Assembly: GCF_014863545.1 (NCBI RefSeq)
Contig: NZ_CP062260.1
Span: 3,038,001-3,102,000, forward strand
DNA length: 64,000 nt
Direction of reading: 5' to 3'
DNA from: Paenibacillus sp. JNUCC32
GTDB lineage: Bacteria; Bacillota; Bacilli; Paenibacillales; Paenibacillaceae
Shown: piece by piece, positions 1 to 64,000 of the stretch
Numbering within the stretch: position 1 is the first letter of the stretch
Layout of the letters: every line of letters starts with the position of its first letter
Made by a program: the position numbers and the translations under genes
The notes under the pieces: model-generated
Database searches by the model: none
Told to the model about the DNA's origin: nothing
Seen by the model: the letters and a program-made list of their open reading frames with translations, nothing else

Positions 1-446
1 ACCAAGGTGATATCCTTTTTCTTTTGGTACATGTGGTAGCCGAACGTCTTCCTAAGAGTATGGGTGCCGATATCCACGAGGCCAAACTCTTTGGCTGCTG
101 CCTTCATAATCTTATAGGCCATGTCCCTTTTAATCGGTTTATTCTTCCCGCCTTGCCTGGAGGGAAAGAGAACATCCTCCGGATTCATATTGGCGATGTA
201 CCTTTTTATCTCTCGCTTCAGTACCGGTGGAATCTTCATTATCTTTCGCTTCCCGGTCTTCATCTCTGTCATGACGAGATATTCGCCCATCACGTCTTTG
301 ACTTTAAACTTAAGCATGTCTTGGATACGCAAACCGGTATTAATGCCGAATACAAACAACATGTAATTCCGATGGGATTGTTGCATCAGGAAATCTTTAA
401 TCGCTTCAATCGTTTCTTGATCTCGTATCGGTTGAACAAAATTCAT
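1..446 (-). CDS. Short tyrosine recombinase, partial (runs off the left edge)
   Basis: Reading leftward from an ATG at 446, 148 codons stay open to the window edge. The product is the catalytic half of a tyrosine recombinase. It has the first catalytic Arg in NTGLR (residue 40), a Lys candidate in KTGK (residues 63-66) and the H-x-x-R box THTLRKTFGYH (His129, Arg132). The remaining His/Trp and the nucleophilic Tyr should lie just outside. A GAGGTG ribosome site precedes the start. There is no room for an N-terminal SAM-like DNA-binding domain, so this is the short, catalytic-domain-only type (about 190 aa) often seen between ArpU genes and terminase genes in Firmicutes prophages. It is not the element's main integrase, which lies at 10686-11840. 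Confidence 0.85.
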   Translation of the reverse strand, partial: MNFVQPIRDQETIEAIKDFLMQQSHRNYMLFVFGINTGLRIQDMLKFKVKDVMGEYLVMTEMKTGKRKIMKIPPVLKREIKRYIANMNPEDVLFPSRQGGKNKPIKRDMAYKIMKAAAKEFGLVDIGTHTLRKTFGYHMYQKKKDITL

Positions 447-722
447 ATCACCACCTCACAAATTCCCAAGCGTTTGGGAATATCTCTTTTAGATACTTTA
501 GAAAAGCCAACCCTTTCTTTTCATGGATCGCTTATCCTTATTAAGACAAACAAACATCTCTGGATCTATGTCCCCAATTACAACATGGTTTTTCAGTATC
601 GATTAATCCAACACTGTATGTAATTCGGAATCGCTCCTGTAACCAATTTTGGTTAGCTTACTTATTGCAGCAACATTTTCTACAAACTTTATAAGAATGA
701 GCTTCAGTTCCTTCAGCGGAAA
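447..722. other. Intergenic region between the short recombinase and the three-gene unit
   Basis: No convincing gene is visible on either strand. An inverted repeat TTCCCAA-gcgt-TTGGGAA (463-480) lies about 17 bp upstream of the recombinase start, and a second one, TAACCAA-TT-TTGGTTA, lies at 640-655. Either could be an operator or small hairpin. The rest is AT-rich and unremarkable. Confidence 0.5.
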
Positions 723-749
723 TAAAAAAAGTCGCCTTTAAAGGCGACT
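723..749 (-). terminator. Rho-independent terminator of the three-gene unit
   Basis: A perfect palindrome AGTCGCCTTTAAAGGCGACT (730-749) overlaps the nuclease stop codon. On the minus strand it is followed by a T-run. Confidence 0.85.
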
Positions 750-1455
750 AGTCAACGTCATCATCCGAATTTTCTAATAAAGCAGGGTGTTTTTCCTTAA
801 GGAATTTATCGAAGTTTGTTTGGATTCTTAGTGCTTTCATTTTTGCATCAATAATCTCCAATAAACTCTTACCTTGCTCTATCGCTTTGAAATCCTTGAT
901 ATTGATATCGATAATATGTGTTCGATCCTCTAGTTTCTCCCTGAGTAAGAAAAGCTTCCTCGTTAACCCAGAAGCTGAACTCCAATTACTCCCCGCAAGG
1001 CCATAGTAAGAAAAAAGAAGACCAATTTTAGATTGATTTGAGGCAAGAAGTGTAAAGAACTTTCCAACCCATGTTACACCAATTTTTTTATTATAGTTCT
1101 TACATTCTGAGAGAAACATTTCCCCAGGAAGTGTAATAAATTTCTTCAGGTCTCTTCCGATGTGATTTAGCTCAAGCAGCTGGTCGATTTCATTGGTGGT
1201 GTTCCTTATATTCTCATACACGTTAAATATACTTGATTTTTCGAGAAGAAATGTCACCAAATGTTCAAGGGCTTTCCCCTTTTCTCCTGTAGTTGCTTTA
1301 CCTGATCCTTCATGTAGCTTAATTAGCTTTTCAAGAAGTACTTTATATTCATGTTCGTCTTTTTCATCAAGCCTTGTGATTTCTCTAAACCTCGTCTTCT
1401 CATCAGCATACTGACTTAAGAAATATTCTTTAATTGAAAGCCCGACATCACCCAT
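748..1455 (-). CDS. PD-(D/E)XK-type nuclease, restriction-endonuclease-like (unit gene 3)
   Basis: A 235-aa protein. The order GKALEHLV (Glu64), NEIDQLLEL (Asp91) and LSECKNY (Glu117-x-Lys119) matches the alpha-helix Glu, beta-hairpin Asp and E-x-K of the PD-(D/E)XK nuclease fold, as in Mrr-like enzymes. The C-terminal half is basic with no clear second domain. The start is taken as ATG 1455, with AAGGTGA 6 bp upstream, rather than the adjacent TTG at 1458. It overlaps the previous gene by 8 bp, which implies translational coupling. Substrate and specificity cannot be read from sequence. Nuclease fold is fairly sure; a role in defence is inferred from the fold, the position in a prophage and the isolated transcription unit. 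Confidence 0.7.
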   Translation of the reverse strand: MGDVGLSIKEYFLSQYADEKTRFREITRLDEKDEHEYKVLLEKLIKLHEGSGKATTGEKGKALEHLVTFLLEKSSIFNVYENIRNTTNEIDQLLELNHIGRDLKKFITLPGEMFLSECKNYNKKIGVTWVGKFFTLLASNQSKIGLLFSYYGLAGSNWSSASGLTRKLFLLREKLEDRTHIIDINIKDFKAIEQGKSLLEIIDAKMKALRIQTNFDKFLKEKHPALLENSDDDVD

Positions 1456-1819
1456 CAATGATCACCTTGTAAATAACTATGCTGTCTTTAATTGGATCTA
1501 ACTCAGTTATACATTCTTCACATTCAACATATTGTGGCAGCTGGTTAATCGTTTCGTATCCGATCCCTGTAAATCTCCTACAATTTCTACAATATAACTC
1601 GTAATGCGGTTTTATTATCCCCAGGTCTTTTACAGTTTCTAGAATGCCATAAACTTCACTCATTGGGATATCAAGATGCCTAATAATTGCACCTGGGTAA
1701 ATATAATCCCCTTTTTTATACGACTTGATCATCGAGAGTAAGCTCTCTAGCTTGCTCGGCGTTAGCTTTTTCGATTTTTCTAAGCTCTTTCTGATTTTTA
1801 ATAATATACTCGGTGACAT
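1448..1819 (-). CDS. Small winged-helix-like protein with a C-terminal zinc ribbon (unit gene 2)
   Basis: A 123-aa protein not recognised as a named family. Residues about 20-75 look like a winged helix (TPSKLESLLSMIKSY ... MSEVYGILETVKDLGII). Residues 77-103 carry two CxxC pairs (YCRNC, VECEEC) typical of a zinc ribbon. The start at ATG 1819 has a GGAGAAG ribosome site and gives a 104-bp overlap with the upstream gene. A later ATG at 1732 would cut the overlap to 17 bp but lacks a good site. It is probably a nucleic-acid-binding partner of the nuclease encoded next. Confidence 0.6.
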   Translation of the reverse strand: MSPSILLKIRKSLEKSKKLTPSKLESLLSMIKSYKKGDYIYPGAIIRHLDIPMSEVYGILETVKDLGIIKPHYELYCRNCRRFTGIGYETINQLPQYVECEECITELDPIKDSIVIYKVIIDG

Positions 1820-2882
1820 AATCCATCTTCTCCATCTCAGAATGACGACCATAATACTGTAAAATTGTATAATCTTCATCTGTGACACCGAACTTGAACT
1901 TCACTTTAGTCTTGTCGCTTTTCCAAACCAAAGTAATCCATGGTAAGTCCGCGAGCGTTTCGGTTTCAGTAACGAAGGTTTCAAGCAACTTTTTTATTTC
2001 TGGGCTATTATCAAAGAGTTCTTTATTAGCACTCATCAATTCCTTCAATTCACCGAGTAAAGGAAGAACGTAATTTTCATTGATTCCATTCTCAAGAATA
2101 GCTTTTCCACCTTTTTGGAAACTCATTGATTGAGCATCTACTACTACTTCTGGTTGTTTATTTTTTCTGATGTATTCAATAACCGGAGGAAAATTAACTG
2201 GTTTAAAGGAACATTGAAGTTTTTTTGCAAACCAATCTAAAACAGAGCCGATTTGCGATTCATAAAATAATTCAGATGGTCTAAACATCGCGCTCGCACT
2301 ATCTAATCGGACTTCAAGGATATTCATGTGTTTAAAATAAATACCCAGCATTGGGTACTTAATTTGCTTTTTTTCTCCCGATCCAGGAACATGACCACTC
2401 AGAACTTTACTAAACTTAAACATAAAGACATTACCAATCACAAAAAGGGTTGGCTTGGCAACGCCTTGTAATATATTGGTAGAGAAATCGTGTTTGTAAC
2501 TAGGACTTACAAAGTCGTTGATTTCCCCTTTATCTAGCAAGTCATTAATTAGATCTTCCTTTATTTGATTAACATGAAAAAATGCAGCGTATTTATACGA
2601 TTTATAGAATTCGTTCCGCTCAATATGCTTTACTGCTTTCTGTTCACGGTCAATAGCCAATGAAAGTCGATCAATCGTGCTTTCTACCTCTGATAGATCA
2701 AGGATGTCTTCGGATCGGGGTGTCTTTCTTTTTCTTAAAAGCAAAACCTCTCCCTTCTCCATATTCTTTAGCAAGCCGTCTTGTATATACTTTGGATATC
2801 CTTCAGATATCGTCGATGTTAATAACTTTTTGTAAGAGGACTCAGAATCATTAACATTTTCTGCTTCAAATATATCCGTCAT
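1716..2882 (-). CDS. Unrecognised 388-aa protein (unit gene 1)
   Basis: First gene of the three-gene unit. I do not recognise the family. The sequence is hydrophilic with no signal peptide or membrane span, has alternating helix/strand-like segments, and ends in a charged helix (KNQKELRKIEKANAEQAREL). The segment TLFVIGNVFMFKFSKVL is a buried beta-strand-like stretch. ATG 2882 is preferred to an ATG 21 bp upstream because AGGTGG lies 5 bp before it. Codon use is AT-rich compared with the phage replication genes, which suggests separate acquisition. It could be the sensor or effector of a defence system, but this is inference from context only. Confidence 0.6.
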   Translation of the reverse strand: MTDIFEAENVNDSESSYKKLLTSTISEGYPKYIQDGLLKNMEKGEVLLLRKRKTPRSEDILDLSEVESTIDRLSLAIDREQKAVKHIERNEFYKSYKYAAFFHVNQIKEDLINDLLDKGEINDFVSPSYKHDFSTNILQGVAKPTLFVIGNVFMFKFSKVLSGHVPGSGEKKQIKYPMLGIYFKHMNILEVRLDSASAMFRPSELFYESQIGSVLDWFAKKLQCSFKPVNFPPVIEYIRKNKQPEVVVDAQSMSFQKGGKAILENGINENYVLPLLGELKELMSANKELFDNSPEIKKLLETFVTETETLADLPWITLVWKSDKTKVKFKFGVTDEDYTILQYYGRHSEMEKMDYVTEYIIKNQKELRKIEKANAEQARELTLDDQVV

Positions 2883-2935
2883 ATAGACCACCTGTTTTAT
2901 CATTTTGGGTAATTCTTCCTAAAATAATAACACAG

Positions 2936-2962
2936 ATTATAGAAATAGGAACCCTTTATCAA
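2936..2962 (-). promoter_or_regulatory. Promoter of the three-gene unit
   Basis: On the minus strand TTGATA (2957-2962) is followed after 15 bp by a perfect TATAAT (2936-2941), about 55 bp before the first start codon. The spacer is short. The -35 box overlaps the 3' end of the preceding small gene, so the unit can be transcribed independently of the phage late operon. Confidence 0.6.
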
Positions 2963-3129
2963 AAAGTTTTGGGGAGATAGAAAAAACAGTCACGTTTTTT
3001 AGTAGCTATACTATCCCTCTGGCATTCTTTTCGGATACAAGTTTGCTTAGTGCCGGTCCAGGCCCCCCACTCACAGCCTCTGCATTTCTCGGGCTGTTGG
3101 AACATTGATTCGTCTTGGTTCGGCTTCAT
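2959..3129 (-). CDS. Small cysteine-rich phage protein (56 aa)
   Basis: The ATG at 3129 is preceded by AAGGAG at 7 bp. The product has CRGCEW, then Cys in QTCIRKEC and a final Cys in RDCFFY, a spacing compatible with a single zinc site. An upstream extension of the frame to 3351 runs through the hairpin region and has no ribosome site, so it is rejected. Function unknown; such mini zinc proteins are common in phage late or early-late regions. Confidence 0.65.
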   Translation of the reverse strand: MKPNQDESMFQQPEKCRGCEWGAWTGTKQTCIRKECQRDSIATKKRDCFFYLPKTF

Positions 3130-3149
3130 ATGGAAGCTCCTTCGTATAT

Positions 3150-3393
3150 TATTAAGGCCTTGATAGGATTCGAACCTATCTAATCCTTGAAGGCCATGAA
3201 GAATCCGTACTTCTATCCCGCCCGGATGGAGCGGTTTCGGGGCATCGAACCCCACCTCACACCGAACCCCTGACGATGAACGTCTAAGGATGATTCGTTC
3301 CATCCCACAGCGCGGCCGAGTTCCTACCGCGATAACGGGCAGTAGGCACACCGGAGAGGTTGAACTCCTCTCTATGTGCCTACTGTATAGCTA
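3150..3393 (-). other. Hairpin-rich leader with three TTCRA-loop hairpins
   Basis: Downstream of the ArpU gene there is no convincing ORF, but three strong hairpins are visible on the minus strand. Hairpin 1 (3340-3385) has outer arms CAGTAGGCACA/TGTGCCTACTG and inner arms GAGAGG/CCTCTC closing a 7-nt AGTTCAA loop. Hairpin 2 (3239-3253) is GGGG-TTCGATG-CCCC. Hairpin 3 (3162-3180) is GATAGG-TTCGAAT-CCTATC inside an outer GGCCTT/AAGGCC stem (3156-3195). Loops 2 and 3 look like tRNA T-loops, but no complete cloverleaf can be built. It may be the 5' leader of the phage late transcript. Confidence 0.5.
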
Positions 3394-3448
3394 ATCAACC
3401 GCCACTTTGGCGTCAAACCGCCGTCATTACTGCGTCAGTTAACCGTCA
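3394..3448 (-). promoter_or_regulatory. Five tandem 11-bp repeats, candidate ArpU operator
   Basis: On the minus strand the hexamers TGACGG, TGACGC, TGACGG, TGACGC and TGGCGG start at 3448, 3437, 3426, 3415 and 3404, exactly 11 bp apart. This is one helical turn, so all lie on the same DNA face. The first two overlap the end of the ArpU gene, and a TATACA -10-like hexamer follows the last. ArpU/RinA-type regulators activate late promoters near their own gene, so this is a natural activator binding array. The repeat is seen; the binding protein is inferred. Confidence 0.6.
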
Positions 3449-3846
3449 CTTTTTCCGATGATTCCGCATAGCTTCAAATGTTCCGCAATCGTATCCACAC
3501 CGACCCCTATTCGGCGATCAATCGTTTTTTCACTGCGCCCATGCTCCGACCAGAAAGCATCTATCGTTCCAGAATATTTAACACCTTTGATGTACCTGTG
3601 TTCAAAAATCCTTTTTACTTCTTCATCTATAATCAGCCCAACAGCAACATTAATTTCATCTAATATCCGACCGCCTTCATTTAAAACTTTCTGCTGCTGG
3701 GGCGTTAAACTTTCTGGATCTCTCCGCCTCACATCATTAACCTGACGGGAAAACTTTGGATAGTTGGTCAATAGCTTTTTTACAGTTTTACGTTCGGCTT
3801 CTGTCACGCTCGGGTATATTTCCATTTGAATCACCGTTGCCCCCAT
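3439..3846 (-). CDS. ArpU-type phage late transcription regulator
   Basis: A 135-aa protein with the layout of ArpU/RinA-like phage regulators. It has an N-terminal YPSVTEAERKTVKKLL segment, a middle SLTPQQQKVL ... DEEVKRIFEHRYI helix pair resembling a sigma-like region, and a C-terminal helix-turn-helix around GRSEKTIDRRIGVGVDTIAEHL. ATG 3846 follows AAAGGAG at 6 bp. In prophages this protein switches on packaging and lysis genes. Here it is the last gene of the early/middle operon, and a phased repeat array lies at its 3' end, fitting control of the promoter just downstream. Confidence 0.75.
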   Translation of the reverse strand: MGATVIQMEIYPSVTEAERKTVKKLLTNYPKFSRQVNDVRRRDPESLTPQQQKVLNEGGRILDEINVAVGLIIDEEVKRIFEHRYIKGVKYSGTIDAFWSEHGRSEKTIDRRIGVGVDTIAEHLKLCGIIGKSDG

Positions 3847-3868
3847 ACTTGGCTCCTTTCTTTCATAT

Positions 3869-4069
3869 TCATGATTTGGCCTCTCCCAACGCATGTTGAG
3901 CAAACGTTTCAGCTTTGGACCATCGGATCTGGCCTTCGCTTCCTTTACGATCAATCGGTATATAACCCGCTGACAATATTCCTTCTTTGACTTCTATTTT
4001 CTCAAGCCGGCGCAACAAACCGTTTCGATATACGTATGTTCGACCAGTCTTTAATTTATCGATCCTCAT
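3869..4069 (-). CDS. Small phage protein of unknown function (66 aa)
   Basis: ATG 4069 has AAGGAGG 7 bp upstream. The protein is basic (MRIDKLKTGRTYVYRNGLLRRLEKIEV). No motif is recognised. It lies 1 bp after the preceding gene and 22 bp before the ArpU gene, inside the leftward phage operon. Confidence 0.6.
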   Translation of the reverse strand: MRIDKLKTGRTYVYRNGLLRRLEKIEVKEGILSAGYIPIDRKGSEGQIRWSKAETFAQHALGEAKS

Positions 4070-4070
4070 G

Positions 4071-4343
4071 CTATGCCTCCTTGATCTCATCCCGTTTAGA
4101 CACCCAGGCAAACCCGAACCCTTTACGTAGTGGGTCTTCAATTATGTAAGCCACCCCTTTTGGGACATACATGCCTGGTTCAATCCGCAATACTCCGAAT
4201 CTGGTTTCTATCGTCTGATTTTGAGAAATCGGAGCTGATGGACAAACCATCAGCTTCAAGTTCTCGATTTTGCTTCCTTTTTGAATCACCCGATGTAACG
4301 CATCATCGACCATTTGAGCTGCTTTCGGGATCAGCGTACTCAT
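4071..4343 (-). CDS. Phage hypothetical protein (90 aa)
   Basis: The start overlaps the stop of the DUF3102 gene (ATGA), a sign of translational coupling. The sequence has a beta-rich C-terminal half (RFGVLRIEPGMYVPKGVAYIIE is partly visible). No known family is recognised. Confidence 0.6.
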   Translation of the reverse strand: MSTLIPKAAQMVDDALHRVIQKGSKIENLKLMVCPSAPISQNQTIETRFGVLRIEPGMYVPKGVAYIIEDPLRKGFGFAWVSKRDEIKEA

Positions 4344-5254
4344 TTCGCTTTTTCTGACATTCGTCCAAGCAGGCCAGAAACTGCATTCAAAAATCTAGCA
4401 TGTTCATCAGGTGCTGTTGTTTTGATTTCATATAATGCACCGAGCAGATTATCAAAGTCCTTGACTACTGTTTCGAAAATAACAGCGAACTTTGCCATTG
4501 CCTTGTTTTCATTTCGCTTCACTTGTTCGCGCAGCTGGGCCAATTCTTTCTCTACATCTTCCGGTACCTTTTCGATAATTTCAGGCGCTGGGATATCAAT
4601 CGGTTTGGCCTTGAGTAGTTTTTCAAGCTCCTTGATTCTCTTCTGGTTGTCCACCAACTCAGACTCTTTTTCGTTGAGTTTCTTCTGAATCGCGTTAATT
4701 TGATCGACATCTCCAATTTTATGAGCTGCTTCCAGATCGGACTTGTAACGCTCGGCCAGTTCATAGTTCATGCCGTTCTGTTTCTGCATTTCGGCTAAGC
4801 TGCTTTCCACCTTCTCGCGTTCCATTCGTTCATACTCCGTCTGCTCATTAGCCTTTTTCAGCTGCTTCTCCAGCGCCTTTTTCTCTTTGATCAAGGTTTG
4901 AAGTTCTCTCGTTGAAAGATCCTCTACCTTGTTCTCTTCCGCGAAGGATTCCCGTTCCTCGGCTGGAATGGAGAGCAGCGCGACCGCCTGCGTGTAACTT
5001 AAATTAGCAAGCGTTTGGGAATTCTCATACTCTTCGGATACTCGCATGAAATTGTTGGCCGTTGACTGACTGTAGTTCACGTTGTCCTGGAGCCAGCCGC
5101 CCCATTCACCGTGCGCAACAAGTTCCTTTGCTTCTTTTAACTTTCTACCGATATCGATAGCGGATTGAAGGACATACTGCCTTGCTTGTTGGTCAATGGA
5201 TCTAATCTCAGCAGCGATAACTTCAGGTGAACGTAACATAATTTGCGTTGTCAT
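4340..5254 (-). CDS. DUF3102-type phage protein with long coiled coil
   Basis: A 304-aa protein. The N-terminus (about 1-115) matches the DUF3102 pattern: IGRKLKEAKELVAHGEWGGW followed by YSQSTANNFMRV, a helix-turn-helix-like module found in phage and plasmid proteins. Residues about 120-240 form a heptad-rich coiled coil with many Glu, Lys and Gln. The C-terminal 60 residues are helical. It overlaps the PcfJ gene by 4 bp (ATGA) and the next gene likewise. A DNA-binding or scaffolding role is likely but not proven. Confidence 0.75.
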   Translation of the reverse strand: MTTQIMLRSPEVIAAEIRSIDQQARQYVLQSAIDIGRKLKEAKELVAHGEWGGWLQDNVNYSQSTANNFMRVSEEYENSQTLANLSYTQAVALLSIPAEERESFAEENKVEDLSTRELQTLIKEKKALEKQLKKANEQTEYERMEREKVESSLAEMQKQNGMNYELAERYKSDLEAAHKIGDVDQINAIQKKLNEKESELVDNQKRIKELEKLLKAKPIDIPAPEIIEKVPEDVEKELAQLREQVKRNENKAMAKFAVIFETVVKDFDNLLGALYEIKTTAPDEHARFLNAVSGLLGRMSEKAK

Positions 5255-6801
5255 ACGGCAACCTCCTGGCGGCTATTTAGTTTGATTCTGGATTTTTTCT
5301 TTTTTGTAAGCTTCTCTTTAACGAATGCTTTAACGAAGGCGACAACTTCATGAGTCATATCGTTGTTCTTGAACCCCCTGCATTGGACAATCTTGCCCTT
5401 TTGAATCTCCAAGGTGTAAAACGGCTTGTCCGGTTCCTCTGCCTTTCGGATAAAGAAAATATCGCAGTACCCTGTCGCGTATCTTTCCGAATATCTGCCC
5501 ACACAATGTTTAAGCATTTTACCTTCGTCAAAGAGTTCAATCGTTGATTCTGCTGGTCGTAAAATGAGACCATACTTTTCAAATCGGAATGATTCAAGAA
5601 TCGAAACTCGTTTAGCGACTTTCTTGTTCAACGCTTCATCCGCTTTCATTTTGATCTGTTTCCTCAACTTGTCATGCGCTTCATGAAGATCGTTCGGGAA
5701 TAGATTTCTATCCTCCCTGATATCGATATTCAATTCCAGGCAATCTAAGCGGTAATCTCGCCAATCCGTGATAACATTCGCTGCACGCTTATAGTGATCA
5801 CCATGATTCCGTATCTGCTTTAACACGTATTTGTAAATTGCTTTCTCGGTAGTCAACCTGAGTAGCTCTTTAAGATAGTCCTGGTAGATCGGCATTTCAA
5901 GATCCGCCGCCAATATCGACTCTACCACCCCTAACCCCATGTCCTTTTTTCGATTTTTTTGATAAGTTCTCAGTGCCTGAGGGGATACTTCCAAACCTGA
6001 CTTGCGGATCTCGTTCAATTCCGCTTTGTTCAGCCTGAGTACATCGAATATCGTTTTCCCATTCCAATTGATTGCACCATATGTTTTATCTCTGTAGAGC
6101 TTGGCCCACACCATGGAGGAAAATCCGGATTTGGTCAGGTATTCGATGCAAGGATAACGTGCAGCTAAGTCGAAAAACTCGGTCATATCGCTGATGTATG
6201 CACCGTTGTCGTACTTGGTGTACTGCTCCCAAGTGCAGTATTGAAACGGCGTGCCCTGTACAGCTTGGCGAATGTTTTTCACGGACATATGCTTCTTCCA
6301 ACTTCCATACTTATATTCCCCATCAAATGCCGAACGTAGCTTTTTAGGCTGTTTCATTGAGTAGCTAAAATAGGTGCTGTTTCCCGATTGAAACAAGTAC
6401 ATATGACTGGAATTGTATTTGGTGATCACTTCTTTGAAGTCACCGCTATAATCCCGATAGACGCTAATCACCCTGGCCGTTATGGCTTGGTTGTCTTGCA
6501 CAGACTTTTCGTACCAGACCAGCACCGCAGTATCACACATGAATTTTCTGCCGATCCCCGCCGACCGGACGCCACACTTGGATTTACAGTTCAGACATAT
6601 AGCAAGTTCTACTTGCTTGTGACGCAATCTCTCCAATGGGCGATGTTGCTTTTTGCAATGTGTACAATAAGCAAACTGCACCTTTGCGACCGTTTTAATA
6701 AACAAGTACCGGCTTTCCTTAAAAACGTTGTCTGTCACATACCGTTCCAACTGAGCGCTGATCTTCTCCGGGAAATGGGCTTTGAATTCTTCATATTTCA
6801 T
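5251..6801 (-). CDS. PcfJ-domain protein
   Basis: A 516-aa protein. A four-cysteine zinc-binding segment (YCTHCKKQH ... ICLNCKSKC) lies near residues 45-80. The C-terminal third holds the PcfJ signature (ELFDEGKMLKHCVGRY, FYTLEIQKGKIVQCRG). The lysine-rich tail could bind nucleic acid. ATG 6801 has GAGGTG 6 bp upstream; two ATGs just before it would place that site too close. PcfJ-like genes occur on conjugative plasmids, ICEs and prophages, usually beside PcfK-like genes, as here (10-bp gap). The biochemical activity is unknown. Confidence 0.8.
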   Translation of the reverse strand: MKYEEFKAHFPEKISAQLERYVTDNVFKESRYLFIKTVAKVQFAYCTHCKKQHRPLERLRHKQVELAICLNCKSKCGVRSAGIGRKFMCDTAVLVWYEKSVQDNQAITARVISVYRDYSGDFKEVITKYNSSHMYLFQSGNSTYFSYSMKQPKKLRSAFDGEYKYGSWKKHMSVKNIRQAVQGTPFQYCTWEQYTKYDNGAYISDMTEFFDLAARYPCIEYLTKSGFSSMVWAKLYRDKTYGAINWNGKTIFDVLRLNKAELNEIRKSGLEVSPQALRTYQKNRKKDMGLGVVESILAADLEMPIYQDYLKELLRLTTEKAIYKYVLKQIRNHGDHYKRAANVITDWRDYRLDCLELNIDIREDRNLFPNDLHEAHDKLRKQIKMKADEALNKKVAKRVSILESFRFEKYGLILRPAESTIELFDEGKMLKHCVGRYSERYATGYCDIFFIRKAEEPDKPFYTLEIQKGKIVQCRGFKNNDMTHEVVAFVKAFVKEKLTKKKKSRIKLNSRQEVAV

Positions 6802-6811
6802 CGCCATCACC

Positions 6812-7156
6812 TCACATGAAGTCGTCAAGCTTCACATCGAATCGTGAAACTTCCGGCTCTGGTTGAATGGTTTGCACGGCTTGGACAGGTTGCCCGTCGA
6901 TCTCGAAGTATTTCAAGACAATTGCATAGCCTTCAGCATCTGTTAACATGGCCATGCCGTTTGATTGTTTCTTTTTTGCTTCGTTTTTCATAGCTTCCAA
7001 GCTCTTGGCAATGCTCTTGCCTTTATCCAGAATCTTCTCCGCGCATTCTGGATGGGCTTGTACATGTTGAATCAAAAAATTTCCGATTACCTGGATGTAT
7101 GGATTGCTCTGGCTGCCTGTGATCTCGTCTTGCAGTTTCTTCACTGCTTGTTCCAT
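6812..7156 (-). CDS. PcfK-like protein, AcrIIA9-related family
   Basis: A 114-aa protein. The pattern NPYIQVIGNFLIQHV ... EKILDKGKSIAKSLEAM ... NGMAMLTDAEGYAIVLKYFEI is that of the PcfK-like family, to which the Cas9 inhibitor AcrIIA9 belongs. It is small and helical, with an acidic C-terminus (VKLDDFM). It is directly upstream of pcfJ in the same operon. Membership is judged by memory of the family pattern. Whether it inhibits any CRISPR effector cannot be told, since many members are simply annotated as PcfK-like. Confidence 0.75.
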   Translation of the reverse strand: MEQAVKKLQDEITGSQSNPYIQVIGNFLIQHVQAHPECAEKILDKGKSIAKSLEAMKNEAKKKQSNGMAMLTDAEGYAIVLKYFEIDGQPVQAVQTIQPEPEVSRFDVKLDDFM

Positions 7157-7162
7157 CTCAGT

Positions 7163-7522
7163 TCACCCTTTCGATTTATCTCTAACTCCATCGCCTCTTC
7201 GGCGTTTAAGCACTCGTAATTCCAGCTCGTTCACTTTGCTTATATCGATCTGCTCTATGAACCTGGGCCATATCGGCACATATCGGTAACTGCTGAGTTC
7301 GCTCGAGCAATATACGTATGCAGCTGGCTTTTCCTTTTCACCTACTGGACAACCTAATTGAGTGCAACGTGTGTACGTCAGCAAAATGTCTGCAACCGGT
7401 TCAGGAGCGCTCACCCATTTACCTTCCCACACCCATTTGCCGTCGATTTCGACCTGTCGAGGTATGAGGCATGGCATTCTGGACGCTTGCGCCTGAGCTT
7501 TGTTCAGCCATAACCTACGCAT
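7163..7522 (-). CDS. Phage hypothetical protein (119 aa)
   Basis: ATG 7522 overlaps the stop of the replication gene (ATGCGTAG). The sequence includes the aromatic segment DGKWVWEGKWV, a Cys pair in TRCTQLGC and a strongly basic tail (LKRRRGDGVRDKSKG). No family is recognised. It is probably co-expressed with the replication protein. Confidence 0.6.
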   Translation of the reverse strand: MRRLWLNKAQAQASRMPCLIPRQVEIDGKWVWEGKWVSAPEPVADILLTYTRCTQLGCPVGEKEKPAAYVYCSSELSSYRYVPIWPRFIEQIDISKVNELELRVLKRRRGDGVRDKSKG

Positions 7523-8429
7523 CTGGTTTATCCGACATCTGACGAGCAAACTCCATCATCTCGGCCATTTGTTCATCAGTTATATGATTGTCAGGTGGCG
7601 GTTCGTTAGTCATGATTGGAATTGACGGTTTGCCTGATTTACTTTGGGAGCCTGTCCGTTTCTTTGGCTGCTCCTTCGTCCAAGGTTCATCAATCCCCTC
7701 AGCTTTCCAGTTCTTTAAAATGCCTTCTACGTAGGATATCTTTCGTTTACCGGCTACTACAGATCGCTTCATTGCCTCACATATCCAACGTTCACCGTAT
7801 GTAATCAACATGTCGTCGATCTGGTCTTTGATCACAGGACTAATGGTCCCGAAGCCTTCATTTTCAAACATTCTATAAGGATTCATTTCAAACTCAGGAC
7901 GACTACTACCGACTGGATTGATCGGGTTTGGTTCTGTTGGTTGTTGTTCGGTTTGGTATGGTTGGTTAGGTTCGGTTATGTTGTGTTGGTTGTGTTGGTT
8001 AGGTAGCCCCGTGACTCCTTCATTCGTCACGGTTGTGTCACGCGCGACGAATGCGTGACGGTCATCTGATTGTTTAGCCTTTTCCCGTGACTTTCGTTTC
8101 CGTTGAGTGTTTTGCTCTCGTTTTTCAATGAGTCGGCCAGCATAATTAAACCAGTCATGTATCAGAAGATGTCCGTTGTCCTGATCGATGAACCTTGCAT
8201 CTGTAAGCACGGAGAGCAATTGATCGGCATCACCCTCCCACTGCATGGCATCTGCGATATCATCAGGTTCAAACTTTGTTAAATCACCATCTGGGGCATA
8301 GTCCATGGCCCAATACCAAAGCAAATGAAGAAGTCCGACCATAGTAGGAATAGATACCTTAAGCTTACGAGCACATCTTTTGGTTTTAGGGTGTCCGGGT
8401 AAAGACTGGTGACTTTCTATCCACGCCAA
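7515..8429 (-). CDS. DnaD-type phage replication initiator / replisome organiser
   Basis: A 304-aa protein. The N-terminal winged-helix region (MAWIESHQSLPGHPKTKRCARKL is partly visible; then GLLHLLWYWAMDYAPDGDL) is typical of phage replisome organisers. The middle is a low-complexity Asn/Gln/Pro linker (about 140-180). The C-terminal part (about 195-245, ending YVEGILKNWKAEGI) is the DnaD helical domain that contacts DNA and recruits the helicase loader. The start is TTG 8429 with AAGGAGGT upstream; no ATG fits. Repeats resembling origin iterons lie inside and just upstream of the gene. Confidence 0.8.
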   Translation of the reverse strand: MAWIESHQSLPGHPKTKRCARKLKVSIPTMVGLLHLLWYWAMDYAPDGDLTKFEPDDIADAMQWEGDADQLLSVLTDARFIDQDNGHLLIHDWFNYAGRLIEKREQNTQRKRKSREKAKQSDDRHAFVARDTTVTNEGVTGLPNQHNQHNITEPNQPYQTEQQPTEPNPINPVGSSRPEFEMNPYRMFENEGFGTISPVIKDQIDDMLITYGERWICEAMKRSVVAGKRKISYVEGILKNWKAEGIDEPWTKEQPKKRTGSQSKSGKPSIPIMTNEPPPDNHITDEQMAEMMEFARQMSDKPDA

Positions 8430-8522
8430 AAACGTGACCTCCTTCCGTCTGCTGCTGCATGTATCTGTGACATGCTCTTGTTGTCACGGCTATGTCACGT
8501 GTGACGGATGCGTGACATAGCC
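8010..8522. repeat. CGTGAC/GTCACG repeat cluster, candidate phage replication origin
   Basis: The hexamer CGTGAC or its complement occurs at 8010, 8025 (as CGTCACG), 8037, 8054, 8086, 8433, 8483, 8494 and 8511, with near matches between. About 0.25 would be expected by chance in this span. One group lies inside the replication gene over the linker codons and one just upstream of it. Initiator-gene-internal or adjacent iterons are the usual origin layout of theta-replicating Firmicutes phages. Confidence 0.55.
8488..8522. repeat. 12-bp perfect inverted repeat in the candidate origin
   Basis: GGCTATGTCACG (8488-8499) and its exact complement CGTGACATAGCC (8511-8522) flank an 11-bp spacer that itself contains GTGACG. 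It could be an initiator or repressor site, or a hairpin in the leader of the replication gene. Confidence 0.75.
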
Positions 8523-8551
8523 TAGTAAATCCTGAATAATTTCACGACGAC

Positions 8552-8650
8552 TTGTTGAGCCATCTCAAATTTGGTATAATCGATGTACAAAATTTTTAAA
8601 AAGTTCCGACTTAGATCACGTTTCCCAGACGTGATCTTTGTTCTTTTTTG
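8552..8650 (+). ncRNA. Candidate small antisense RNA with its own promoter and terminator
   Basis: On the plus strand, against all surrounding genes, TTGTTG (8552-8557) is followed after 17 bp by an extended -10 TGGTATAAT (TATAAT 8575-8580). About 30 bp later a hairpin AGATCACG/CGTGATCT (8613-8637) is followed by TTTGTTCTTTTTT. The predicted RNA is about 60 nt. It overlaps the 3' end of the 80-aa gene at 8611 and lies beside the repeat cluster. Nothing shows that it is expressed. Confidence 0.45.
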
Positions 8651-8853
8651 GGTATTCTATTGCATGGCTCCGGTTCTTCCGCCGGATCAATGCGCAACAA
8701 AGTCCCTTTTAGTGACCTGATTCTTTGATCCAATGAAATCATTAATTTAAGATCTTTAGCGGCTTCCGCCTCCATAAATTCGCGGTATAGAGAGTTGAGT
8801 TCTTTCCTGATCGAGCGGCGTTTCTTGTCCCTACTAGAAAATACATCCTTCAA
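8611..8853 (-). CDS. Phage hypothetical protein, coiled-coil (80 aa)
   Basis: The start is TTG 8853, overlapping the previous stop (TTGA) with AAAGGAGG upstream. The N-terminus is very basic (SSRDKKRRSIRKELNSLYRE) and is followed by a heptad-like helix. No known family is recognised. It is the last gene before the candidate origin. Confidence 0.55.
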   Translation of the reverse strand: MKDVFSSRDKKRRSIRKELNSLYREFMEAEAAKDLKLMISLDQRIRSLKGTLLRIDPAEEPEPCNRIPKKEQRSRLGNVI

Positions 8854-9038
8854 GATTCTGCCTCCTTTCTCCGTAACTCTGCTTCCAACCTGGCGGCCTC
8901 ATTGCTCATCAGGTCAAAGCCAGCATCATTCAACAAATGTCCATGAATTAATAACTTACGGATTTCATTCAGCCTAGAAGTTGCAGCACATCGTTGTTCT
9001 AAACGCTCAGGAGACAATTTATTTGCCCCCTTGCTCAT
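8850..9038 (-). CDS. Phage hypothetical protein (62 aa)
   Basis: ATG 9038 (MSKGANKLSPERLEQ) is chosen over an in-frame ATG further upstream, which would overlap the preceding gene by 77 bp. The ribosome site is weak, so coupling to the preceding gene (20-bp overlap) is likely. The product is a helical charged protein of unknown role. Confidence 0.5.
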   Translation of the reverse strand: MSKGANKLSPERLEQRCAATSRLNEIRKLLIHGHLLNDAGFDLMSNEAARLEAELRRKEAES

Positions 9039-9297
9039 AAAGCCAATGTTGTAAAAACTCTCTCGTTTCACGAACTGGAAAATACCACTTTCCACCGATT
9101 TTCACCTTAGGGAACCGCTTATCATTAAAAAAGTTATCCTGAATGGTATTCCAGCTCATGCATGTCCGTTTTTTTAATTCTGAGGAATCCCAAAAGACAT
9201 ATTCGGCATCAATTTCTTTAATTAACTCCGTTATACGTTCTCTGCATAGCTTCTTTACCTCCGATTCATCTATATTGATTTCGAGTAATCCGTTCAT
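9019..9297 (-). CDS. DUF771-like helix-turn-helix phage protein (92 aa)
   Basis: The second half, SSELKKRTCMSWNTIQDNFFN followed by FPKVKIGGKWYFPVRETREFL, has the excisionase-like winged-helix pattern of DUF771 phage proteins. It lies one base after the small XRE gene at the head of the leftward operon. A role as excisionase or early regulator is plausible. Confidence 0.65.
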   Translation of the reverse strand: MNGLLEINIDESEVKKLCRERITELIKEIDAEYVFWDSSELKKRTCMSWNTIQDNFFNDKRFPKVKIGGKWYFPVRETREFLQHWLYEQGGK

Positions 9298-9298
9298 T

Positions 9299-9508
9299 TC
9301 AATTCCTCTCCTTTATCTTGGGTAACACTCTGAACTCCAGATCCAGAGCGTCACAAATTTTATTTAGTGTTGTTTCATTCCATCTTCTGCTGCCATTGAG
9401 CAAGTTGTGCATATACTGTGGCGAACAACCTATTAAATGAGCCAGCTCTGATGGATTAAGCCCTTTACTATCGATAATCGGTTTTACTTGTTCTGAAATA
9501 CTCATCAT
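9299..9508 (-). CDS. Small XRE-family regulator, Cro-like (69 aa)
   Basis: The protein is one helix-turn-helix: LNPSELAHLIGCSPQYMHNLLNGSRRW. AAGGAGGTGAT precedes the ATG. It is transcribed away from the larger repressor at 9737 across an operator-rich 228-bp gap, the position of Cro in a lysogeny switch. Confidence 0.8.
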   Translation of the reverse strand: MMSISEQVKPIIDSKGLNPSELAHLIGCSPQYMHNLLNGSRRWNETTLNKICDALDLEFRVLPKIKERN

Positions 9509-9530
9509 TAATCACCTCCTTGTTTAAATA

Positions 9531-9694
9531 TTAATCTAATAGATTAATATAATCAAACGAAAAATTAATCAAATAGATGCATTTTCAAGCATTTTCCTTT
9601 ATTAATCCTATTGTTTAATTTATTTGCTCATTTTTTCGTCCATTTGCTCCATTTTTAATCTATTTGATGTTTGTTTATTAATCTATTTGTTGAT
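9531..9694. promoter_or_regulatory. Lysogeny switch: five TTAATC operator sites
   Basis: Related sites start at 9531 (TTAATCTAATAGATTAA, a perfect 17-bp palindrome), 9565 (TTAATCAAATAGAT), 9602 (TTAATCCTATTGTTTAA), 9655 (TTAATCTATTTGATG) and 9678 (TTAATCTATTTGTTG). They lie between the divergent regulators. A TATAAT (9699-9704) adjoins the last site in front of the rightward repressor gene. Both XRE proteins are candidate binders. Confidence 0.7.
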
Positions 9695-9736
9695 AATATA
9701 TAATCATCAATTAGTTTAAAGGGGTTTTGGAAAATC

Positions 9737-10189
9737 ATGCCTGGTTATCCCAATAGAATAAGAGAGCTAAGAAAACTCAAGGATATTAGCGGTGTGGATG
9801 TTGCCGAATATCTTGGAATTACTCCACAATACTTATACAACCTAGAAAAAGGAACACGATCTTTGAGTACAGAAATAGCATCTAAGTTAGCTGAATACTT
9901 CAATGTATCAGTTGATTATCTTTTAGGTCGATCAGTTGAGAAATCGTCAGAATCAAACCCATTAGAAATTCCAGAATGGGCTTCTGCAAAAGACATAGCT
10001 GACTTCAAAAAAATGCTTGAGGATGATAAACCTGTCATGTTTGATGGGGTTCCCATTGAGGGCGAAAAACGTCAACGAGTGTTGGATGTTTTAACGGGGC
10101 TGTTTTGGGAGGCAAAAGAATTAAACAAAGAAACTTACGGTAGAAAGAACAACAAAACTAAAGACACCTCAAACGACAACAAAGAGTAG
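9737..10189 (+). CDS. XRE-family phage repressor, CI-like (150 aa)
   Basis: The N-terminal helix-turn-helix spans residues 7-65 (ELRKLKDISGVDVAEYLGITPQYLYNLEKG is only partly quoted; key element DVAEYLGITPQYLYNLEKG). The C-terminal part is acidic and helical with no LexA-like Ser/Lys protease residues, so inactivation is not by self-cleavage. The following ImmA/IrrE gene, 10 bp downstream, is the likely anti-repressor protease, as for ImmR/ImmA in ICEBs1. Confidence 0.85.
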   Translation: MPGYPNRIRELRKLKDISGVDVAEYLGITPQYLYNLEKGTRSLSTEIASKLAEYFNVSVDYLLGRSVEKSSESNPLEIPEWASAKDIADFKKMLEDDKPVMFDGVPIEGEKRQRVLDVLTGLFWEAKELNKETYGRKNNKTKDTSNDNKE

Positions 10190-10199
10190 GTGGTTCAGT

Positions 10200-10610
10200 T
10201 TGGATACTACTATTCATAAACTTGTACGAAAGTTTAAGACAAATGACCCCTTCGAGATTGCCAAAGGATTGAATATTCTGATTCGATATGCAGAGTTTGA
10301 TGAAGGTACACGAGGACTATACTACCGAAAGCTAAGGCGAAGGTTTATCGTAATTCACAACGGTTTAGACGAGCAATGGCAAAAGGTAGTTTGTGCTCAT
10401 GAACTCGGGCACGATAGGTTACACCCAGGCATAAGCCGTTTCTGGCTTGATGAGCACACCTTTTTTAACGCCGGAAAATTTGAAAAACAAGCTAATGTTT
10501 TTGCACTGAAACTCCTTACCTATTCGACTAACCAAAACGAAGATGAATCCTTAGAAAATTATCTTCTTCGTTGTGGTATTCCAAAAGAACTTCATAACCT
10601 CTATTCATAA
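10200..10610 (+). CDS. ImmA/IrrE-family metallopeptidase
   Basis: A 136-aa protein with the zinc motif HELGH (His67, Glu68, His71) and a downstream metal-ligand helix near FEKQANVFALKLL. The start is a TTG at 10200 with AGGTGG upstream. Family members cleave the partner XRE repressor after DNA damage or cell signalling and so induce the element. The tandem position after the repressor supports that role. Confidence 0.85.
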   Translation: MDTTIHKLVRKFKTNDPFEIAKGLNILIRYAEFDEGTRGLYYRKLRRRFIVIHNGLDEQWQKVVCAHELGHDRLHPGISRFWLDEHTFFNAGKFEKQANVFALKLLTYSTNQNEDESLENYLLRCGIPKELHNLYS

Positions 10611-10685
10611 CCTTGCGCTTTCACCGCTGCAAGGCGGTTTAACATACATATTAAGGGGAACTGGCGTTCCTATGGAGGGAATTGA

Positions 10686-11840
10686 ATGGCAAATTTCAAG
10701 AAACACAGTACAGGCTGGGAATACCGAGTGAAATATAAAGATCCCTTCACTCAGAAATTCAGAGAAAAATCACAAAGAGGTTTCCTCACAAAAAAAGAAG
10801 CGCAGTTGGCTGCTGCTGATTTTGAGAAGAAAATCAATGAAGGTTTTGAACAGACCGATGATATTGAATTATCTACTTTTCTCCAAAATTGGCTTAAAGA
10901 ATACAAGGAGGGGACTATTAGGAAAAACACGTTGATTTTGCATCAGAATAACATTGATAATCACATCGTTCCATATTTCAAACAAATTAGAATTAAAGAC
11001 ATCAAACCAATTATGTATCAGAAATTTCTAAACTCCTTAACAGAAAGCAACTACAGTAAAAGAACTGTTGAATTGGTTCATGCCACAATGCATAATGCTA
11101 TGGAAAAGGCTGTTACTCTTTGCAAAATCGAAAAAAATCCTTGTAATGGAGTAACCATCAAAGGACATAAAAAGGAACAATCTGTACAATTCATTGAATC
11201 TTGTGATATTCCCAAATTTCTACAATCTGCTCATCAGTATGGGTACATCTATTGGATTTTCTTTAAAGTGCTTATTGAGACTGGAATGCGAAAAGGTGAA
11301 GCAGCAGCGTTGCAATGGACAGACATTGATTTCAAGAATCAAACTATTAATATTAGTAAAACCCTTGATTTTAGTGCTAAAGAAAATGAGAGCCTATTCG
11401 GGGATACAAAAACTTTTAATTCAAAAAGAACAATACGAATGAGCAAGTCACTTGTAAACGATCTGAAGTATCATCTGAATTATCAAAATCAAAACAAGCT
11501 AGCACTAAATAATGTTTACAGACACGATCTCAACCTAGTTCTTTGTAAAGATGATGGAAAATTCATTCCTAAGTCTTCACTCTTTAATTCATTCTCAAGA
11601 ATCCTAAAGCGCGCAGGCATACCCAGCATGCCAATACACGGTCTTAGACATACACATGCTGTACTAATGCTTGAATCTGGAGTTGATATGAAATATGTCC
11701 AGGAACGTTTAGGTCACGGAAGTATACAAATAACCTCTGATATTTACGCTCACATCTCCAAAAAAATCGAAACAGACAACATGGAGAAATACGAGAAGAA
11801 TAATAATTTCGGGGGCATTTCGGGGGTGAAACAAGAATAG
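10686..11840 (+). CDS. Tyrosine-type site-specific integrase
   Basis: A 384-aa full-length integrase. It has an N-terminal AP2-like arm-binding region (WEYRVKYKDPFTQKFREKS), a SAM-like core-binding domain (about 62-150) and a catalytic domain with Arg202 (ETGMRKGE), Lys242 (GDTKT), His318-x-x-Arg321 (HGLRHTH), His344 (LGHGS) and Tyr354 (IYAHIS). All key residues are present. The gene ends at the element border facing glnA, the usual attP-proximal position. A duplicated TTTCGGGGG lies in its last codons. Confidence 0.92.
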   Translation: MANFKKHSTGWEYRVKYKDPFTQKFREKSQRGFLTKKEAQLAAADFEKKINEGFEQTDDIELSTFLQNWLKEYKEGTIRKNTLILHQNNIDNHIVPYFKQIRIKDIKPIMYQKFLNSLTESNYSKRTVELVHATMHNAMEKAVTLCKIEKNPCNGVTIKGHKKEQSVQFIESCDIPKFLQSAHQYGYIYWIFFKVLIETGMRKGEAAALQWTDIDFKNQTINISKTLDFSAKENESLFGDTKTFNSKRTIRMSKSLVNDLKYHLNYQNQNKLALNNVYRHDLNLVLCKDDGKFIPKSSLFNSFSRILKRAGIPSMPIHGLRHTHAVLMLESGVDMKYVQERLGHGSIQITSDIYAHISKKIETDNMEKYEKNNNFGGISGVKQE

Positions 11841-11865
11841 CTATCATTCCACACCACCTGCCCCC

Positions 11866-11901
11866 AAAAACAAAAAACCCTCACGCCTTACGGCGCAAGG
11901 G
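11866..11901 (-). terminator. glnA terminator at the element border
   Basis: CCCTTGCGCC and GGCGTGAGGG (minus strand, two wobble pairs, GTAA loop; 11878-11901) are followed by TTTTTTGTTTTT. It ends the glnRA transcript and lies just beside the inferred integration site. Confidence 0.75.
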
Positions 11902-11910
11902 ATTCCTCTA

Positions 11911-13239
11911 TTAATACATTGTAATGTACTGATCGCGTTCCCATTGGTGAACTTGCGTTCTGTACATATCCCATTCGATCTCTTTCAGCTCGTAGAAGTG
12001 AGCCAGCGCATGGTCACCGAGTGCATCGGAAATGACTTCGCTGCGGATCAATTCGTTGAGCGCTTCCTTCAGGTTTGCCGGCAAGCTTGGGATGCCTTCC
12101 TCGATGCGCTCTTCTTCCGTCATCACGTAGATGTTGCGGTCGATCGGTGCCGGAAGCGACAGCTCACGCTTAACGCCGTCCAAGCCAGCTTTCAGCATGA
12201 CAGCCAGAGCCAGATACGGATTCGCAGCCGGATCCGGGTTACGCACTTCGATGCGCGTGCTCAGACCGCGGGATGCTGGAATACGAATCATCGGGCTGCG
12301 GTTACTTGCAGACCATGCCACGTAGCAAGGTGCTTCGTAACCAGGCACGAGACGCTTGTACGAGTTCACCGTCGGGTTCGTGATCGCAGCAAACGCGCGT
12401 GCATGCTTAAGAATACCCGCCATATAGTTCCGAGCCGTTACGCTCAGGCCAAGCTCGTCGCTCTCATCAACGAACGCGTTCTCGCCGCCTTTGAAGAGCG
12501 ATTGGTTGCAGTGCATGCCGGAGCCGTTTACGCCGAATAGCGGTTTTGGCATAAACGTTGCAATCAGCCCATGCTGACGAGCGATCGTCTTAACAACCAA
12601 TTTAAAGGTTTGAATCTGGTCAGCCGCTTTGATCGCATCTGCGTACTTGAAGTCGATTTCGTGCTGGCCAGGCGCAACCTCATGGTGAGAAGCTTCGATT
12701 TCGAAGCCCATCTCTTCCAGCGTCAGCACGATGTCACGGCGGCAGTTCTCGCCGAGATCCGTAGGCGCCAGGTCAAAGTATCCGCCTTGGTCATTCAGCT
12801 CCATCGTCGGATTGCCTTTTTCGTCGGTTTTGAACAGGAAGAATTCCGGCTCCGGACCGACATTCATGGAAGTGAAGCCCATCTCTTCGGCTTCCTTCAG
12901 TGCTCTCTTCAGAATGCCGCGCGGATCTCCCGCAAACGGGGTGCCGTCCGGCATGTAAACATCACAGATCAGACGTGCGACGCGATCCTCGGATACCCAA
13001 GGGAAGATCATGAAGGTATCCAGATCCGGGTACAGGTACATATCGGATTCCTCGATACGCACATACCCTTCGATGGAAGAACCGTCAAACATCATTTTAT
13101 TATCAAGCGCTTTAGGCAGCTGGCTTACCGGAATTTCAACGTTTTTGATCGTTCCCAGCAAATCTGTAAATTGCAAGCGGATAAATCGAACATTTTCTTC
13201 TTTGGCGATGCGTAGAATGTCCTCTCTGGTATAACTCAC
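11911..13239 (-). CDS. glnA: Glutamine synthetase, type I
   Basis: A 442-aa enzyme that makes glutamine from glutamate, ammonia and ATP in the cytoplasm. It has the family signatures [20 protein letters not shown] near the N-terminus, [12 protein letters not shown] (ATP-binding), NRSPMIRIP and [11 protein letters not shown]. The length is that of the Bacillus GS-I-alpha type, which lacks the adenylylation insert and is feedback-inhibited. It lies downstream of glnR in the classic glnRA operon. In this type the feedback-inhibited enzyme activates GlnR. Confidence 0.98.
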
Positions 13240-13300
13240 TTTATCCTCTCCTTTTTAAATAAAAAACTAGGCTCCATGAAGAATGACAGCATGGCAATCC

Positions 13301-13711
13301 TTATTTATTAAAAAACCGGGATAATTCCCCTTGAATCAATGAAACCTGACCCGGTCTTTTAGCGGTAATCAATTCCTGCTTCAGCAACCGGCGCAGCTGC
13401 GACTCCGACATCTCACGGCGTCTGTTCTCCGTATCCGGCGTAATGACGGTAGCCTCTTCAGACTCTTTCGTGACCGGGTTCATGACTTGCTTAATGCCGG
13501 CAATGTTCACGCCTTTTTCAATCAAAGCCTTAATCTCTAGCAGTCGCTCCACATCATTGAAGGAAAACAGGCGTTGGTTGCCCGACGTACGGGCTGGGAC
13601 AATTAAATTATGCTGCTCATAATAGCGAATTTGTCTGGCAGATAGATCCGTAAGCTTCATAACAATGCCTATCGGAAATAACGCCATATTCCTCCGAATC
13701 TCATCACCCAT
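13301..13711 (-). CDS. glnR: MerR-family nitrogen regulator GlnR
   Basis: A 136-aa protein. The N-terminal MerR winged helix (IGIVMKLTDLSARQIRYYEQ) is followed by a dimerisation helix and a C-terminal tail (RPGQVSLIQGELSRFFNK) that in GlnR proteins senses glutamine-bound GlnA. It lies upstream of glnA. A perfect GlnR box lies upstream of its promoter, so the operon is autorepressed. Confidence 0.96.
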   Translation of the reverse strand: MGDEIRRNMALFPIGIVMKLTDLSARQIRYYEQHNLIVPARTSGNQRLFSFNDVERLLEIKALIEKGVNIAGIKQVMNPVTKESEEATVITPDTENRRREMSESQLRRLLKQELITAKRPGQVSLIQGELSRFFNK

Positions 13712-13746
13712 ATCTCATCAACCTTCCAAGTGGTTATTCTGATCCT

Positions 13747-13775
13747 ATTGTACATTTCCTGATCAGCCACGTCAA
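13747..13775 (-). promoter_or_regulatory. glnRA promoter
   Basis: On the minus strand TTGACG (13770-13775), 17-bp spacer, TACAAT (13747-13752), about 36 bp before the glnR start. Confidence 0.75.
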
Positions 13776-13780
13776 CCGCA

Positions 13781-13797
13781 TGTAAGGATAACTTACA
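13781..13797 (-). promoter_or_regulatory. GlnR operator
   Basis: TGTAAGGATAACTTACA fits TGTNA-N7-TNACA exactly. It lies immediately upstream of the glnRA -35 box and overlaps the last codon of ynbB. Confidence 0.85.
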
Positions 13798-15046
13798 ATA
13801 GTTTACGATCTTTCATGCTTTGGAGTGCCATAAGTACCCCATATTTAACATGAGAATAAGTCAAACCACCCTGCATGTAGCCGATATAGGGTGAACGGAT
13901 AGGCGCATCCGCGGACAATTCCAGGCTTCCTCCCTGAATGAACGTGCCTGCCGCCATGATCACCGGATGCTCATATCCCGGCATATCCCAAGGTTCGGGA
14001 ACCACATGGCTGTCCACGGCAGCGGCCCGTTGAATCCCTTGTACAAAAGCGATCAGATGTTCCGCTCCGCTAAAAGATACCGCCTGGATCAAATCGGTAC
14101 GCTCATCCTGCCAGCCCGGCTTGGTCGTAAATCCCACGGCTTCAAACATCGCAGCAGCATAGACGCTTCCCTTAATGGCTTGCCCGACGGTGGAAGGTGC
14201 CAGGAATAAGCCCTGATAGATTCCTCGGGTTGTTCCCAGCATTGCCCCTACTTCACGTCCGATTCCGGGTGCAGTCAACCGATACGCCGCCTGCTCGACA
14301 TAGGCTGCTTTGCCGCATATGTAGCCGCCGGTTTCGGCAATGCCGCCGCCAGGATTTTTGATTAGGGAACCCGCCATCAGATCAACGCCGACCTCCGTCG
14401 GTTCCAGACGCTCCGTAAACTCACCGTAGCAGTTATCCACAAACACGATTACATCCTCGCGAATGGACCGTATACGGCTTACCATCTCGCCAATCTGGGC
14501 AACGGTAAACGAAGACCGCCAATCATATCCCCGGGAACGCTGGATACCGATAACTTTCGTTGAAGGCGCGATGGCACTCTCAACCCGCTCCCAATCAATG
14601 TCCCCTTGTTCTGTCAGGGCCACCTCACGATAGCCGATACCGAAATCGCGCAGCGATCCGGTGCCGTCCCCGGGCTCGCCAATGACTTTATGCAGCGTGT
14701 CGTAGGGACGCCCTGTAATATACAGCAGCTCATCTCCCGGTCGTAATACACCAAACAAAGCCGTCGAGATCGTATGGGTTCCCGAAGCAAAATGGGGCCG
14801 GACCAAGGCTGATTCGGCTCTGAATACGTCAGCGTAAACTTCATCCAGCACTTCACGGCCACGATCATTATAGGCATAGCCGGTGGAACCCGCAAAATGG
14901 AAATCACTCACCTGAAATTTCTGGAAAGCATCAATGACCTTCCACTGATTAAAATCAACAATGGTGTCAATCTCCCGTATACGCCGACTGATTTTGGACT
15001 CAATCTCACTGCTCAATTCAAGTATATCTTGCGAAAATCTTGCCAT
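13793..15046 (-). CDS. ynbB: PLP-dependent lyase, aluminium-resistance/YnbB family
   Basis: A 417-aa fold-type I PLP enzyme of the methionine gamma-lyase/cystathionine beta-lyase-like YnbB family. The segment GSLIKNPGGGIAETGGYICG carries the PLP lysine. FASGTHTISTALFGVLRPGD is the typical substrate-loop region. ATG 15046 has GGAGAG upstream; an earlier ATG adds a basic extension without a ribosome site. In Bacillus the gene lies between hflX and glnR, as here. The physiological substrate is not established. Confidence 0.9.
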   Translation of the reverse strand: MARFSQDILELSSEIESKISRRIREIDTIVDFNQWKVIDAFQKFQVSDFHFAGSTGYAYNDRGREVLDEVYADVFRAESALVRPHFASGTHTISTALFGVLRPGDELLYITGRPYDTLHKVIGEPGDGTGSLRDFGIGYREVALTEQGDIDWERVESAIAPSTKVIGIQRSRGYDWRSSFTVAQIGEMVSRIRSIREDVIVFVDNCYGEFTERLEPTEVGVDLMAGSLIKNPGGGIAETGGYICGKAAYVEQAAYRLTAPGIGREVGAMLGTTRGIYQGLFLAPSTVGQAIKGSVYAAAMFEAVGFTTKPGWQDERTDLIQAVSFSGAEHLIAFVQGIQRAAAVDSHVVPEPWDMPGYEHPVIMAAGTFIQGGSLELSADAPIRSPYIGYMQGGLTYSHVKYGVLMALQSMKDRKLL

Positions 15047-15144
15047 GACAAACTGCTCTCTCCTCTTATACACATGATGTCTCACATCTTAACACATATT
15101 TTTGTTACATAGAACTCATCAACGTTTCAAAACCGCCCCGAACA

Positions 15145-15178
15145 CGCAATATAAGCCCCTGAACAGGGGCTTATGCGC
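15145..15178 (-). terminator. Strong hairpin between hflX and ynbB
   Basis: TAAGCCCCT-gaac-AGGGGCTTA (15152-15173) extends to outer CGCA/TGCG arms. There is no clear T-run on the minus strand, so it may be a weak terminator or an mRNA-stabilising hairpin. Confidence 0.45.
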
Positions 15179-15193
15179 ATTTACTACCTATGC

Positions 15194-16486
15194 TTAAGAT
15201 CCATTCTGAACGTACTCATGAAGCAAATAACCCATCTTTTCATAATCCGCTTTATTGATCCGGACCTCATAGAGGATATCATTCTCGTCAAAAGACTGCT
15301 CCAGGACGTCTCCGACCCGGTATACTACCGAGTTCAAATCGCCGCGGTCGGCCGGAATCCGGAACGTGACGTTGCCTCCGGAGAGCCGGTCCTGAATCGC
15401 TTCGCGCACCGATTCCAAATCCTGATCAACGTACGCACTGATCTTTAATTGCCCCTCACCCGTCGGCAGCATTTCCAGCTGGCCCGGCTCACATGCATCC
15501 TTTTTATTAAACAGGACGATTTGAGGTTTATCGGCGGCTCCCAAATCCTGAAGAATGGACTGAACCACCGCCATCTGTTCGTCCCGCATAGGTGAAGAAG
15601 CATCCACGACATGAAGGATCAGATCGGCTTCGTTTGCTTCTTCCAGCGTCGCACGGAACGCAGCCACCAGATCATGGGGAAGATTCTGTATGAATCCTAC
15701 GGTATCCGTAAGCACGACTTCTTTGCCGCTTGGCAGCTCCAGCACGCGCGAAGTGGGATCCAGCGTCGCAAACAATTGATTTTCGATGTAAACGTCTGCG
15801 GCCGTTAACCGATTCAACAAAGTCGATTTGCCGGCATTGGTGTAACCGACAAGCGCAACCTGCACGGCCCCGCTCTTCTTCCGGCGTTCCCGATGGAGCT
15901 TCCGATGCCGGGTGACTTCATCCAACTGCCGCTTCAGATCGCTGATTCTGTCGCGAATATGCCTGCGGTCGGTTTCGAGCTTGCTCTCCCCCGGTCCGCG
16001 CGTCCCGATTCCCGCTCCGAGCCTGGACAGATTTTTGCCATGTCCCGATAACCTCGGGAGCAGGTACGTAAGCTGGGCCAGCTCCACCTGGATAATTCCC
16101 TCACGCGTTTTCGCCCGCTGCGCGAAAATATCCAGAATCAATTGAGTCCGGTCGATAATCTTGACATCAAGCGATTCTTCCAGATTTCGAACCTGCGCTC
16201 CCGATAATTCCTGGTCGAATATGGCCGTGGTTGCGCCTAAGCCATCAATCGCCATGCGCAGCTCTTCGACTTTCCCTTTGCCGATGAACCATTTGGAATC
16301 CGGCACTTCCCTATTTTGCGTAATGACATCCAGCACCTCTACTCCAGCGGTTTCGGCCAGCTGAACCAGCTCCTGCAGCGAGTGTTCCGGATTAATCCCG
16401 GTGCGTTTAACCGCGTCCGTTACCAAACTGACCAGAACGGCCTTATCTTCGATCTCTGTCCGGGTATCATGCGTTATATTTGTCAT
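15194..16486 (-). CDS. hflX: Ribosome-associated GTPase HflX
   Basis: A 430-aa protein. An N-terminal HflX domain (to about 185, ending GGGPGES-like GTRGPGESKLE) precedes a G domain with G1 GYTNAGKST, G3 DTVGFIQNLP and G4 NKKD. HflX binds ribosomes and can split stalled or heat-damaged ones. The start is supported by AAGGAG at 8 bp. Confidence 0.96.
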   Translation of the reverse strand: MTNITHDTRTEIEDKAVLVSLVTDAVKRTGINPEHSLQELVQLAETAGVEVLDVITQNREVPDSKWFIGKGKVEELRMAIDGLGATTAIFDQELSGAQVRNLEESLDVKIIDRTQLILDIFAQRAKTREGIIQVELAQLTYLLPRLSGHGKNLSRLGAGIGTRGPGESKLETDRRHIRDRISDLKRQLDEVTRHRKLHRERRKKSGAVQVALVGYTNAGKSTLLNRLTAADVYIENQLFATLDPTSRVLELPSGKEVVLTDTVGFIQNLPHDLVAAFRATLEEANEADLILHVVDASSPMRDEQMAVVQSILQDLGAADKPQIVLFNKKDACEPGQLEMLPTGEGQLKISAYVDQDLESVREAIQDRLSGGNVTFRIPADRGDLNSVVYRVGDVLEQSFDENDILYEVRINKADYEKMGYLLHEYVQNGS

Positions 16487-16606
16487 ATAGCAACTCCTTC
16501 TAACGATACGTCTCCTAATTTAACTAACCGCTGCTGCCTGCAATAAACATTATGATCCAAAGAAAGCAGCGTTACCCCTTCATTATGTTCGAAGACAAGC
16601 TTAAAA

Positions 16607-17590
16607 TCATTGTAATTTTCCGTTTAACTTAAAGTCCTCCGGCCGCAGGGTCATAAGCTCCAGCTTGCCGGGATTTCCGGTTACGTACTGATTCAGCAGC
16701 CGAACCGATTGATTCCTTATCGATTTCTCGATGACATTCCTTACATAACGTGCATTACTGAAGGCGTGTAGTCCGTGATCCTTCTCCATCTGCAGGTGTT
16801 CCTTGAGCTTGCTCAGCGACTGCGGCATCAAGATATAATCCCTCTCCTTCGCCATCAGCTCGGAAATCTGGATCAGTTGATCCAGATTGTAATCGGGGAA
16901 GTCCATCTGGATCGGAAAACGGGAATAGAGACCGGGATTTGAATCCATAAAAAAATCGATCTCGTCGCTGTAACCCGCCAGAATAAGAATGAACTGGTTT
17001 TTATGATCCTCCATGGCTTTGACAAGCGTATCGATCGCTTCCTTGCCAAAATCCTTCTCGCCTCCGCGCGCGAGGCTGTAGGCCTCGTCGATGAACAAAA
17101 TGCCACCCAACGCCTTCTTGACCAGTTCCCTGGTCTTTTGTGCCGTGTGGCCGATATATTCGCCTACGAGGTCCGCCCGCTCCACTTCGACCAGATGACC
17201 CTTATTCAGCACGCCCATCTTCTGAAACAGCTTCGCCACGATGCGGGCGACCGTCGTTTTGCCCGTACCGGGATTTCCTTTGAAAATCATATGGTATACA
17301 TGACCGCCGCTTAATAAGCCTGCTTCCGAACGCATCTGGGCTACTTGAAGCAGAGCATAGATTTCAAACACCAGGTCTTTGATCTGTTCGAGACCTACCA
17401 GCTGATCCAGCTCTTTTTGTATTTCCTGGAATAGACTGTGCTGGGAAACAGGGTTCGGCGAAGGGGCCGGTTCGCGTTCCGGAACCGCACTGCTGATGAG
17501 TGGGGGTTCCGCGCTGCGGAGCACGACATTTATCTGCCGGGATGGCCGTCCTTCAGATCGGCCGTTAGCGGCCGTTACACGCCCGTTCAT
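16607..17590 (-). CDS. spoVK: Stage V sporulation protein K, AAA ATPase
   Basis: A 327-aa AAA protein of the SpoVK/CbbX type. It has Walker A GNPGTGKTT, Walker B GGILFIDEAYSL and a C-terminal lid ending in the helical RPEDF segment. The first 60 residues are a proline-rich, poorly conserved leader. The gene is needed for spore maturation in Bacillus and its position before hflX is conserved. GAGGTGAGGAG precedes the ATG. Confidence 0.95.
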   Translation of the reverse strand: MNGRVTAANGRSEGRPSRQINVVLRSAEPPLISSAVPEREPAPSPNPVSQHSLFQEIQKELDQLVGLEQIKDLVFEIYALLQVAQMRSEAGLLSGGHVYHMIFKGNPGTGKTTVARIVAKLFQKMGVLNKGHLVEVERADLVGEYIGHTAQKTRELVKKALGGILFIDEAYSLARGGEKDFGKEAIDTLVKAMEDHKNQFILILAGYSDEIDFFMDSNPGLYSRFPIQMDFPDYNLDQLIQISELMAKERDYILMPQSLSKLKEHLQMEKDHGLHAFSNARYVRNVIEKSIRNQSVRLLNQYVTGNPGKLELMTLRPEDFKLNGKLQ

Positions 17591-17672
17591 TGCTCCTCAC
17601 CTCTTTATCCAAAGGGCTGACTATCTATTCCAATGTATTCTATTTACAGCCTGCTTATTAGAAGTTTCGTCC

Positions 17673-18326
17673 TCATAGGACACCCATGGCGATCAACAGC
17701 CGATCCGCCGTCCATTTCGTATAAGCCAGCACTTCCCGGGACTTGTGCTTGGCCATGGGCAGAACGGTAGATTCCGTCAGCGACATCGAGGGTTGATCGT
17801 AGCCAAGGGCTGTTGCGACCTCCATGGCCCTCGTCCCGTGGTAATCATGGGTTACAATGATAGCGGTGTTCCACCCGTGCTCCTCCATGATCGCTTGGCT
17901 GTATAGCAAATTCTCGTAAGTGCTCGTAGCTTCGTTCTCAAGGAATATTCGTTCTTCGGGCACCCCTGCCTCGACCAGGAAGTTTCTCATCCCCTCGGCT
18001 TCGGTATAATTGTAGTCGGGTTTATCCAGACCGCCTGTAACAATGAAGGTATCAAATCGACCGGCATTATACTCAACCAGCGCATGCTCAAGGCGTTCGC
18101 GAAGGCCGGGACTTGGTTGATCCCCCCACATGGAGGCGCCCAAAATGATGCCGACGTCCGCTTTCTCCGCCGGTCTGCTGACGGCGCTTTCGATTTTCCA
18201 ATACGCATAACCTGACCATAAAACTCCGAGAACGACGAGCGAGAGCAGGGTATAGATCCCTCGCCGATACCACGCTCTCTTTCTTGTGCCTGCGGTCGGC
18301 AGGCCTTTATGTATTTCCTGACGCAT
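17673..18326 (-). CDS. YdcF/SanA-like DUF218 membrane protein
   Basis: A 217-aa protein. A single membrane span near residues 23-45 (YTLLSLVVLGVLWSGYAYW) precedes an extracytoplasmic DUF218 domain with GIILGASMWG, VTGGLDKPDYNYTEAEGM, FLENEATSTYENL and THDYHGTRAMEVA. The family is linked to cell-envelope functions, but no reaction is certain. The gene overlaps the DUF402 gene (TAATG), so the two are coupled. Confidence 0.9.
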   Translation of the reverse strand: MRQEIHKGLPTAGTRKRAWYRRGIYTLLSLVVLGVLWSGYAYWKIESAVSRPAEKADVGIILGASMWGDQPSPGLRERLEHALVEYNAGRFDTFIVTGGLDKPDYNYTEAEGMRNFLVEAGVPEERIFLENEATSTYENLLYSQAIMEEHGWNTAIIVTHDYHGTRAMEVATALGYDQPSMSLTESTVLPMAKHKSREVLAYTKWTADRLLIAMGVL

Positions 18327-18883
18327 TATTTCTTCCTCCTGAACTCTCCGTTATGAAATAACTGGTCGCGATGCTTCAGTGACATCATAAAGTAAGGAAA
18401 TTCATGTGCGTCGATGGCCCGAAGCAGGTTCCGAGCAGTCACCTTGGCAAGCCTGTAATCATCCCGGGTAATATCATTCCGGCGCAGGGCATCCTCAAGC
18501 TCATCTTCATCCAGCAAGAACACTTCGCCATTCTTGACGACCACAACGTCCAGGTATAGATCGTCAAACCATGGAACGCCCTGATCGGTTACACCCTGTT
18601 TCTTGCAAATATCGATATACCATTGAACAATATTTCGCTTGTCGTCAAACATGGCCGTAACGATGTAATGGCTGTCCTTGGGATAATACTGCAGCCATGA
18701 ATAGCCTTTGTCCGCGATTCGGTAAGTATGACGGCCATACGTCTTCCACAACGGTTCTTTCAGGCCATAGATGGTATATAACGTGAGATACCCTGTAAAT
18801 TGCTCACATTCCACATACCGGGAAGTGAAGTGCCGGCGCGTGATACGGCGCCAATTCGCCCGATCTCCGAATTTACGTTTCAT
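18326..18883 (-). CDS. DUF402-domain protein, nucleoside di/triphosphatase-like
   Basis: A 185-aa protein resembling YgaC/Ntdp. It shows the DUF402 core W-L-Q-Y-Y-P ... VTAMFDDKRNIVQWYIDICK ... VPWFDDLYLDVVVVKNGEVFLLDEDEL (only parts quoted), with conserved acidic residues that bind metal. ATG 18883 follows GGAGG. Known members hydrolyse nucleoside di- and triphosphates. The function here is inferred. Confidence 0.85.
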   Translation of the reverse strand: MKRKFGDRANWRRITRRHFTSRYVECEQFTGYLTLYTIYGLKEPLWKTYGRHTYRIADKGYSWLQYYPKDSHYIVTAMFDDKRNIVQWYIDICKKQGVTDQGVPWFDDLYLDVVVVKNGEVFLLDEDELEDALRRNDITRDDYRLAKVTARNLLRAIDAHEFPYFMMSLKHRDQLFHNGEFRRKK

Positions 18884-18937
18884 GGAACTTTTCCTCCCCA
18901 TTCGTATTCCCAGCTTACCACATTTGGGTAACACACT

Positions 18938-18974
18938 CAAAACAAAGAAGCCTCCGCAAACATGCGGAGGCTTC
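18938..18974 (-). terminator. Terminator after the penicillin-binding protein gene
   Basis: GAAGCCTCCGCA/TGCGGAGGCTTC (12 bp) is followed on the minus strand by TTTGTTTTG. Confidence 0.85.
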
Positions 18975-18982
18975 CGAATTTA

Positions 18983-21676
18983 TTATGGGCTGTCTTGGGA
19001 CTGGTCAGGCGCGTTCGCCGGATCCGACGGATCCACGATCGTTCCCGGAACCGTAGGGATATTGCCGCTATCCGTGTCGGTTCCTCCCGTGCCACCGTCA
19101 CCGGAGCTCGTTCCATCTCCAGAGCCGTCCGTTCCGTCGCCGGGATTTTGGCCATCCTGACCATTCCCAGCTCCGTTTCCATTGTCAGGCGGAGTCGTTC
19201 CGTTTCCGTTTCCGTTGCCGTTTCCGTTTCCATTCCCATGGCCTTCGCCATTGCCATTGCCCGGTTCGCCCGAACCGTTGCCGTTGCCGTTACCATTCCC
19301 ATTGCCGTTACCATTCTCATTACCCGGCATCTCGTTTCCTTCCCCGTTCTCACCATTATCCACCGGTGGCGGTTCTTGAGTGTCTCCCGGATCGGGTTCC
19401 AGATCCTCAGGCGGCAATTCCTCGGAAACAGCCACGATCTGCAAAATGTTCGAAGGTTCCGATTCATCGCCGGTTGATGGATCGAAGGCCGTTACGTAAT
19501 AATCGTATGTCAATCCTTCCATCGCACTCATATCCTCAATGGAGGTTCCACCCAAAGAATCGAGGATACGCGTGTACTCGGACTCGGACGTTTCCTTACG
19601 GTATATGCGGTACTGAACATTGCCTTGAACCGGATTCCAGCTCAGTGATACGGTCTGGGTCTCCCCGTTATAAGAGCCCGTCAAACCGCTGACTGCGCTT
19701 AATGACGGTTCTTCTACAGGCGGCTGTACCGGCTCGACATTCGGGAAATTCTTGGCTTCATAGCCTTGAACCGCCTTCTCCATCACTTTGCCCCATAAGG
19801 AAGCAGAGATCGAGCTGCTTCGCTTCAGCAGATGCTGGCGGTCAGGATTATCGTAACCCATCCATACAGCTGCCGTTAATTCCGGCGTATAGCCGACAAA
19901 CCATACGTCGCGGTTCGAGCTGACGCCCTTGTAGCCGCTCTGCGTGGTTCCCGTCTTACCGGCTACCGGACGGCTGATCCGGGCATTCTTACCCGTTCCG
20001 TCCTCTACGACGCGGCGCATCATGTCCGTCATTTGCGAAGCCGTCGTCTCGCTCATCACGCGCTTCCCTTTGCTGCCTTTGTTCTCATGCACAACCTTGC
20101 CTTTGTTGTCTTTAATTTGTTTGATCGCAAAAGCCTCTTTGAATTCTCCGCCATTGGCAAAAGCGCTGAAAGCTTGAGCCATCTCAAAGGTGTTCGTACC
20201 GGTATCCATGCCGCCGAGGGCCAAGGATAGGTTCGCATCCCCTTCGGACATCTTGATGCCGAGACTTTGCGCGAAATCAAATCCGGTTTTCACGCCGATT
20301 TGGTTCAATAGCCATACGGCCGGGATGTTCTCGGAACGCTGAATCGCTTCCGGCATGCCGATCGTCTCCGAGTAACCGTGCAGGTTATTCGGACAGTAAT
20401 TGCTGCCGAAACACTGCTTCTTGTTGCTGAGTCTCGAATCCTTCGTAAATTTGCCGGATTCGAGCGCCGGTGCGTAGGATACAATCGGCTTCAAAGCGGA
20501 GCCCGGCTGACGACGGCTGTCGGTAGCCCGGCTGAACCCGCCGCGCGTATACTCCCGACCGCCGACCATGGCGACGATCCCGCCGGTCTCTTGGTTAATG
20601 ATGACCATGGAGCCTTCGACCTGCACGTCATCCGGACTTTCTTCGAAGTTGGCCGGATTATTGAATTCCTCTTCCATGGCCGTCTGGGCATTCACGTCCA
20701 TCGTGGTATAAATCTGATAACCGCCTATGTTAACGTCATCCTCGGTAAGGCCCCACTTCTCTTCGGCCTCTTCCATGACATAATCGATAAACGCCGTATA
20801 CTTCTGTTGTCTTTCAGGCGGCGTATAGGCATAGTCCACCTTCTTGGCTTCCGCTGCCTCTTCGGCCGTGATATATCCCTGTTGTTCCATCAGGGTAAGG
20901 ACGACCGCGCGCCGCTCTTTGGAAAGGTCGGGATTCTTGAGCGGATTATAGCGGGACGGCCCTTTCGGCATTGCCGCAAGCGTCGCCATTTCCCATAAAT
21001 CCAGCTTGTTCAGATCCGACTTGCCGAAATAACGCTCGGATGCAGCTTTGATGCCGTAATAAGGTCCACCGAAGTTAATCCGGTTCAAGTACATCTCGAT
21101 AATTTCTTGTTTGCTGTGCTGACGCTCAAGCGCCAGCGCGATCGACATTTCAGTCGCCTTACGGAAGAATGTTTTGTCCCGGGTCAGGAATATATTCTTC
21201 GCCAGCTGCTGCGTGATCGTGCTTCCGCCTTCCACCATGGACCGGGCCATGATATCCTTGACGGCTGCACGGCCGATCGACCACATGTCCACGCCGTTAT
21301 GCTCCATGAACCGTTTATCTTCAGTTGCAATGAATGCTTGTATCAATTTCTCCGGAATATCCTCGTACTTCACGGGATCGCTCTTCTGCAGGGACAACTC
21401 GCCCATCAGCGTTCCGTTGCGGTCATAAACTTTGGAAGTACCGTAAGCGGTCAATTTATCCTGATTCTGTTCCAGCAGCTTTTCTCCGCTGATCAGGATG
21501 AACAAATAACCTGCAAGCGCGCAGAAGATCGCAATGACGGCCGTGAAAAACAGCGCCCATGCAATTCGCTTTCCCTTGCCCTTTTTCTTCTTCGCATTCG
21601 GTTTCGTGGTTTTGGATGTCTTCGAGTTGTCTTTGTTTTTATTCAACCGAGACATCTGATTATCTTTTCCAGCCAT
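18983..21676 (-). CDS. Class A penicillin-binding protein (PBP1A family) with FN3 domain and Gly-Asn tail
   Basis: An 897-aa bifunctional murein synthase. It has a Lys-rich cytoplasmic start, a membrane span at about 40-62 and a GT51 transglycosylase (EDKRFMEHNGVD, Glu119; GGSTITQQLAKN). The transpeptidase has SxxK at Ser393-Lys396 (GSALKP), SEN (RSENIPAV) and KTG (AGKTGTT). A fibronectin type III-like module (about 670-760) is followed by about 130 residues of low-complexity Gly-Asn, Gly-Asp and Pro-Glu repeats. The tail is encoded by hexamer-like repeats (about 19195-19330) prone to in-frame length change. The active domains polymerise and cross-link peptidoglycan outside the membrane. Confidence 0.95.
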   Translation of the reverse strand: MAGKDNQMSRLNKNKDNSKTSKTTKPNAKKKKGKGKRIAWALFFTAVIAIFCALAGYLFILISGEKLLEQNQDKLTAYGTSKVYDRNGTLMGELSLQKSDPVKYEDIPEKLIQAFIATEDKRFMEHNGVDMWSIGRAAVKDIMARSMVEGGSTITQQLAKNIFLTRDKTFFRKATEMSIALALERQHSKQEIIEMYLNRINFGGPYYGIKAASERYFGKSDLNKLDLWEMATLAAMPKGPSRYNPLKNPDLSKERRAVVLTLMEQQGYITAEEAAEAKKVDYAYTPPERQQKYTAFIDYVMEEAEEKWGLTEDDVNIGGYQIYTTMDVNAQTAMEEEFNNPANFEESPDDVQVEGSMVIINQETGGIVAMVGGREYTRGGFSRATDSRRQPGSALKPIVSYAPALESGKFTKDSRLSNKKQCFGSNYCPNNLHGYSETIGMPEAIQRSENIPAVWLLNQIGVKTGFDFAQSLGIKMSEGDANLSLALGGMDTGTNTFEMAQAFSAFANGGEFKEAFAIKQIKDNKGKVVHENKGSKGKRVMSETTASQMTDMMRRVVEDGTGKNARISRPVAGKTGTTQSGYKGVSSNRDVWFVGYTPELTAAVWMGYDNPDRQHLLKRSSSISASLWGKVMEKAVQGYEAKNFPNVEPVQPPVEEPSLSAVSGLTGSYNGETQTVSLSWNPVQGNVQYRIYRKETSESEYTRILDSLGGTSIEDMSAMEGLTYDYYVTAFDPSTGDESEPSNILQIVAVSEELPPEDLEPDPGDTQEPPPVDNGENGEGNEMPGNENGNGNGNGNGNGNGSGEPGNGNGEGHGNGNGNGNGNGNGTTPPDNGNGAGNGQDGQNPGDGTDGSGDGTSSGDGGTGGTDTDSGNIPTVPGTIVDPSDPANAPDQSQDSP
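19195..19330 (-). repeat. Hexamer-like tandem repeat coding for the Gly-Asn tail
   Basis: Imperfect 6-bp units (GGAAAC, GGCAAC, GGTAAC on the coding strand) give alternating Gly-Asn. Unit gain or loss would keep the frame. Confidence 0.8.
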
Positions 21677-21735
21677 TTGTCCCCCTCCTTACTCCCTTGC
21701 GGGATCAAACCTTCTGACTCTCGAGTGGTGCCTCG

Positions 21736-21763
21736 GAAAGAAAAGAACAACCTTCTCAGGTTG
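21736..21763 (-). terminator. Probable hfq terminator
   Basis: CAACCT-gaga-AGGTTG on the minus strand (21748-21763) is followed by TTCTTTTCTTT. Confidence 0.55.
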
Positions 21764-21864
21764 CTCTCTGCACTCCTTATAAGCTAAACGAATTATAAAC
21801 CAAAAAGTTTCAAATTAATCAAAGGCGGTATGATTTTTTGCTCTCTATGAATCCATTCTAAAAT

Positions 21865-22104
21865 CTATTGTTCGCTGTTGTTATCCTGCATCAGGGACAC
21901 ATTACGCTGCGGCATGAACGTGGAGATAGCATGCTTGTACACCATTTGCTGACGGCCGTCGCTGTCAATCACGATGGTAAAATTGTCAAAAGCTTTGATC
22001 GTTCCACGGATCTGAAAGCCGTTTGTAAGGTATACCGTGGCCGGAATGTTCTCTTTGCGCAGTTGGTTCAAGAACGTGTCTTGGATGTTAATGGACTTGT
22101 TCAT
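21865..22104 (-). CDS. hfq: RNA chaperone Hfq
   Basis: A 79-aa Sm-like protein. Sm1 ([24 protein letters not shown], partly quoted) and Sm2 ([11 protein letters not shown], with the YKHA motif) are intact. The C-terminal tail is short, as in Gram-positive Hfq. ATG 22104 (MNKSINIQD) is chosen over a TTG five codons upstream. It lies just downstream of miaA, the usual order. Confidence 0.96.
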
Positions 22105-22157
22105 TAGCCGTACCCCCAATGGTTCAATTAGATTGTTTTGAAAATATATTCAAGATT

Positions 22158-23105
22158 TCAGTGAAACTTTCCTGCTATTATAGCACGGATTTTTTGATAG
22201 TTAGCAGAAAAATTTCCCGAGTCGGTGACGTCTACCCACTCGATGTCCTTCATGTGGCGAAACCAAGATAGCTGCCGCTTAGCGAAACGGCGCGTATCGC
22301 GCTTAAGCAGCACGACGGCCTCCTCGTAGCTGAACTCCCCTTTAAGGTACGACACGATTTCCTTGTAACCCAGCCCTTGCATGGATACAAGCCCCGGAGC
22401 GAACCCTTTGTCCATGAGCGCCGCCACCTCATCAACAAGTCCTTGGCTCAGCATAAGGTCAATTCGCTCTTCAATACGGTTATATAGCATTTGCCTGTCC
22501 ATTGTCAAACCGACCAAGCATAAGTCATAGGGAGACTGCTTGGTTTGAGGCGCCAGCTGGGCCGAAAGTGGGATGCCGGTCACATGAAATACTTCCAAAG
22601 CACGAACGACCCGGCGTAGGTCGTTAGGGTGAAGCCGCTCGGCAGTTTCAGGATCGGCTTCTGCCAATTTCTGATGGAGAGCCTCTGCTCCATGTTCATT
22701 GGCGAAGCGGAACTGCTCCTCCCGAAAAACTTCATCCGCTCCGGTCTCGCTGAACTGATAACCGTAGCATACCGACTCTACGTAAAGCCCGGTTCCGCCA
22801 ACGATGAACGGAAGCTTCCCCCGTTCCGTGATCTCGGCGATCAACCGCTGGCATTGCTCTTGAAATTCGGCTACCGAGTACGGGTGATCAGGTTCGTGAA
22901 TGTCAATGAGATGGTGGGGGACGCCTTCCATTTCCTCCTCGGAAATTTTGGCCGTGCCAATATCCATGCCCCGGTATACCTGCATCGAATCGCCGGATAT
23001 AATCTCACATCCGAATTCCTTCGCAATTTCAATGCTCATTTTGGTTTTGCCTACCGCTGTCGGTCCGATGAGAACCAGCAGCTTCGGTTTGGTTTCATCT
23101 GTCAA
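22158..23105 (-). CDS. miaA: tRNA dimethylallyltransferase MiaA
   Basis: A 315-aa enzyme that prenylates A37 of UNN-reading tRNAs. It has the P-loop GPTAVGKT, SGDSMQVYRGMDIGTAK, GGTGLY and the C-terminal KRDTRRFAKRQLSWFR. The start is TTG 23105, overlapping the methyltransferase gene by 11 bp, with GGAG 9 bp upstream. Confidence 0.96.
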   Translation of the reverse strand: MTDETKPKLLVLIGPTAVGKTKMSIEIAKEFGCEIISGDSMQVYRGMDIGTAKISEEEMEGVPHHLIDIHEPDHPYSVAEFQEQCQRLIAEITERGKLPFIVGGTGLYVESVCYGYQFSETGADEVFREEQFRFANEHGAEALHQKLAEADPETAERLHPNDLRRVVRALEVFHVTGIPLSAQLAPQTKQSPYDLCLVGLTMDRQMLYNRIEERIDLMLSQGLVDEVAALMDKGFAPGLVSMQGLGYKEIVSYLKGEFSYEEAVVLLKRDTRRFAKRQLSWFRHMKDIEWVDVTDSGNFSANYQKIRAIIAGKFH

Positions 23106-23874
23106 TGGAAATCACTCCGTACGTTATTTTGGATTTTCCCCGTTCAGGCAGTGCAAAGCCGAGCCGTTCGAATTCTCCGCTGGACCGCGCTTCCTTCATG
23201 ACGACGGTTTTGCGCGCGACCCTGATCGCTTCCCTCACGCTTTCCGCATCCAAAGGCTCGCCGTTAGCATAATGCCTTAACGGGTTGATGGAAGCCGAGT
23301 CGGTGATCGGTTCGCGGAACATCGGGTCAAAATAGACAATGTCGACGCTTTGGTCCGGCAGCGATTTCAAATAATCCAGGTGATGGCTGTGCCTGACCTC
23401 GATTCGCCGCATCGCCTGATCGCTGGCTTCCAGATGGCTTTCATAGGTCCGTAGCCCCTCTTTCAGCAGCGCAAACAAAGGCAGCGAGCTTTCCAGGGCG
23501 GTGATCCGGCTGTTCGCCCCTCCCTTGCCCGAGAATACCAGGGAGTCGGCTCCAAGGCCCGCCGTGCAATCCAGCACGGAGTCCCCTTCCTCCATCCCCG
23601 ATGCCTCCAGCATGGGATCGGGTTTTCCGTTCAGCACCCGCTTCAATCGGACAAAGCCCATGCTCGGGTGAAATTCCATGACAGAGCCGCCAGGTCCGCT
23701 CAAACGCACATGTCCGTTCAGTACCACCAGTACGTCGTCGTCCCCGAACCTGCGGGCTAATTTTCGCAATGAATGGCCGCCGCGCTGGACGTAACGGCAG
23801 CCGGTTTCCTGGGCTAAACGTTTGGCGCGCTCGACGATGTCCGGCGCTTCCGCTTCTCCAGTTGTAATGATCAT
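23095..23874 (-). CDS. SAM-dependent methyltransferase, RsmJ-like family
   Basis: A 259-aa protein. The SAM-binding loop is DCTAGLGADSLVF; the downstream catalytic-type motif is VYFDPMFREP. An N-terminal extension (1-70) precedes the Rossmann fold. The pattern fits the SAM_MT family that includes RsmJ, but the target in this genus is not certain. It lies between mutL and miaA in one operon, with strong SD AAGGAGG. Confidence 0.82.
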   Translation of the reverse strand: MIITTGEAEAPDIVERAKRLAQETGCRYVQRGGHSLRKLARRFGDDDVLVVLNGHVRLSGPGGSVMEFHPSMGFVRLKRVLNGKPDPMLEASGMEEGDSVLDCTAGLGADSLVFSGKGGANSRITALESSLPLFALLKEGLRTYESHLEASDQAMRRIEVRHSHHLDYLKSLPDQSVDIVYFDPMFREPITDSASINPLRHYANGEPLDAESVREAIRVARKTVVMKEARSSGEFERLGFALPERGKSKITYGVISIDR

Positions 23875-23891
23875 GAAGGTCCTCCTTGCTG

Positions 23892-25874
23892 TTACATGAC
23901 GCGCTTAAACATTTTCTCCAAATCGTATGCCGAGAACGAAACCACGATCGGTCGTCCGTGCGGACAGGTGTAAGGCTGCCGGCAGGCGCCCAAACGCTGG
24001 ATCAACGTCATCGCCTCCTGCTCCGTCAGCTTCTGATTGGCTTTGATGGAAGCCTTGCACGAACACATGATCGATGAGGTTTCTCTCAGCTTGGCTATAT
24101 CGATATTACGCTCATTCAGCACCCATTCGGCCATCTCTTCGATGATGGCCTTCTCTTCGCCTTTAGGGAACCAGAAGGGGTGCGAACGGACCAGGAAGGT
24201 ATGGCCGCCAAAAAACTCCATATAAACGCCGACCTTCTCGAACCAATGCAGCCGTTCCTTTACCTTCTCCGATTCCGAGGGCGTGAATTCCAGCGTGATC
24301 GGCAGGAGCAGCTCCTGCGATGCGTCCGCCGGGTTGCCGAACTGCTCGTAGTAATACTCGTAGTTAATCCGCTCATGCGCGGCATGCTGATCGATCAGAT
24401 ACAGACCGGTATCATTCTGCGCAATGAGATAGGTGCCGTGATGCTGGCCGATAAGCGTTAGCTCCGGAAAAGGCGGAATTTCGGGAGCCGGCCCTGAAAC
24501 GGCCTGCAGCCACTCCTTCGTCACGGCAGGGATTCCCGCACCTCCCCTGGCCTCATTGCGGTAATCGCTCCGATACGAAGACGAAGCGGCCGTCTCACGC
24601 ATCTGCGAAGCTGCGGCTGTTTCTGCTGTTCCGTCCCCGTAAGAACGCTTGATACCGGTTGGAGACGGTGCAAGGGTCTGCTTATCAGGCCACGCTGCAG
24701 GCGGCGTTGGAAGCGGCGTGTTTCCTCCCGCGGATCGCTCGTCGCTGCCTGGGATCTCAAGATCCCGATCCTGCCCGCCGCGGGCCGCTCCGACATGGCC
24801 CTGCGCCTGTGGAAATGACAGCTGTTCCTGGATATAAGCATTGTCGCTTTTGCCGATATTCTGTTTGGCCGGACGCGGAATGAGGATTTCCTGCTGCAGC
24901 ACCTTGCGGACCTCTTCCTCCACGAAAGCGAACAGCTCCTGCTCTTTGCTGAACCGCACCTCCAGCTTGGAAGGATGCACATTCACATCGATCAACGAAG
25001 GATGCATGGACAGCTGAATGACGACGAGCGGAAACCGGTTGATCGGCAGCAGCGTATGATAACCTCTCAATATCGCCTGCATTAAGCCGTAGTTCCGGAT
25101 ATACCGCCCGTTTATGATGAGCGACATGCCGTTCCGGTTGGCCCGGGTATAGTCCGGACGGCTGATATACCCGCTTAACGTATAGTCCATATTCTCGGCT
25201 GCGAACGGCAGCATGGCTTTGGCCGATTGGGTGCCGTATACGGCCGCTATGACCTGAAGGGCATCGCCGTTGCCCAGCGTCTGCAGCAGCGAGTTCCCGT
25301 TATGCCGGAGCGTAAAAGCGATATCCGGCCGGGAAAGCGCCAAACGGTACATATAATCGGATATATGCCCTAATTCGGTCTGGATCGTTTTCATATATTT
25401 CAGCCTTGCCGGCGTATTGTAAAACAATTCCTTCACGAGGAAATCCGTTCCTCTGGGTGCGGCCGTCTCTTCGTTCACGCGCAGATGGCCGCCTTCGATT
25501 TCGATCTTCCGTCCGCGGCCATCCTGGGCATTGGACGTAACCAGGCGCACCTTCGATACGGCTGCTATGGACGGCAGGGCTTCCCCCCGGAAACCAAGGC
25601 TGGTGATCTGAAACAGATCGCGGCCCTCGGCAATTTTGCTAGTCGCATGGCGATAAAAAGCCGTCTCGCAATCCTCCGGATCAATGCCCGCGCCGTTATC
25701 CGTTACGCGAATGCTGTCCAGTCCGCCCTCTTCGACCGAAACGTCGATCTTGGTGCTCCCGGCATCAATGGCGTTCTCGACCAGCTCCTTGACAACGGAG
25801 GCAGGCCGCTCCACCACCTCGCCGGCAGCAATCTGGTTTGCAATATGCTCGTCCAAAATCCGAATAATCCCCAT
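23892..25874 (-). CDS. mutL: DNA mismatch repair protein MutL
   Basis: A 660-aa protein. The GHKL ATPase domain has ENAIDAG, DNGAGI and GFRGEAL. A variable Pro/Gly/Ser-rich linker spans about 350-470. The C-terminal endonuclease has DQHAAHERINYE and CPHGRP, marking a nicking MutL as in Bacteria without MutH. It is coupled to mutS upstream by a 38-bp gap. Confidence 0.97.
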   Translation of the reverse strand: MGIIRILDEHIANQIAAGEVVERPASVVKELVENAIDAGSTKIDVSVEEGGLDSIRVTDNGAGIDPEDCETAFYRHATSKIAEGRDLFQITSLGFRGEALPSIAAVSKVRLVTSNAQDGRGRKIEIEGGHLRVNEETAAPRGTDFLVKELFYNTPARLKYMKTIQTELGHISDYMYRLALSRPDIAFTLRHNGNSLLQTLGNGDALQVIAAVYGTQSAKAMLPFAAENMDYTLSGYISRPDYTRANRNGMSLIINGRYIRNYGLMQAILRGYHTLLPINRFPLVVIQLSMHPSLIDVNVHPSKLEVRFSKEQELFAFVEEEVRKVLQQEILIPRPAKQNIGKSDNAYIQEQLSFPQAQGHVGAARGGQDRDLEIPGSDERSAGGNTPLPTPPAAWPDKQTLAPSPTGIKRSYGDGTAETAAASQMRETAASSSYRSDYRNEARGGAGIPAVTKEWLQAVSGPAPEIPPFPELTLIGQHHGTYLIAQNDTGLYLIDQHAAHERINYEYYYEQFGNPADASQELLLPITLEFTPSESEKVKERLHWFEKVGVYMEFFGGHTFLVRSHPFWFPKGEEKAIIEEMAEWVLNERNIDIAKLRETSSIMCSCKASIKANQKLTEQEAMTLIQRLGACRQPYTCPHGRPIVVSFSAYDLEKMFKRVM

Positions 25875-25912
25875 TGTTCCTACCTCCGTTCCTTTTCATT
25901 CCCATGCAGACA

Positions 25913-28684
25913 TCATATATCCTTCGCTTGAAGCTTCAGGTCATTCAGGAACTGCATCGCCTGAAGCGGCGTCATGTTCATGACGTCGGCACCTTTGACG
26001 GCATCTATGATGCTCTTAACAGCAGGATCGTGAACAGCTTCTTGCGGAGAAGAGTGCTGATCCTTGCCCATCTTGGCGTTCCGGGATTCAGGCACTTCCT
26101 CCTCGCCGAAAATGGAGAGCTGCACCACGCCGCCTTTCGGGTCTGCTCCGTTCAGGCTGCCGGCATACGGCATCGTCTCTTCACGGAATTCGTGCAAAGC
26201 TTCCGGACCGCTGCGTCTCACATCCGAAGAGGCATCGGACGCTGGCTCCTTCCGATGGACCGCGATCCCTTGCTCCGATGCCACTGCGGCCAGGGAAGCC
26301 ATCTCCAGGCCCTGCAGCAGCCCATAAGCGCGATCAATGATACTGCCGGGCAAACCTGCCAGTCTGGCACAATAAATGCCATAGCTGCTGTCCGCCGCGC
26401 CAGGGATCAGCTTGCGGAGAAAATGCACCTTGTCGCCGCTTTCCTGAACCGCCATGGAATAATTCTTAAGCCCGCCAAGGCTCTCCTGAAGGTGAGCCAG
26501 CTCATGGAAATGGGTCGATACCAATGCCTTGCAGCCGATATGATCATGCACGTATTCAATCACGGCTTGCGCAATGGCCATGCCTTCACTCGTGGACGTA
26601 CCGCGCCCAAGCTCATCAATGATGATCAGGCTGCGTGGCGTCGCTTTTTCCGTCATCACCTGGATATCCGCCATTTCCACCATGAAGGTGCTCTGACCGC
26701 CGATCAGGTCGTCGGCGGCGCCGATGCGAGTAAAGATCCGGTCGACCAGCGGGATAACCGCCCGCTCCGCCGGGACAAAGCAGCCCATCTGCGCCAAAAT
26801 GGATAATAGAGCCACCTGGCGCATGTACGTGCTTTTGCCGGCCATATTCGGACCCGTTATGAGCAGGATCGAAGATCCGTCCTTGCGTAAATCCGTTCCG
26901 TTGGCGATAAACGACGAATCCTTCATGACGGCTTCCACCACCGGATGACGGCCGCCTTCAACGATATAATCATAGCCCTCGCTCAGCTCCGGCTTGACGA
27001 ACCGGTACTCTGCGCTGACGGCAGCCAGCGACTGATAGACGTCAATCTCGGCGATGCGTTCGGCGAGTTTCTGCAGCCGGCTCACTTGGGTATTCAGCTT
27101 ATCCCTCAGCTCGGTAAAGAGCGCATACTCCAGATCCACCATTTTCTCCTGGGCTTCCAGGATCAGTCCTTCTTTCTCCTTCAGTTCGGGCGTGACGTAA
27201 CGCTCCGCGTTGGCCAGCGTCTGCTTGCGCTCATAGCGGCCTTCCGGCAGGGATGACAGATTGGATTTGGTGACCTCGATATAATAACCGAACACCTTGT
27301 TATAACCGATCTTCAAAGACTTGATCCCGGTAGCGGCACGTTCCTTGGCCTCCAGCTCGGCGATCCAGCGTTTGCCGCTGGTGCTCGCTTCCCGAAACTC
27401 ATCCAGCCGTTCGTGGTACCCCGGCTTGATGATTCCTCCGTCGCGAACAGACACCGGCGGCTCATCCACAATCGCATTCTCGATCAGTTCGCACAGATCG
27501 TCGCAAACATCGGTATCCGCTGCCACGCGCCGCAGCGTCTCGGAAGGCGACTGGGCACACAGCTCCTTCAGGGAAGGAATTTGCCGCAATGACAGCTTGA
27601 GCGCATTCAAATCGCGTCCGTTCGCGCTGCCGAACGCGATCCGGCCGACCAGCCGCTCCAAATCGTAAATTTCTTTCAGCGCCATCCGCAAATCTTCGCG
27701 CAGTATGTACTGGTTATACAAATGCTCGACGGCCTCCAGCCGCTCCTCGATCCGGCTTCGGGACAGCAGCGGTTTATCGATTCTCCGCCGCAGGAGTCTG
27801 GCTCCCATGGAGGTTTCCGTACGATCCAGAAGCCATAGGAGCGAGCCTTTCTTCGAGCGTTCACGAACCGTCTCGACCAGCTCCAGATTCCGCCTGGTGA
27901 ACGGATCCAGAACCATGTATTGTCCCGGCTCGTAGGAAGCGATTTGAGTCAGCTGCCCCAGCGACCGTTTCTGCGTCTCGCTTAAATACGAGATGAGCAG
28001 GGATACGCAGGCTCTTCTCTCCTCTTCGAGGCGGGCCCATGCCGCTTCTCCGAATTGGGTCCGAACCAATGCGTCTTCTCTTCGATCCCAGGCCGTATAT
28101 ACGATATTTCGGCTGCCCGGCAGCGCCTGCGATGAGATGATCCCAAGCAGCGATGCATCCCCGATAATTTCGGAAGGCTCATAAATGCCAATCTCGTCCC
28201 TCAGCCATTCCTCCGATGAAGGCACCGACGTCACATAGAGCTCGCCGGTGGACAAATCGCATGCGGATAAGGACATGAAGCCGCCCGCTTCCGTTACGCA
28301 CACCATGTAATTGTTCGATTTGTCGTGAACGACCTTGCCGTCCATGATGGTCCCCGGCGTGACGACCCTGACGATTTCCCGCCGCACCATGCCTTTGGTG
28401 ACCGAAGCATCCTCCATCTGTTCGCAGATGGCGACTTTGTACCCCTTTTCAATCAACCGTTGGATATAACCTTCAGCGGAATGATAAGGAACCCCGCACA
28501 TCGGTATTTTCTCTGCACCGCCGCCTTCGCGGCCGGTCAGCGTAATCTCCAATTCCTTCGACGCAAGGATCGCGTCATCGAAAAACATTTCGTAAAAATC
28601 GCCCAAGCGGAAAAAAAGAAACGCATCGCGCGCTTGTTCTTTGACTTTCAAATATTGTTCAATCATCGGCGTATATTTAGCCAT
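25913..28684 (-). CDS. mutS: DNA mismatch repair protein MutS
   Basis: A 923-aa protein. The mismatch-binding N-terminus carries the F-Y-E motif (GDFYEMFFDDA). The ATPase has Walker A GPNMAGKST, Walker B IIDELGRGTS and the ABC-like STHFHELA. The last 100 residues are a longer, poorly conserved linker ending in NDLKLQA. SD GGAGGT precedes the ATG. Confidence 0.98.
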   Translation of the reverse strand: MAKYTPMIEQYLKVKEQARDAFLFFRLGDFYEMFFDDAILASKELEITLTGREGGGAEKIPMCGVPYHSAEGYIQRLIEKGYKVAICEQMEDASVTKGMVRREIVRVVTPGTIMDGKVVHDKSNNYMVCVTEAGGFMSLSACDLSTGELYVTSVPSSEEWLRDEIGIYEPSEIIGDASLLGIISSQALPGSRNIVYTAWDRREDALVRTQFGEAAWARLEEERRACVSLLISYLSETQKRSLGQLTQIASYEPGQYMVLDPFTRRNLELVETVRERSKKGSLLWLLDRTETSMGARLLRRRIDKPLLSRSRIEERLEAVEHLYNQYILREDLRMALKEIYDLERLVGRIAFGSANGRDLNALKLSLRQIPSLKELCAQSPSETLRRVAADTDVCDDLCELIENAIVDEPPVSVRDGGIIKPGYHERLDEFREASTSGKRWIAELEAKERAATGIKSLKIGYNKVFGYYIEVTKSNLSSLPEGRYERKQTLANAERYVTPELKEKEGLILEAQEKMVDLEYALFTELRDKLNTQVSRLQKLAERIAEIDVYQSLAAVSAEYRFVKPELSEGYDYIVEGGRHPVVEAVMKDSSFIANGTDLRKDGSSILLITGPNMAGKSTYMRQVALLSILAQMGCFVPAERAVIPLVDRIFTRIGAADDLIGGQSTFMVEMADIQVMTEKATPRSLIIIDELGRGTSTSEGMAIAQAVIEYVHDHIGCKALVSTHFHELAHLQESLGGLKNYSMAVQESGDKVHFLRKLIPGAADSSYGIYCARLAGLPGSIIDRAYGLLQGLEMASLAAVASEQGIAVHRKEPASDASSDVRRSGPEALHEFREETMPYAGSLNGADPKGGVVQLSIFGEEEVPESRNAKMGKDQHSSPQEAVHDPAVKSIIDAVKGADVMNMTPLQAMQFLNDLKLQAKDI

Positions 28685-28745
28685 GACGTACCTCCATTAC
28701 CTTTCTAGCTTGACCTCCATTATAACAGAAATTGACCGCAAGGCA

Positions 28746-30011
28746 TCACGGCTTGGTTGGAATATTCCACAGCGGCCGGATATCCCTGCTCTCATCCCAG
28801 GTTCGCCCCCTCTCCATGTGCGCTACAGCCCGTTCGATTTCACGGGCGAAATCCGGGTACTCCGGCAGTGCCGACAGATCCCTGTGCCAGCCTGCAATAC
28901 ACTCTTTGAGCACGGATTTATCGCCTTCGTAATAGGCACGGTGATACCGTTCGGTGTTTAACGGCCTCCCCGGCAGGCGATCGCTGTAGCGGGCAGCCAG
29001 GTAAGCAACGCCAAGCGACACCTTCGCGACGAGCGGCGAGACGAGAAAACTGGGCAGCGTACGGTATTCAAACCCGCCGTAAGGCTGCCTGCGGAAATCC
29101 CCAAGGAAACCGTAACGGGGCCTCCGCAGACGCCCGTTGGGGTCTTCGAGAAGCGCCAGCGGCAGAGCCACATAATTATCCAGGGTCTGAAGAAGAGACA
29201 GGGACAGCGGCACGCCGCTGAAGTGAATATGGCCTCCCAGCGGAAAATCGCCATAAGGCAGGGCGCCTGCCTTCCATGCCAGTGAACGATCCTGAATCAG
29301 GAGATGAGCTTCGCGCAGAGCTTTTTGCATTTCAAGCAGCAATTCCTTCGGATTCGCCTTAGGCGACGGCCTGAGCTCGGCAATAGGATAAATCACCTCG
29401 CCCCGTAAACGAACGGCATCGCTTCCGACCGTCCCGCCGCGTTCCATAAATTCGGATGCAAACACGATGTCTCCGTTATCCTTCATCAGGACAAACTCCG
29501 GATCCATGCCCATGAGTAACGATGAAACAAGAGAAGAATCGCCTTCTTCGTTGTTAGCAGGGTACCCTTCCGTCCGCCGTGACCGCTGACCCTTGGCACT
29601 CATTACGGCTTTGCTGCGGTCAGCTGGCATGCGGACATCCTCCACTACGTATCTTCGACCGGGGAGGGCCGTAATGATGACCTCCCCTTCATCGACGCCC
29701 AGCGTGTACAGCGACCGCAGGGCCGCTTTCTCCAATCTTCGATGCAGGCCATCTTCATATCTTCCGCTCTCGGGATCGGGCATGAACACCGCTTCGCTGC
29801 CGCCCATCTGATGTTGGCGGATCTTGGCTGCAGCCAGCCGGTCGACATGCACCGCGTACCTGGCGGCGTAACGTTTCTCCTCGACTGAACCCGAATTCAA
29901 TCCACACGGAATCCCGGATCGGATCAACCGTGCTTGCGCCATGAGCAAAGCAGATCCATGAAGCGACACATATTTTTTTTCGACCGCCGGTCGTACGATC
30001 ATTCTAGCCAT
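28746..30011 (-). CDS. Amidoligase-like protein (phiEco32-type COOH-NH2 ligase fold)
   Basis: About 421 aa. It carries the family marks MDPEFVLMKDNGDIVFAS, IAELRPSPKANPKELL, GGHIHFSGV and FEYRTLPSFLVSP, which form the glutamine-synthetase-like catalytic core of putative amidoligases. The N-terminal 150 residues are specific to Firmicutes homologues. ATG 30011 has AGGGGG 7 bp upstream; earlier ATGs lie inside the cotE terminator. It would join an amino and a carboxyl group using ATP. The substrate is unknown. Position after cotE suggests a spore-envelope role (inference). Confidence 0.75.
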   Translation of the reverse strand: MARMIVRPAVEKKYVSLHGSALLMAQARLIRSGIPCGLNSGSVEEKRYAARYAVHVDRLAAAKIRQHQMGGSEAVFMPDPESGRYEDGLHRRLEKAALRSLYTLGVDEGEVIITALPGRRYVVEDVRMPADRSKAVMSAKGQRSRRTEGYPANNEEGDSSLVSSLLMGMDPEFVLMKDNGDIVFASEFMERGGTVGSDAVRLRGEVIYPIAELRPSPKANPKELLLEMQKALREAHLLIQDRSLAWKAGALPYGDFPLGGHIHFSGVPLSLSLLQTLDNYVALPLALLEDPNGRLRRPRYGFLGDFRRQPYGGFEYRTLPSFLVSPLVAKVSLGVAYLAARYSDRLPGRPLNTERYHRAYYEGDKSVLKECIAGWHRDLSALPEYPDFAREIERAVAHMERGRTWDESRDIRPLWNIPTKP

Positions 30012-30028
30012 CCCCATTCCCCCTGCAA

Positions 30029-30058
30029 ATAAAAATAAAAAAGAGGGCATCCGCCCTC
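30029..30058 (-). terminator. cotE terminator, in front of the amidoligase gene
   Basis: GAGGGC-ggat-GCCCTC (30043-30058) on the minus strand is followed by TTTTTTATTTTTATTT. Transcription of the amidoligase gene from cotE needs readthrough. Confidence 0.8.
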
Positions 30059-30117
30059 CGCAAAGCTGCCCTCGCTGCATATGCTAAGATTATAATCATT
30101 CCTACAGGAGGGTTAAC

Positions 30118-30678
30118 TTACAGTTCATCCTCCAGACCTTCGTAATCTTCGTAATCATCGACGTCGTCTCCCAGGACGTAGTCGAATTCTTTGTCTTCGT
30201 AGTCGCCGTGAGGGTAGCTGCATACTTTGACAACGACCTTCGTTTCGGCTACCAGTTCCACCGCATACTCTCTCTCTACCCGCAGAATGACGCTCGTGCC
30301 ATTCGAGGATACGCTGGCCTCGACGCAGCTCGGCTCCTGCGTCGCTTCAGCCGAAACCTCCACCGTGGATGCACGATGCTTCGGATCCAGATAGGATAGA
30401 GGCACGCGTTCTACATACGATACCGTTTCTTTCGCCACATCGGTCTGCGAATTTTTGTCATAGGAATACCAGATGTTTACATCGTAAGTACCAATAACTT
30501 CAATTCCGTCTCCGGCGGCAACCGCCTCGTACTGATGGTTTATAATCCAAGCCCCCAAAATACTGGTCGGATTATTAGGCGGAGTCACGGTATGTGTTAC
30601 GGTAGAGAACTTACGACCCTTGCCGCAGATCGCCTTCGTGATGATTTCTCTACATTGGTGTTTATGACTCAATGACAT
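30118..30678 (-). CDS. cotE: Outer spore coat morphogenetic protein CotE
   Basis: A 186-aa protein. It has CREIITKAICGKGRKFS at the N-terminus, ILGAWIINHQYEA and the very acidic C-terminus (DDVDDYEDYEGLEDEL) that are hallmarks of CotE. CotE organises outer coat assembly around the forespore. ATG 30678 follows GGAGGAGG; an ATG 21 bp upstream lies within that site. Clustering with mutSL is conserved in Bacilli. Confidence 0.95.
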   Translation of the reverse strand: MSLSHKHQCREIITKAICGKGRKFSTVTHTVTPPNNPTSILGAWIINHQYEAVAAGDGIEVIGTYDVNIWYSYDKNSQTDVAKETVSYVERVPLSYLDPKHRASTVEVSAEATQEPSCVEASVSSNGTSVILRVEREYAVELVAETKVVVKVCSYPHGDYEDKEFDYVLGDDVDDYEDYEGLEDEL

Positions 30679-30806
30679 CTTCGAACCTCCTCCATACAAT
30701 CATTCCATACATGTGTATGCAAGACATGGGCGAATGTTGAATGAAGTGGTCCAAATAAATTCATATGATGCTAAAAATATCAGATTTATTTTTGAAAATC
30801 GCTAAG

Positions 30807-31787
30807 CTATACGGCCGAATCCGCGCGCTTCTGCGGTTTTTTCGCCGTGGGCGCTTTATACTTTTTCGAGATATTCAAATAGTATTCCAGCTCGTGGCAG
30901 AGCTGCAATATCGCAGAACGGACCTCGAATTCCTCGCGGGTCGTCGGGAGCTCCATCTCCTTGAACCTGTCCTCCAGCTCAATCAGCAGACCTTCGGACT
31001 TCCCCGTATAGCCTTCGGCAACGACATCCTGGCTTAACTGATCGAAAATTTCAGCCGTCAGCACGCCGTGCGGAAGCCGCTCGTACACCTGGGAGATCTG
31101 ATGCATCATGCTCTGGATATTCTCCATCTGTTCCTTACGCATATAAAAATAGATGTTCCAGGAGCCGTCCGGATGAATCATCTGGTTCTCCGAAGCCCGC
31201 TTTGCTTCCTCTATCCCTTTTTCGATCTGCCGATTGGCCTCGATCAGCTCTTTTCCGTCCCATATATGTTCGGGGTTTCGAAGCGTCAGCGAGAAATGAT
31301 GGAAAATGACGGAGAAAAGCCCGTCCACCTTGCGGCGGATCTCCATCATCGCCCCCTCGCTGTTCGGCATATAAACCAGATTCACGAGCATAGCCGACCC
31401 GAGGCCGATAATCAGGAGTTCGATTTGCGTGAGCAATATGCCGAGTCCGATCTCTTCCCCCTGAAACACCCGAAACACCACAACCGAACTGGTCACGATG
31501 CCTTCCTTGAAATTAGCCCTCGATATCGCGGGAAATGCAAGCAATATGTACAAGGCCAGCACCCAGTAATGAAAACCGAGAAAATAAAATAAAATGCACG
31601 CCAGTACAAGTCCCAGCAATGACGCAAAAAATCGGGACGATATGGAGCGCACGCTCCGTTTGCGCGTAACGTCAACGCCGAGTATAGCAAGAAGACCGGC
31701 GGACGTAGCCCCCGGTATGTTCAAAGCATCTGTAATTAAAATGGCAAGCAGGCTGGCCGCTGCTGTTTTGATGACACGAAATCCCAT
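30807..31787 (-). CDS. Aromatic acid exporter family (FUSC-like) membrane protein
   Basis: A 326-aa protein. Four or five membrane spans occupy residues about 5-140 (TAAASLLAILITDAL; LLGLVLACILFYFLGFHYW; LLIIGLGSAMLVNLVYM). A cytoplasmic helical domain follows, ending in a basic Lys/Pro tail. This is the architecture of the ArAE_1/DUF939 family. The transported compound is unknown. SD GGAGG lies 11 bp before the ATG. Confidence 0.85.
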   Translation of the reverse strand: MGFRVIKTAAASLLAILITDALNIPGATSAGLLAILGVDVTRKRSVRSISSRFFASLLGLVLACILFYFLGFHYWVLALYILLAFPAISRANFKEGIVTSSVVVFRVFQGEEIGLGILLTQIELLIIGLGSAMLVNLVYMPNSEGAMMEIRRKVDGLFSVIFHHFSLTLRNPEHIWDGKELIEANRQIEKGIEEAKRASENQMIHPDGSWNIYFYMRKEQMENIQSMMHQISQVYERLPHGVLTAEIFDQLSQDVVAEGYTGKSEGLLIELEDRFKEMELPTTREEFEVRSAILQLCHELEYYLNISKKYKAPTAKKPQKRADSAV

Positions 31788-31933
31788 GTGATGAAGAGCC
31801 TCCAGGCGAGTTGTTGATGGCTATATCTGCTTCTTTATCATGTTAGCCGCATATACGCATATATAAGGTATCTTCATCCTAGCTTATTTTTATGCCGTTA
31901 ACAACCATGCCTGACGCCGCAGGTGATGCCTGC

Positions 31934-32767
31934 TTAGCGGTGGGTCAACAATTTCCTTTCTATATATACCACGATCTGATACATGGCCGTTGCTACAACG
32001 GCAATAATGAGCAGACTCGATAACACGAGCGTGAAGTTGAATACCTGAAAACCGTACATAATCAAGTAACCGAGACCCGATTTGGCAACCAAAAATTCGC
32101 CGACGATGACGCCGACCCATGCCATGCCCACGTTAACCTTGAGGGTCGATACGATCGCGGGATAGGAAGCCGGCAAGATGACCCGTTGAAATACCTGGCG
32201 CTTGGTTCCGCCGAACGTGCGGACGACCTTGATCAGATTGGAATCCACCTCGTTAAAGCTATTGTATACGACGAGCGTGGTCACAATGACCGTAATGGAT
32301 AGCGTAGTGACAACTATGGCAGTAAAGCCGGCGCCGAACATCACGATGAATATGGGACCCAGCGCCACTTTCGGCATGCTGTTGAACACGACCATATAAG
32401 GATCCAGCACTTTATTGAGAAACGGGGACCACCAGATCAATACGGCCATCAGCGTGCCAACGAGCGTGCCGAGCAGGAATCCAACAACCGTCTCCCCTAC
32501 CGTGACCCCCAGGTGTCCCCATAACTCGCCGCTGATCATGTTATCCCATATGTTCGCGAAGATTTTGGTGGGGTAGCTGAACAGCAGCACGTCGATCCAT
32601 TTGAATCTGCCCGCCGCTTCCCACCAGATAAAGAACAGCAGCAGCAGGCTGAGCTGGACGGTCAGTACCCGGTTTTGCATGCTTTTCTTTCGCTTCATGT
32701 GGTTTGCATAGATATTCTGGAGCCAGCCCTTCGAAGAAGAAGCTGACGGCTCATCCCTTGATGTCAT
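31934..32767 (-). CDS. ABC transporter permease, NitT/TauT type
   Basis: A 277-aa protein with six predicted spans and the EAA loop near ANRYNSFNEVD-like VVYNSFNEVDSNLIKVVRTFGG. Family: SsuC/TauC/ThiX. ATG 32767 with AAGGAG 8 bp upstream is preferred to a GTG at 32776 that overlaps this site. It is third in the transporter operon. The solute is not evident. Confidence 0.9.
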   Translation of the reverse strand: MTSRDEPSASSSKGWLQNIYANHMKRKKSMQNRVLTVQLSLLLLFFIWWEAAGRFKWIDVLLFSYPTKIFANIWDNMISGELWGHLGVTVGETVVGFLLGTLVGTLMAVLIWWSPFLNKVLDPYMVVFNSMPKVALGPIFIVMFGAGFTAIVVTTLSITVIVTTLVVYNSFNEVDSNLIKVVRTFGGTKRQVFQRVILPASYPAIVSTLKVNVGMAWVGVIVGEFLVAKSGLGYLIMYGFQVFNFTLVLSSLLIIAVVATAMYQIVVYIERKLLTHR

Positions 32768-32772
32768 AGGCT

Positions 32773-33546
32773 TCACTCCTTCCCGATCGTTTGCATTTCG
32801 CCCCAGATTTCATGAAACAATTCATTGAACCCCGGCTCCTTGCGAGCAAAAAAAGGTTGCGCCCGGCGGATGTTGTCGGGGATATCAAACAAACGATGAA
32901 CCCGCCCGGGATTACGGTTCAAGAGAATGACCCGGTCGCTCATCGCAATCGCTTCGGATAAATCATGAGTGACCAGGATGGCCGTCTTCCCCCGCTCCTT
33001 CAAGGTTTCCACGATCAAATCCTCAAGCTGCAGCTTCGTCTGGTAGTCCAGCGCGGAGAAAGGTTCATCCAGCAGCAGCAGTCCCGGATCCGTAGCTAAG
33101 GTCCTGACGAGCGCTACCCGCTGCCTCATCCCGCCCGACAGCTGCGTCGGATACAGATTACCGCTCTCCCCGAGCCCCATCTCCCTGAGCAGATTCCCTA
33201 CGACGCTTCGGCTTTGCGGATTCAGCCTCTCCGTCAATTCCAATCCGATCAAGGCATTATCCATGATGGTGCGCCAAGGAAATAAATAGTCCTGCTGCAG
33301 CATGTACCCGACTTCCGGCGACGGTCCGCTTACCGGTTTGCCGTTTACGTAAGCAGCCCCTTTGGAGGGGGCAAGCAGGCCGGCAATGACGGACAAGATG
33401 GTCGTTTTCCCGCAGCCGCTAGGCCCTACCAGACTGATGAACTCCCCCGGCTCCACCTTCAAATGAATTCCTTCCACAGCCAGAGAGGCTTCCCGATCGG
33501 TAACATATACATGAGCGATATCATTCAATTCAACTACCGGTACCAT
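32773..33546 (-). CDS. ABC transporter ATPase, NitT/TauT type
   Basis: A 257-aa protein. It has Walker A GPSGCGKTT, Q-loop YMLQQDYLFPWRT, signature LSGGMRQR, Walker B LLLLDEPFSALD and H-loop THDLSEA. GTG/ATG starts further upstream run into the binding-protein gene. ATG 33546 has AGGAGAG. It powers uptake together with the neighbouring permease and binding protein. Confidence 0.93.
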   Translation of the reverse strand: MVPVVELNDIAHVYVTDREASLAVEGIHLKVEPGEFISLVGPSGCGKTTILSVIAGLLAPSKGAAYVNGKPVSGPSPEVGYMLQQDYLFPWRTIMDNALIGLELTERLNPQSRSVVGNLLREMGLGESGNLYPTQLSGGMRQRVALVRTLATDPGLLLLDEPFSALDYQTKLQLEDLIVETLKERGKTAILVTHDLSEAIAMSDRVILLNRNPGRVHRLFDIPDNIRRAQPFFARKEPGFNELFHEIWGEMQTIGKE

Positions 33547-33586
33547 GGTGCTCTCTCCTTTCGTTCTATGGATCAGGAGTACGTGA

Positions 33587-34591
33587 TTATTTAGCTTGCT
33601 TGGCTTTTTCGGCAAAGCTGTTGTTGACGATGGCATCCGGCGCTACCCGTTCCTTCAATTCCCCGGCTTGCTCCATCACGTCCAGCAGATTGTTCCACTC
33701 GGCCTCATCCACGATCGGATCGCTGGCATAACTGCCCTGCTCTTTGTAGCGCTTGACCGAGGACACCACGATATCGCGGTCGCTGTCTTTAAAATAAGGC
33801 AGGATCGCATCCGCGATATCTTCGGGGCTGCTCGCATCCACCCATTGCTGTGCCTTATACAGGGCGTTCGTAAACTTCTGCACCGTGGCATCGTTTTTGT
33901 TGATATAGCTTTGCTTTGTCATAAACACGGTGTACGGCAGATGCCCGCTTTCTACGCCAAAGGAAGCCACCACCTTGCCACGGCCTTCTTTTTCAAATAT
34001 GGAGGCCTGCGGCTCAAAGAGCTGGACAAACTCCCCCGTACCAGAAGCATACGCCGAAGCGATGTTCGCAAAATCGATGTTCTGAATCAGCTCCAGGTCC
34101 GCATGCGGATCGATTCCTTTGTTACGGAGCGTAAACTCGCCTGCCATCTGCGGCATGCCGCCCTTACGCTGACCGAGAAATACTTTGCCCTTCAGGTTGT
34201 TCCAGTCAAAATCACCCGATCCATCCCTGGCCATCAGAAACGTGCCGTCCGTCTGCGTCACTTGCCCGAAATTAATGACCGGGTCTTCAGACCCCTGTTG
34301 GTACACGTAAATCGAAGTTTCCGAGCCGACAAGCGCCACGTCGATGGCTCCGGACAGCAGAGCCGTCATCGTTTTGTCTCCGCCCGGGGTCGTCTGCAGC
34401 TCGACATCCAGCCCCTCTTCCTTGAAAAATCCTTTCTCCAATGCGACATACTGCGGCGCATAGAAGATCGAACGCGTCACTTCGCCGATCTTGACCTTCG
34501 TGGCCGATCCGCCGCCCCCGCACCCGGCAAGCGCAACTCCGCAGACCAGAAGCAAGCATAAAGCCAGCCCCCACCATTTTTGACGCTTCAT
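33587..34591 (-). CDS. ABC transporter substrate-binding lipoprotein, NMT1/SsuA-like
   Basis: A 334-aa protein. The signal peptide ends in the lipobox LAGC followed by Gly-rich linker GGGGS, so it is anchored outside the membrane. IFYAPQYVALEKGFFKEEGLDVEL and GAIDVALVGSE are typical of NMT1/THI5-like binding proteins for nitrate, taurine, sulfonates or pyrimidine precursors. ATG 34591 follows GGAGGG. No TPP riboswitch was found upstream, so thiamine-precursor uptake is not supported. Confidence 0.9.
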   Translation of the reverse strand: MKRQKWWGLALCLLLVCGVALAGCGGGGSATKVKIGEVTRSIFYAPQYVALEKGFFKEEGLDVELQTTPGGDKTMTALLSGAIDVALVGSETSIYVYQQGSEDPVINFGQVTQTDGTFLMARDGSGDFDWNNLKGKVFLGQRKGGMPQMAGEFTLRNKGIDPHADLELIQNIDFANIASAYASGTGEFVQLFEPQASIFEKEGRGKVVASFGVESGHLPYTVFMTKQSYINKNDATVQKFTNALYKAQQWVDASSPEDIADAILPYFKDSDRDIVVSSVKRYKEQGSYASDPIVDEAEWNNLLDVMEQAGELKERVAPDAIVNNSFAEKAKQAK

Positions 34592-34750
34592 TCGATAACC
34601 CTCCATTCCCATAGACCCAATGTTTCTTTTCAGCATATGCAAGCGTCAGCCCAAAGGTTAAACGCCTGGTTAGAGCATGCCGGCAAATTTGGATTGGCTC
34701 CACTTACGCAGGGAACGAATAAAAAGGACCCGGTTTCAAAACTCTTCCGA

Positions 34751-34782
34751 ATAAAAAAAGCGCAGCCCCTCGGGCTGCGCTT
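34751..34782 (-). terminator. Terminator of the carboxypeptidase gene
   Basis: GCGCAGCCC/GGGCTGCGC on the minus strand (34760-34780) is followed by TTTTTTTAT. Confidence 0.9.
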
Positions 34783-34789
34783 CTCGTGA

Positions 34790-36310
34790 TTATGACAGTT
34801 TGTAGATCTCTTTATATTTCTCTTCGAGATAATCGGCCAGATAATCCGGATTCAGTTCTTCACCGGTGACGCGTTCGATGATCTCGGACGGCTTCTCGCT
34901 CTTTCCGTATTTGTATACCTTGTCCGTCAGCCACTCCTTGATCGGAGCCAGGTTCCCGGCTTCGATGAGCTGGTCCAGATTCGGCAGCTCTTTGCGCATG
35001 GTGTGCAGCATCTGGGCCGCATACATGTTGCCAAGGGAGTACGAGGCGAAATACCCGAAATCCCCGCCGGACCAGTGAACGTCCTGAAGCACGCCCATCC
35101 CATCGTTCGGCGGCATAATGCCGAGGTATTCTTTATACTTCGCGTTCCAGGTCTCCGGAAGATCCTGCACCGCCAAACCTTCGTTAAAGAGTTTCTTCTC
35201 GATCTCATAACGAATGATGATGTGCAGGTTATAAGTAAGCTCATCTGCCTCAATTCGAATCAGAGAGTTCTCCACCTTGTTCGCGGCCAGGTAGAAGTCC
35301 TCTACGTCCACGTCCTTCAACTGTTCCGGGAAGTGCTGCTGCAAATCCGCGAAATAGCGGCGCCAGAACGGACGGCTGCGGCCGATCATATTTTCCCACA
35401 AACGGGATTGGGATTCATGGATGCCCATGGAGGTACCGCCGGAGAGCGGTGTCCCCGCGAGCTCCTTGTCGATATTCTGCTCGTAAAGGGCATGGCCTCC
35501 CTCGTGCAGGGAACTGAATACCGCGCTCAGCACATCGTCCGGCAGATACATGGTCGTAATCCGCACGTCTCCCGGGTTCAAGCCCGTGGCAAATGGATGC
35601 ACGCTCTCGTCCAAGCGTCCCGCTTCAAAGTCGTAGCCCATCTGCTCCAGCAGGAACAAGCTGAATTTCTCCTGCTGTTCCTTCGGAAACAGCTGTTTCA
35701 GGAAGCCCGTTTCCGGCTTGAAGGGCGATTCCTGGATCGCATGGACCAGCGGCACCAGACGCGCTTTCAAGCGGTCAAAGATGGCATCCACCTTTTCCAC
35801 CGTTAAATCCGGCTCATACATGTCGAGGAGCGTGTCGTATCGGGTGTCCTTCACGCCCCAATACTCGATAAACTCCTGCTTGAATGCTACAATCTTCGTT
35901 AAGTAAGGCTCGAAGCCTTCGAAATCGCTGTTCTTTTTTGCTTCCTCCCACTTCGTCTCCGATTGGGCGGCGAGAATGGAATATTCCTGGAAGCGCTCAG
36001 GCGGGATGGACTTGCTCTGGTCGTATACCTTGCGCACCTCCTCGATCATGCGGCGTTTGCGATCATCCAACTGCTCAGCCTGTTCCGGCTTGGCAAAGAA
36101 AGACAACAGCTCTCCCATCTCTTCCGATATTTGCAGTTTAAATGCCTCTGTGGAGAGAACCCCGATCGTTTCCGAGCGGATTTCGGTTCCTTTGCGCGGA
36201 GCGCCTGTCCGTAAATCCCAATGAAGTAGGCCAATAGCTTCGTAGTAACTCATGATTTTGCGAACCAATCGTTCAAATTGTTCCCATTGCTGTAAATGTT
36301 GTACTGCCAT
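34790..36310 (-). CDS. Carboxypeptidase, M32 family
   Basis: A 506-aa zinc metallocarboxypeptidase of the thermostable carboxypeptidase 1 type. The zinc motif is HEGGH (LHEGGHALYEQ), with the downstream Glu in GIHESQSRLWENM. DVRITTMY and the RIEADELTYNLHIIIRYEIE segment are also diagnostic. It removes C-terminal residues in the cytoplasm. ATG 36310 has AAGGTG upstream; the longer frame to 36391 lacks a ribosome site. Confidence 0.95.
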   Translation of the reverse strand: MAVQHLQQWEQFERLVRKIMSYYEAIGLLHWDLRTGAPRKGTEIRSETIGVLSTEAFKLQISEEMGELLSFFAKPEQAEQLDDRKRRMIEEVRKVYDQSKSIPPERFQEYSILAAQSETKWEEAKKNSDFEGFEPYLTKIVAFKQEFIEYWGVKDTRYDTLLDMYEPDLTVEKVDAIFDRLKARLVPLVHAIQESPFKPETGFLKQLFPKEQQEKFSLFLLEQMGYDFEAGRLDESVHPFATGLNPGDVRITTMYLPDDVLSAVFSSLHEGGHALYEQNIDKELAGTPLSGGTSMGIHESQSRLWENMIGRSRPFWRRYFADLQQHFPEQLKDVDVEDFYLAANKVENSLIRIEADELTYNLHIIIRYEIEKKLFNEGLAVQDLPETWNAKYKEYLGIMPPNDGMGVLQDVHWSGGDFGYFASYSLGNMYAAQMLHTMRKELPNLDQLIEAGNLAPIKEWLTDKVYKYGKSEKPSEIIERVTGEELNPDYLADYLEEKYKEIYKLS

Positions 36311-36442
36311 ACCAGCACACCTTCTTTTTTTTTTTATAATAGGATTCTTGTTTACTCTATTGATGATACTTTTTACAAGGTATATAATCAACTTCCAGAA
36401 AGAATAAATAACAATCTACATATAAAGGAGTGTCAGGAAGCC

Positions 36443-36772
36443 GTGATTATTCAACTCACCCCGCAAGCCGAGCTGAAGCTGAAGGACAAACTCGGGGGCA
36501 AGCCGGGCGCAATCAGGCTGATCTATGACACGGAGGGATGCGGATGTGCCGTTAACGGCGTCCCAGGCCTGCGTATTGTAGATGAGCCAACGCCGGATGA
36601 TCTTGCTGTCGAAACGGAAAGCCCGGTAACTGTTATTGTGAACCGCAAGCAGGCTGTTTTTTTTGAAGAGAAGATGAAACTCGATGCCGATCCGGCCGCC
36701 TACGCCTTCCGACTGGACAGCAGCGGACAGCATTATGGCACCAATATCCAGGTAGTGGATACCAGAGCGTGA
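36443..36772 (+). CDS. IscA/HesB-fold iron-sulfur cluster biosynthesis family protein
   Basis: A 109-aa protein resembling YqkB. It has LTPQAELKLKDKLGG then IRLIYDTEGCGCAVNGVPGLRI with a Cys-x-Cys pair, but without the full three-cysteine set of A-type carriers. The start is a GTG at 36443 with AGGAAG or AAGGAG upstream. Role in cluster assembly is a family-level inference. Confidence 0.8.
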   Translation: MIIQLTPQAELKLKDKLGGKPGAIRLIYDTEGCGCAVNGVPGLRIVDEPTPDDLAVETESPVTVIVNRKQAVFFEEKMKLDADPAAYAFRLDSSGQHYGTNIQVVDTRA

Positions 36773-36821
36773 GCAACAGCATTCTAAATGAATAATAGAT
36801 ACAAAAGGAGAGAAAAAATCG

Positions 36822-37391
36822 ATGGAAAAACACCTTAACAGCATACTTGAACACAACCGCAGCTTTGTAGAGAATAAAGAATACGAATCCTATCTGACAG
36901 GGCGTTTTCCTGAGAAGAAACTCGTGATTATCACCTGTATGGATACGCGCTTGGTCGAACTTCTGCCAAAAGCGATGAATTTCAAGAATGGCGATGTCAA
37001 AATCATCAAAAACGCCGGCGCAATCATTTCCCAGCCTTTCGGGAGCGTGATGCGGAGCGTCATGGTTGCGCTGTACGAGCTTCACGCGGAAGAAGTCATC
37101 GTTGTGGGCCACTATGAATGCGGCATGGCATCCCTGAACGCAGAGGATATGATCCAGCACATGAGAGACCGCGGCATTTCCGATGAAGTGCTGTCCACGC
37201 TGGAAAACTCCGGCATCCGGTTATCCAAATGGCTTCGCGGATTCGATAACATTACGGACGGCGTAAAAAATACGGTCAGCCTGATTAAAAACCACCCGCT
37301 CCTTCCTCCAAACGTGCCCGTCCATGGCATGGTCATCGACCCCAACACCGGTGCGCTTGATCTCGTCGTGGAAGGATACGAGAACGAATAA
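36822..37391 (+). CDS. Beta-class carbonic anhydrase
   Basis: A 189-aa protein. Zinc ligands are Cys39 (with the Asp-Arg dyad in CMDTRL) and HYEC (His and Cys). Fits the single-domain type I beta enzymes. It interconverts CO2 and bicarbonate in the cytoplasm. AAAGGAG precedes the ATG and a terminator follows. Confidence 0.93.
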   Translation: MEKHLNSILEHNRSFVENKEYESYLTGRFPEKKLVIITCMDTRLVELLPKAMNFKNGDVKIIKNAGAIISQPFGSVMRSVMVALYELHAEEVIVVGHYECGMASLNAEDMIQHMRDRGISDEVLSTLENSGIRLSKWLRGFDNITDGVKNTVSLIKNHPLLPPNVPVHGMVIDPNTGALDLVVEGYENE

Positions 37392-37410
37392 AGCAACCAA
37401 AGTCAAATGG

Positions 37411-37442
37411 AAGCACAAACGCGTACGCGTTTGTGCTTTTTT
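37411..37442 (+). terminator. Terminator after carbonic anhydrase
   Basis: A near-perfect hairpin (AAGCACAAACGCG and complement) is followed by TTTTTTAG. Confidence 0.9.
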
Positions 37443-37595
37443 AGTCACAATTTTGCCAAAAGCAGAGAGAAAGCCCCCTCCCCCGGTTGTCAAACCATAC
37501 AGTTTCAGTGTACACTTTTTATCAACCGGACCGATAGGCGGATTATCATTCCTGCCTTGGCGTCCACGATATGCGTTTCAAAGGGAGTTATGTCC

Positions 37596-38174
37596 ATGAA
37601 TACGTTGTCATACGGCTTGTTAGGATTACTAGCAAGAAGAGAATCATCAGGATACGATTTGATGCTTCGCATACAGCCTTTTTGGCAAGCCAAACACAGT
37701 CAAATCTATCCACTGCTGTCCAGCATGGAGGAGAAACAGCTGTTGTCCTCGCACTGGGTTCAGCAAAGCGATAAACCGGACAAAAAAATTTATGCGATTA
37801 CAGAAAAAGGCATGCAGAAGCTGCGTGAATGGATGTACCAACCGATTGCGCCTGCAGTCACCAAGGATGAGCTTTCTCTTCGAACCTTTTGCCTGTGGTT
37901 GACGGAGATCGGCATCGCCGTCGATATTTTCGAAGACCGCAGAATCGGGTATCTGGAGAAAAAGCGTTACTACGAGCAGATTTTAGCGGGGATTCCGGAG
38001 GACACCCGCGAGATCGGAAGCAAGGCATTCAGCAATTATGTGCTCGCTACCAAAGGACTGATGATGGCTGAAACCGAGCTGAAATGGTGCGATTGGGTAC
38101 TGGAATTATTGAGACAGCAGCAGCGCGCTACAGCCTCGAACCATGGCCGCACAAATTTTGAAACCTTATCGTGA
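37596..38174 (+). CDS. PadR-family transcriptional regulator
   Basis: A 192-aa protein. An N-terminal winged helix (LGLLARRESSGYDLMLRI ... QIYPLLSSMEEKQLL ... KKIYAITEKG) is joined to a C-terminal helical dimerisation domain (VirR/AphA-like). ATG 37596 is 8 bp after AGGGAG. No obvious target gene adjoins it. Confidence 0.92.
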   Translation: MNTLSYGLLGLLARRESSGYDLMLRIQPFWQAKHSQIYPLLSSMEEKQLLSSHWVQQSDKPDKKIYAITEKGMQKLREWMYQPIAPAVTKDELSLRTFCLWLTEIGIAVDIFEDRRIGYLEKKRYYEQILAGIPEDTREIGSKAFSNYVLATKGLMMAETELKWCDWVLELLRQQQRATASNHGRTNFETLS

Positions 38175-38229
38175 CTCGTCCGTATTACTCTTTATACTCT
38201 AAATTAACTGGGAGGTTCGACAGAACACG

Positions 38230-38673
38230 ATGAAAAAAGTATTGACGATTCTAGTAGCGATTACACTGTTCTTTGTAGCGCTGACACCTGATTCCGCAGA
38301 TGCCAGAAGAGGTGGCGGAGGTTTCAAATCCGGAACCAAGTCATACAACAGCACTCCGAAAAAGAATGATACCAATAATGTGCAACAAACGAACAACCGT
38401 TCCAATACAGGGGCAGCCGCTAACACGAAAAAACCAGGATTTTTTAGCGGTGGCAGCTTGATGAAAGGACTTATGATCGGTGGTCTGGCCGGATTGCTCT
38501 TCGGCAGCATGTTCGCCGGCATGGGCTTCATGGGCGAAATTATGGGATTGCTCATTAACCTGATCGCAATCTGGGCTTTGATTATGATCGTTATGGCTGT
38601 TGTACGTGCCGTGAAGAATCGTCGTAAACAAAACGAGCCTCGCGACAACAACAATCACAATAACCGGTACTAA
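38230..38673 (+). CDS. Secreted/membrane protein of unknown function
   Basis: A 147-aa protein. A signal peptide (MKKVLTILVAITLFFVAL) is followed by a Gly/Asn/Thr-rich linker. Two hydrophobic spans lie at about 78-125 (GLMIGGLAGLLFGSMFAGMGF; LLINLIAIWALIMIVMAVV), and an Arg/Asn-rich tail ends the protein. The layout resembles bacterial Tim44-like or glycine-zipper membrane proteins. It is 4 bp upstream of the YxcD-like gene, probably one operon. Confidence 0.7.
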   Translation: MKKVLTILVAITLFFVALTPDSADARRGGGGFKSGTKSYNSTPKKNDTNNVQQTNNRSNTGAAANTKKPGFFSGGSLMKGLMIGGLAGLLFGSMFAGMGFMGEIMGLLINLIAIWALIMIVMAVVRAVKNRRKQNEPRDNNNHNNRY

Positions 38674-38676
38674 TCC

Positions 38677-38955
38677 ATGGTTCTAAGCATGGACGAAATC
38701 GTCAATGCGGTCTGCCTTCACCAAGCGGAACGCAGAGGCGTCAAACCAACGGACGTATCACTTGAGCTTAGCTGGGACGAAGATACGGGATATACGGCCG
38801 AAGTATGGGTCAACGGAAGAACTCAGTATTTGATTGAGGCCAACCTCATCGAGGCCATTCTCCGCTACCTTCACTCCGAGTACAATATCCGCGCATACAG
38901 CGAGCAGGTAAGACTTGAGCTGGAAGATGAAATTATTGCCATTGTTCAGCAATAA
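38677..38955 (+). CDS. YxcD/DUF2653-like protein
   Basis: A 92-aa protein. MDEIVNAVCLHQAERRGV and DVSLELSWDEDTGYTAEVWVNGR match the YxcD (DUF2653) family. No ribosome site is clear, so the start (ATG 38677 or 38689) is uncertain and coupling to the upstream gene is likely. Function unknown. A terminator follows. Confidence 0.8.
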   Translation: MVLSMDEIVNAVCLHQAERRGVKPTDVSLELSWDEDTGYTAEVWVNGRTQYLIEANLIEAILRYLHSEYNIRAYSEQVRLELEDEIIAIVQQ

Positions 38956-38971
38956 GGCTATGAATTATATA

Positions 38972-39008
38972 AAAGCAGCCCTTCGCCATTGTGCGAGGGG
39001 CTGCTTTT
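38972..39008 (+). terminator. Terminator after the yxcD-like gene
   Basis: AAAGCAGCCC/GGGGCTGCTTT-type hairpin extended by TCGC/GCGA is followed by TTTTT. Confidence 0.85.
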
Positions 39009-39345
39009 TGGATTACCAAAATGTAGATCCATTCGTACACCGAATGAAGTATCCGTCCAAGAAAAGCACTTCAACCATATCTGCGCCTTCTTCTATTAGT
39101 TATACGAGTTATACGAACGCCATAATGATTAGCTTCGCTTAGTCTTTACCTGCGTTTCTGCCCGGATTAGGCGAATCAAGCTCTTTCCGCTTACCCTCCT
39201 TATGCCATTCCTCATACTGTTCACCGATCTGAAGAAAGGAATTTATTGATCATATCCTTCATTTCTCTCATCCTAGGCATACTTCAAAAGGGTGGTTGCA
39301 TTATCCACCTTGTATTTTTGCAGAAGCTTGAGATAACGAAGCAGT
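39009..39345. other. Gene-poor stretch with a possible gene remnant
   Basis: No intact gene is seen. On the minus strand about 39143-39250 an open frame without a start codon reads QIGEQYEEWHKEGKRKEL and continues 12 residues to a stop. This could be the tail of a decayed small gene. The rest looks like ordinary intergenic DNA. Confidence 0.35.
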
Positions 39346-39807
39346 TTAGTCCCTATGTAAGATTCGTTCGTGCTCTCTTAAACTGTTTGGGATATGACCT
39401 GCAGCAAAAACGATACTGAACATAAACAACAGGATGGAATGCAAAACCACCGAACCAGCCAGAAAATAAAGGACCGGAGTTATCGCTAGTGGTACCGGAA
39501 TCCCCATAACCGGCTTGAATAACAGCCCATAATCCCTGTCGTTCAAAAAGTATCGGCACCATCCTCCATAGTATAGCAATAGCGCTAGAATCATTACGAT
39601 GAGCGAGATGATTTCGTACCCGTGCCGGAGCTGCACCGCAAAAAATAAAGGGACGATCATGGTCCCGATTCGCCCGATCCCTTCGGCAACCGAGAAGATC
39701 AAGCTGGGATTGGGCCGACCGGACATGTTATGCGGCGCGCGTCTAAAGAACAAGAAATTAGGAAGCAGAACCAGAAAAGGCATGAAGAGACTCGTTGGAT
39801 GAAACAA
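39346..39807 (-). CDS. Small integral membrane protein of unknown function
   Basis: A 153-aa protein with about five hydrophobic spans (SLFMPFLVLLPNFLFF; GTMIVPLFFAVQL; IISLIVMILALLLYYGGW; LAITPVLYFLAGSVVL; LLFMFSIVFAAGHIP). The start is TTG 39807 with GGAGGG 7 bp upstream. No family is recognised. Confidence 0.6.
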   Translation of the reverse strand: MFHPTSLFMPFLVLLPNFLFFRRAPHNMSGRPNPSLIFSVAEGIGRIGTMIVPLFFAVQLRHGYEIISLIVMILALLLYYGGWCRYFLNDRDYGLLFKPVMGIPVPLAITPVLYFLAGSVVLHSILLFMFSIVFAAGHIPNSLREHERILHRD

Positions 39808-39947
39808 AACCGTTCCCTCCTTTTCTAGTGAAGCTGTACTTCAGCTTATTCGTCTACTCCCCATTATACGATTCAATGAGAAACTTCGCGGGGCGTCTCT
39901 TACCGCATTTTTAAACAGGTCCCGATTGATCGTAAACCGTTTCATCG

Positions 39948-40547
39948 TTATTCTCCACCATGATGTTGTCCCGCCAACCCGTAAAAGAACAGCTCCATCA
40001 AGCTCTCCAAGCTGATGGCGAATTCGCGGTTAGCCGAATCCCAGCGCCGGCCGAGCTCATTCATGAACATCGTGAAGAACAGCATCGTCGCCTCTTCGGT
40101 TTGCTCCTTATCGATATAACCTTCTTGTTTCCCGAGTGCAACAAACTTCATGAAAAAGCCTTTAATCTTCTGCTCACTTTCCTGCCGAATCTTCAGATCG
40201 ATGCTGTGATCTTCAAAGGCTTGAATTCGCCGAAACTCTTCCGACAAGAAGGTCAAATTATTAGCTTCCAGCAGCATGATTGCTTTGGTCTTCTCCGGGA
40301 ATGGCAGGTCGGATTCCAGGATACGGTCATACTCCGCCAACTGCTTGTCCATCCAATTCATGATCATATCATGGTAAAGCTGATCTTTGGTTCCGAAATA
40401 GTTGTATATCGTCGCTGGAGACACTCCTGCCTGTTGGGCGATTTCGTTCACGCTGACCTTTTGGTAACCGTGCCTTGTAAAGAGCTGGAATGCGGCATCG
40501 AAGACCTGTTCGATTTTTAGCTGCTTTCTTCGTTCATACCCGTTCAT
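39948..40547 (-). CDS. TetR-family repressor
   Basis: A 199-aa protein. The N-terminal helix-turn-helix is VNEIAQQAGVSPATIYNYFGT; the C-terminal ligand domain is aromatic-rich. It is divergent from the membrane protein gene at 40716. Two similar 20-bp palindromes lie in the shared intergenic region, fitting control of both genes. Confidence 0.92.
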   Translation of the reverse strand: MNGYERRKQLKIEQVFDAAFQLFTRHGYQKVSVNEIAQQAGVSPATIYNYFGTKDQLYHDMIMNWMDKQLAEYDRILESDLPFPEKTKAIMLLEANNLTFLSEEFRRIQAFEDHSIDLKIRQESEQKIKGFFMKFVALGKQEGYIDKEQTEEATMLFFTMFMNELGRRWDSANREFAISLESLMELFFYGLAGQHHGGE

Positions 40548-40586
40548 ATGTTCTTCACCTCAATTGAAGTATATATTAAGTTTTAG

Positions 40587-40606
40587 AGTAATTCAATTTA
40601 TTCACT
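40587..40606. promoter_or_regulatory. Candidate TetR operator 1
   Basis: AGTAATTCAATTTATTCACT is an imperfect palindrome matching operator 2 at most positions. It lies on the tetR side of the intergenic region. Confidence 0.55.
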
Positions 40607-40615
40607 ATAAAACAA

Positions 40616-40643
40616 TTGACAATCACCTATTTGTAGTTATATT
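40616..40643 (+). promoter_or_regulatory. Promoter of the TetR-linked unit
   Basis: TTGACA (40616-40621), 16-bp spacer, TATATT (40638-40643). Operator 2 lies at the expected transcription start. Confidence 0.75.
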
Positions 40644-40651
40644 GTTTTTAT

Positions 40652-40671
40652 AGTAAATCAATTCAATTACT
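40652..40671. promoter_or_regulatory. Candidate TetR operator 2
   Basis: AGTAAATCAATTCAATTACT, a palindrome with AGTAA/TTACT ends just downstream of the -10 box, where binding would block transcription. Confidence 0.6.
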
Positions 40672-40715
40672 ACATAATTTAATTTAAATCACAAAAGAAA
40701 TGAGTGTGTTACGTG

Positions 40716-41273
40716 ATGAAAATCGTAAAGATTCCTTCGATTCTGCATGATGTTTTTGGTGAAAAGCAGTCCGTTGGCTCTATTCTGGTCATCCTGCTGT
40801 TCGGTGGACTTCTAACCATCGCGGTGAGCTTCATTTATCCTGAAATCACAAACTCTTTGCCTATATGGCGCAGTGTCCTTGCCTTATTGCTTATCTTCGA
40901 TATATTCGCCGGCTGCATTGCCAATTTCACAATCTCAACCAGTAATTTCTACGCGTCCCGAAAAACGAATCGGACAGTGTTCCTTGCGATACATGTGCAT
41001 ATCATCATAATTGCGCTTCTATTGGATACCGATATCGGGTATGCCGTCGGTATATGGGCATATACCATCGCTGGAGCTGTGACCGTGAATGCGCTGATCG
41101 GGAAATCATCGCAGCGATTTATAGGAGGCTTGCTCCTTTCGATCGGCATAGGGGTTACGTTCTTGCTGTCCAGCATCCAGCCCTACATGTTATTGGCCGG
41201 CACCCTGTTTATGCTGAAAGTATTGTACAGCTTTGCTGTAGATCATTATGGCAAAGCAGTAGAGAAATCATGA
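40716..41273 (+). CDS. Membrane protein of unknown function in the TetR-linked unit
   Basis: About 185 aa with five or six hydrophobic spans (SILVILLFGGLLTIAVSFIY; VLALLLIFDIFAGCIANF; IHVHIIIIALLLDTDIGYAV; FIGGLLLSIGIGVTFLL; MLLAGTLFMLKVLYSFAV). No family is recognised. ATG 40716 is preferred over GTG 40704; both have weak ribosome sites. The stop overlaps the following acetyltransferase start (ATGA). Confidence 0.65.
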   Translation: MKIVKIPSILHDVFGEKQSVGSILVILLFGGLLTIAVSFIYPEITNSLPIWRSVLALLLIFDIFAGCIANFTISTSNFYASRKTNRTVFLAIHVHIIIIALLLDTDIGYAVGIWAYTIAGAVTVNALIGKSSQRFIGGLLLSIGIGVTFLLSSIQPYMLLAGTLFMLKVLYSFAVDHYGKAVEKS

Positions 41274-41910
41274 ACATTCCATGCAGAGTATCAAAGCTGA
41301 CCCAAGCAGATAAAATCTTATTTTCATCCATTATGAACCGGGCATTTGCCCGCGATCCTTTGTTTCTGCATGCATTTGGCGATCCAGAGCTTGATCGTGA
41401 ATCAAGCAGCAGAGCGGCTGCATTTGTCTCCTTCATGTTTGATAAAAGCTTTCTGCTGCATGAAGAAATATGGGGCTATTATGAAAACGAAATCTTGCTC
41501 GGTACCTTCATTGTAGAGAAACCCGGCATAAGCAAGCTTAAGCGTTTGAAGGGCGCTTTTTTGCTGATTGGAAGACTCTTGCCGTTGTTATTCCAACTCC
41601 CAGTCAAAACATTGAGATTCCTGAATGCCTATATGGGCATGACGAGATCGGCTGCTCCTTCTTCTCCGCACCATTATCTCATTATGATCGGAGTGAATCC
41701 GGAGGTCCAAGGCAGGGGAATTGGAACAGCAATGCTGCGGCACCTGCTTCAAGTGGTTAATTCGGATCACAATTCACATGGAATCGCGCTCGATACTGAA
41801 AATAAAGGGATGTAAATTTGTATCAAAGATGGGGATTTGTTTTGAGGCATGAAGAAAAAATCAACGCCCTGACCGTGTATTGCATGTTCTATCAGAAAGA
41901 CGATTTTTAA
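41270..41910 (+). pseudogene. GNAT acetyltransferase, frameshifted near its C-terminus
   Basis: The first 181 codons (MNIPCRVSKLTQADKILF ...) encode a GNAT domain with the acetyl-CoA loop VNPEVQGRGIGTAML and reach ALDTENKGM, then a stop at 41813-41815. In another frame the expected GNAT end follows at once: LYQRWGFVLRHEEKINALTV ... YQKDDF to 41910. Adding one A (GGGATGTAAAT to GGGAATGTAAAT) would restore ENKGNVNLYQRWGF. So a single-base loss, or a sequencing error, breaks the gene. It lies in an operon between the membrane protein and the UbiD-like gene. Confidence 0.8.
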
Positions 41911-42017
41911 TGACGGAGCCGTTTGTCCATTCTATATCGGGCGTCATTGACCTTCGCCATGAGATTGTCGATAATAGTAGAATAAGTTCACTATCTACAA
42001 GGGATTGGAGCTATGTA

Positions 42018-43856
42018 ATGAAATATCATAATCTGGAAGAATGCATCATTGATTTGGAGAAACATGGGCATTTGGTTCGTATACATGAAGAGGTCGATCC
42101 TCATTTGGAAATGGCGGCCATACATATGAAGGTTTATGAGGCAGGCGGCCCGGCACTCCTGTTTGAGAATGTAAAAGGTTCAAGGTTTCGTGCGGTATCC
42201 AACCTGTTCGGCACGATCGAGCGCAGCAAATTCATTTTTCGGGAAACCTTCGAATCAACGCAAGACGTTATCGCGCTGCGCAACGATCCGATGAAGGCGC
42301 TCAAAAATCCTTTTAAATATATCGGAACGGGACTGGCAGCTAAATCTGCACTGCCGATCAAAAAAACAGGTGCCCTGCCACCCGGATTTCAGGAAATCCA
42401 AATTTCCGATCTGCCGCTCATTAAGCACTGGAAGGACGACGGCGGCGCTTTCGTCACGCTGCCCCAAGTGTATTCCGAAGACCCGGAGAAGCCGGGCGTG
42501 ATGAATTCCAATCTGGGCATGTACCGGGTTCAGCTCACAGGCAATGAATATAAAATGAACAAGGAAGTCGGCATCCATTACCAAATCCACCGGGGCATCG
42601 GCATCCATCAAGCGAAGGCGAATAAGCTGGGTCAGCCGCTGAAAGTGAGCTGTTTTATCGGGGGGCCCCCTGCCCATACGATTTCTGCGGTTATGCCCCT
42701 GCCGGAAGGCATGAGCGAGCTTACCTTTGCCGGACTGCTGTCGGGACGACATTTCCGGTACAGCTATGTGGATGGTTACTGCATCAGCCACGATGCGGAT
42801 TTTGTTATTACGGGGGAGATCCATCCCGGCGAAACCAAGCCCGAGGGACCTTTTGGCGATCATCTGGGTTATTACAGCCTGGTCCATCCGTTTCCCGTCA
42901 TGCGAGTGCATAAAGTCTATGCCAAGCAGCAGGCCATCTATCCGTTTACGGTCGTCGGGAGACCGCCGCAGGAAGATACGTCCTTCGGGGAGCTGATTCA
43001 TGAGCTGACCGGCGGGGCGATCCGGCAAGAAATTCCGGGGGTCAAGGAAGTCCATGCGGTTGATGCTGCCGGGGTACACCCCCTGCTCTTTGCCATCGGC
43101 AGCGAACGGTATACCCCATATCAACAAGTAAAGCAGCCGGCTGAGCTTCTCACCATCTCCAACCGGATACTGGGCACGGGCCAATTAAGCTTGGCCAAGT
43201 ATTTATTCATTGCAGCTGAAGAGAACCAGCCTTTAAGCACGCATCATATCGAGGACTTCTTGACCTATATATTGGAACGCATCGATCTGCAACGGGACAT
43301 CCATTTTCAGACCAATACCACGATCGATACGCTCGATTATTCCGGAACCGGACTCAACACCGGCAGCAAGGTCGTATTTGCGGCGGTCGGGGATAAAAAA
43401 AGGGATTTGTGCCAAGCGGTGCCTGAGGCGTTAACGGATCTTCCCGGGTATGCGCCTGCAAAATGGATCATGCCCGGCATTGTCGCCATCCAGGGAGCCC
43501 CCTTTACGAGTTATTCCGAAGTGGCGCAGGAGATGTCGAGCCTTAGCGATGCCATCCGGGAACGAGGTTCGCTTCCTTCCTGCCCGATGATCATTCTGTG
43601 CGATGACAGTGAATTCATGAGCGCAACGCTCAACAATTTTCTTTGGGCAACCTTTACGCGCAGCAATCCTTCCCATGACATTCACGGCGTGAACAGCCGC
43701 TATGAGCACAAGCATTGGGGCTGCGACACGGTCATTATCGATGCCCGCACGAAACCGCACCAAGCCCCTCCGTTGATACCGGACGCAGAGGTTGAACGCA
43801 GCATCCAGCGTTTGTTTGCGAACGGCGGCAGCTTAAGCCGCATTTCGCTGCGTTAA
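42018..43856 (+). CDS. UbiD-family decarboxylase
   Basis: A 612-aa protein. It has the UbiD fold signature with substrate/prFMN-binding segments NLGMYRVQLTGNEYKMN, HYQIHRGIGIHQAKA, EIHPGETKPEGPFGDHLGYY (Arg/Glu-Glu-type catalytic region) and FTVVGRPPQEDT. It would decarboxylate an aromatic or unsaturated acid with prenylated FMN. No UbiX flavin prenyltransferase is nearby. ATG 42018 (MKYHNLEECI) fits homologues; ATG 41910, overlapping the acetyltransferase stop, is an alternative that adds 36 residues. Confidence 0.85.
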   Translation: MKYHNLEECIIDLEKHGHLVRIHEEVDPHLEMAAIHMKVYEAGGPALLFENVKGSRFRAVSNLFGTIERSKFIFRETFESTQDVIALRNDPMKALKNPFKYIGTGLAAKSALPIKKTGALPPGFQEIQISDLPLIKHWKDDGGAFVTLPQVYSEDPEKPGVMNSNLGMYRVQLTGNEYKMNKEVGIHYQIHRGIGIHQAKANKLGQPLKVSCFIGGPPAHTISAVMPLPEGMSELTFAGLLSGRHFRYSYVDGYCISHDADFVITGEIHPGETKPEGPFGDHLGYYSLVHPFPVMRVHKVYAKQQAIYPFTVVGRPPQEDTSFGELIHELTGGAIRQEIPGVKEVHAVDAAGVHPLLFAIGSERYTPYQQVKQPAELLTISNRILGTGQLSLAKYLFIAAEENQPLSTHHIEDFLTYILERIDLQRDIHFQTNTTIDTLDYSGTGLNTGSKVVFAAVGDKKRDLCQAVPEALTDLPGYAPAKWIMPGIVAIQGAPFTSYSEVAQEMSSLSDAIRERGSLPSCPMIILCDDSEFMSATLNNFLWATFTRSNPSHDIHGVNSRYEHKHWGCDTVIIDARTKPHQAPPLIPDAEVERSIQRLFANGGSLSRISLR

Positions 43857-43903
43857 AAGCTCAGAACCGCGGGTTAGCTGTAAAAGGAAGTGAAGGGATA
43901 AAA

Positions 43904-43959
43904 TTGTAAAAAGGACTGGTCCAACGTCCATTTGACTTTGCGACCAGCCCTTTATTTTT
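43904..43959 (+). terminator. Terminator after the UbiD-like gene
   Basis: GGACTGGTC and GACCAGCCC (one mismatch) are separated by about 25 nt and followed by TTTATTTTTTT. Confidence 0.6.
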
Positions 43960-44068
43960 TTATGGAAACAACGCGAATTCCGTGCAATCCACTTCTCTTT
44001 ATCAATACATCTTATATAATGAAATCTAATCCATATTAGCCAATACGGTTTATCCAAGGAGGGAAATC

Positions 44069-44596
44069 ATGTTTCCAGAACTAGAGACTCAACGATTAAG
44101 GTTGCGTGAAATCCGGCTTCAGGATGCCGAGGCGATCTACAGCTGCTTCTCGCATGAGCAGGTGACCCGCTATTACGGTCAAGACACGTTGACCAGCCCC
44201 GAGCAAGCTCGTCGATTCATTGAGCTGTTCGCTAACAACTACGCAGAGCAGCGCGGGATTCGATGGGGCATCGAAAGGAAAGATAGGCAAGGCCTGATCG
44301 GGACGATCGGATATAACGCATGGTCCCCACGGCATAGAAGAGCAGAAATCGGATATGAGCTCCATCCCGACTTCTGGAGGCAAGGATATGCCAGCGAAGC
44401 GGCCTCCGCCATCCTGGCATATGGATTTCAGGAGCTTGGCCTAACCCGCATCGGTGCCGTCGTTTTTATGGAGAACCAGGCTTCCCATGCACTGCTGGCC
44501 AAGCTCGGATTCGAAGCGGAAGGAACCCTGCGCCAGTATATCTATCAGAACGGCACGGCACACGATACGCGGGTGTATTCATTGTTACAAGGCTAG
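44069..44596 (+). CDS. GNAT acetyltransferase, RimJ/RimL-like
   Basis: A 175-aa protein. It has TQRLRLREIRLQDAEAIY, HPDFWRQGYASEAASAIL (acetyl-CoA loop) and AVVFMENQASHALLAKLGFE, typical of the ribosomal-protein acetyltransferase-like branch. The substrate is unknown. GGAGGG precedes the ATG. Confidence 0.9.
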   Translation: MFPELETQRLRLREIRLQDAEAIYSCFSHEQVTRYYGQDTLTSPEQARRFIELFANNYAEQRGIRWGIERKDRQGLIGTIGYNAWSPRHRRAEIGYELHPDFWRQGYASEAASAILAYGFQELGLTRIGAVVFMENQASHALLAKLGFEAEGTLRQYIYQNGTAHDTRVYSLLQG

Positions 44597-44624
44597 CGGA
44601 GCTAAGCTTGCGCGCTTCCAAACC

Positions 44625-45422
44625 TTATTCACCAGAGGATTCCTTCGCATCCAGAAAAGGCTTGTTCACAAAATAATACATAAAGCCCATTAATAGAACG
44701 CCGCCGATCAAATTGCCGAACGTTACCGGAATCAGATTATGCAATACGCCATCAAACGAAATCGTGCCCGGATGATTCAGCACGAGCGCAATGGCAAAGG
44801 TGCACATGTTCGCAACGCTGTGCTCGTATCCGGAGATGAAAAAGCAGAAAACAAACAGCATCATGGCAAACATTTTGGCTCCGTCGCCCTTCAGGGACAT
44901 GGGGATGAAAAAGGCAAGGCATACGAGCCAGTTGCACAGAATCGCTCTAAAAAACAGCTGCATCGTCGGGGTGGTCATTTTGTGTTCCACCACATTGAGC
45001 AGAAATCCGTTCACGGAGGAATCGGTGAATAATCCCGTTAAGAAAATCAACAGCGCAAACGTGCAGGCCCCCAGGATGTTTCCTGCATAACTGAAGATCC
45101 ACAGCTTGACTACTTCCAGCCACTTTAATTTCTTGCGGAGAGCGGCATACGTGTAATAAAACGTGTTCCCTGTAAACAAATCCCCTCCCCCGTACGCGAT
45201 CAGGATAATCGCCGCGCCAAACGTAAGGGCAGCCATCGGATAAGTCAGCGGGGAATGCTCCAGATAAAAAAAGTTGCCCGTCTTAAAAGCGACGATGACG
45301 CCAAAGCCGATAAACATGCTGGCGAGCATGGAGCGGGCGATGTAGCGCAGCTGGCTTTGTTTAAAAATTTTGTGTTTTTTGAGAGCAAGCTGCTCCACCT
45401 TGAGTAAGGATTCGGTTTCCAT
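44625..45422 (-). CDS. Formate/nitrite transporter family (FocA/NirC)
   Basis: A 265-aa membrane channel with six spans and the family motifs GGGDLFTGNTFYY (loop with the pore-lining residues) and the later NLIGGVLLMGFMYYF. It passes small anions such as formate, nitrite or hydrosulfide. ATG 45422 follows AGGAGG; a longer frame has no site. No pyruvate formate-lyase or nitrite reductase gene adjoins. Confidence 0.9.
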   Translation of the reverse strand: METESLLKVEQLALKKHKIFKQSQLRYIARSMLASMFIGFGVIVAFKTGNFFYLEHSPLTYPMAALTFGAAIILIAYGGGDLFTGNTFYYTYAALRKKLKWLEVVKLWIFSYAGNILGACTFALLIFLTGLFTDSSVNGFLLNVVEHKMTTPTMQLFFRAILCNWLVCLAFFIPMSLKGDGAKMFAMMLFVFCFFISGYEHSVANMCTFAIALVLNHPGTISFDGVLHNLIPVTFGNLIGGVLLMGFMYYFVNKPFLDAKESSGE

Positions 45423-45750
45423 AATTCCTCCTGAAAAAGTCGGTTCTATATAGATTACACGATTTTTCCAAAAATTCATATCACCTCTGTACTATTACCC
45501 CATTTTCCGATAACGCTCAGGTCATGGACGGATTCATCAATGTTCGGCCGATTGGCGTACCCGATTCATCGTTCAAACCATTAGGATCGAGCAAGGCTTC
45601 TTATTCCAGGTATCAAATCTGCAATGTCATCTTCATAGAATCGTAACCCATTGCCCTTAAGCATCAACTATCATGGGAAGATAAGTCAGGATCACTTGTT
45701 TGATACGCAGCGCATGTGGTAAGTAGTTGTTACAAAGGAGAGGATGCAAC
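45423..45750. other. Intergenic region between fnt and the DUF4309 gene
   Basis: No gene or clear structure is visible beyond the ribosome site AAAGGAGAGG (about 45734) of the next gene. Confidence 0.5.
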
Positions 45751-46347
45751 ATGAACTTGAAGCAACCAGCTAAAAAAGCAATCGTCACTTTGACTATGGC
45801 GGGCGTCGTCGGCCTTAGTGCATTCGGAGCAAATCATGCTGTTTTGCCACTGCAGCAGGCTGAAGCCGCCACGGCGGCAAGCGCCGAGGATTATGCTGCC
45901 GAGCACGCGCTCAAGACGCTCAACAGCTTTTATAAACCTGCATTGAAGGGACAATTCCCCGGTGCGGTCAGCGGATTAACGATCGGTAAAAGCACGAAGC
46001 AGGACGTGTACAAGGCCATTGGCGAGCCTCCCGTGCCAGGCAAGGATGCCGATGCCTTCGACGTATACGGGGCCAACATGGGGAATCCGGGCTACGCCTT
46101 CTCCTACAAGCTGAATAAGATTCGCGAAATGCGTTATTTTGGCACCAATGTGGAACGACAGACGAACATCGGCGGCATCACCATGAAAATGCTGAAGAAG
46201 AATTGGTTTGCTCCGGATGCCACCACCACATTCAAGAACGGAAAAACGAAGCAAACCAAGCTGACTTACCATCGTGGTGAATATAAGCTGGAGTTTATCT
46301 TCAACAGCAGCACGGAACTGGATCATATTAATCTGCTGAAAAAGTAA
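45751..46347 (+). CDS. Secreted DUF4309 (YjgB-like) protein
   Basis: A 198-aa protein. The signal peptide (AIVTLTMAGVVGLSAFGANHA) ends near AEA-ATA. The DUF4309 domain has LTIGKSTKQDVYKAIGEPP, YAFSYKLNKIREMRYFGTNV and a C-terminal beta strand FIFNSSTELDHINL. The family is predicted to be extracellular with no assigned activity. ATG 45751 follows GGAGAGG. Confidence 0.85.
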   Translation: MNLKQPAKKAIVTLTMAGVVGLSAFGANHAVLPLQQAEAATAASAEDYAAEHALKTLNSFYKPALKGQFPGAVSGLTIGKSTKQDVYKAIGEPPVPGKDADAFDVYGANMGNPGYAFSYKLNKIREMRYFGTNVERQTNIGGITMKMLKKNWFAPDATTTFKNGKTKQTKLTYHRGEYKLEFIFNSSTELDHINLLKK

Positions 46348-46398
46348 CGGTTGAATCAATTCATTTTAATTTTCTTGAATAACGGTTCGCCACATTAA

Positions 46399-46435
46399 GA
46401 AAAACCCCGGTCTCTTGAAGAGATCGGGGTTTTTG
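46399..46435. terminator. Bidirectional terminator between convergent genes
   Basis: ACCCCGGTCTCT/AGAGATCGGGGT with A-run before and T-run after serves both the DUF4309 gene and the phosphotransferase gene. Confidence 0.9.
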
Positions 46436-46437
46436 GT

Positions 46438-47439
46438 TTACATCAAATACTGTGTCAACACGTCTTCCATCCATGCCTGACTTTGCTCCAGCCGCTTCAA
46501 TCCGGCTGCCAGCATACCGATCTGCTCCTGCAGCACATGGGAATCATCGGTCCCTTCACGATAGCGGCTCAAAAAATGCAAGAAAACGTCAACCAAACGC
46601 AAGCGCAGCAGTACCGGTATGGCAGCAATCTCCTCTTCGGTCAGCCGTACGCGGCTGGCAAAGCCTTCGCAGAACTGCCGGATAGCGACCTTCTCCTCCG
46701 CCATTCCCAAGAATCCCGAAATAACGACCGCAGGTTCCATCGCCCTGACATCCTTTGTGCAAAACTCGAAGTCGAGCAACGCGATGACCTTGCCCGATTG
46801 TTCCGAATCTACGAGCAGGTTTGAAAAGTTCAGGTCCCCGTGGACCAGCTGCTGCGGCAGATTTTTCAGGGATTCCAGCCTGCCGGATATCTCGGTGTAC
46901 GCTCCTTGAAGGATTTGCAGCGCGTTTCCTTGTTCCTGGAACTCGACGGGCGGTCGCTTGCAGAAATCCTGAATGAATGTCCTGCTGCACGAAGGATACG
47001 ATTGAAGCAGCTCGTAATAGGGCGGATACACCGGCTCCATTCCAATCGAACAAGCCGCAAGTGCACTTACCAGTTCTCCCGTTTTTTCCCCGAAGGAATA
47101 AGTCGCTTGAATGCTCTCTTCATCCGGTCGCGCTCCTTCAATGTATTCGAATAGGCAAGCGTATCGATCACTTCCGTCCTGAACCCGAACCATCTTATCG
47201 CCAGACGTTGATGGAACAGGCGTTGGGACCTTAAAGCTAAGGGGTGCCCGCTGGAGCGAGTCCAAAACCGCAAACTCGAATTCGATCCTTGCCTTGTCAC
47301 GATGCGTATTGTAAATGCGCATGACCGAACGCCGATGCGGGTTATGAATAAAAAGGGTCGTATTGTTCCAGCCCGTTGGGCCGTTCACCGTATCTCCGTA
47401 CCACTCGGGCCAATACGATTGCAGAAGCTGCTGAATCAT
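46438..47439 (-). CDS. Aminoglycoside phosphotransferase-fold kinase
   Basis: A 333-aa protein of the APH/choline-kinase fold. The catalytic loop is LVHGDLNFSNLLVD and the metal Asp lies in ALLDFEF. The N-terminal half carries RSVMRIYNTHRD as the ATP-binding lobe. These proteins phosphorylate small molecules; antibiotic resistance cannot be inferred from sequence. ATG 47439 follows AGAGGA. Confidence 0.85.
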   Translation of the reverse strand: MIQQLLQSYWPEWYGDTVNGPTGWNNTTLFIHNPHRRSVMRIYNTHRDKARIEFEFAVLDSLQRAPLSFKVPTPVPSTSGDKMVRVQDGSDRYACLFEYIEGARPDEESIQATYSFGEKTGELVSALAACSIGMEPVYPPYYELLQSYPSCSRTFIQDFCKRPPVEFQEQGNALQILQGAYTEISGRLESLKNLPQQLVHGDLNFSNLLVDSEQSGKVIALLDFEFCTKDVRAMEPAVVISGFLGMAEEKVAIRQFCEGFASRVRLTEEEIAAIPVLLRLRLVDVFLHFLSRYREGTDDSHVLQEQIGMLAAGLKRLEQSQAWMEDVLTQYLM

Positions 47440-47569
47440 GATCCATCCTCTCTTACTTTTATAAATCCTATCGTAATCCGAAAATATCATCATTTTTCGC
47501 GAAATTTCTTTGGTTTTCGCAATTATAACCTTTACGCCAAGCTGCATTGTCTATTAACAACGATAAGCT

Positions 47570-48556
47570 CTATAACACCGCATCCCTCACCACCCGGAAA
47601 CCGCAGTTGCCCGTCGAGCTGTCGGGTGTATTCCCGCTCCGCGCCGCGACTCGGTAACGGTTGCAGTAGGATCTGTGGCACAGGTACGAACCCCCGCGCA
47701 TCGACCTTCTGCCGGTAGGCTCCCCATAGAACGGATTGTTCGCCGAGGTCTGTTGATGATACGACGGGCTGAACCAATCGCCGCACCATTCCCATACGTT
47801 GCCGGACATGTTGTACAGTCCGTAACCGTTCGGTTTGTAGGCATCCACCGGCGCGGTTCCGATGTACCCGTCGCTGGCGTTATTTTTGACCGGAAATTTG
47901 CCCTGCCATATGTTGCATTGATGCTCTCCGTCCTGTTTCAGCAGATCTCCCCACGGATAGGTCCTGCCCTCCAAACCGCCGCGAGCCGCATATTCCCATT
48001 CCGCTTCCGTCGGAAGCCGCACGCTTGCCCACTGACAGTAAGCCGCGGCATCGTTCCAGGATATATGTACGACCGGATGGTCCATTCGGTCTTCGATGCT
48101 GGAATCCGCCCCCTCGGGTGCTGCCCAGTATGCCCCTTCGACCACCAGCCACCAAGGCACCTCTTGCGGCACCTGGGCTACTGCTGCCTTCGTTTCCTCC
48201 GAAGCCAGCAGTTCAAATACAAACGACCAGCCGAACCGTTCCGCTTCCGTCACATAACCGGTGGCTTCCACAAACCGTTGAAATTCCCCATTCGTTACGG
48301 CATGGGACGAGATCTCGAATCCGGAGACGGTTACGCTGCGAGCCGGCCCTTCCCCGTCACGAGGGAAACCTTCATTCGAATTCGTGCCCATCGTAAACGT
48401 CCCTCCAGGCAGCATGATCATATCGGTATGAAAATCAGGATGAGACTGTTCATCATACTTTTCGTCTCTCATAGTGCCAATAAGAGCCTTCTGGCCGGAT
48501 CCCGTCGACTGCACGTGCGCTCTGGATCCTGCGCAGCAGGAATGTGGTTCTCCCAT
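47570..48556 (-). CDS. Formylglycine-generating enzyme (sulfatase-activating)
   Basis: A 328-aa FGE-sulfatase domain protein. It has MIMLPGGTFTMGTNSNEGFP at the start and RGGSYLCHRSYCNRYRVAAR near the end, with both active-site cysteines (CHRSYC) and TPDSSTGNCGFRVV. This strongly resembles the aerobic copper-dependent FGE. It would convert the Cys of the neighbouring sulfatase to formylglycine. It lies 83 bp downstream of the sulfatase on the same strand. Confidence 0.95.
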   Translation of the reverse strand: MGEPHSCCAGSRAHVQSTGSGQKALIGTMRDEKYDEQSHPDFHTDMIMLPGGTFTMGTNSNEGFPRDGEGPARSVTVSGFEISSHAVTNGEFQRFVEATGYVTEAERFGWSFVFELLASEETKAAVAQVPQEVPWWLVVEGAYWAAPEGADSSIEDRMDHPVVHISWNDAAAYCQWASVRLPTEAEWEYAARGGLEGRTYPWGDLLKQDGEHQCNIWQGKFPVKNNASDGYIGTAPVDAYKPNGYGLYNMSGNVWEWCGDWFSPSYHQQTSANNPFYGEPTGRRSMRGGSYLCHRSYCNRYRVAARSGNTPDSSTGNCGFRVVRDAVL

Positions 48557-48639
48557 GTTATTTGTTCCTCCTATCCTTGATACGGAGAACAGGACAACCG
48601 CTGTCAGAGCGGTTATCCTGCTTCACCTTGCTATTGCGA

Positions 48640-50100
48640 TTACACGAACTCCCGAGGATGACGGCGCATCAGCTCCGGCACCGCTTCTCCCCGGCCCGTG
48701 TTCTTCAAACGCTCGATATACCGGGGCAAATGACCTTTGGCGTGGTAAGGTCCCCCCTCTTTCATGACCGTCCACAATGGATCCACGTCAAACGGCATTG
48801 TCGACATCATATGATCATGCCACTCATTCAGCAGATAGACGGCCTCCCGGCAAAGATCCGGTCTTTGAGACGCCTGGTTGTGCTGCTCATACACATCCTC
48901 GGTGATATGGAACAGCATTTCTTTGTCGAACAGATGAAAGCCGTCATGATAGGTACGAATGTACAGCCAATCTCCAAACCGCACGCTTCGCTGGCAGACG
49001 TGTGCACATTGGGATACCACCAGATACTCCCTGCCGCTCTCGCGTCCGCTTCGCAGGGTCTCGGCATAACTGACTCCATCCCAGCTTCTTGCCGGTGCTA
49101 CGTTCATATATTCCGCCATCGTAGGCAGTAGATCCAGATGATAGTGCAGATTGCGATCCGATATCCCTTGCATGATGCCTGGCCCTCGGATAATCATCGG
49201 AATGCGGCAGGTTCCCTGATCCGCTGTGCCATGTTCTCCATAAATCCCAAGCTCCCCCATGTTCTCGCCATGATCCGCCGTTATGATTACGATCAAGTCA
49301 TCCATAACGCCCTTGGATTCCAGCAGCTCGAAGATGGCCCCGATATGCTCGTCCATATGCCGAATGCCGCAATCATAGCCGTCCACCATCGTCCGCAAAT
49401 CCTCCATCGTCCGAATCTCTCCGGGATGACGCGGGTAATCGGGGGATACATCACTATTATACATGTTAATTTCGTTTACACCATGCGGGCCGACCTTCTT
49501 CTGATGCTCCTGAAGCACGTCTTCGGATAACCACTCCGGAAGAGGATCATGCTCGAACGGATTGCCCAGCGACTGAGGTGCACGATACGGCGTATGCGGA
49601 TCCCAGAAGTTCACATAGAGCATCCAGTTATCTTCATCGGCGTTGCGATCCAGCCAGTCCAGCACGACCGGAGACACTTCCTCAGCCGACTCCAAGCCGC
49701 CTTTGCCTGTATTATACATTTCATTGAAGCCCGCATAGAAGGTCCAGGCGGAATGGCGCTCTCCAAACGGACTGATCAACACTGTTTTCATGCCGGCCCG
49801 GCGAAAAATGGCGGGAAAACTCTCCGAAGCCAGCTTATCGCGGAAATCCCGCGTAATGCCTTCATGCCGGACGTCCGCTGCCGAGCCTCCATGACCCACG
49901 ACGCCGTTATGAATGCCGAACTTGCCGGTCATCAGCGCGGTTCTTGATGGAAAACATGGAGCGTCGGAGGTATAGTAATTGTCGAAGCGTACGCCTTCCG
50001 CCGCTATCCGGTCAATGTTGGGCGACGTATTCCGATGGTATCCGTAACACCCTAAATGATCCGGTCTGGTCGAGTCCAAATCCAACAATAATACTCTCAT
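48640..50100 (-). CDS. Sulfatase (Cys-type, formylglycine-dependent)
   Basis: A 486-aa alkaline-phosphatase-fold sulfatase. The metal motif LLLDLDSTRPDHLGCYG opens the protein. The maturation motif CFPSR (Cys49-x-Pro51-Ser-Arg53) is the Cys type processed by FGE. ITADHGENMGE supplies the later metal ligands. No signal peptide is seen, so it acts in the cytoplasm unless exported otherwise. The substrate sulfate ester is unknown. A divergent AraC regulator lies beyond the 5' end. Confidence 0.95.
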   Translation of the reverse strand: MRVLLLDLDSTRPDHLGCYGYHRNTSPNIDRIAAEGVRFDNYYTSDAPCFPSRTALMTGKFGIHNGVVGHGGSAADVRHEGITRDFRDKLASESFPAIFRRAGMKTVLISPFGERHSAWTFYAGFNEMYNTGKGGLESAEEVSPVVLDWLDRNADEDNWMLYVNFWDPHTPYRAPQSLGNPFEHDPLPEWLSEDVLQEHQKKVGPHGVNEINMYNSDVSPDYPRHPGEIRTMEDLRTMVDGYDCGIRHMDEHIGAIFELLESKGVMDDLIVIITADHGENMGELGIYGEHGTADQGTCRIPMIIRGPGIMQGISDRNLHYHLDLLPTMAEYMNVAPARSWDGVSYAETLRSGRESGREYLVVSQCAHVCQRSVRFGDWLYIRTYHDGFHLFDKEMLFHITEDVYEQHNQASQRPDLCREAVYLLNEWHDHMMSTMPFDVDPLWTVMKEGGPYHAKGHLPRYIERLKNTGRGEAVPELMRRHPREFV

Positions 50101-50345
50101 ACACGTATCGCTTCCTTCCTCATCTCTTTTCTCTTATCCTTACATGTCAGCGTTTACAAAATGACTGCTATTGACAGAAATTATAGGCCAATGCTTCCTG
50201 TTGAGTCGATGTACATTTCGTTAATTTATTGTACGATTCTACTTCAATTTAGGTTAGCTGACCTGTAAATACCAACAAACACCTACTCATTGGAAGCATA
50301 GATATGCTAGGCTATAGGTATAAAATCACTGCGAGGTGCTTGTCT

Positions 50346-51149
50346 GTGATCCAGTTAATGAGCGTGAATTTTGATGATCATATCCCGAACTGGCGGACTC
50401 AGCTAGAGACGATCCGTTACAACGTGCTCGTTGTGGTAAGAGAAGGCAAAGTGAGGTATGAAATCAACGGGGAGGAGATCATTGCGGAAGAAGAAGACGT
50501 GCTCTTCATCCCGCAATCGACCAAACGGAGCGGCGGCAACTGGAATGGCATCCCTCATCGGAAATACACCATTCTCTTTACGATGGATCCTCAGGTAACC
50601 ACAGGCATTCCGTTTCTGGATGGAGGGCAATTCCTCAAATTCAACCTTGCGCATATTCAGTATGCCTACCGCCGCTGCGAGCGATTATTCGAGGAAATGC
50701 GCGGCGGCAAAAGCTACCGCTCCATGATCTGTCAGGGCATCATGCAGGAGCTGCTCGGCATGTTGGCCCGGGAACTAGAGAAGACCGAGCTGCCGCCAAG
50801 CAAAAGAAATTATGCGGACACCATCAAATCGTATCTGTTGGACCATTACCGCGAACCGATTGAAATCGATAAACTCGCGAAGTTAATCCATCGTTCCCCC
50901 AATTATGCCACCGCCCTCTTCAAGGAGGTGTACGGTCATTCCCCGATTCGGTACATGCACCAGCTGCGCGTGCTGGAAGCGTGCGGCCTGCTGCTTCATT
51001 CCGACATGACAATCGCTCATATCGCCCATTATCTGGGTTATTATGATACGTCCTATTTTTATCGCATGTTTAAAAAATACACCGGTCTGTCACCCTCCGA
51101 CTATGTGCAACAGGGCGATCGGTCCGACGTATCCAAGCTGTTCACCTAA
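50346..51149 (+). CDS. AraC-family regulator, divergent from the sulfatase
   Basis: A 267-aa protein. The N-terminal cupin-like sensor (VREGKVRYEINGEEIIAEEEDVLFIP, parts quoted) precedes two C-terminal helix-turn-helix motifs (EIDKLAKLIHRSPNYATALF; TIAHIAHYLGYYDTSYFYRM). The start is a GTG at 50346 with GAGGTG 7 bp upstream; an earlier ATG at 50304 lacks a site. It probably controls the sulfatase-FGE pair in response to a small molecule. Confidence 0.9.
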   Translation: MIQLMSVNFDDHIPNWRTQLETIRYNVLVVVREGKVRYEINGEEIIAEEEDVLFIPQSTKRSGGNWNGIPHRKYTILFTMDPQVTTGIPFLDGGQFLKFNLAHIQYAYRRCERLFEEMRGGKSYRSMICQGIMQELLGMLARELEKTELPPSKRNYADTIKSYLLDHYREPIEIDKLAKLIHRSPNYATALFKEVYGHSPIRYMHQLRVLEACGLLLHSDMTIAHIAHYLGYYDTSYFYRMFKKYTGLSPSDYVQQGDRSDVSKLFT

Positions 51150-51166
51150 TGATTACTCGCAAATAT

Positions 51167-51775
51167 TCATTTGATGGACGGCTTTTGCCCCGCAAACTGA
51201 ATGACATGGGACAAGCCCTGATGCCCCTGTCCTTCCTGCCGAACGACCTCACCCATGAAAAAATGGACAATTCGCCAATCCGCAAAAGCTTCGAGGAAAT
51301 CCCCTGGCGCGTATAAAAACTGAGGATCTTGCGGTCCCCCGCTTCGATAAGGAATCTGGTACGGGGAATACACTTCGGTGAGAAAATATCCTCCCGGCTT
51401 CACCGCGGTTTTCACGCCTTCCAGCGTCCTTGTTCTCAATTCTTTGGGAAAATGTCCGAACACGCAAATGATCTCATCCCATTGCTCCTTCGTCCACTGC
51501 GCTTCCCCAAGATCCACAAGCTCGGTGCGAATCTCAACGCCGCTGGCTTCGGCCAGCTTATTGGCTTTGTTCAGGCCGGACTCCGCATAATCCCACACGG
51601 TAACGTTCATGCCTTCGCGTGCCAGAAACACCGCATTTCGTCCTTCGCCCTCCGCGATCGCAAGCGCATTACCCGTTAATGCCAACCTCTTATGCATGTC
51701 GGCTATAAATACATTGGGCTCGGTTCCGAAGACATAGTCTTCGCCCTGAAACCGTTCATTCCATGGATTCATCAT
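51167..51775 (-). CDS. SAM-dependent methyltransferase, TehB-like
   Basis: A 202-aa class I methyltransferase. The SAM site is ALAIAEGEGRNAVFLAREG, followed by VTVWDYAESGL and the late motif VKPGGYFLTEVYSP. It resembles tellurite-resistance/thiopurine-type methyltransferases. The substrate is unknown. The start has GGGGGG upstream. Confidence 0.85.
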   Translation of the reverse strand: MMNPWNERFQGEDYVFGTEPNVFIADMHKRLALTGNALAIAEGEGRNAVFLAREGMNVTVWDYAESGLNKANKLAEASGVEIRTELVDLGEAQWTKEQWDEIICVFGHFPKELRTRTLEGVKTAVKPGGYFLTEVYSPYQIPYRSGGPQDPQFLYAPGDFLEAFADWRIVHFFMGEVVRQEGQGHQGLSHVIQFAGQKPSIK

Positions 51776-51886
51776 TGGATCCCCCCTATTGATCATCAAT
51801 TACTTGAATAACATTGGGCATATCACCATATTACCATGCCTGTTTCATCCTCTGCAGCATATCCTCTTACTTAAACGATAGAACCA

Positions 51887-52669
51887 TCATAGAATGTCCA
51901 GCCAAATTTTGATGGCCGTTGCCAGGATCAAAACGGCCAAAATGATCTGCAGTATCTTTGTGTTCATCTTCTTGCCTGCGGCCGCACCGAGTGGAGAAGC
52001 GATCAAGCTGGCAACAACCATAATAAGGGCGGGGATATAATCCACTTGCCCCGTCGTCAGTTTGCCAACCGTCGAGCCTATGGATGAGATGAAGGTGATC
52101 GCAAGCGATGTTGCAATGGTCATCCGCGTCGGTATTTTCAATACAACCAGCATGATCGGAACGAGCAGGAACGCGCCGGCCGCCCCGACGATACCGGCTC
52201 CGATTCCGACCACAAGAGCAAGCACAGCGGCCAGCCATTTATTGAACTTGACCTGATCCAGGGGAATATCGTCCACCCCTTTGTTCGGGATGAACATCAT
52301 CACGGCCGCAACCAGCGCCAATATGCCGTAGATGAGATTGATGCCGCCTTCGCTCATCATCTTGGAGCCGAAACCGCCGATGAAGCTGCCCAGCAATATG
52401 GCCGAACCCATATAGATAATGAGCGTTTTGTTCAGATATCCGCCTTTGCGGTATGCCCACACGCCCCCGATCGTGGCAAAGAATACCTGTACGGCGCTGA
52501 TGCCCGATACTTCATGCGCGGTGAAAGCCGCAAGGCCGAATAACGGCGGGATATACAGCAGCATCGGGTATTTGATAATCGATCCGCCGATGCCAACCAT
52601 CCCTGATATATAAGAGCCAATGAATCCGATTAAAAATATCGTTATGATGAAGGAGATACTTAGTTCCAT
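51887..52669 (-). CDS. TauE/SafE-family sulfite exporter
   Basis: A 260-aa protein with seven or eight spans and the two duplicated motifs [18 protein letters not shown] and [18 protein letters not shown]. In the S. aureus cst locus a TauE protein is part of the persulfide regulon. It lies downstream of the rhodanese-MBL gene behind a terminator-like hairpin. It likely exports sulfite, thiosulfate or a related anion. Confidence 0.9.
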
Positions 52670-52693
52670 CGTGCTGCCCCCTTATTTCTCTTT

Positions 52694-52717
52694 AGAAAAG
52701 GGAACCTTCTGGTTCCC
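52694..52717 (-). terminator. Terminator between the rhodanese-MBL gene and tauE
   Basis: GGGAACC-agaa-GGTTCCC on the minus strand is followed by TTTTCT. Confidence 0.65.
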
Positions 52718-52838
52718 TCGGATCTCTTTACATCTTGTTTCATACGTTTATATCCATGGCCGATCTTGTTATCGCCCCTCGCTATGACTCCTAATTATGA
52801 ATAATCCTGCCTCTTAACATCAGACGTCCTTGTCAAAA

Positions 52839-53966
52839 TTAACGTACGGCACAGCGGTTCGGCCCAATCTCCATCTCACGCTGCCGCTCGGTGTCAGGGT
52901 TCATTTTCCCCATGTTGGTTTGACGGATTTCCTGATAGCTGTTAGGCTGCGGCGGCAGATTCTGCGTTACCAATGTTCGGAATTCCGTCTCGTCGGCGAT
53001 GTTGAGGCCATGGTTTTCCCGGTACAGCTCTCCCAATTTCTTCGCGACCGTCCCGTCCTCGTTCAATTCGTCCATGATCATGAAATGCGCCGGCAGCACG
53101 GTCAGATCATCCGATAGATGGGGGAAGCGGGCATAGAGCGTCTCCCGCAAATCGCCGACCCAATCGTCTGCCAGTCCCGCCAGATCCGGACGGCCGATGG
53201 AATCGATAAACAGAATATCGCCTGTCAGCAGGTAGCGGTCATCTATGACAAACGAAGTGGATCCGATGGTATGGCCTGGAGAATGGAGCGCATCGATGCG
53301 GATGGTGCTCCCGCCAATCACCACTTGATCGCCGTTCTTCAACGGCTCGTATTTAAACACGACCTCGCTGGCATCCTCTGGCGGAAGCCAGTATACGGCT
53401 CCTGTCTGCTCAGCAATCATTCGACCGCCGGAAATATGGTCTGCATGGAGATGGGTATCGAACACATGCTTGATTTGGGCATCCACGCTTTCGGCAAATT
53501 CAAGATATACCTCCGTCATGCGGGTAGCGTCAAACAAAGCCGCTTCGCCGTTCGATACCGCCATATAAGACAAACAACCTTTGCCGATACGAACAAACTG
53601 ATATAGCGTGCCGCCATCCGCCAAGCTGCCGATTTTCAGCGGGACAAGATGTTCGCTCCAGGCTTTCATCCCCCCTTTTAAGTACGCGACATTCCGTCCG
53701 TGCTCGGCCAGCATCTCGGCCACCATCACCGACGATCCTTCCTTGGCGCATACAACCAGCACTTCTTGATCCATCGGGATTTGATCCAATATTTCTTCCA
53801 CGCCGTCAATCAAATCAAAATAAGGGATATTCAAATGCCGAACTCCTTCGCCCTCAATCTTCCAATCTTCAAAATCCGAAGGGTTCCGCACGTCCAATAG
53901 AAACAGGCTCTCTTTGCGAATCACCTTCATGGCCACTTCTTGCGCTTTCATTTCTCTCATTGTCAT
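52839..53966 (-). CDS. Rhodanese-metallo-beta-lactamase fusion (persulfide dioxygenase-like)
   Basis: A 375-aa protein. An N-terminal rhodanese (about 8-105, active Cys in VVCAKEGSS) is joined to a metallo-beta-lactamase domain (about 120-320) with [15 protein letters not shown] and LTGDILFID. The pattern resembles CstB-like persulfide dioxygenase-sulfurtransferases, but the rhodanese is N-terminal instead of C-terminal. It would oxidise a persulfide to sulfite or thiosulfate. ATG 53966 follows GGAGGAAG. Confidence 0.85.
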
Positions 53967-54075
53967 GGTGCTCTTCCTCCTCTTAAATTCAGTCATTGGA
54001 TCTGATAAATTGCACATTCCTTCCGGCTGCCCATTGTAAATACGAAGTGCTAAGCATGCTTATTGGACAGCCATC

Positions 54076-54663
54076 TTAAGCATCTGCGCCATCATCCAAG
54101 CCCAATGTTTCACCTCTCCAGCCGCTCATGCCCGGCACCACGTTTATAATGCTTGCATAGCCTTTAGCTGAGAGCTTTTGCGCAGCGAGGTCGCTCCTTG
54201 TCCCGGTACGGCAGATGACATAGATTTCATCCTCTTTGTTCAGCTCGACCATGCGTTCATCCAGTTCGCCAAGCGGAATCGATACGGCATTGCGAATATG
54301 CCTGAAAGCAAACTCCGCCGCTTCCCTCACATCCAGGACGATGATTGGCGCTCCGGACGCAAGTTTCTCCTCCAGCTGATCATTAGACGCTACATGTGGA
54401 TAGCTTCGTTCTGCCGTTTCTTCCCCTGACGATTTGCGAAGATAGTGCTTCAGCACATCCCCCTCTTCAATCGTACCGAGATATTGATGGCCCGTGCTTT
54501 CCGCCCATGCCTGCATGTCGGCCTTGGAACCTTTGTCGGTTGCCTCTACCTCCAGCACATAACCGGCTTCAAGATCCTTCATCGCTTTTTTCGTGCGGAC
54601 GATGGGCATCGGGCATGCCAGCCCCTTAGCGTCCAGCTTCATATTCGATTCAATTGCTGTCAT
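54076..54663 (-). CDS. TusA-rhodanese fusion sulfurtransferase (CstA-like)
   Basis: A 195-aa protein. An N-terminal TusA domain (LACPMPIVRTKKAM, active Cys) is followed by a rhodanese (about 105-185, VICRTGTRSDLA). It moves sulfane sulfur between carriers. It has its own operator just upstream and leads the unit with the rhodanese-MBL gene 109 bp downstream. ATG 54663 is 11 bp from GGAGG. Confidence 0.9.
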   Translation of the reverse strand: MTAIESNMKLDAKGLACPMPIVRTKKAMKDLEAGYVLEVEATDKGSKADMQAWAESTGHQYLGTIEEGDVLKHYLRKSSGEETAERSYPHVASNDQLEEKLASGAPIIVLDVREAAEFAFRHIRNAVSIPLGELDERMVELNKEDEIYVICRTGTRSDLAAQKLSAKGYASIINVVPGMSGWRGETLGLDDGADA

Positions 54664-54691
54664 ATCACATACAACCTCCATTGTTTAATTT

Positions 54692-54707
54692 ATACCCGTA
54701 GGGGTAT
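54692..54707. promoter_or_regulatory. CstR-type operator, TusA-rhodanese unit
   Basis: ATACCCGTAGGGGTAT, the regulon palindrome, 29 bp upstream of the TusA-rhodanese start. Confidence 0.8.
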
Positions 54708-54764
54708 ATTTCATTTCAAAAAAAGGGGGTGACTAACACACCCATTCTTTTCAAACGGACACGA

Positions 54765-55061
54765 TTATTCTGTTTTGCCCTCCCATGCGAGCATGCCGCC
54801 CGTCATATTGACGACGTGATAGCCTTGGCCTTCCAAATATTCAGCTGCACGGCCGCTGCGGCCGCCGGAACGGCATACCATGATATATTCTTTCGACCGA
54901 TCAAGATCCTGCTTGCGGAATTCAATCAGACCGAGGGGAATGTTGACGGCGCCCGGAATTTTCCCTTCCGCGACTTCTTCCGCTTCTCGCACATCAATGA
55001 TATTCACGGCTGTCCCGTCACTCAACATCCGCTCTAGATCTTTTGGAGAAATTTCTCTCAT
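54765..55061 (-). CDS. Single-domain rhodanese
   Basis: A 98-aa cytoplasmic sulfurtransferase. The active loop is CRSGGRS and the CDC25-like IIDVREAEEVAEGKIPGA precedes it. It follows the membrane rhodanese by 31 bp in the DsrE unit. Confidence 0.93.
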   Translation of the reverse strand: MREISPKDLERMLSDGTAVNIIDVREAEEVAEGKIPGAVNIPLGLIEFRKQDLDRSKEYIMVCRSGGRSGRAAEYLEGQGYHVVNMTGGMLAWEGKTE

Positions 55062-55091
55062 AATTGATCAGCACTCCTTTTACTTTTAAGT

Positions 55092-55457
55092 TTACGACCA
55101 GGCATTCATGCCGCCTTTCACATTCGTTACCTTCTCAAAGCCTGATTTCTTTAATGTTTTGCTGGCTTTGTTGCTTCGCATACCGCTTTGGCAGATCAAT
55201 ACCACTTCCCTTTCTTTGGAGAGCGACTCGCTGCTCAACAAGAGCTGATCCAGCGGAATATTGCGGAAACCCTGAATGTGATTTCCCTTGAATTCTCCCG
55301 GCGTCCGGACATCGATGAACTGCTTGTTCGCATTGGCATCCTTCAGCTCATGGTTTAGCTGAGCCGCGGTAATTTGCCTGACTCCTTTGGCCGGGAGAAT
55401 TCTCCAAACGACAAACAGAATGATAAGTGCTATGAACAATACATTGAGAATATCCAT
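55092..55457 (-). CDS. Membrane-anchored rhodanese
   Basis: A 121-aa protein. An N-terminal membrane span (ILNVLFIALIILFVVWRIL) is followed by a rhodanese with loop CQSGMRS. Such YqhL-like proteins place the sulfurtransferase at the membrane surface. Confidence 0.92.
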   Translation of the reverse strand: MDILNVLFIALIILFVVWRILPAKGVRQITAAQLNHELKDANANKQFIDVRTPGEFKGNHIQGFRNIPLDQLLLSSESLSKEREVVLICQSGMRSNKASKTLKKSGFEKVTNVKGGMNAWS

Positions 55458-55502
55458 TATTATTCCCTCTCTTTATAACAGCAACCTTCGCCGCTGTTTT
55501 CC

Positions 55503-55988
55503 TTAAATGAACAAGTTAACGTTGCCATCCTGAGCGTCGCCCAAATACGCCGCAACGCCCGCATACTCAATACCGTCAAGCAGTTCTTCTTGCTGCAGCC
55601 CAAGCAGATCCATCGTCATCGTGCATGCAACCAGCTTCACGTCCTGCTCCTGCGCCATCTCGATCAATTGCGGAAGCGGAACGGCATTGTGTTTCTTGAT
55701 TACGTCCTTGATCATTTTGGGACCCATCCCGGCAAAATTCATTTTTGAAAGTCCCATGTGGTTGGATCCGCGCGGCATCATTTTTCCGAACATCTTCTCT
55801 ATGAAGCTTTTTTTCTTGGGCAGCAGGACATCCTCATCCTTCCGCAATGCGTTCAGCCCCCAGAAGGTGTGGAAAATCGTCACCTCATGGTCGTATGCGG
55901 CCGCACCGTTGGCGATAATATAGGCAGCCATTGCTTTGTCATAATCGCCGCTGAATAATACGATCGTTGTCTTTTTTGTTTCTGTCAC
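55503..55988 (-). CDS. DsrE/DsrF-like sulfur-carrier family protein
   Basis: A 161-aa DsrE2-type protein. It has TIVLFSGDYDKAMAAYIIANG, the HTFWGLNAL segment and the conserved Cys in KLVACTMTMDLLG. Family members carry persulfide sulfur with TusA. The start is a GTG at 55988 with GGGGGAG upstream. The regulon palindrome lies 56 bp upstream. Confidence 0.9.
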   Translation of the reverse strand: MTETKKTTIVLFSGDYDKAMAAYIIANGAAAYDHEVTIFHTFWGLNALRKDEDVLLPKKKSFIEKMFGKMMPRGSNHMGLSKMNFAGMGPKMIKDVIKKHNAVPLPQLIEMAQEQDVKLVACTMTMDLLGLQQEELLDGIEYAGVAAYLGDAQDGNVNLFI

Positions 55989-56043
55989 GTCATGATCTCC
56001 CCCTGTAATGCGTTTATTAATAGATCCAATAGCAAAGTCTTTT

Positions 56044-56059
56044 ATACCCCTACGGGTAT
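56044..56059. promoter_or_regulatory. CstR-type operator, DsrE-rhodanese unit
   Basis: ATACCCCTACGGGTAT, the reverse complement of the 54692 site. Confidence 0.8.
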
Positions 56060-56077
56060 TAAAACACTCATAAAAAA

Positions 56078-56308
56078 TTATCCCTTCTTAATCCAAAACT
56101 TCAGCACGCCGCCATCCTCTTGATGTTCCAGCATCTCGTTGCCCGTCGATTTGGCCCAAGCCGTCAAATCGCTCTTCGCGCCTTGATCCGTTGCATGAAT
56201 CTCAAGCACTTGACCTTGTTCCATTTCTTTCATCTGTTTCTTCGTTTTCACGATCGGCATGGGACAGGCCAAGCCTTTAACGTCCAATAGTTTATCCGCG
56301 TTCATCAT
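56078..56308 (-). CDS. TusA-family sulfur carrier
   Basis: A 76-aa protein with the active motif LACPMPIVKTKKQM. It carries sulfane sulfur as a protein persulfide. It lies between the CstR-type gene and the DsrE gene. Confidence 0.95.
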   Translation of the reverse strand: MMNADKLLDVKGLACPMPIVKTKKQMKEMEQGQVLEIHATDQGAKSDLTAWAKSTGNEMLEHQEDGGVLKFWIKKG

Positions 56309-56345
56309 GATTCCTCCTTAAAATGGATGAGTATAAGATCTATAT

Positions 56346-56361
56346 ATACCCATGGGGGTAT
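56346..56361. promoter_or_regulatory. CstR-type operator, tusA
   Basis: ATACCCATGGGGGTAT. On the minus strand TTGACA, 17-bp spacer, TAATAT lies just upstream, so the site covers the transcription start. Confidence 0.85.
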
Positions 56362-56432
56362 ATTAAACGATATCGAAGGTCCTGTCAATCTTATTCGTGG
56401 ATCCTGATATTAAAATGAGGGACACTTCCCCA

Positions 56433-56693
56433 TTATCTGCTCTTAACTAGCAGATTTACCGCTTCAACCACAAGCTTCTCCGTATCCTGCCCGGTCTCTG
56501 CGGCCTGCTGTACGCATTCCACAAGATTTGAGCTGACGACAACGCCGATCGTCCGATCGATCGCCGTCCGCGTCGCAGACAGCTGGGTGATCACTTCCTT
56601 GCAATCCTGGTTCTCCTCCATCATTTTCAGAATGCCGCGCAGCTGCCCTTCAATGCGTTTCACCCGATTCTTCATCTGATCATTGTAATCCAT
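56433..56693 (-). CDS. cstR: CstR-type persulfide-sensing repressor (CsoR family)
   Basis: An 86-aa all-helical CsoR/RcnR-family protein. Cys31 (DCKEV) and Cys60 (LVECV) are the two thiols that form di- or trisulfide bridges in CstR. The position equivalent to the copper-binding His is Asn56, which argues against a copper-sensing CsoR. It sits in the middle of persulfide-handling genes with matching operators. Confidence 0.88.
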   Translation of the reverse strand: MDYNDQMKNRVKRIEGQLRGILKMMEENQDCKEVITQLSATRTAIDRTIGVVVSSNLVECVQQAAETGQDTEKLVVEAVNLLVKSR

Positions 56694-56763
56694 CTGGATC
56701 CCCCTCCTGTCCGTGTACTATTATTAGGATGCATGATTTAAAGCATATAGGTTGCATGTCCTT

Positions 56764-56792
56764 AATATATACCCCCATGGGTATGTTGTCAA
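56764..56792 (-). promoter_or_regulatory. cstR promoter with operator between -35 and -10
   Basis: TTGACA (56787-56792), 17-bp spacer, TATATT (56764-56769). The palindrome ATACCCCCATGGGTAT (56769-56784) fills the spacer, so repressor binding excludes RNA polymerase and the gene is autorepressed. Confidence 0.85.
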
Positions 56793-56890
56793 GTTTCGGC
56801 TGCCGCAGCTTCATTGAGATGAGTTCTAACTTGCCGATTAACAGACATGTCTGATATTTGTCACACCTTTTTATGCTGCCCTATGCTATG

Positions 56891-56906
56891 ATACCCCATG
56901 GGGTAC
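56891..56906. promoter_or_regulatory. CstR-type operator, CoA-disulfide reductase gene
   Basis: ATACCCCATGGGGTAC contains a perfect 14-bp palindrome. It lies just downstream of a plausible -35/-10 pair (TTGTCA, TATGCT). Confidence 0.85.
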
Positions 56907-56943
56907 CATTCATAATTCACACCAATTCAGGGAGGAATATTCG

Positions 56944-58596
56944 ATGGGCAAAAAAATCGTCATTGTCGGCGGCGTAGCAGGTGGTGCCTCGGCAGCTGCC
57001 AGGCTGCGGAGATTGGATGAGAGCTCTGCCATTGTTTTAGTGGAACGCGGGGAATATATTTCGTTTGCCAACTGCGGTCTGCCCTACTATATAGGAGAAA
57101 CTATAACCGACCGCAATAAGCTTATGGTGCAGACCGTACCCGGCCTTAGCCGCCGCTACGAGCTGGATATTCGCAATCTCAGCGAAGTTACGTCCATTCT
57201 GCGTGATAAAAAAATGGTTACGATTAAAAACCTTGCTACCGGCGAAACCTACACCGAGAGCTATGATTATCTAATCCTGTCGCCCGGCGCGAAGCCCGTG
57301 GTGCCGGATATTCCCGGCTTGTCCGAAGCTCGTAACGTATTCACGTTACGGAATATCCCGGACACCGACCGAATCAAGCGGTACGTGGATGAAGTCCAGC
57401 CGAAGGAAGCCGTTATTGTCGGGGGCGGGTTTATCGGGCTGGAAATGGCCGAGAATCTGGCGGATCGCGGCGTCCAGGTTACAGTCGTCGAAATGGCCAA
57501 CCAGGTGATGGCTCCGCTGGATTACGAAATGGCGGCGATCGTTCAGTCGCACCTTAAAGAAAAAAAAGTTCGTCTGATTCTTGAGGATGGCGTAGAAGCA
57601 TTTCATGACGGCGGCCAACAAATCGAGCTTTCCAGCGGCAAACGAATATCAACCGAGATGACGTTGCTTTCGATAGGCGTTCGGCCAGAGAGCATGCTGG
57701 CGTCGGCTGCCGGACTTCCCGTCAATGATCGCGGCGGAATTCAAGTTAACGAATATATGCAGACCGCCGACCCGAGCATTTATGCCATCGGCGATGCGAT
57801 TGAGGTAAAGGATTATGTCCTTCAGACCCAGGCCTTTATCCCGCTCGCCGGTCCTGCCAATCGGCAGGGACGCTTGGTTGCGGATCATATCTATGGTAAA
57901 AACAATCGTTACAAAGGCACGCTCGGTTCGTCGATTGCCAAGGTATTTGATCTAACGGTTGCTGCGACAGGTGTTAACGAAAAGCGCCTAAAGCAGATGA
58001 ACCTACCTTATCACGCCATCCATATTCACCCTTCGTCGCATGCCGGGTATTACCCCGGGGCGTATCCCATCTCCTTGAAGCTGTTATTCCATTCGGAAAC
58101 AGGTCAAATCTATGGGGCGCAAGCGATTGGAGCAGATGGCGTGGACAAGCGAATCGATGTCATTGCTACAGCAATCAAGGGAAATCTCAATGTATGGGAC
58201 TTGACGGAGCTGGAGCTTTCCTACGCGCCCCCTTATTCCTCCGCCAAAGACCCGGTTAACTATGCCGGATATGTTGCCGCCAACATCTTGGATGGCTTGG
58301 TTGAAACGGTCCAATGGCATGAAATCGACGAACTGGTTGAAAACGGTGCAACCTTAATCGACGTTCGCGAACCTAAGGAAAGGGAAGCCGGTTATATCGC
58401 AGGTTCCATTAACATACCCCTTAACGATCTGCGCAGCCGACTGAAGGAACTACCGGAGAGCGAAACGCTGTATGTGACTTGCCAGGTTGGGCTGCGCGGA
58501 TATTTAGCGGCACGTATTTTGAACGAGCACGGCTTTCGGGTTAAGAATCTCGACGGCGGCTGGAAAACATACTCGTCCGTGTATAAGCCGTCCTAA
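56944..58596 (+). CDS. CoA-disulfide reductase with C-terminal rhodanese (CoADR-RHD)
   Basis: A 550-aa flavoprotein. It has the FAD motif VIVGGVAGGASAAARLRR, active Cys44 in SFANCGLPYYIG, NAD(P)H motif AVIVGGGFIGLEMAENL and a C-terminal rhodanese (about 455-550, loop CQVGLRG). Such enzymes reduce CoA persulfide/polysulfide or CoA disulfide. It faces away from cstR and carries its own operator. Confidence 0.93.
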   Translation: MGKKIVIVGGVAGGASAAARLRRLDESSAIVLVERGEYISFANCGLPYYIGETITDRNKLMVQTVPGLSRRYELDIRNLSEVTSILRDKKMVTIKNLATGETYTESYDYLILSPGAKPVVPDIPGLSEARNVFTLRNIPDTDRIKRYVDEVQPKEAVIVGGGFIGLEMAENLADRGVQVTVVEMANQVMAPLDYEMAAIVQSHLKEKKVRLILEDGVEAFHDGGQQIELSSGKRISTEMTLLSIGVRPESMLASAAGLPVNDRGGIQVNEYMQTADPSIYAIGDAIEVKDYVLQTQAFIPLAGPANRQGRLVADHIYGKNNRYKGTLGSSIAKVFDLTVAATGVNEKRLKQMNLPYHAIHIHPSSHAGYYPGAYPISLKLLFHSETGQIYGAQAIGADGVDKRIDVIATAIKGNLNVWDLTELELSYAPPYSSAKDPVNYAGYVAANILDGLVETVQWHEIDELVENGATLIDVREPKEREAGYIAGSINIPLNDLRSRLKELPESETLYVTCQVGLRGYLAARILNEHGFRVKNLDGGWKTYSSVYKPS

Positions 58597-58654
58597 TCGA
58601 TCCAACTTAAACTGCCTTGAATCGATGGACAACCGGATTGCTATTCAAAACAAC

Positions 58655-58690
58655 ACAAAAAAAGCCCCGCCGATGCGGGGCTTTTTTTCT
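58655..58690. terminator. Bidirectional terminator between convergent genes
   Basis: AAAGCCCCGC-cgat-GCGGGGCTTT with A- and T-runs on the two sides. Confidence 0.92.
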
Positions 58691-58710
58691 TTATTTGAAA
58701 TAGATAATGG

Positions 58711-60072
58711 CTAAATCAGTTTATGCGCATACCATTTCTTGCCGCGGAAGCGCCATAGGAAGATCGCTCCTCGCACGCCCCATTCGCAGTTCATGGCCAG
58801 CCATACGCCAAGAATGCTCCAGCCCAGAACGATCCCCATAATATAACCGAGAATCACCCGGAACAGCCACATGGTCAGCATCGAAGTGATCGACGTAAAA
58901 CGCGAGTCGCCTGCCGCACGCAGCGCCGATGGCAGAATAAAGCTTATCGACCATAGCGGAACCTGTACAAGCGTATTAATCAACAGCACCACGAACAGAT
59001 CGTTCACGATTTCCGGAGGCGGGTTGAACAACCCGACCAGCGGGCGGTAGAGCGGCATCAAAATCAAACCCATCAAGGCCAGCGAGATAGCGCCAAGCCA
59101 CAAAAAAGATTTGATGAACTTCCGGGCATCCGCTATATTACCGCGGCCGATGCATTGACCGACGACGGTCACAATCGTTAAAGACAACGCGCTGGCTGGA
59201 ATCTGAAAGACGGCCGCAAGCGAAGATCCGATTGCGTTCGTTGCTATGGCGTACGTTCCCAGGCTGACGATAAACACTTGGGTTAACAGCTTTCCTCCGT
59301 TAAAGAACATCTGCTCGGCTGCGAACGGAAGCCCGATAAACATAATTTTGCGCAGCATCGATATCGGAAAATGAAACAGGTCCCTTAGGCGGATATGCAG
59401 CGTTGCGTCTACTTTAAACAGATAATAAAGCGCGCAGGCGGCCCCGGCAAAACGGGCGATGTTGATGGCCAGAGTCATGCCCATAACGCCCATATTCAGC
59501 AGCGTGATGAACACGATGTTCAGCAGAACGTAGAGCAGGTTCATGATCAGCGACAACGCCAGTGATGCGCGGGTCTTGCCGATACCCCTCAGCGCGCCGC
59601 AGACCGCCTGCACAATCGCAATCCCGAGAAAGGAAGTGCTGCTTCCGATCAGATAAATCCGCGCACTCTCCAGCACTTCGGGCGACGCTGAGCCGAACAG
59701 CAGATTCAGCACCGGCTGGTGAAGGCCGATGATCAGCAGCGCGATCGCTAAAGCGATCATCGCCACCGAAGTTACCGTGGCGGCGGATGCCCGGGATACC
59801 ATCATCGCGTTGCCGCTTCCCTTGTACTGCGCAACAACGACGGTGCCCCCGGTTGCAACCGCCACAAACACATTAATCAAGAAGATATTCAAGGAATCCA
59901 CCATGTTCACGGCGCTGACCGCCGATACGCCGGACGAGCTGATCATGGCCGTGTTGACCAGGTTCAAACCGATAATAAACGCCTGGTCAATCAAAATCGG
60001 GAAAAATAAAGCGAAGATCTGCCGGTAGTCCATCGACTCTCCGGATAAATGATTGCTGAGCAAACCGTTCAT
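58711..60072 (-). CDS. MATE-family efflux transporter
   Basis: About 453 aa with twelve predicted spans in two related halves. It has FALFFPILIDQAFIIGLN at the start and VVAQYKGSGNA/VVGQCIGRGN in equivalent positions of the halves. Members export cationic drugs or metabolites using ion gradients. The start is uncertain (ATG 60096, 60072 or 60033; none has a strong ribosome site); 60072 best fits homologous N-termini. A terminator-like hairpin precedes the gene. Confidence 0.9.
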   Translation of the reverse strand: MNGLLSNHLSGESMDYRQIFALFFPILIDQAFIIGLNLVNTAMISSSGVSAVSAVNMVDSLNIFLINVFVAVATGGTVVVAQYKGSGNAMMVSRASAATVTSVAMIALAIALLIIGLHQPVLNLLFGSASPEVLESARIYLIGSSTSFLGIAIVQAVCGALRGIGKTRASLALSLIMNLLYVLLNIVFITLLNMGVMGMTLAINIARFAGAACALYYLFKVDATLHIRLRDLFHFPISMLRKIMFIGLPFAAEQMFFNGGKLLTQVFIVSLGTYAIATNAIGSSLAAVFQIPASALSLTIVTVVGQCIGRGNIADARKFIKSFLWLGAISLALMGLILMPLYRPLVGLFNPPPEIVNDLFVVLLINTLVQVPLWSISFILPSALRAAGDSRFTSITSMLTMWLFRVILGYIMGIVLGWSILGVWLAMNCEWGVRGAIFLWRFRGKKWYAHKLI

Positions 60073-60129
60073 TCGGGTTCGTAATCGAACCAACATCTGT
60101 CATCACATTCTTTTCGTTGTAATATAAAA

Positions 60130-60152
60130 GAAAAAACTCTTCATGCGAAGAG
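60130..60152 (-). terminator. Terminator-like hairpin in the MATE leader (attenuator)
   Basis: CTCTTC-gcat-GAAGAG (60137-60152) on the minus strand is followed by TTTTTTCTTTT, about 35 bp before the earliest possible MATE start. Confidence 0.75.
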
Positions 60153-60269
60153 CTTCAGGCTTACGGTATTTAAAAATGGCTGCCGTAACCGTCGCTTGGG
60201 AGAGCTCACTCCCTCGCCAAGGGGACCGATACGGATGAATTCATTTGATCCCGGATAAACCCCGTCTTT
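60131..60269 (-). promoter_or_regulatory. Structured leader of the MATE gene, possible riboswitch/attenuator
   Basis: The leader RNA from the 60276 promoter contains several helices: GGGAG/CTCCC around 60206-60221 and TTACGG/CCGTAA (about 60162-60190) directly before the terminator. GGGG/CCCC enclose a palindromic GATGAATTCATC-like core. I could not match it to a known riboswitch class. Confidence 0.5.
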
Positions 60270-60275
60270 GATTGG

Positions 60276-60304
60276 AGGATATCACCAGACCCGGTTTCTG
60301 TCAA
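60276..60304 (-). promoter_or_regulatory. Promoter of the MATE leader
   Basis: TTGACA (60299-60304), 17-bp spacer, TATCCT (60276-60281) on the minus strand. Confidence 0.65.
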
Positions 60305-60624
60305 CGAATGCAAGGCACAGAAAATGACCGTAAACCGCTGATATATGGAGCTTCATGGAAGCTTGCAGGTGATAACCCTTTATATGATGGTTTGAACCCG
60401 GGGACTCTTTGATGCAATTGACATCTTTCGCGGAAAATATGAATATATGAAAAAAAACGAGGCGCATCCATCTTTCGCTTCGTTTTTTGGGTGCGGTGTT
60501 CAGCTCCTCGGCTTACATCAATGCTGATTTGGCGGTCCCCAAGCCTTCCCTTGGTCACTACTCCATACCAACTCTATCAAGCTGCATATGATATCAAATG
60601 ATAGATTGGAGGAGGTCTGGTAGC
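60305..60624. other. Intergenic region between divergent MATE and DUF1796 genes
   Basis: No convincing gene is seen; short minus-strand open frames here lack ribosome sites. A bidirectional terminator-like hairpin lies at 60450-60488. Confidence 0.5.
60450..60488. terminator. Isolated bidirectional terminator-like hairpin
   Basis: ACGAGGCG (60457-60464) pairs with CGCTTCGT (60476-60483, one wobble) with A8 before and T6 after. No gene is known to read into it. Confidence 0.6.
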
Positions 60625-61245
60625 ATGACAACCCAAATAGAGTTCGATGCCGTTTTCAGCCTGGGGCACAACTGTCAGGTTGCCGCTCAGCTTAGAAGAA
60701 ACAACCTGCGTCGCATGGCAGGTCCATGGGACTGGTTTAACTTCGCTTCAACCCGAGAATTTTGCAAAGTCATCCATCATCGATTCAGCGAATTCATGCT
60801 CCGGGAAAACCTGGATATCTACGGTAAATCCGTCAACTGTTATTATGTACGCGACAAACGATCCTCTTGTTTATCCTTCCACGACTTCCGGAACGACCCG
60901 AAGGAGCAGCCGCTATATGACTACCCTGCTTTCCGCGAACGGCTGGATCGAAGAATCGAGCGTTTTAACCGCTGCTTGAATTCGGATCGGAAGACGCTTC
61001 TCGTACGCATCATCCCGCATATAAAGGATGCCGAAACGATAGACCAGGTTATTCGCGAAACATACGCCAACCCGAACGTAACCCTGTTATTTGTCCTGCT
61101 TGGCAACCGTGAACAAATCGTAAATCTTCCCTCGTTCTCGGATCGCGTGCTTATCATACAAATCCCGAAGGGGGCGACCTGGGAAGGGAATTCGGATGCG
61201 TGGAAGAGCCTTCTTGGTGGGTTTTCGCTCACGAAAGGGGAATAA
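60625..61245 (+). CDS. DUF1796 putative cysteine peptidase
   Basis: A 206-aa protein. The family signature FSLGHNCQVA (Cys17) and GPWDWFN are present, with a later LLVRIIPHIKDAETI. It is assigned to the papain-like clan on family knowledge; no activity is proven. ATG 60625 follows GGAGGAGG. Confidence 0.8.
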   Translation: MTTQIEFDAVFSLGHNCQVAAQLRRNNLRRMAGPWDWFNFASTREFCKVIHHRFSEFMLRENLDIYGKSVNCYYVRDKRSSCLSFHDFRNDPKEQPLYDYPAFRERLDRRIERFNRCLNSDRKTLLVRIIPHIKDAETIDQVIRETYANPNVTLLFVLLGNREQIVNLPSFSDRVLIIQIPKGATWEGNSDAWKSLLGGFSLTKGE

Positions 61246-61249
61246 ACGT

Positions 61250-61278
61250 TTGACAAAACCAGTTTTTTCCCGTATATT
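61250..61278 (+). promoter_or_regulatory. Strong promoter of the small leader RNA
   Basis: TTGACA (61250-61255), 17-bp spacer, TATATT (61273-61278), starting 4 bp after the DUF1796 stop. Confidence 0.8.
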
Positions 61279-61284
61279 TACAAA

Positions 61285-61363
61285 AAAAAGCATATCAGTA
61301 ACCCTTACGAAGGAAGCACCCGTAAGTCTGGCGTTTATTACGCCTTTCTAACGGGTGCTTTTT
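61285..61363 (+). ncRNA. Small leader RNA with competing hairpins, possible switch
   Basis: A terminator hairpin AAGCACCCGT/ACGGGTGCTT (61314-61360, with inner GGCG/CGCC) is followed by a short T-run. An alternative stem CTTACG (61304-61309) with CGTAAG (61321-61326) would use part of the terminator 5' arm, so the two exclude each other. The RNA is about 80 nt and precedes the secreted coiled-coil gene by about 65 bp. No known riboswitch class was recognised. Confidence 0.5.
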
Positions 61364-61428
61364 GTCGTTGGCGGAGGTTCCCCAGCTTGATCTTCTGGGC
61401 TGGAATGATAATAAGAGAAGGAGCGATT

Positions 61429-62244
61429 ATGATGTTTAGAAGATTATGGTTTTCTATCCTTGCGATGGTACTGCTGCTCACCCTTACCCCCATTTCTTTC
61501 GCGAATGCTGCAGCCATTGAGTTCACCGATTCGGTTCAAGCTCAATTGAATGCCACGGCAGACCGGGCCGGCGGAACCGTTCGTTTGAAACTGAAGAAGC
61601 AGTACGACGATTTTAAATCGGAACGGAAACAGGTCATGGATTGGGACGATCGAATTTCTTCCCTTCGTTATGCCAATGAAGCCAAAGCTTCGGAAACTCG
61701 CAAACGAGTCAGCGAAATCGACAAGGACAAAATCCGCAGGCTGGAGGATCAGCTCCAAACAGCCAAATCCAAATACCAGCCGCTGTTTGATACCTATTCC
61801 GCGCTCAATAAACAAATCGCCGCAGCCAAAAAACTGAAGGACAAATCGCTATCCAAAATGCTGCAGTCGCAGGCCGGCGGCATGAAGCTCCTGGTTGCCT
61901 TGGGACGTGAGGATATACGAAACAAGCAGGCTGCGCTTACGGCGGCCAAAAAAGAGAGAACTTCCAAAGCGGCTAAAGTCCGTTCCATCCTGTCCGAAAT
62001 CGATCCGTACAAAAGCAAGATCAAAGGCGATAAAAGCGCTATTACTACGCCAAATAAACTAATGACAACCGAGTGGAAAAATTTCAAAGCCGCCGTAAAG
62101 GCCAATGAATCCGCCAGAACCAGCGATGCCCTGTCCAGGCTGCTGACGCTCTCAGGGCAGATCCTGGCCAAAAAGAAAAGCATCCATACTTACGAACAAA
62201 AAATCGAGTCCGTCATCGCGCGCGCTAATGCACAATTAAGGTAA
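61429..62244 (+). CDS. Secreted coiled-coil protein of unknown function
   Basis: A 271-aa protein. The signal peptide MMFRRLWFSILAMVLLLTL ends near ANAAA. The mature part is Lys/Ser/Ala-rich with long helices (DKIRRLEDQLQTAKSKY; LSKMLQSQAGG; TYEQKIESVIARANAQL) and no enzymatic motif. ATG 61429 follows AGGAGCG. It may be a surface or periplasm-like adhesin/scaffold. Confidence 0.75.
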   Translation: MMFRRLWFSILAMVLLLTLTPISFANAAAIEFTDSVQAQLNATADRAGGTVRLKLKKQYDDFKSERKQVMDWDDRISSLRYANEAKASETRKRVSEIDKDKIRRLEDQLQTAKSKYQPLFDTYSALNKQIAAAKKLKDKSLSKMLQSQAGGMKLLVALGREDIRNKQAALTAAKKERTSKAAKVRSILSEIDPYKSKIKGDKSAITTPNKLMTTEWKNFKAAVKANESARTSDALSRLLTLSGQILAKKKSIHTYEQKIESVIARANAQLR

Positions 62245-62303
62245 CGTTTTACCGAGTCCATCCTAGCATATAGAGACATTTCGGCAATGCGATGATATAA
62301 GAA

Positions 62304-62330
62304 CCCCCTTCCACCATGGGTAGAAGGGGG
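62304..62330. terminator. Weak terminator-like hairpin between convergent genes
   Basis: CCCCCTTC/GAAGGGGG with an 11-nt loop; T-runs are poor on both sides. Confidence 0.45.
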
Positions 62331-62363
62331 CGATGTTTAACATAAAGATTCGCATTTTATAAT

Positions 62364-62954
62364 TCATCGAGCAACCGTTTGGAGAGGGTATTGGCATCCG
62401 GCCAATCTGGATTGATCGAGCAGCGGATAATCATATAACATCCCTTCATAGATAACCTCAAACGCCGGATGCTGAAAGAAATCATTCGGCGTTACTGCCG
62501 AGGAAGGCCGATCCCATAAATGGATTTTGCTTTGCTTCATCGCTTCGGCGACGAATTGCGAACAGAAATAGGATCGTTCCCTCGTAATATCGAGTCTCAT
62601 CAGCACGCCGAACATGCCGATGAGATTATAGCCATAGGCTTCCTCTTCATCCTGGTAATGCCGGATCACGCGTCTTGCCGCCTCATATTGCTGAGGGGTG
62701 ACTTCGAGACGAAGCAGAGCGCATCGCGTGCCGGGGAAGTGGCGAAAAGTTCCTTCATACACATCCTCCTCCACGAATCCTCCGACCCAAGGATTGTTGG
62801 CGCACTTTCGTCCGAAGCTGAACACTTCATTCAAGTTCTCGTCGAGCGCCAGCGAGGCATGATTATAAGGCGCAGCAGTGATTCGTTTGATCAATTTCGT
62901 AAACATCGTTCCCGTATCAGTCAGTAGAACATATATATTTTTGTTATCGGACAT
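62364..62954 (-). CDS. YiiX/YebB-like NlpC/P60-superfamily hydrolase
   Basis: A 196-aa protein of the permuted papain-like type. His32 (YNHASLAL) and Cys131 (YFCSQFVAEAM) are the expected catalytic pair. There is no signal peptide, so it is probably cytoplasmic. Its substrate may be a peptide or lipid amide. ATG 62954 follows GGGGAAAG. Confidence 0.82.
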   Translation of the reverse strand: MSDNKNIYVLLTDTGTMFTKLIKRITAAPYNHASLALDENLNEVFSFGRKCANNPWVGGFVEEDVYEGTFRHFPGTRCALLRLEVTPQQYEAARRVIRHYQDEEEAYGYNLIGMFGVLMRLDITRERSYFCSQFVAEAMKQSKIHLWDRPSSAVTPNDFFQHPAFEVIYEGMLYDYPLLDQSRLAGCQYPLQTVAR

Positions 62955-63126
62955 TTGGCTTTCCCCCACATACATTGATGAACTATTCATAGAATCCGGA
63001 TTTCGTCAAATCCTTCGTTAATTTCATTGTAGTTGAGGCAAGCCGTTTCCATAACCGACTATAGGTGTGATTAGGACCTGGACCTAAGTCGAGTTCTTAC
63101 CTGACCTGACGACGTAATCCATATAA

Positions 63127-63963
63127 CTATACCCCATACAAGCGACGATAGGAAGATGGCGTCATGCCTTCGTGCTCCATAAATCGCTTGTTAAAGTAAC
63201 TGACGCTCGGGTAACCCGCTTCCACTGCAATTTGTCCGATCGTTTTATCTTTATGATCGAGCAGCCATTGCTTAGCTATCTGAAGACGGCAGCGCGTCAC
63301 AAAATCCATCGGCGTCATCTCCATGACGTTGCGGAATAATTTACAAAAATAGTACGTGGATACGCCTAACCTAGCCGCCCACTCTTCCAAAATAAACGGC
63401 TGTGCAGCTTCCTGCTGCATGATGGGCAGCAGCTCGTGAATTCGGTTCGCCGAATTGTTGGATTTATTATCCGATAAGGAGGACGCCTGTTCGACGAATA
63501 CGGCTAACAAGGAATACGTCAAGGTGGACAATTGCGCAGGCTTCAGCATGCGATGGGTTTCCGCCTCATTCAAGAGTGCTTCATGAGCTTCCTCAAAGGC
63601 CGCCGGCTGCCGAATGCTCCAAAGCTGGCTTTTATGAAATCCGCGCTCGATGAAATAATTCTGCAGGCCGCTGCCATAAAAATGGAACCAGCGGACATCC
63701 CAAGGGTCGTCCTCGCTGCTGTAATAATGCTGAGCTTGCATGGGAAAATACAGCACGGCTTCCCCTGGGCCGAGCGTATGAACGACATTGTCGATTTCAA
63801 CATGCCCTTTTCCGGAAGCAACATAGTGAATATTGAAATTGTTTAAAGAACCGGCTGCCCGCGTCACCGTGTGATCCGGCTCATCCCGGTAGATCCCTAC
63901 CGATTCCGGCAGACAGAAGAACGGCATTTGCGGAAGGGTCAGCAGATGGCTTTGTCGTTTCAT
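63127..63963 (-). CDS. AraC-family regulator with cupin sensor
   Basis: A 278-aa protein. The N-terminal cupin (YVASGKGHVEIDNVVHTLGPGEAVL, parts quoted) binds a small effector, often a sugar. The C-terminal pair of helix-turn-helix motifs is ILEEWAARLGVSTYYFCKLF and TIGQIAVEAGYPSVSYFNKRF. ATG 63963 is 6 bp after GGAGG; an ATG six bases upstream overlaps it. Its target is probably a divergent gene beyond the right edge. Confidence 0.92.
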   Translation of the reverse strand: MKRQSHLLTLPQMPFFCLPESVGIYRDEPDHTVTRAAGSLNNFNIHYVASGKGHVEIDNVVHTLGPGEAVLYFPMQAQHYYSSEDDPWDVRWFHFYGSGLQNYFIERGFHKSQLWSIRQPAAFEEAHEALLNEAETHRMLKPAQLSTLTYSLLAVFVEQASSLSDNKSNNSANRIHELLPIMQQEAAQPFILEEWAARLGVSTYYFCKLFRNVMEMTPMDFVTRCRLQIAKQWLLDHKDKTIGQIAVEAGYPSVSYFNKRFMEHEGMTPSSYRRLYGV

Positions 63964-64000
63964 CTCCATCCTCCTATAATGACAATATTGTTGTATAACA

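Follow-up and report, generated by a model that had tools for sequence, protein, structure and literature searches.

Classical Mrr is a single protein, and nucleases of this type (PF04471) have the motif order G..E / D / ExK. The protein encoded by the third gene (C) of a three-gene cassette in a prophage of Paenibacillus sp. JNUCC32 shares this motif order, but it differs from Mrr-type nucleases in having two constant partners, encoded by genes A and B, and in having no solved homologue by sequence, as a search of the PDB gave no match. We refer to the whole 64,000-nucleotide stretch of DNA that was analysed as the window, and to other loci by number (L001 and so on). The window proteins A, B, and C match phrog_17559 (E = 2.2e-25), phrog_18087 (E = 1.4e-4), and phrog_18586 (E = 2.7e-22), all labelled as unknown function, and C also matches phrog_6350, which carries the same label. 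None of the three window proteins matches PADLOC 2023, and A has no match in Pfam or NCBIfam either. The PADLOC scan of relatives covered those of A and C; no fitting system was found, with weak single matches for A and the generic PD_DExK model matching 2 of 15 relatives of C (best E = 5.3e-5). The original prediction that the trio can be matched to no named system holds: PADLOC 2023, Pfam, and NCBIfam yielded none for the window proteins, nor did PADLOC for the relatives of A and C. A search of the open literature without preprints found no description of the trio.

Two candidate relatives of A were rejected. For Kiwa KwaB, a defence protein similar in size to A, comparison of the A profile with five KwaB proteins gave a probability of 0.5%. 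Among 17 A members, a single one matched PD-Lambda-4_A (E = 0.0016), and the profile probability was 0.1%; PD-lambda-4 homologues exceed 900 aa, compared to 388 aa in A, and an excerpt of one paper lists PD-lambda-4 as a P-loop NTPase (PMC10952713).

The three genes lie on the minus strand with the two coding overlaps that had been predicted (Table 1). An alternative in-frame ATG upstream of the start of A gives a protein of 395 aa instead of 388. The neighbours named in the prediction, an ArpU late regulator and a short recombinase, are confirmed by PHROG matches. The first of these matches phrog_21810 (E = 1.9e-22), labelled as unknown function, and phrog_248, a transcriptional activator (E = 2.8e-4); we take it to be ArpU-like, and the matched profiles carry other labels. 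The second, a tyrosine recombinase of 181 aa at full length, matches phrog_216, integrase, at E = 7.7e-51 and is followed by terminase-like genes, judged by eye from ORF translations. No tRNA genes were found within the window. Four TGACG repeats with 11 bp spacing, seen by eye, lie at 3411–3448 on the minus strand. They span the end of the ArpU-like gene, just ahead of the EAR RNA discussed below, and may be sites at which the late regulator binds. A small CxxC protein starting MKPNQDESMFQQPEKCRGCEWG is encoded after EAR at 2959–3129 on the minus strand, and a similar protein follows EAR in prophage L011, both again seen by eye.

Table 1. Coordinates of the trio, its candidate regulatory elements, and its neighbours in the window.
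Feature	Position	Strand	Remarks
Gene A	1716..2882	-	388 aa; ORF; phrog_17559; AlphaFold model
Gene B	1448..1819	-	123 aa; probable winged helix and CxxC...CxxC; phrog_18087
Gene C	748..1455	-	235 aa; well-supported Mrr-like PD-(D/E)XK nuclease by sequence; phrog_18586, phrog_6350
A/B coding overlap	1716..1819	-	104 nt; measured
B/C overlap	1448..1455	-	8 nt; measured
ArpU-like late regulator	3439..3954	-	PHROG profile matches
181-aa tyrosine recombinase, N-terminal part	1..446	-	remainder beyond the left edge of the window; L079 3902-4447
EAR / epsC RNA (RF01735)	3239..3353	-	85.7 bits; between ArpU-like gene and trio
Cassette	723..2970	-	homologous to P. faecalis copy L001 (90% DNA identity); 729-2958 homologous to prophage L011 (89%)
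Promoter region	2924..2962	-	predicted TTGATA-N15-TATAAT (2962-2936) and better conserved TGTGTTATTAT (2934-2924)
Inverted repeat ATTTTAGG-N8-CCCAAAAT	2902..2925	-	one mismatch; possible operator
Intrinsic terminator 3' of trio	730..749	-	hairpin and following run

The recurrence of A, B, and C in the same order is far beyond chance. Searches of genomes, phage records, and IMG/VR with A or C supplied the loci, and scans with profiles of all three proteins found them in one order at 50 of 51 loci; the remaining one (L049, genome G451) was rejected as an sbcC gene matched by chance. The 50 loci include repeats of single contigs and comprise 29 that are distinct by contig name plus the Henu2 record, and some are cut by contig or locus ends. 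L064, among further loci outside the 51, also carries the trio. All 21 loci retrieved with C as query have A and B as well, and a survey with phrog_6350 for relatives of C with other partners gave 2 of 101 genomes, namely that of the window itself and one whose weak match contains an internal stop. The overlaps are retained among copies at 25–35% identity: with some start codons chosen by hand, A and B overlap by 38–110 nt in all 18 loci measured, and B and C by 4–20 nt in 17 of these, the exception being L046. A is shorter in L026/L037. The pairwise distances in 15 loci are strongly correlated (A–B 0.947, A–C 0.966, B–C 0.957), with none of 2000 permutations as high in each case. Because the permutations ignore relatedness, this indicates joint descent rather than contact, and correlations of this kind are also expected for three genes that are merely inherited jointly in related hosts. 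The proposal of a self-contained cargo unit is strongly supported by the 50 loci, the conserved overlaps, and a block of homology that runs from promoter to hairpin, and homologues of A and B do co-occur with the nuclease.

At the level of sequence, the assignment of C as an Mrr-like PD-(D/E)XK nuclease is well supported. All 15 members match Mrr_cat at E values up to 1, the best being 3.4e-7, and the window protein alone scores 16.5 bits against a Pfam cut-off of 21. Nine positions are invariant in the 15 aligned proteins (G60, E64, R84, E89, D91, E117, K119, Y121, and K132), and they include the four catalytic residues E64, D91, E117, and K119, in agreement with the prediction that the motifs Glu64, Asp91, and Glu117-x-Lys119 are intact. 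The description of B as a winged-helix/zinc-ribbon protein finds support in weak FUR-type winged-helix matches in 7 of 17 members (best E = 0.001), weak zinc-ribbon matches in a few of the 17, and weak matches to PDB chains of ribosomal eS25 (E = 0.011), FUR (E = 0.018), and a zinc finger. Cysteines 77, 80, 100, and 103 are all present in 12 of 17 aligned members; L015, L016, and L017 have three of the four, L047 has one, and the Staphylococcus copy L021 none. As all four are absent from L021, zinc is not essential to the B family. For A, profile scans of 17 relatives gave scattered weak matches only, and comparison with the PDB by sequence gave nothing useful. The AlphaFold model (17 sequences, mean pLDDT 79.8, pTM 0.77) predicts an alpha/beta protein with N-terminal helices, long strands at 145–193, helices at 206–240 and 276–310, strands at 315–344, and a C-terminal helix at 350–387 that is mostly encoded within the A/B overlap.

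These assignments bear on a modification-dependent, type IV-like restriction system, in which A and B would recognize modified phage DNA and C would cut it. The Mrr_cat match in all members of C and a cassette without a methylase both agree with such a system, but A, B, and C gave no match to an NTPase or modification-reader domain, and the single-protein composition of classical Mrr also speaks against it. We regard this explanation as decidedly unlikely.

The cassette is found at different places in different phages. The stretches homologous to L001 and L011 start at the promoter region and stop at the terminator hairpin, with different flanks; the homology to L011 also includes a short stretch of the recombinase, and there the trio lies on the opposite side of the recombinase compared to the window. 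Judged by eye from ORFs, with names partly borne out by profiles, the trio precedes a recombinase or terminase in the window, L011, L014, L016, and L036. By the same kind of inspection, L034 and L064 have a repressor-like gene and an integrase close to the trio, and L008, L013, and L017 have lysis-like genes close to it. In the Staphylococcus phages Henu2 and SAP71 it is located between endolysin and integrase, the interval in which Staphylococcus phages keep conversion genes. No phage gene was recognized by eye in the ORF translations flanking the trio in L001 and L054, and no known defence gene was found beside the trio. The surroundings of the L001 trio (5356–11587) contain, by eye, genes for an HNH-ended secreted protein, an SMI1-like protein, a HicB-like antitoxin, and IS3-like transposases. 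Five prophages of the genus (L116, L118, L119, L120, and L133) have ArpU, EAR, and the recombinase with a gap of 269–318 nt between EAR and recombinase, compared to 2792 nt in the window, and a search of their genomes with A found nothing. No clean empty site flanked on both sides could be identified: on the EAR side, the DNA shared with relatives that lack the trio extends to ~3150, but the 450–730 stretch is not shared.

A nuclease carried as cargo could also be addictive, counter-defensive, or useful to the phage itself. The last of these, a function of the trio in packaging, recombination, or late regulation, would be consistent with its location in the window between a late regulator and terminase-like genes. 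We consider it very unlikely, since the five prophages have the same ArpU–EAR–recombinase arrangement in genomes without A, the position of the trio varies, and two copies have flanks without recognized phage genes. No profile match assigns A, B, or C to structural or packaging functions.

The trio had been predicted to have a TATAAT promoter of its own. The motif pair is present, with TTGATA at 2962–2957 and TATAAT at 2941–2936; its 15-nt spacer keeps it off the list of a standard promoter scan, which allows spacers of 16–18 nt. At the same stringency, the window contains two matches on both strands, compared to 0.45 per strand, or ~0.9 in total, in mononucleotide shuffles. The pair alone is therefore not beyond chance, and its TTGATA half is not conserved in relatives. 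The adjacent TGTGTTATTAT is conserved in the window, L001, L008, L011, L012, and L013, and the copies without it have different AT-rich stretches at the same place. The inverted repeat ATTTTAGG-N8-CCCAAAAT is a possible operator; it has one mismatch in the window, L001, and L011, and is perfect in L012 and L013, and the scan found none in L008. At the other end, the predicted perfect hairpin terminator is present, with the hairpin AGTCGCCTTTAAAGGCGACT followed by TTTTTTATTT. L011 retains the hairpin and has lost the T run, and it has another terminator-like site ~110 nt past C. In L014 no terminator was seen 3' of C within the scanned stretch.

This arrangement also recalls an addiction module, with C as a DNase toxin that A and/or B restrain; a cell losing the prophage would then die, and any phage resistance would be a side effect. 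The genes overlap and are probably translationally coupled, the nuclease comes last in the operon behind a possible operator repeat at the promoter, and C is fragmented in two loci (L045 and L046, where it is in two pieces). No known antitoxin family was matched in Pfam or NCBIfam, however, and a 388-aa first gene is unusual in such modules. Addiction is unlikely in our estimation, and together with type IV restriction it is the next reading after defence. A nuclease for counter-defence or host takeover during infection seems most improbable: the nuclease is phage-borne and read-through of the late operon could express the trio late as well, but the trio seems to own a promoter, and the two copies in flanks without recognized phage genes do not fit such a role.

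The distribution of the trio is sparse. It is present in 7 of 50,697 phage records, all from Staphylococcus (queries A and C, with the same seven found by three divergent queries), and in none of 72,556 plasmid records searched with A and one C. Including the window's own genome, it was found in 4 of 100 genomes of the genus Paenibacillus and in 5 of 392 of the order. The class gave 3 of 398, one of them the SbcC chance match, and the sample of the phylum 1 of 398, which is the window's own genome.

Defence against other phages best fits a nuclease cargo that is sparse, position-independent, and self-expressed. We therefore lean, if only slightly, towards the trio being an undescribed anti-phage nuclease system expressed in the lysogen. 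Weighing against this reading are the failure to find a fitting PADLOC model or a known defence gene beside the trio, its absence from the plasmid records searched, the broken C in L045 and L046 and short A in L026, and the copies in which the terminator is incomplete or was not seen. It would be a mobile, self-contained cassette of three components, transcribed in the lysogen from its own promoter, and its targets would most likely be other phages or mobile DNA, i.e. superinfection exclusion. The long coding overlap and correlated divergence suggest that A and B may form a complex. B would bind nucleic acid, perhaps its own operator, and A may be a sensor or specificity subunit. The A–B complex would recruit or release C, leading to DNA cleavage in response to foreign DNA or a phage trigger. 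The cassette encodes no methylase, so self-DNA must be spared, either because activation is conditional or because the target that is recognized is modified or structured, and constitutive cutting of unmodified DNA is unlikely.

The RNA upstream of the trio belongs to a family whose original paper is said to be that of Irnov and Winkler in 2010. In the excerpts of the literature considered here, EAR is an RNA element of the eps operon (PMC11658703; PMC10653937), in which it antiterminates distal and foreign terminators (PMC7858274). The window RNA matches the covariance model of this Bacillales element over its full length, with a gathering cut-off of 42 bits, and sits 85 nt downstream of the ArpU-like gene. 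It thus follows a phage late regulator, whereas the published copies, within the same excerpts, are located in the eps operon, and no report of EAR in phages was found in the open literature without preprints.

EAR is also present in the trio loci L014 and L011 and absent from the seven other trio loci scanned with Rfam alongside them. The survey of the genus gave 61 EAR matches in 38 of 100 genomes, two of the 61 being under the cut-off. Flanks were inspected for all 61, with 1.5 kb only for 20 of them. An ArpU relative lies upstream on the same strand in 14 (the window, L111–L120, L130, L133, and L137), including L130, whose EAR is under the cut-off at 41.5 bits, and L114, in which ArpU is ~1.6 kb from EAR. 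The other 47 have no relative of the phage reference set in their flanks. Sixteen phage copies share a predicted fold, and 12 of 29 pairs are changed on both sides. A pattern built from the phage copies, and biased to them, matches 30 stretches in 28 viral contigs, some of which are already counted above (L011, L014). An ArpU relative is found at most 600 nt upstream in 21 of the 30 and within ~2 kb in every one of the 26 whose upstream sequence is 600 nt or longer, and relatives of recombinase, HNH, or terminase genes follow downstream in 18 of the 30. All 18 stretches rescanned with Rfam are above the cut-off. A blastn search for EAR in the 50,697 phage records gave no match. A second EAR copy in the window's genome (G000:C1:6798291-6798411; L080, L141) scores 101.8 bits and has no adjoining phage reference gene. 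Viral contig L168 contains a Pistol ribozyme at 87–157 on the plus strand (55.4 bits).

The position of EAR predicts that late transcription from near ArpU passes EAR, the trio, and the terminator at 749–730 before it reaches the recombinase and terminase-like genes. Polymerase modified by EAR would continue past the terminators of cargo cassettes, so that a defence cassette could have a promoter and terminator of its own and still stand at the head of a late operon, leaving the terminase and capsid genes unblocked. Judging from the position of EAR, the ArpU–EAR phages may antiterminate their late operons with EAR in this way. The full proposal combines an undescribed three-component anti-phage nuclease system with a prophage from a large phage group that drives its late operon with a host-type EAR placed right after an ArpU-like regulator, with read-through accommodating terminated cargo. 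We put this forward tentatively, as possible rather than probable.

Should the trio prove to be a defence system, the known prophage cargo of Paenibacillus and Staphylococcus would gain a compact type that is based on a nuclease and has an unfamiliar first component. The link to EAR suggests a testable explanation of how terminated cargo can be tolerated by phages within their long late operons. It also suggests that an RNA described, in the excerpts cited above, for polysaccharide operons may have a second life in phages, or may have begun there.
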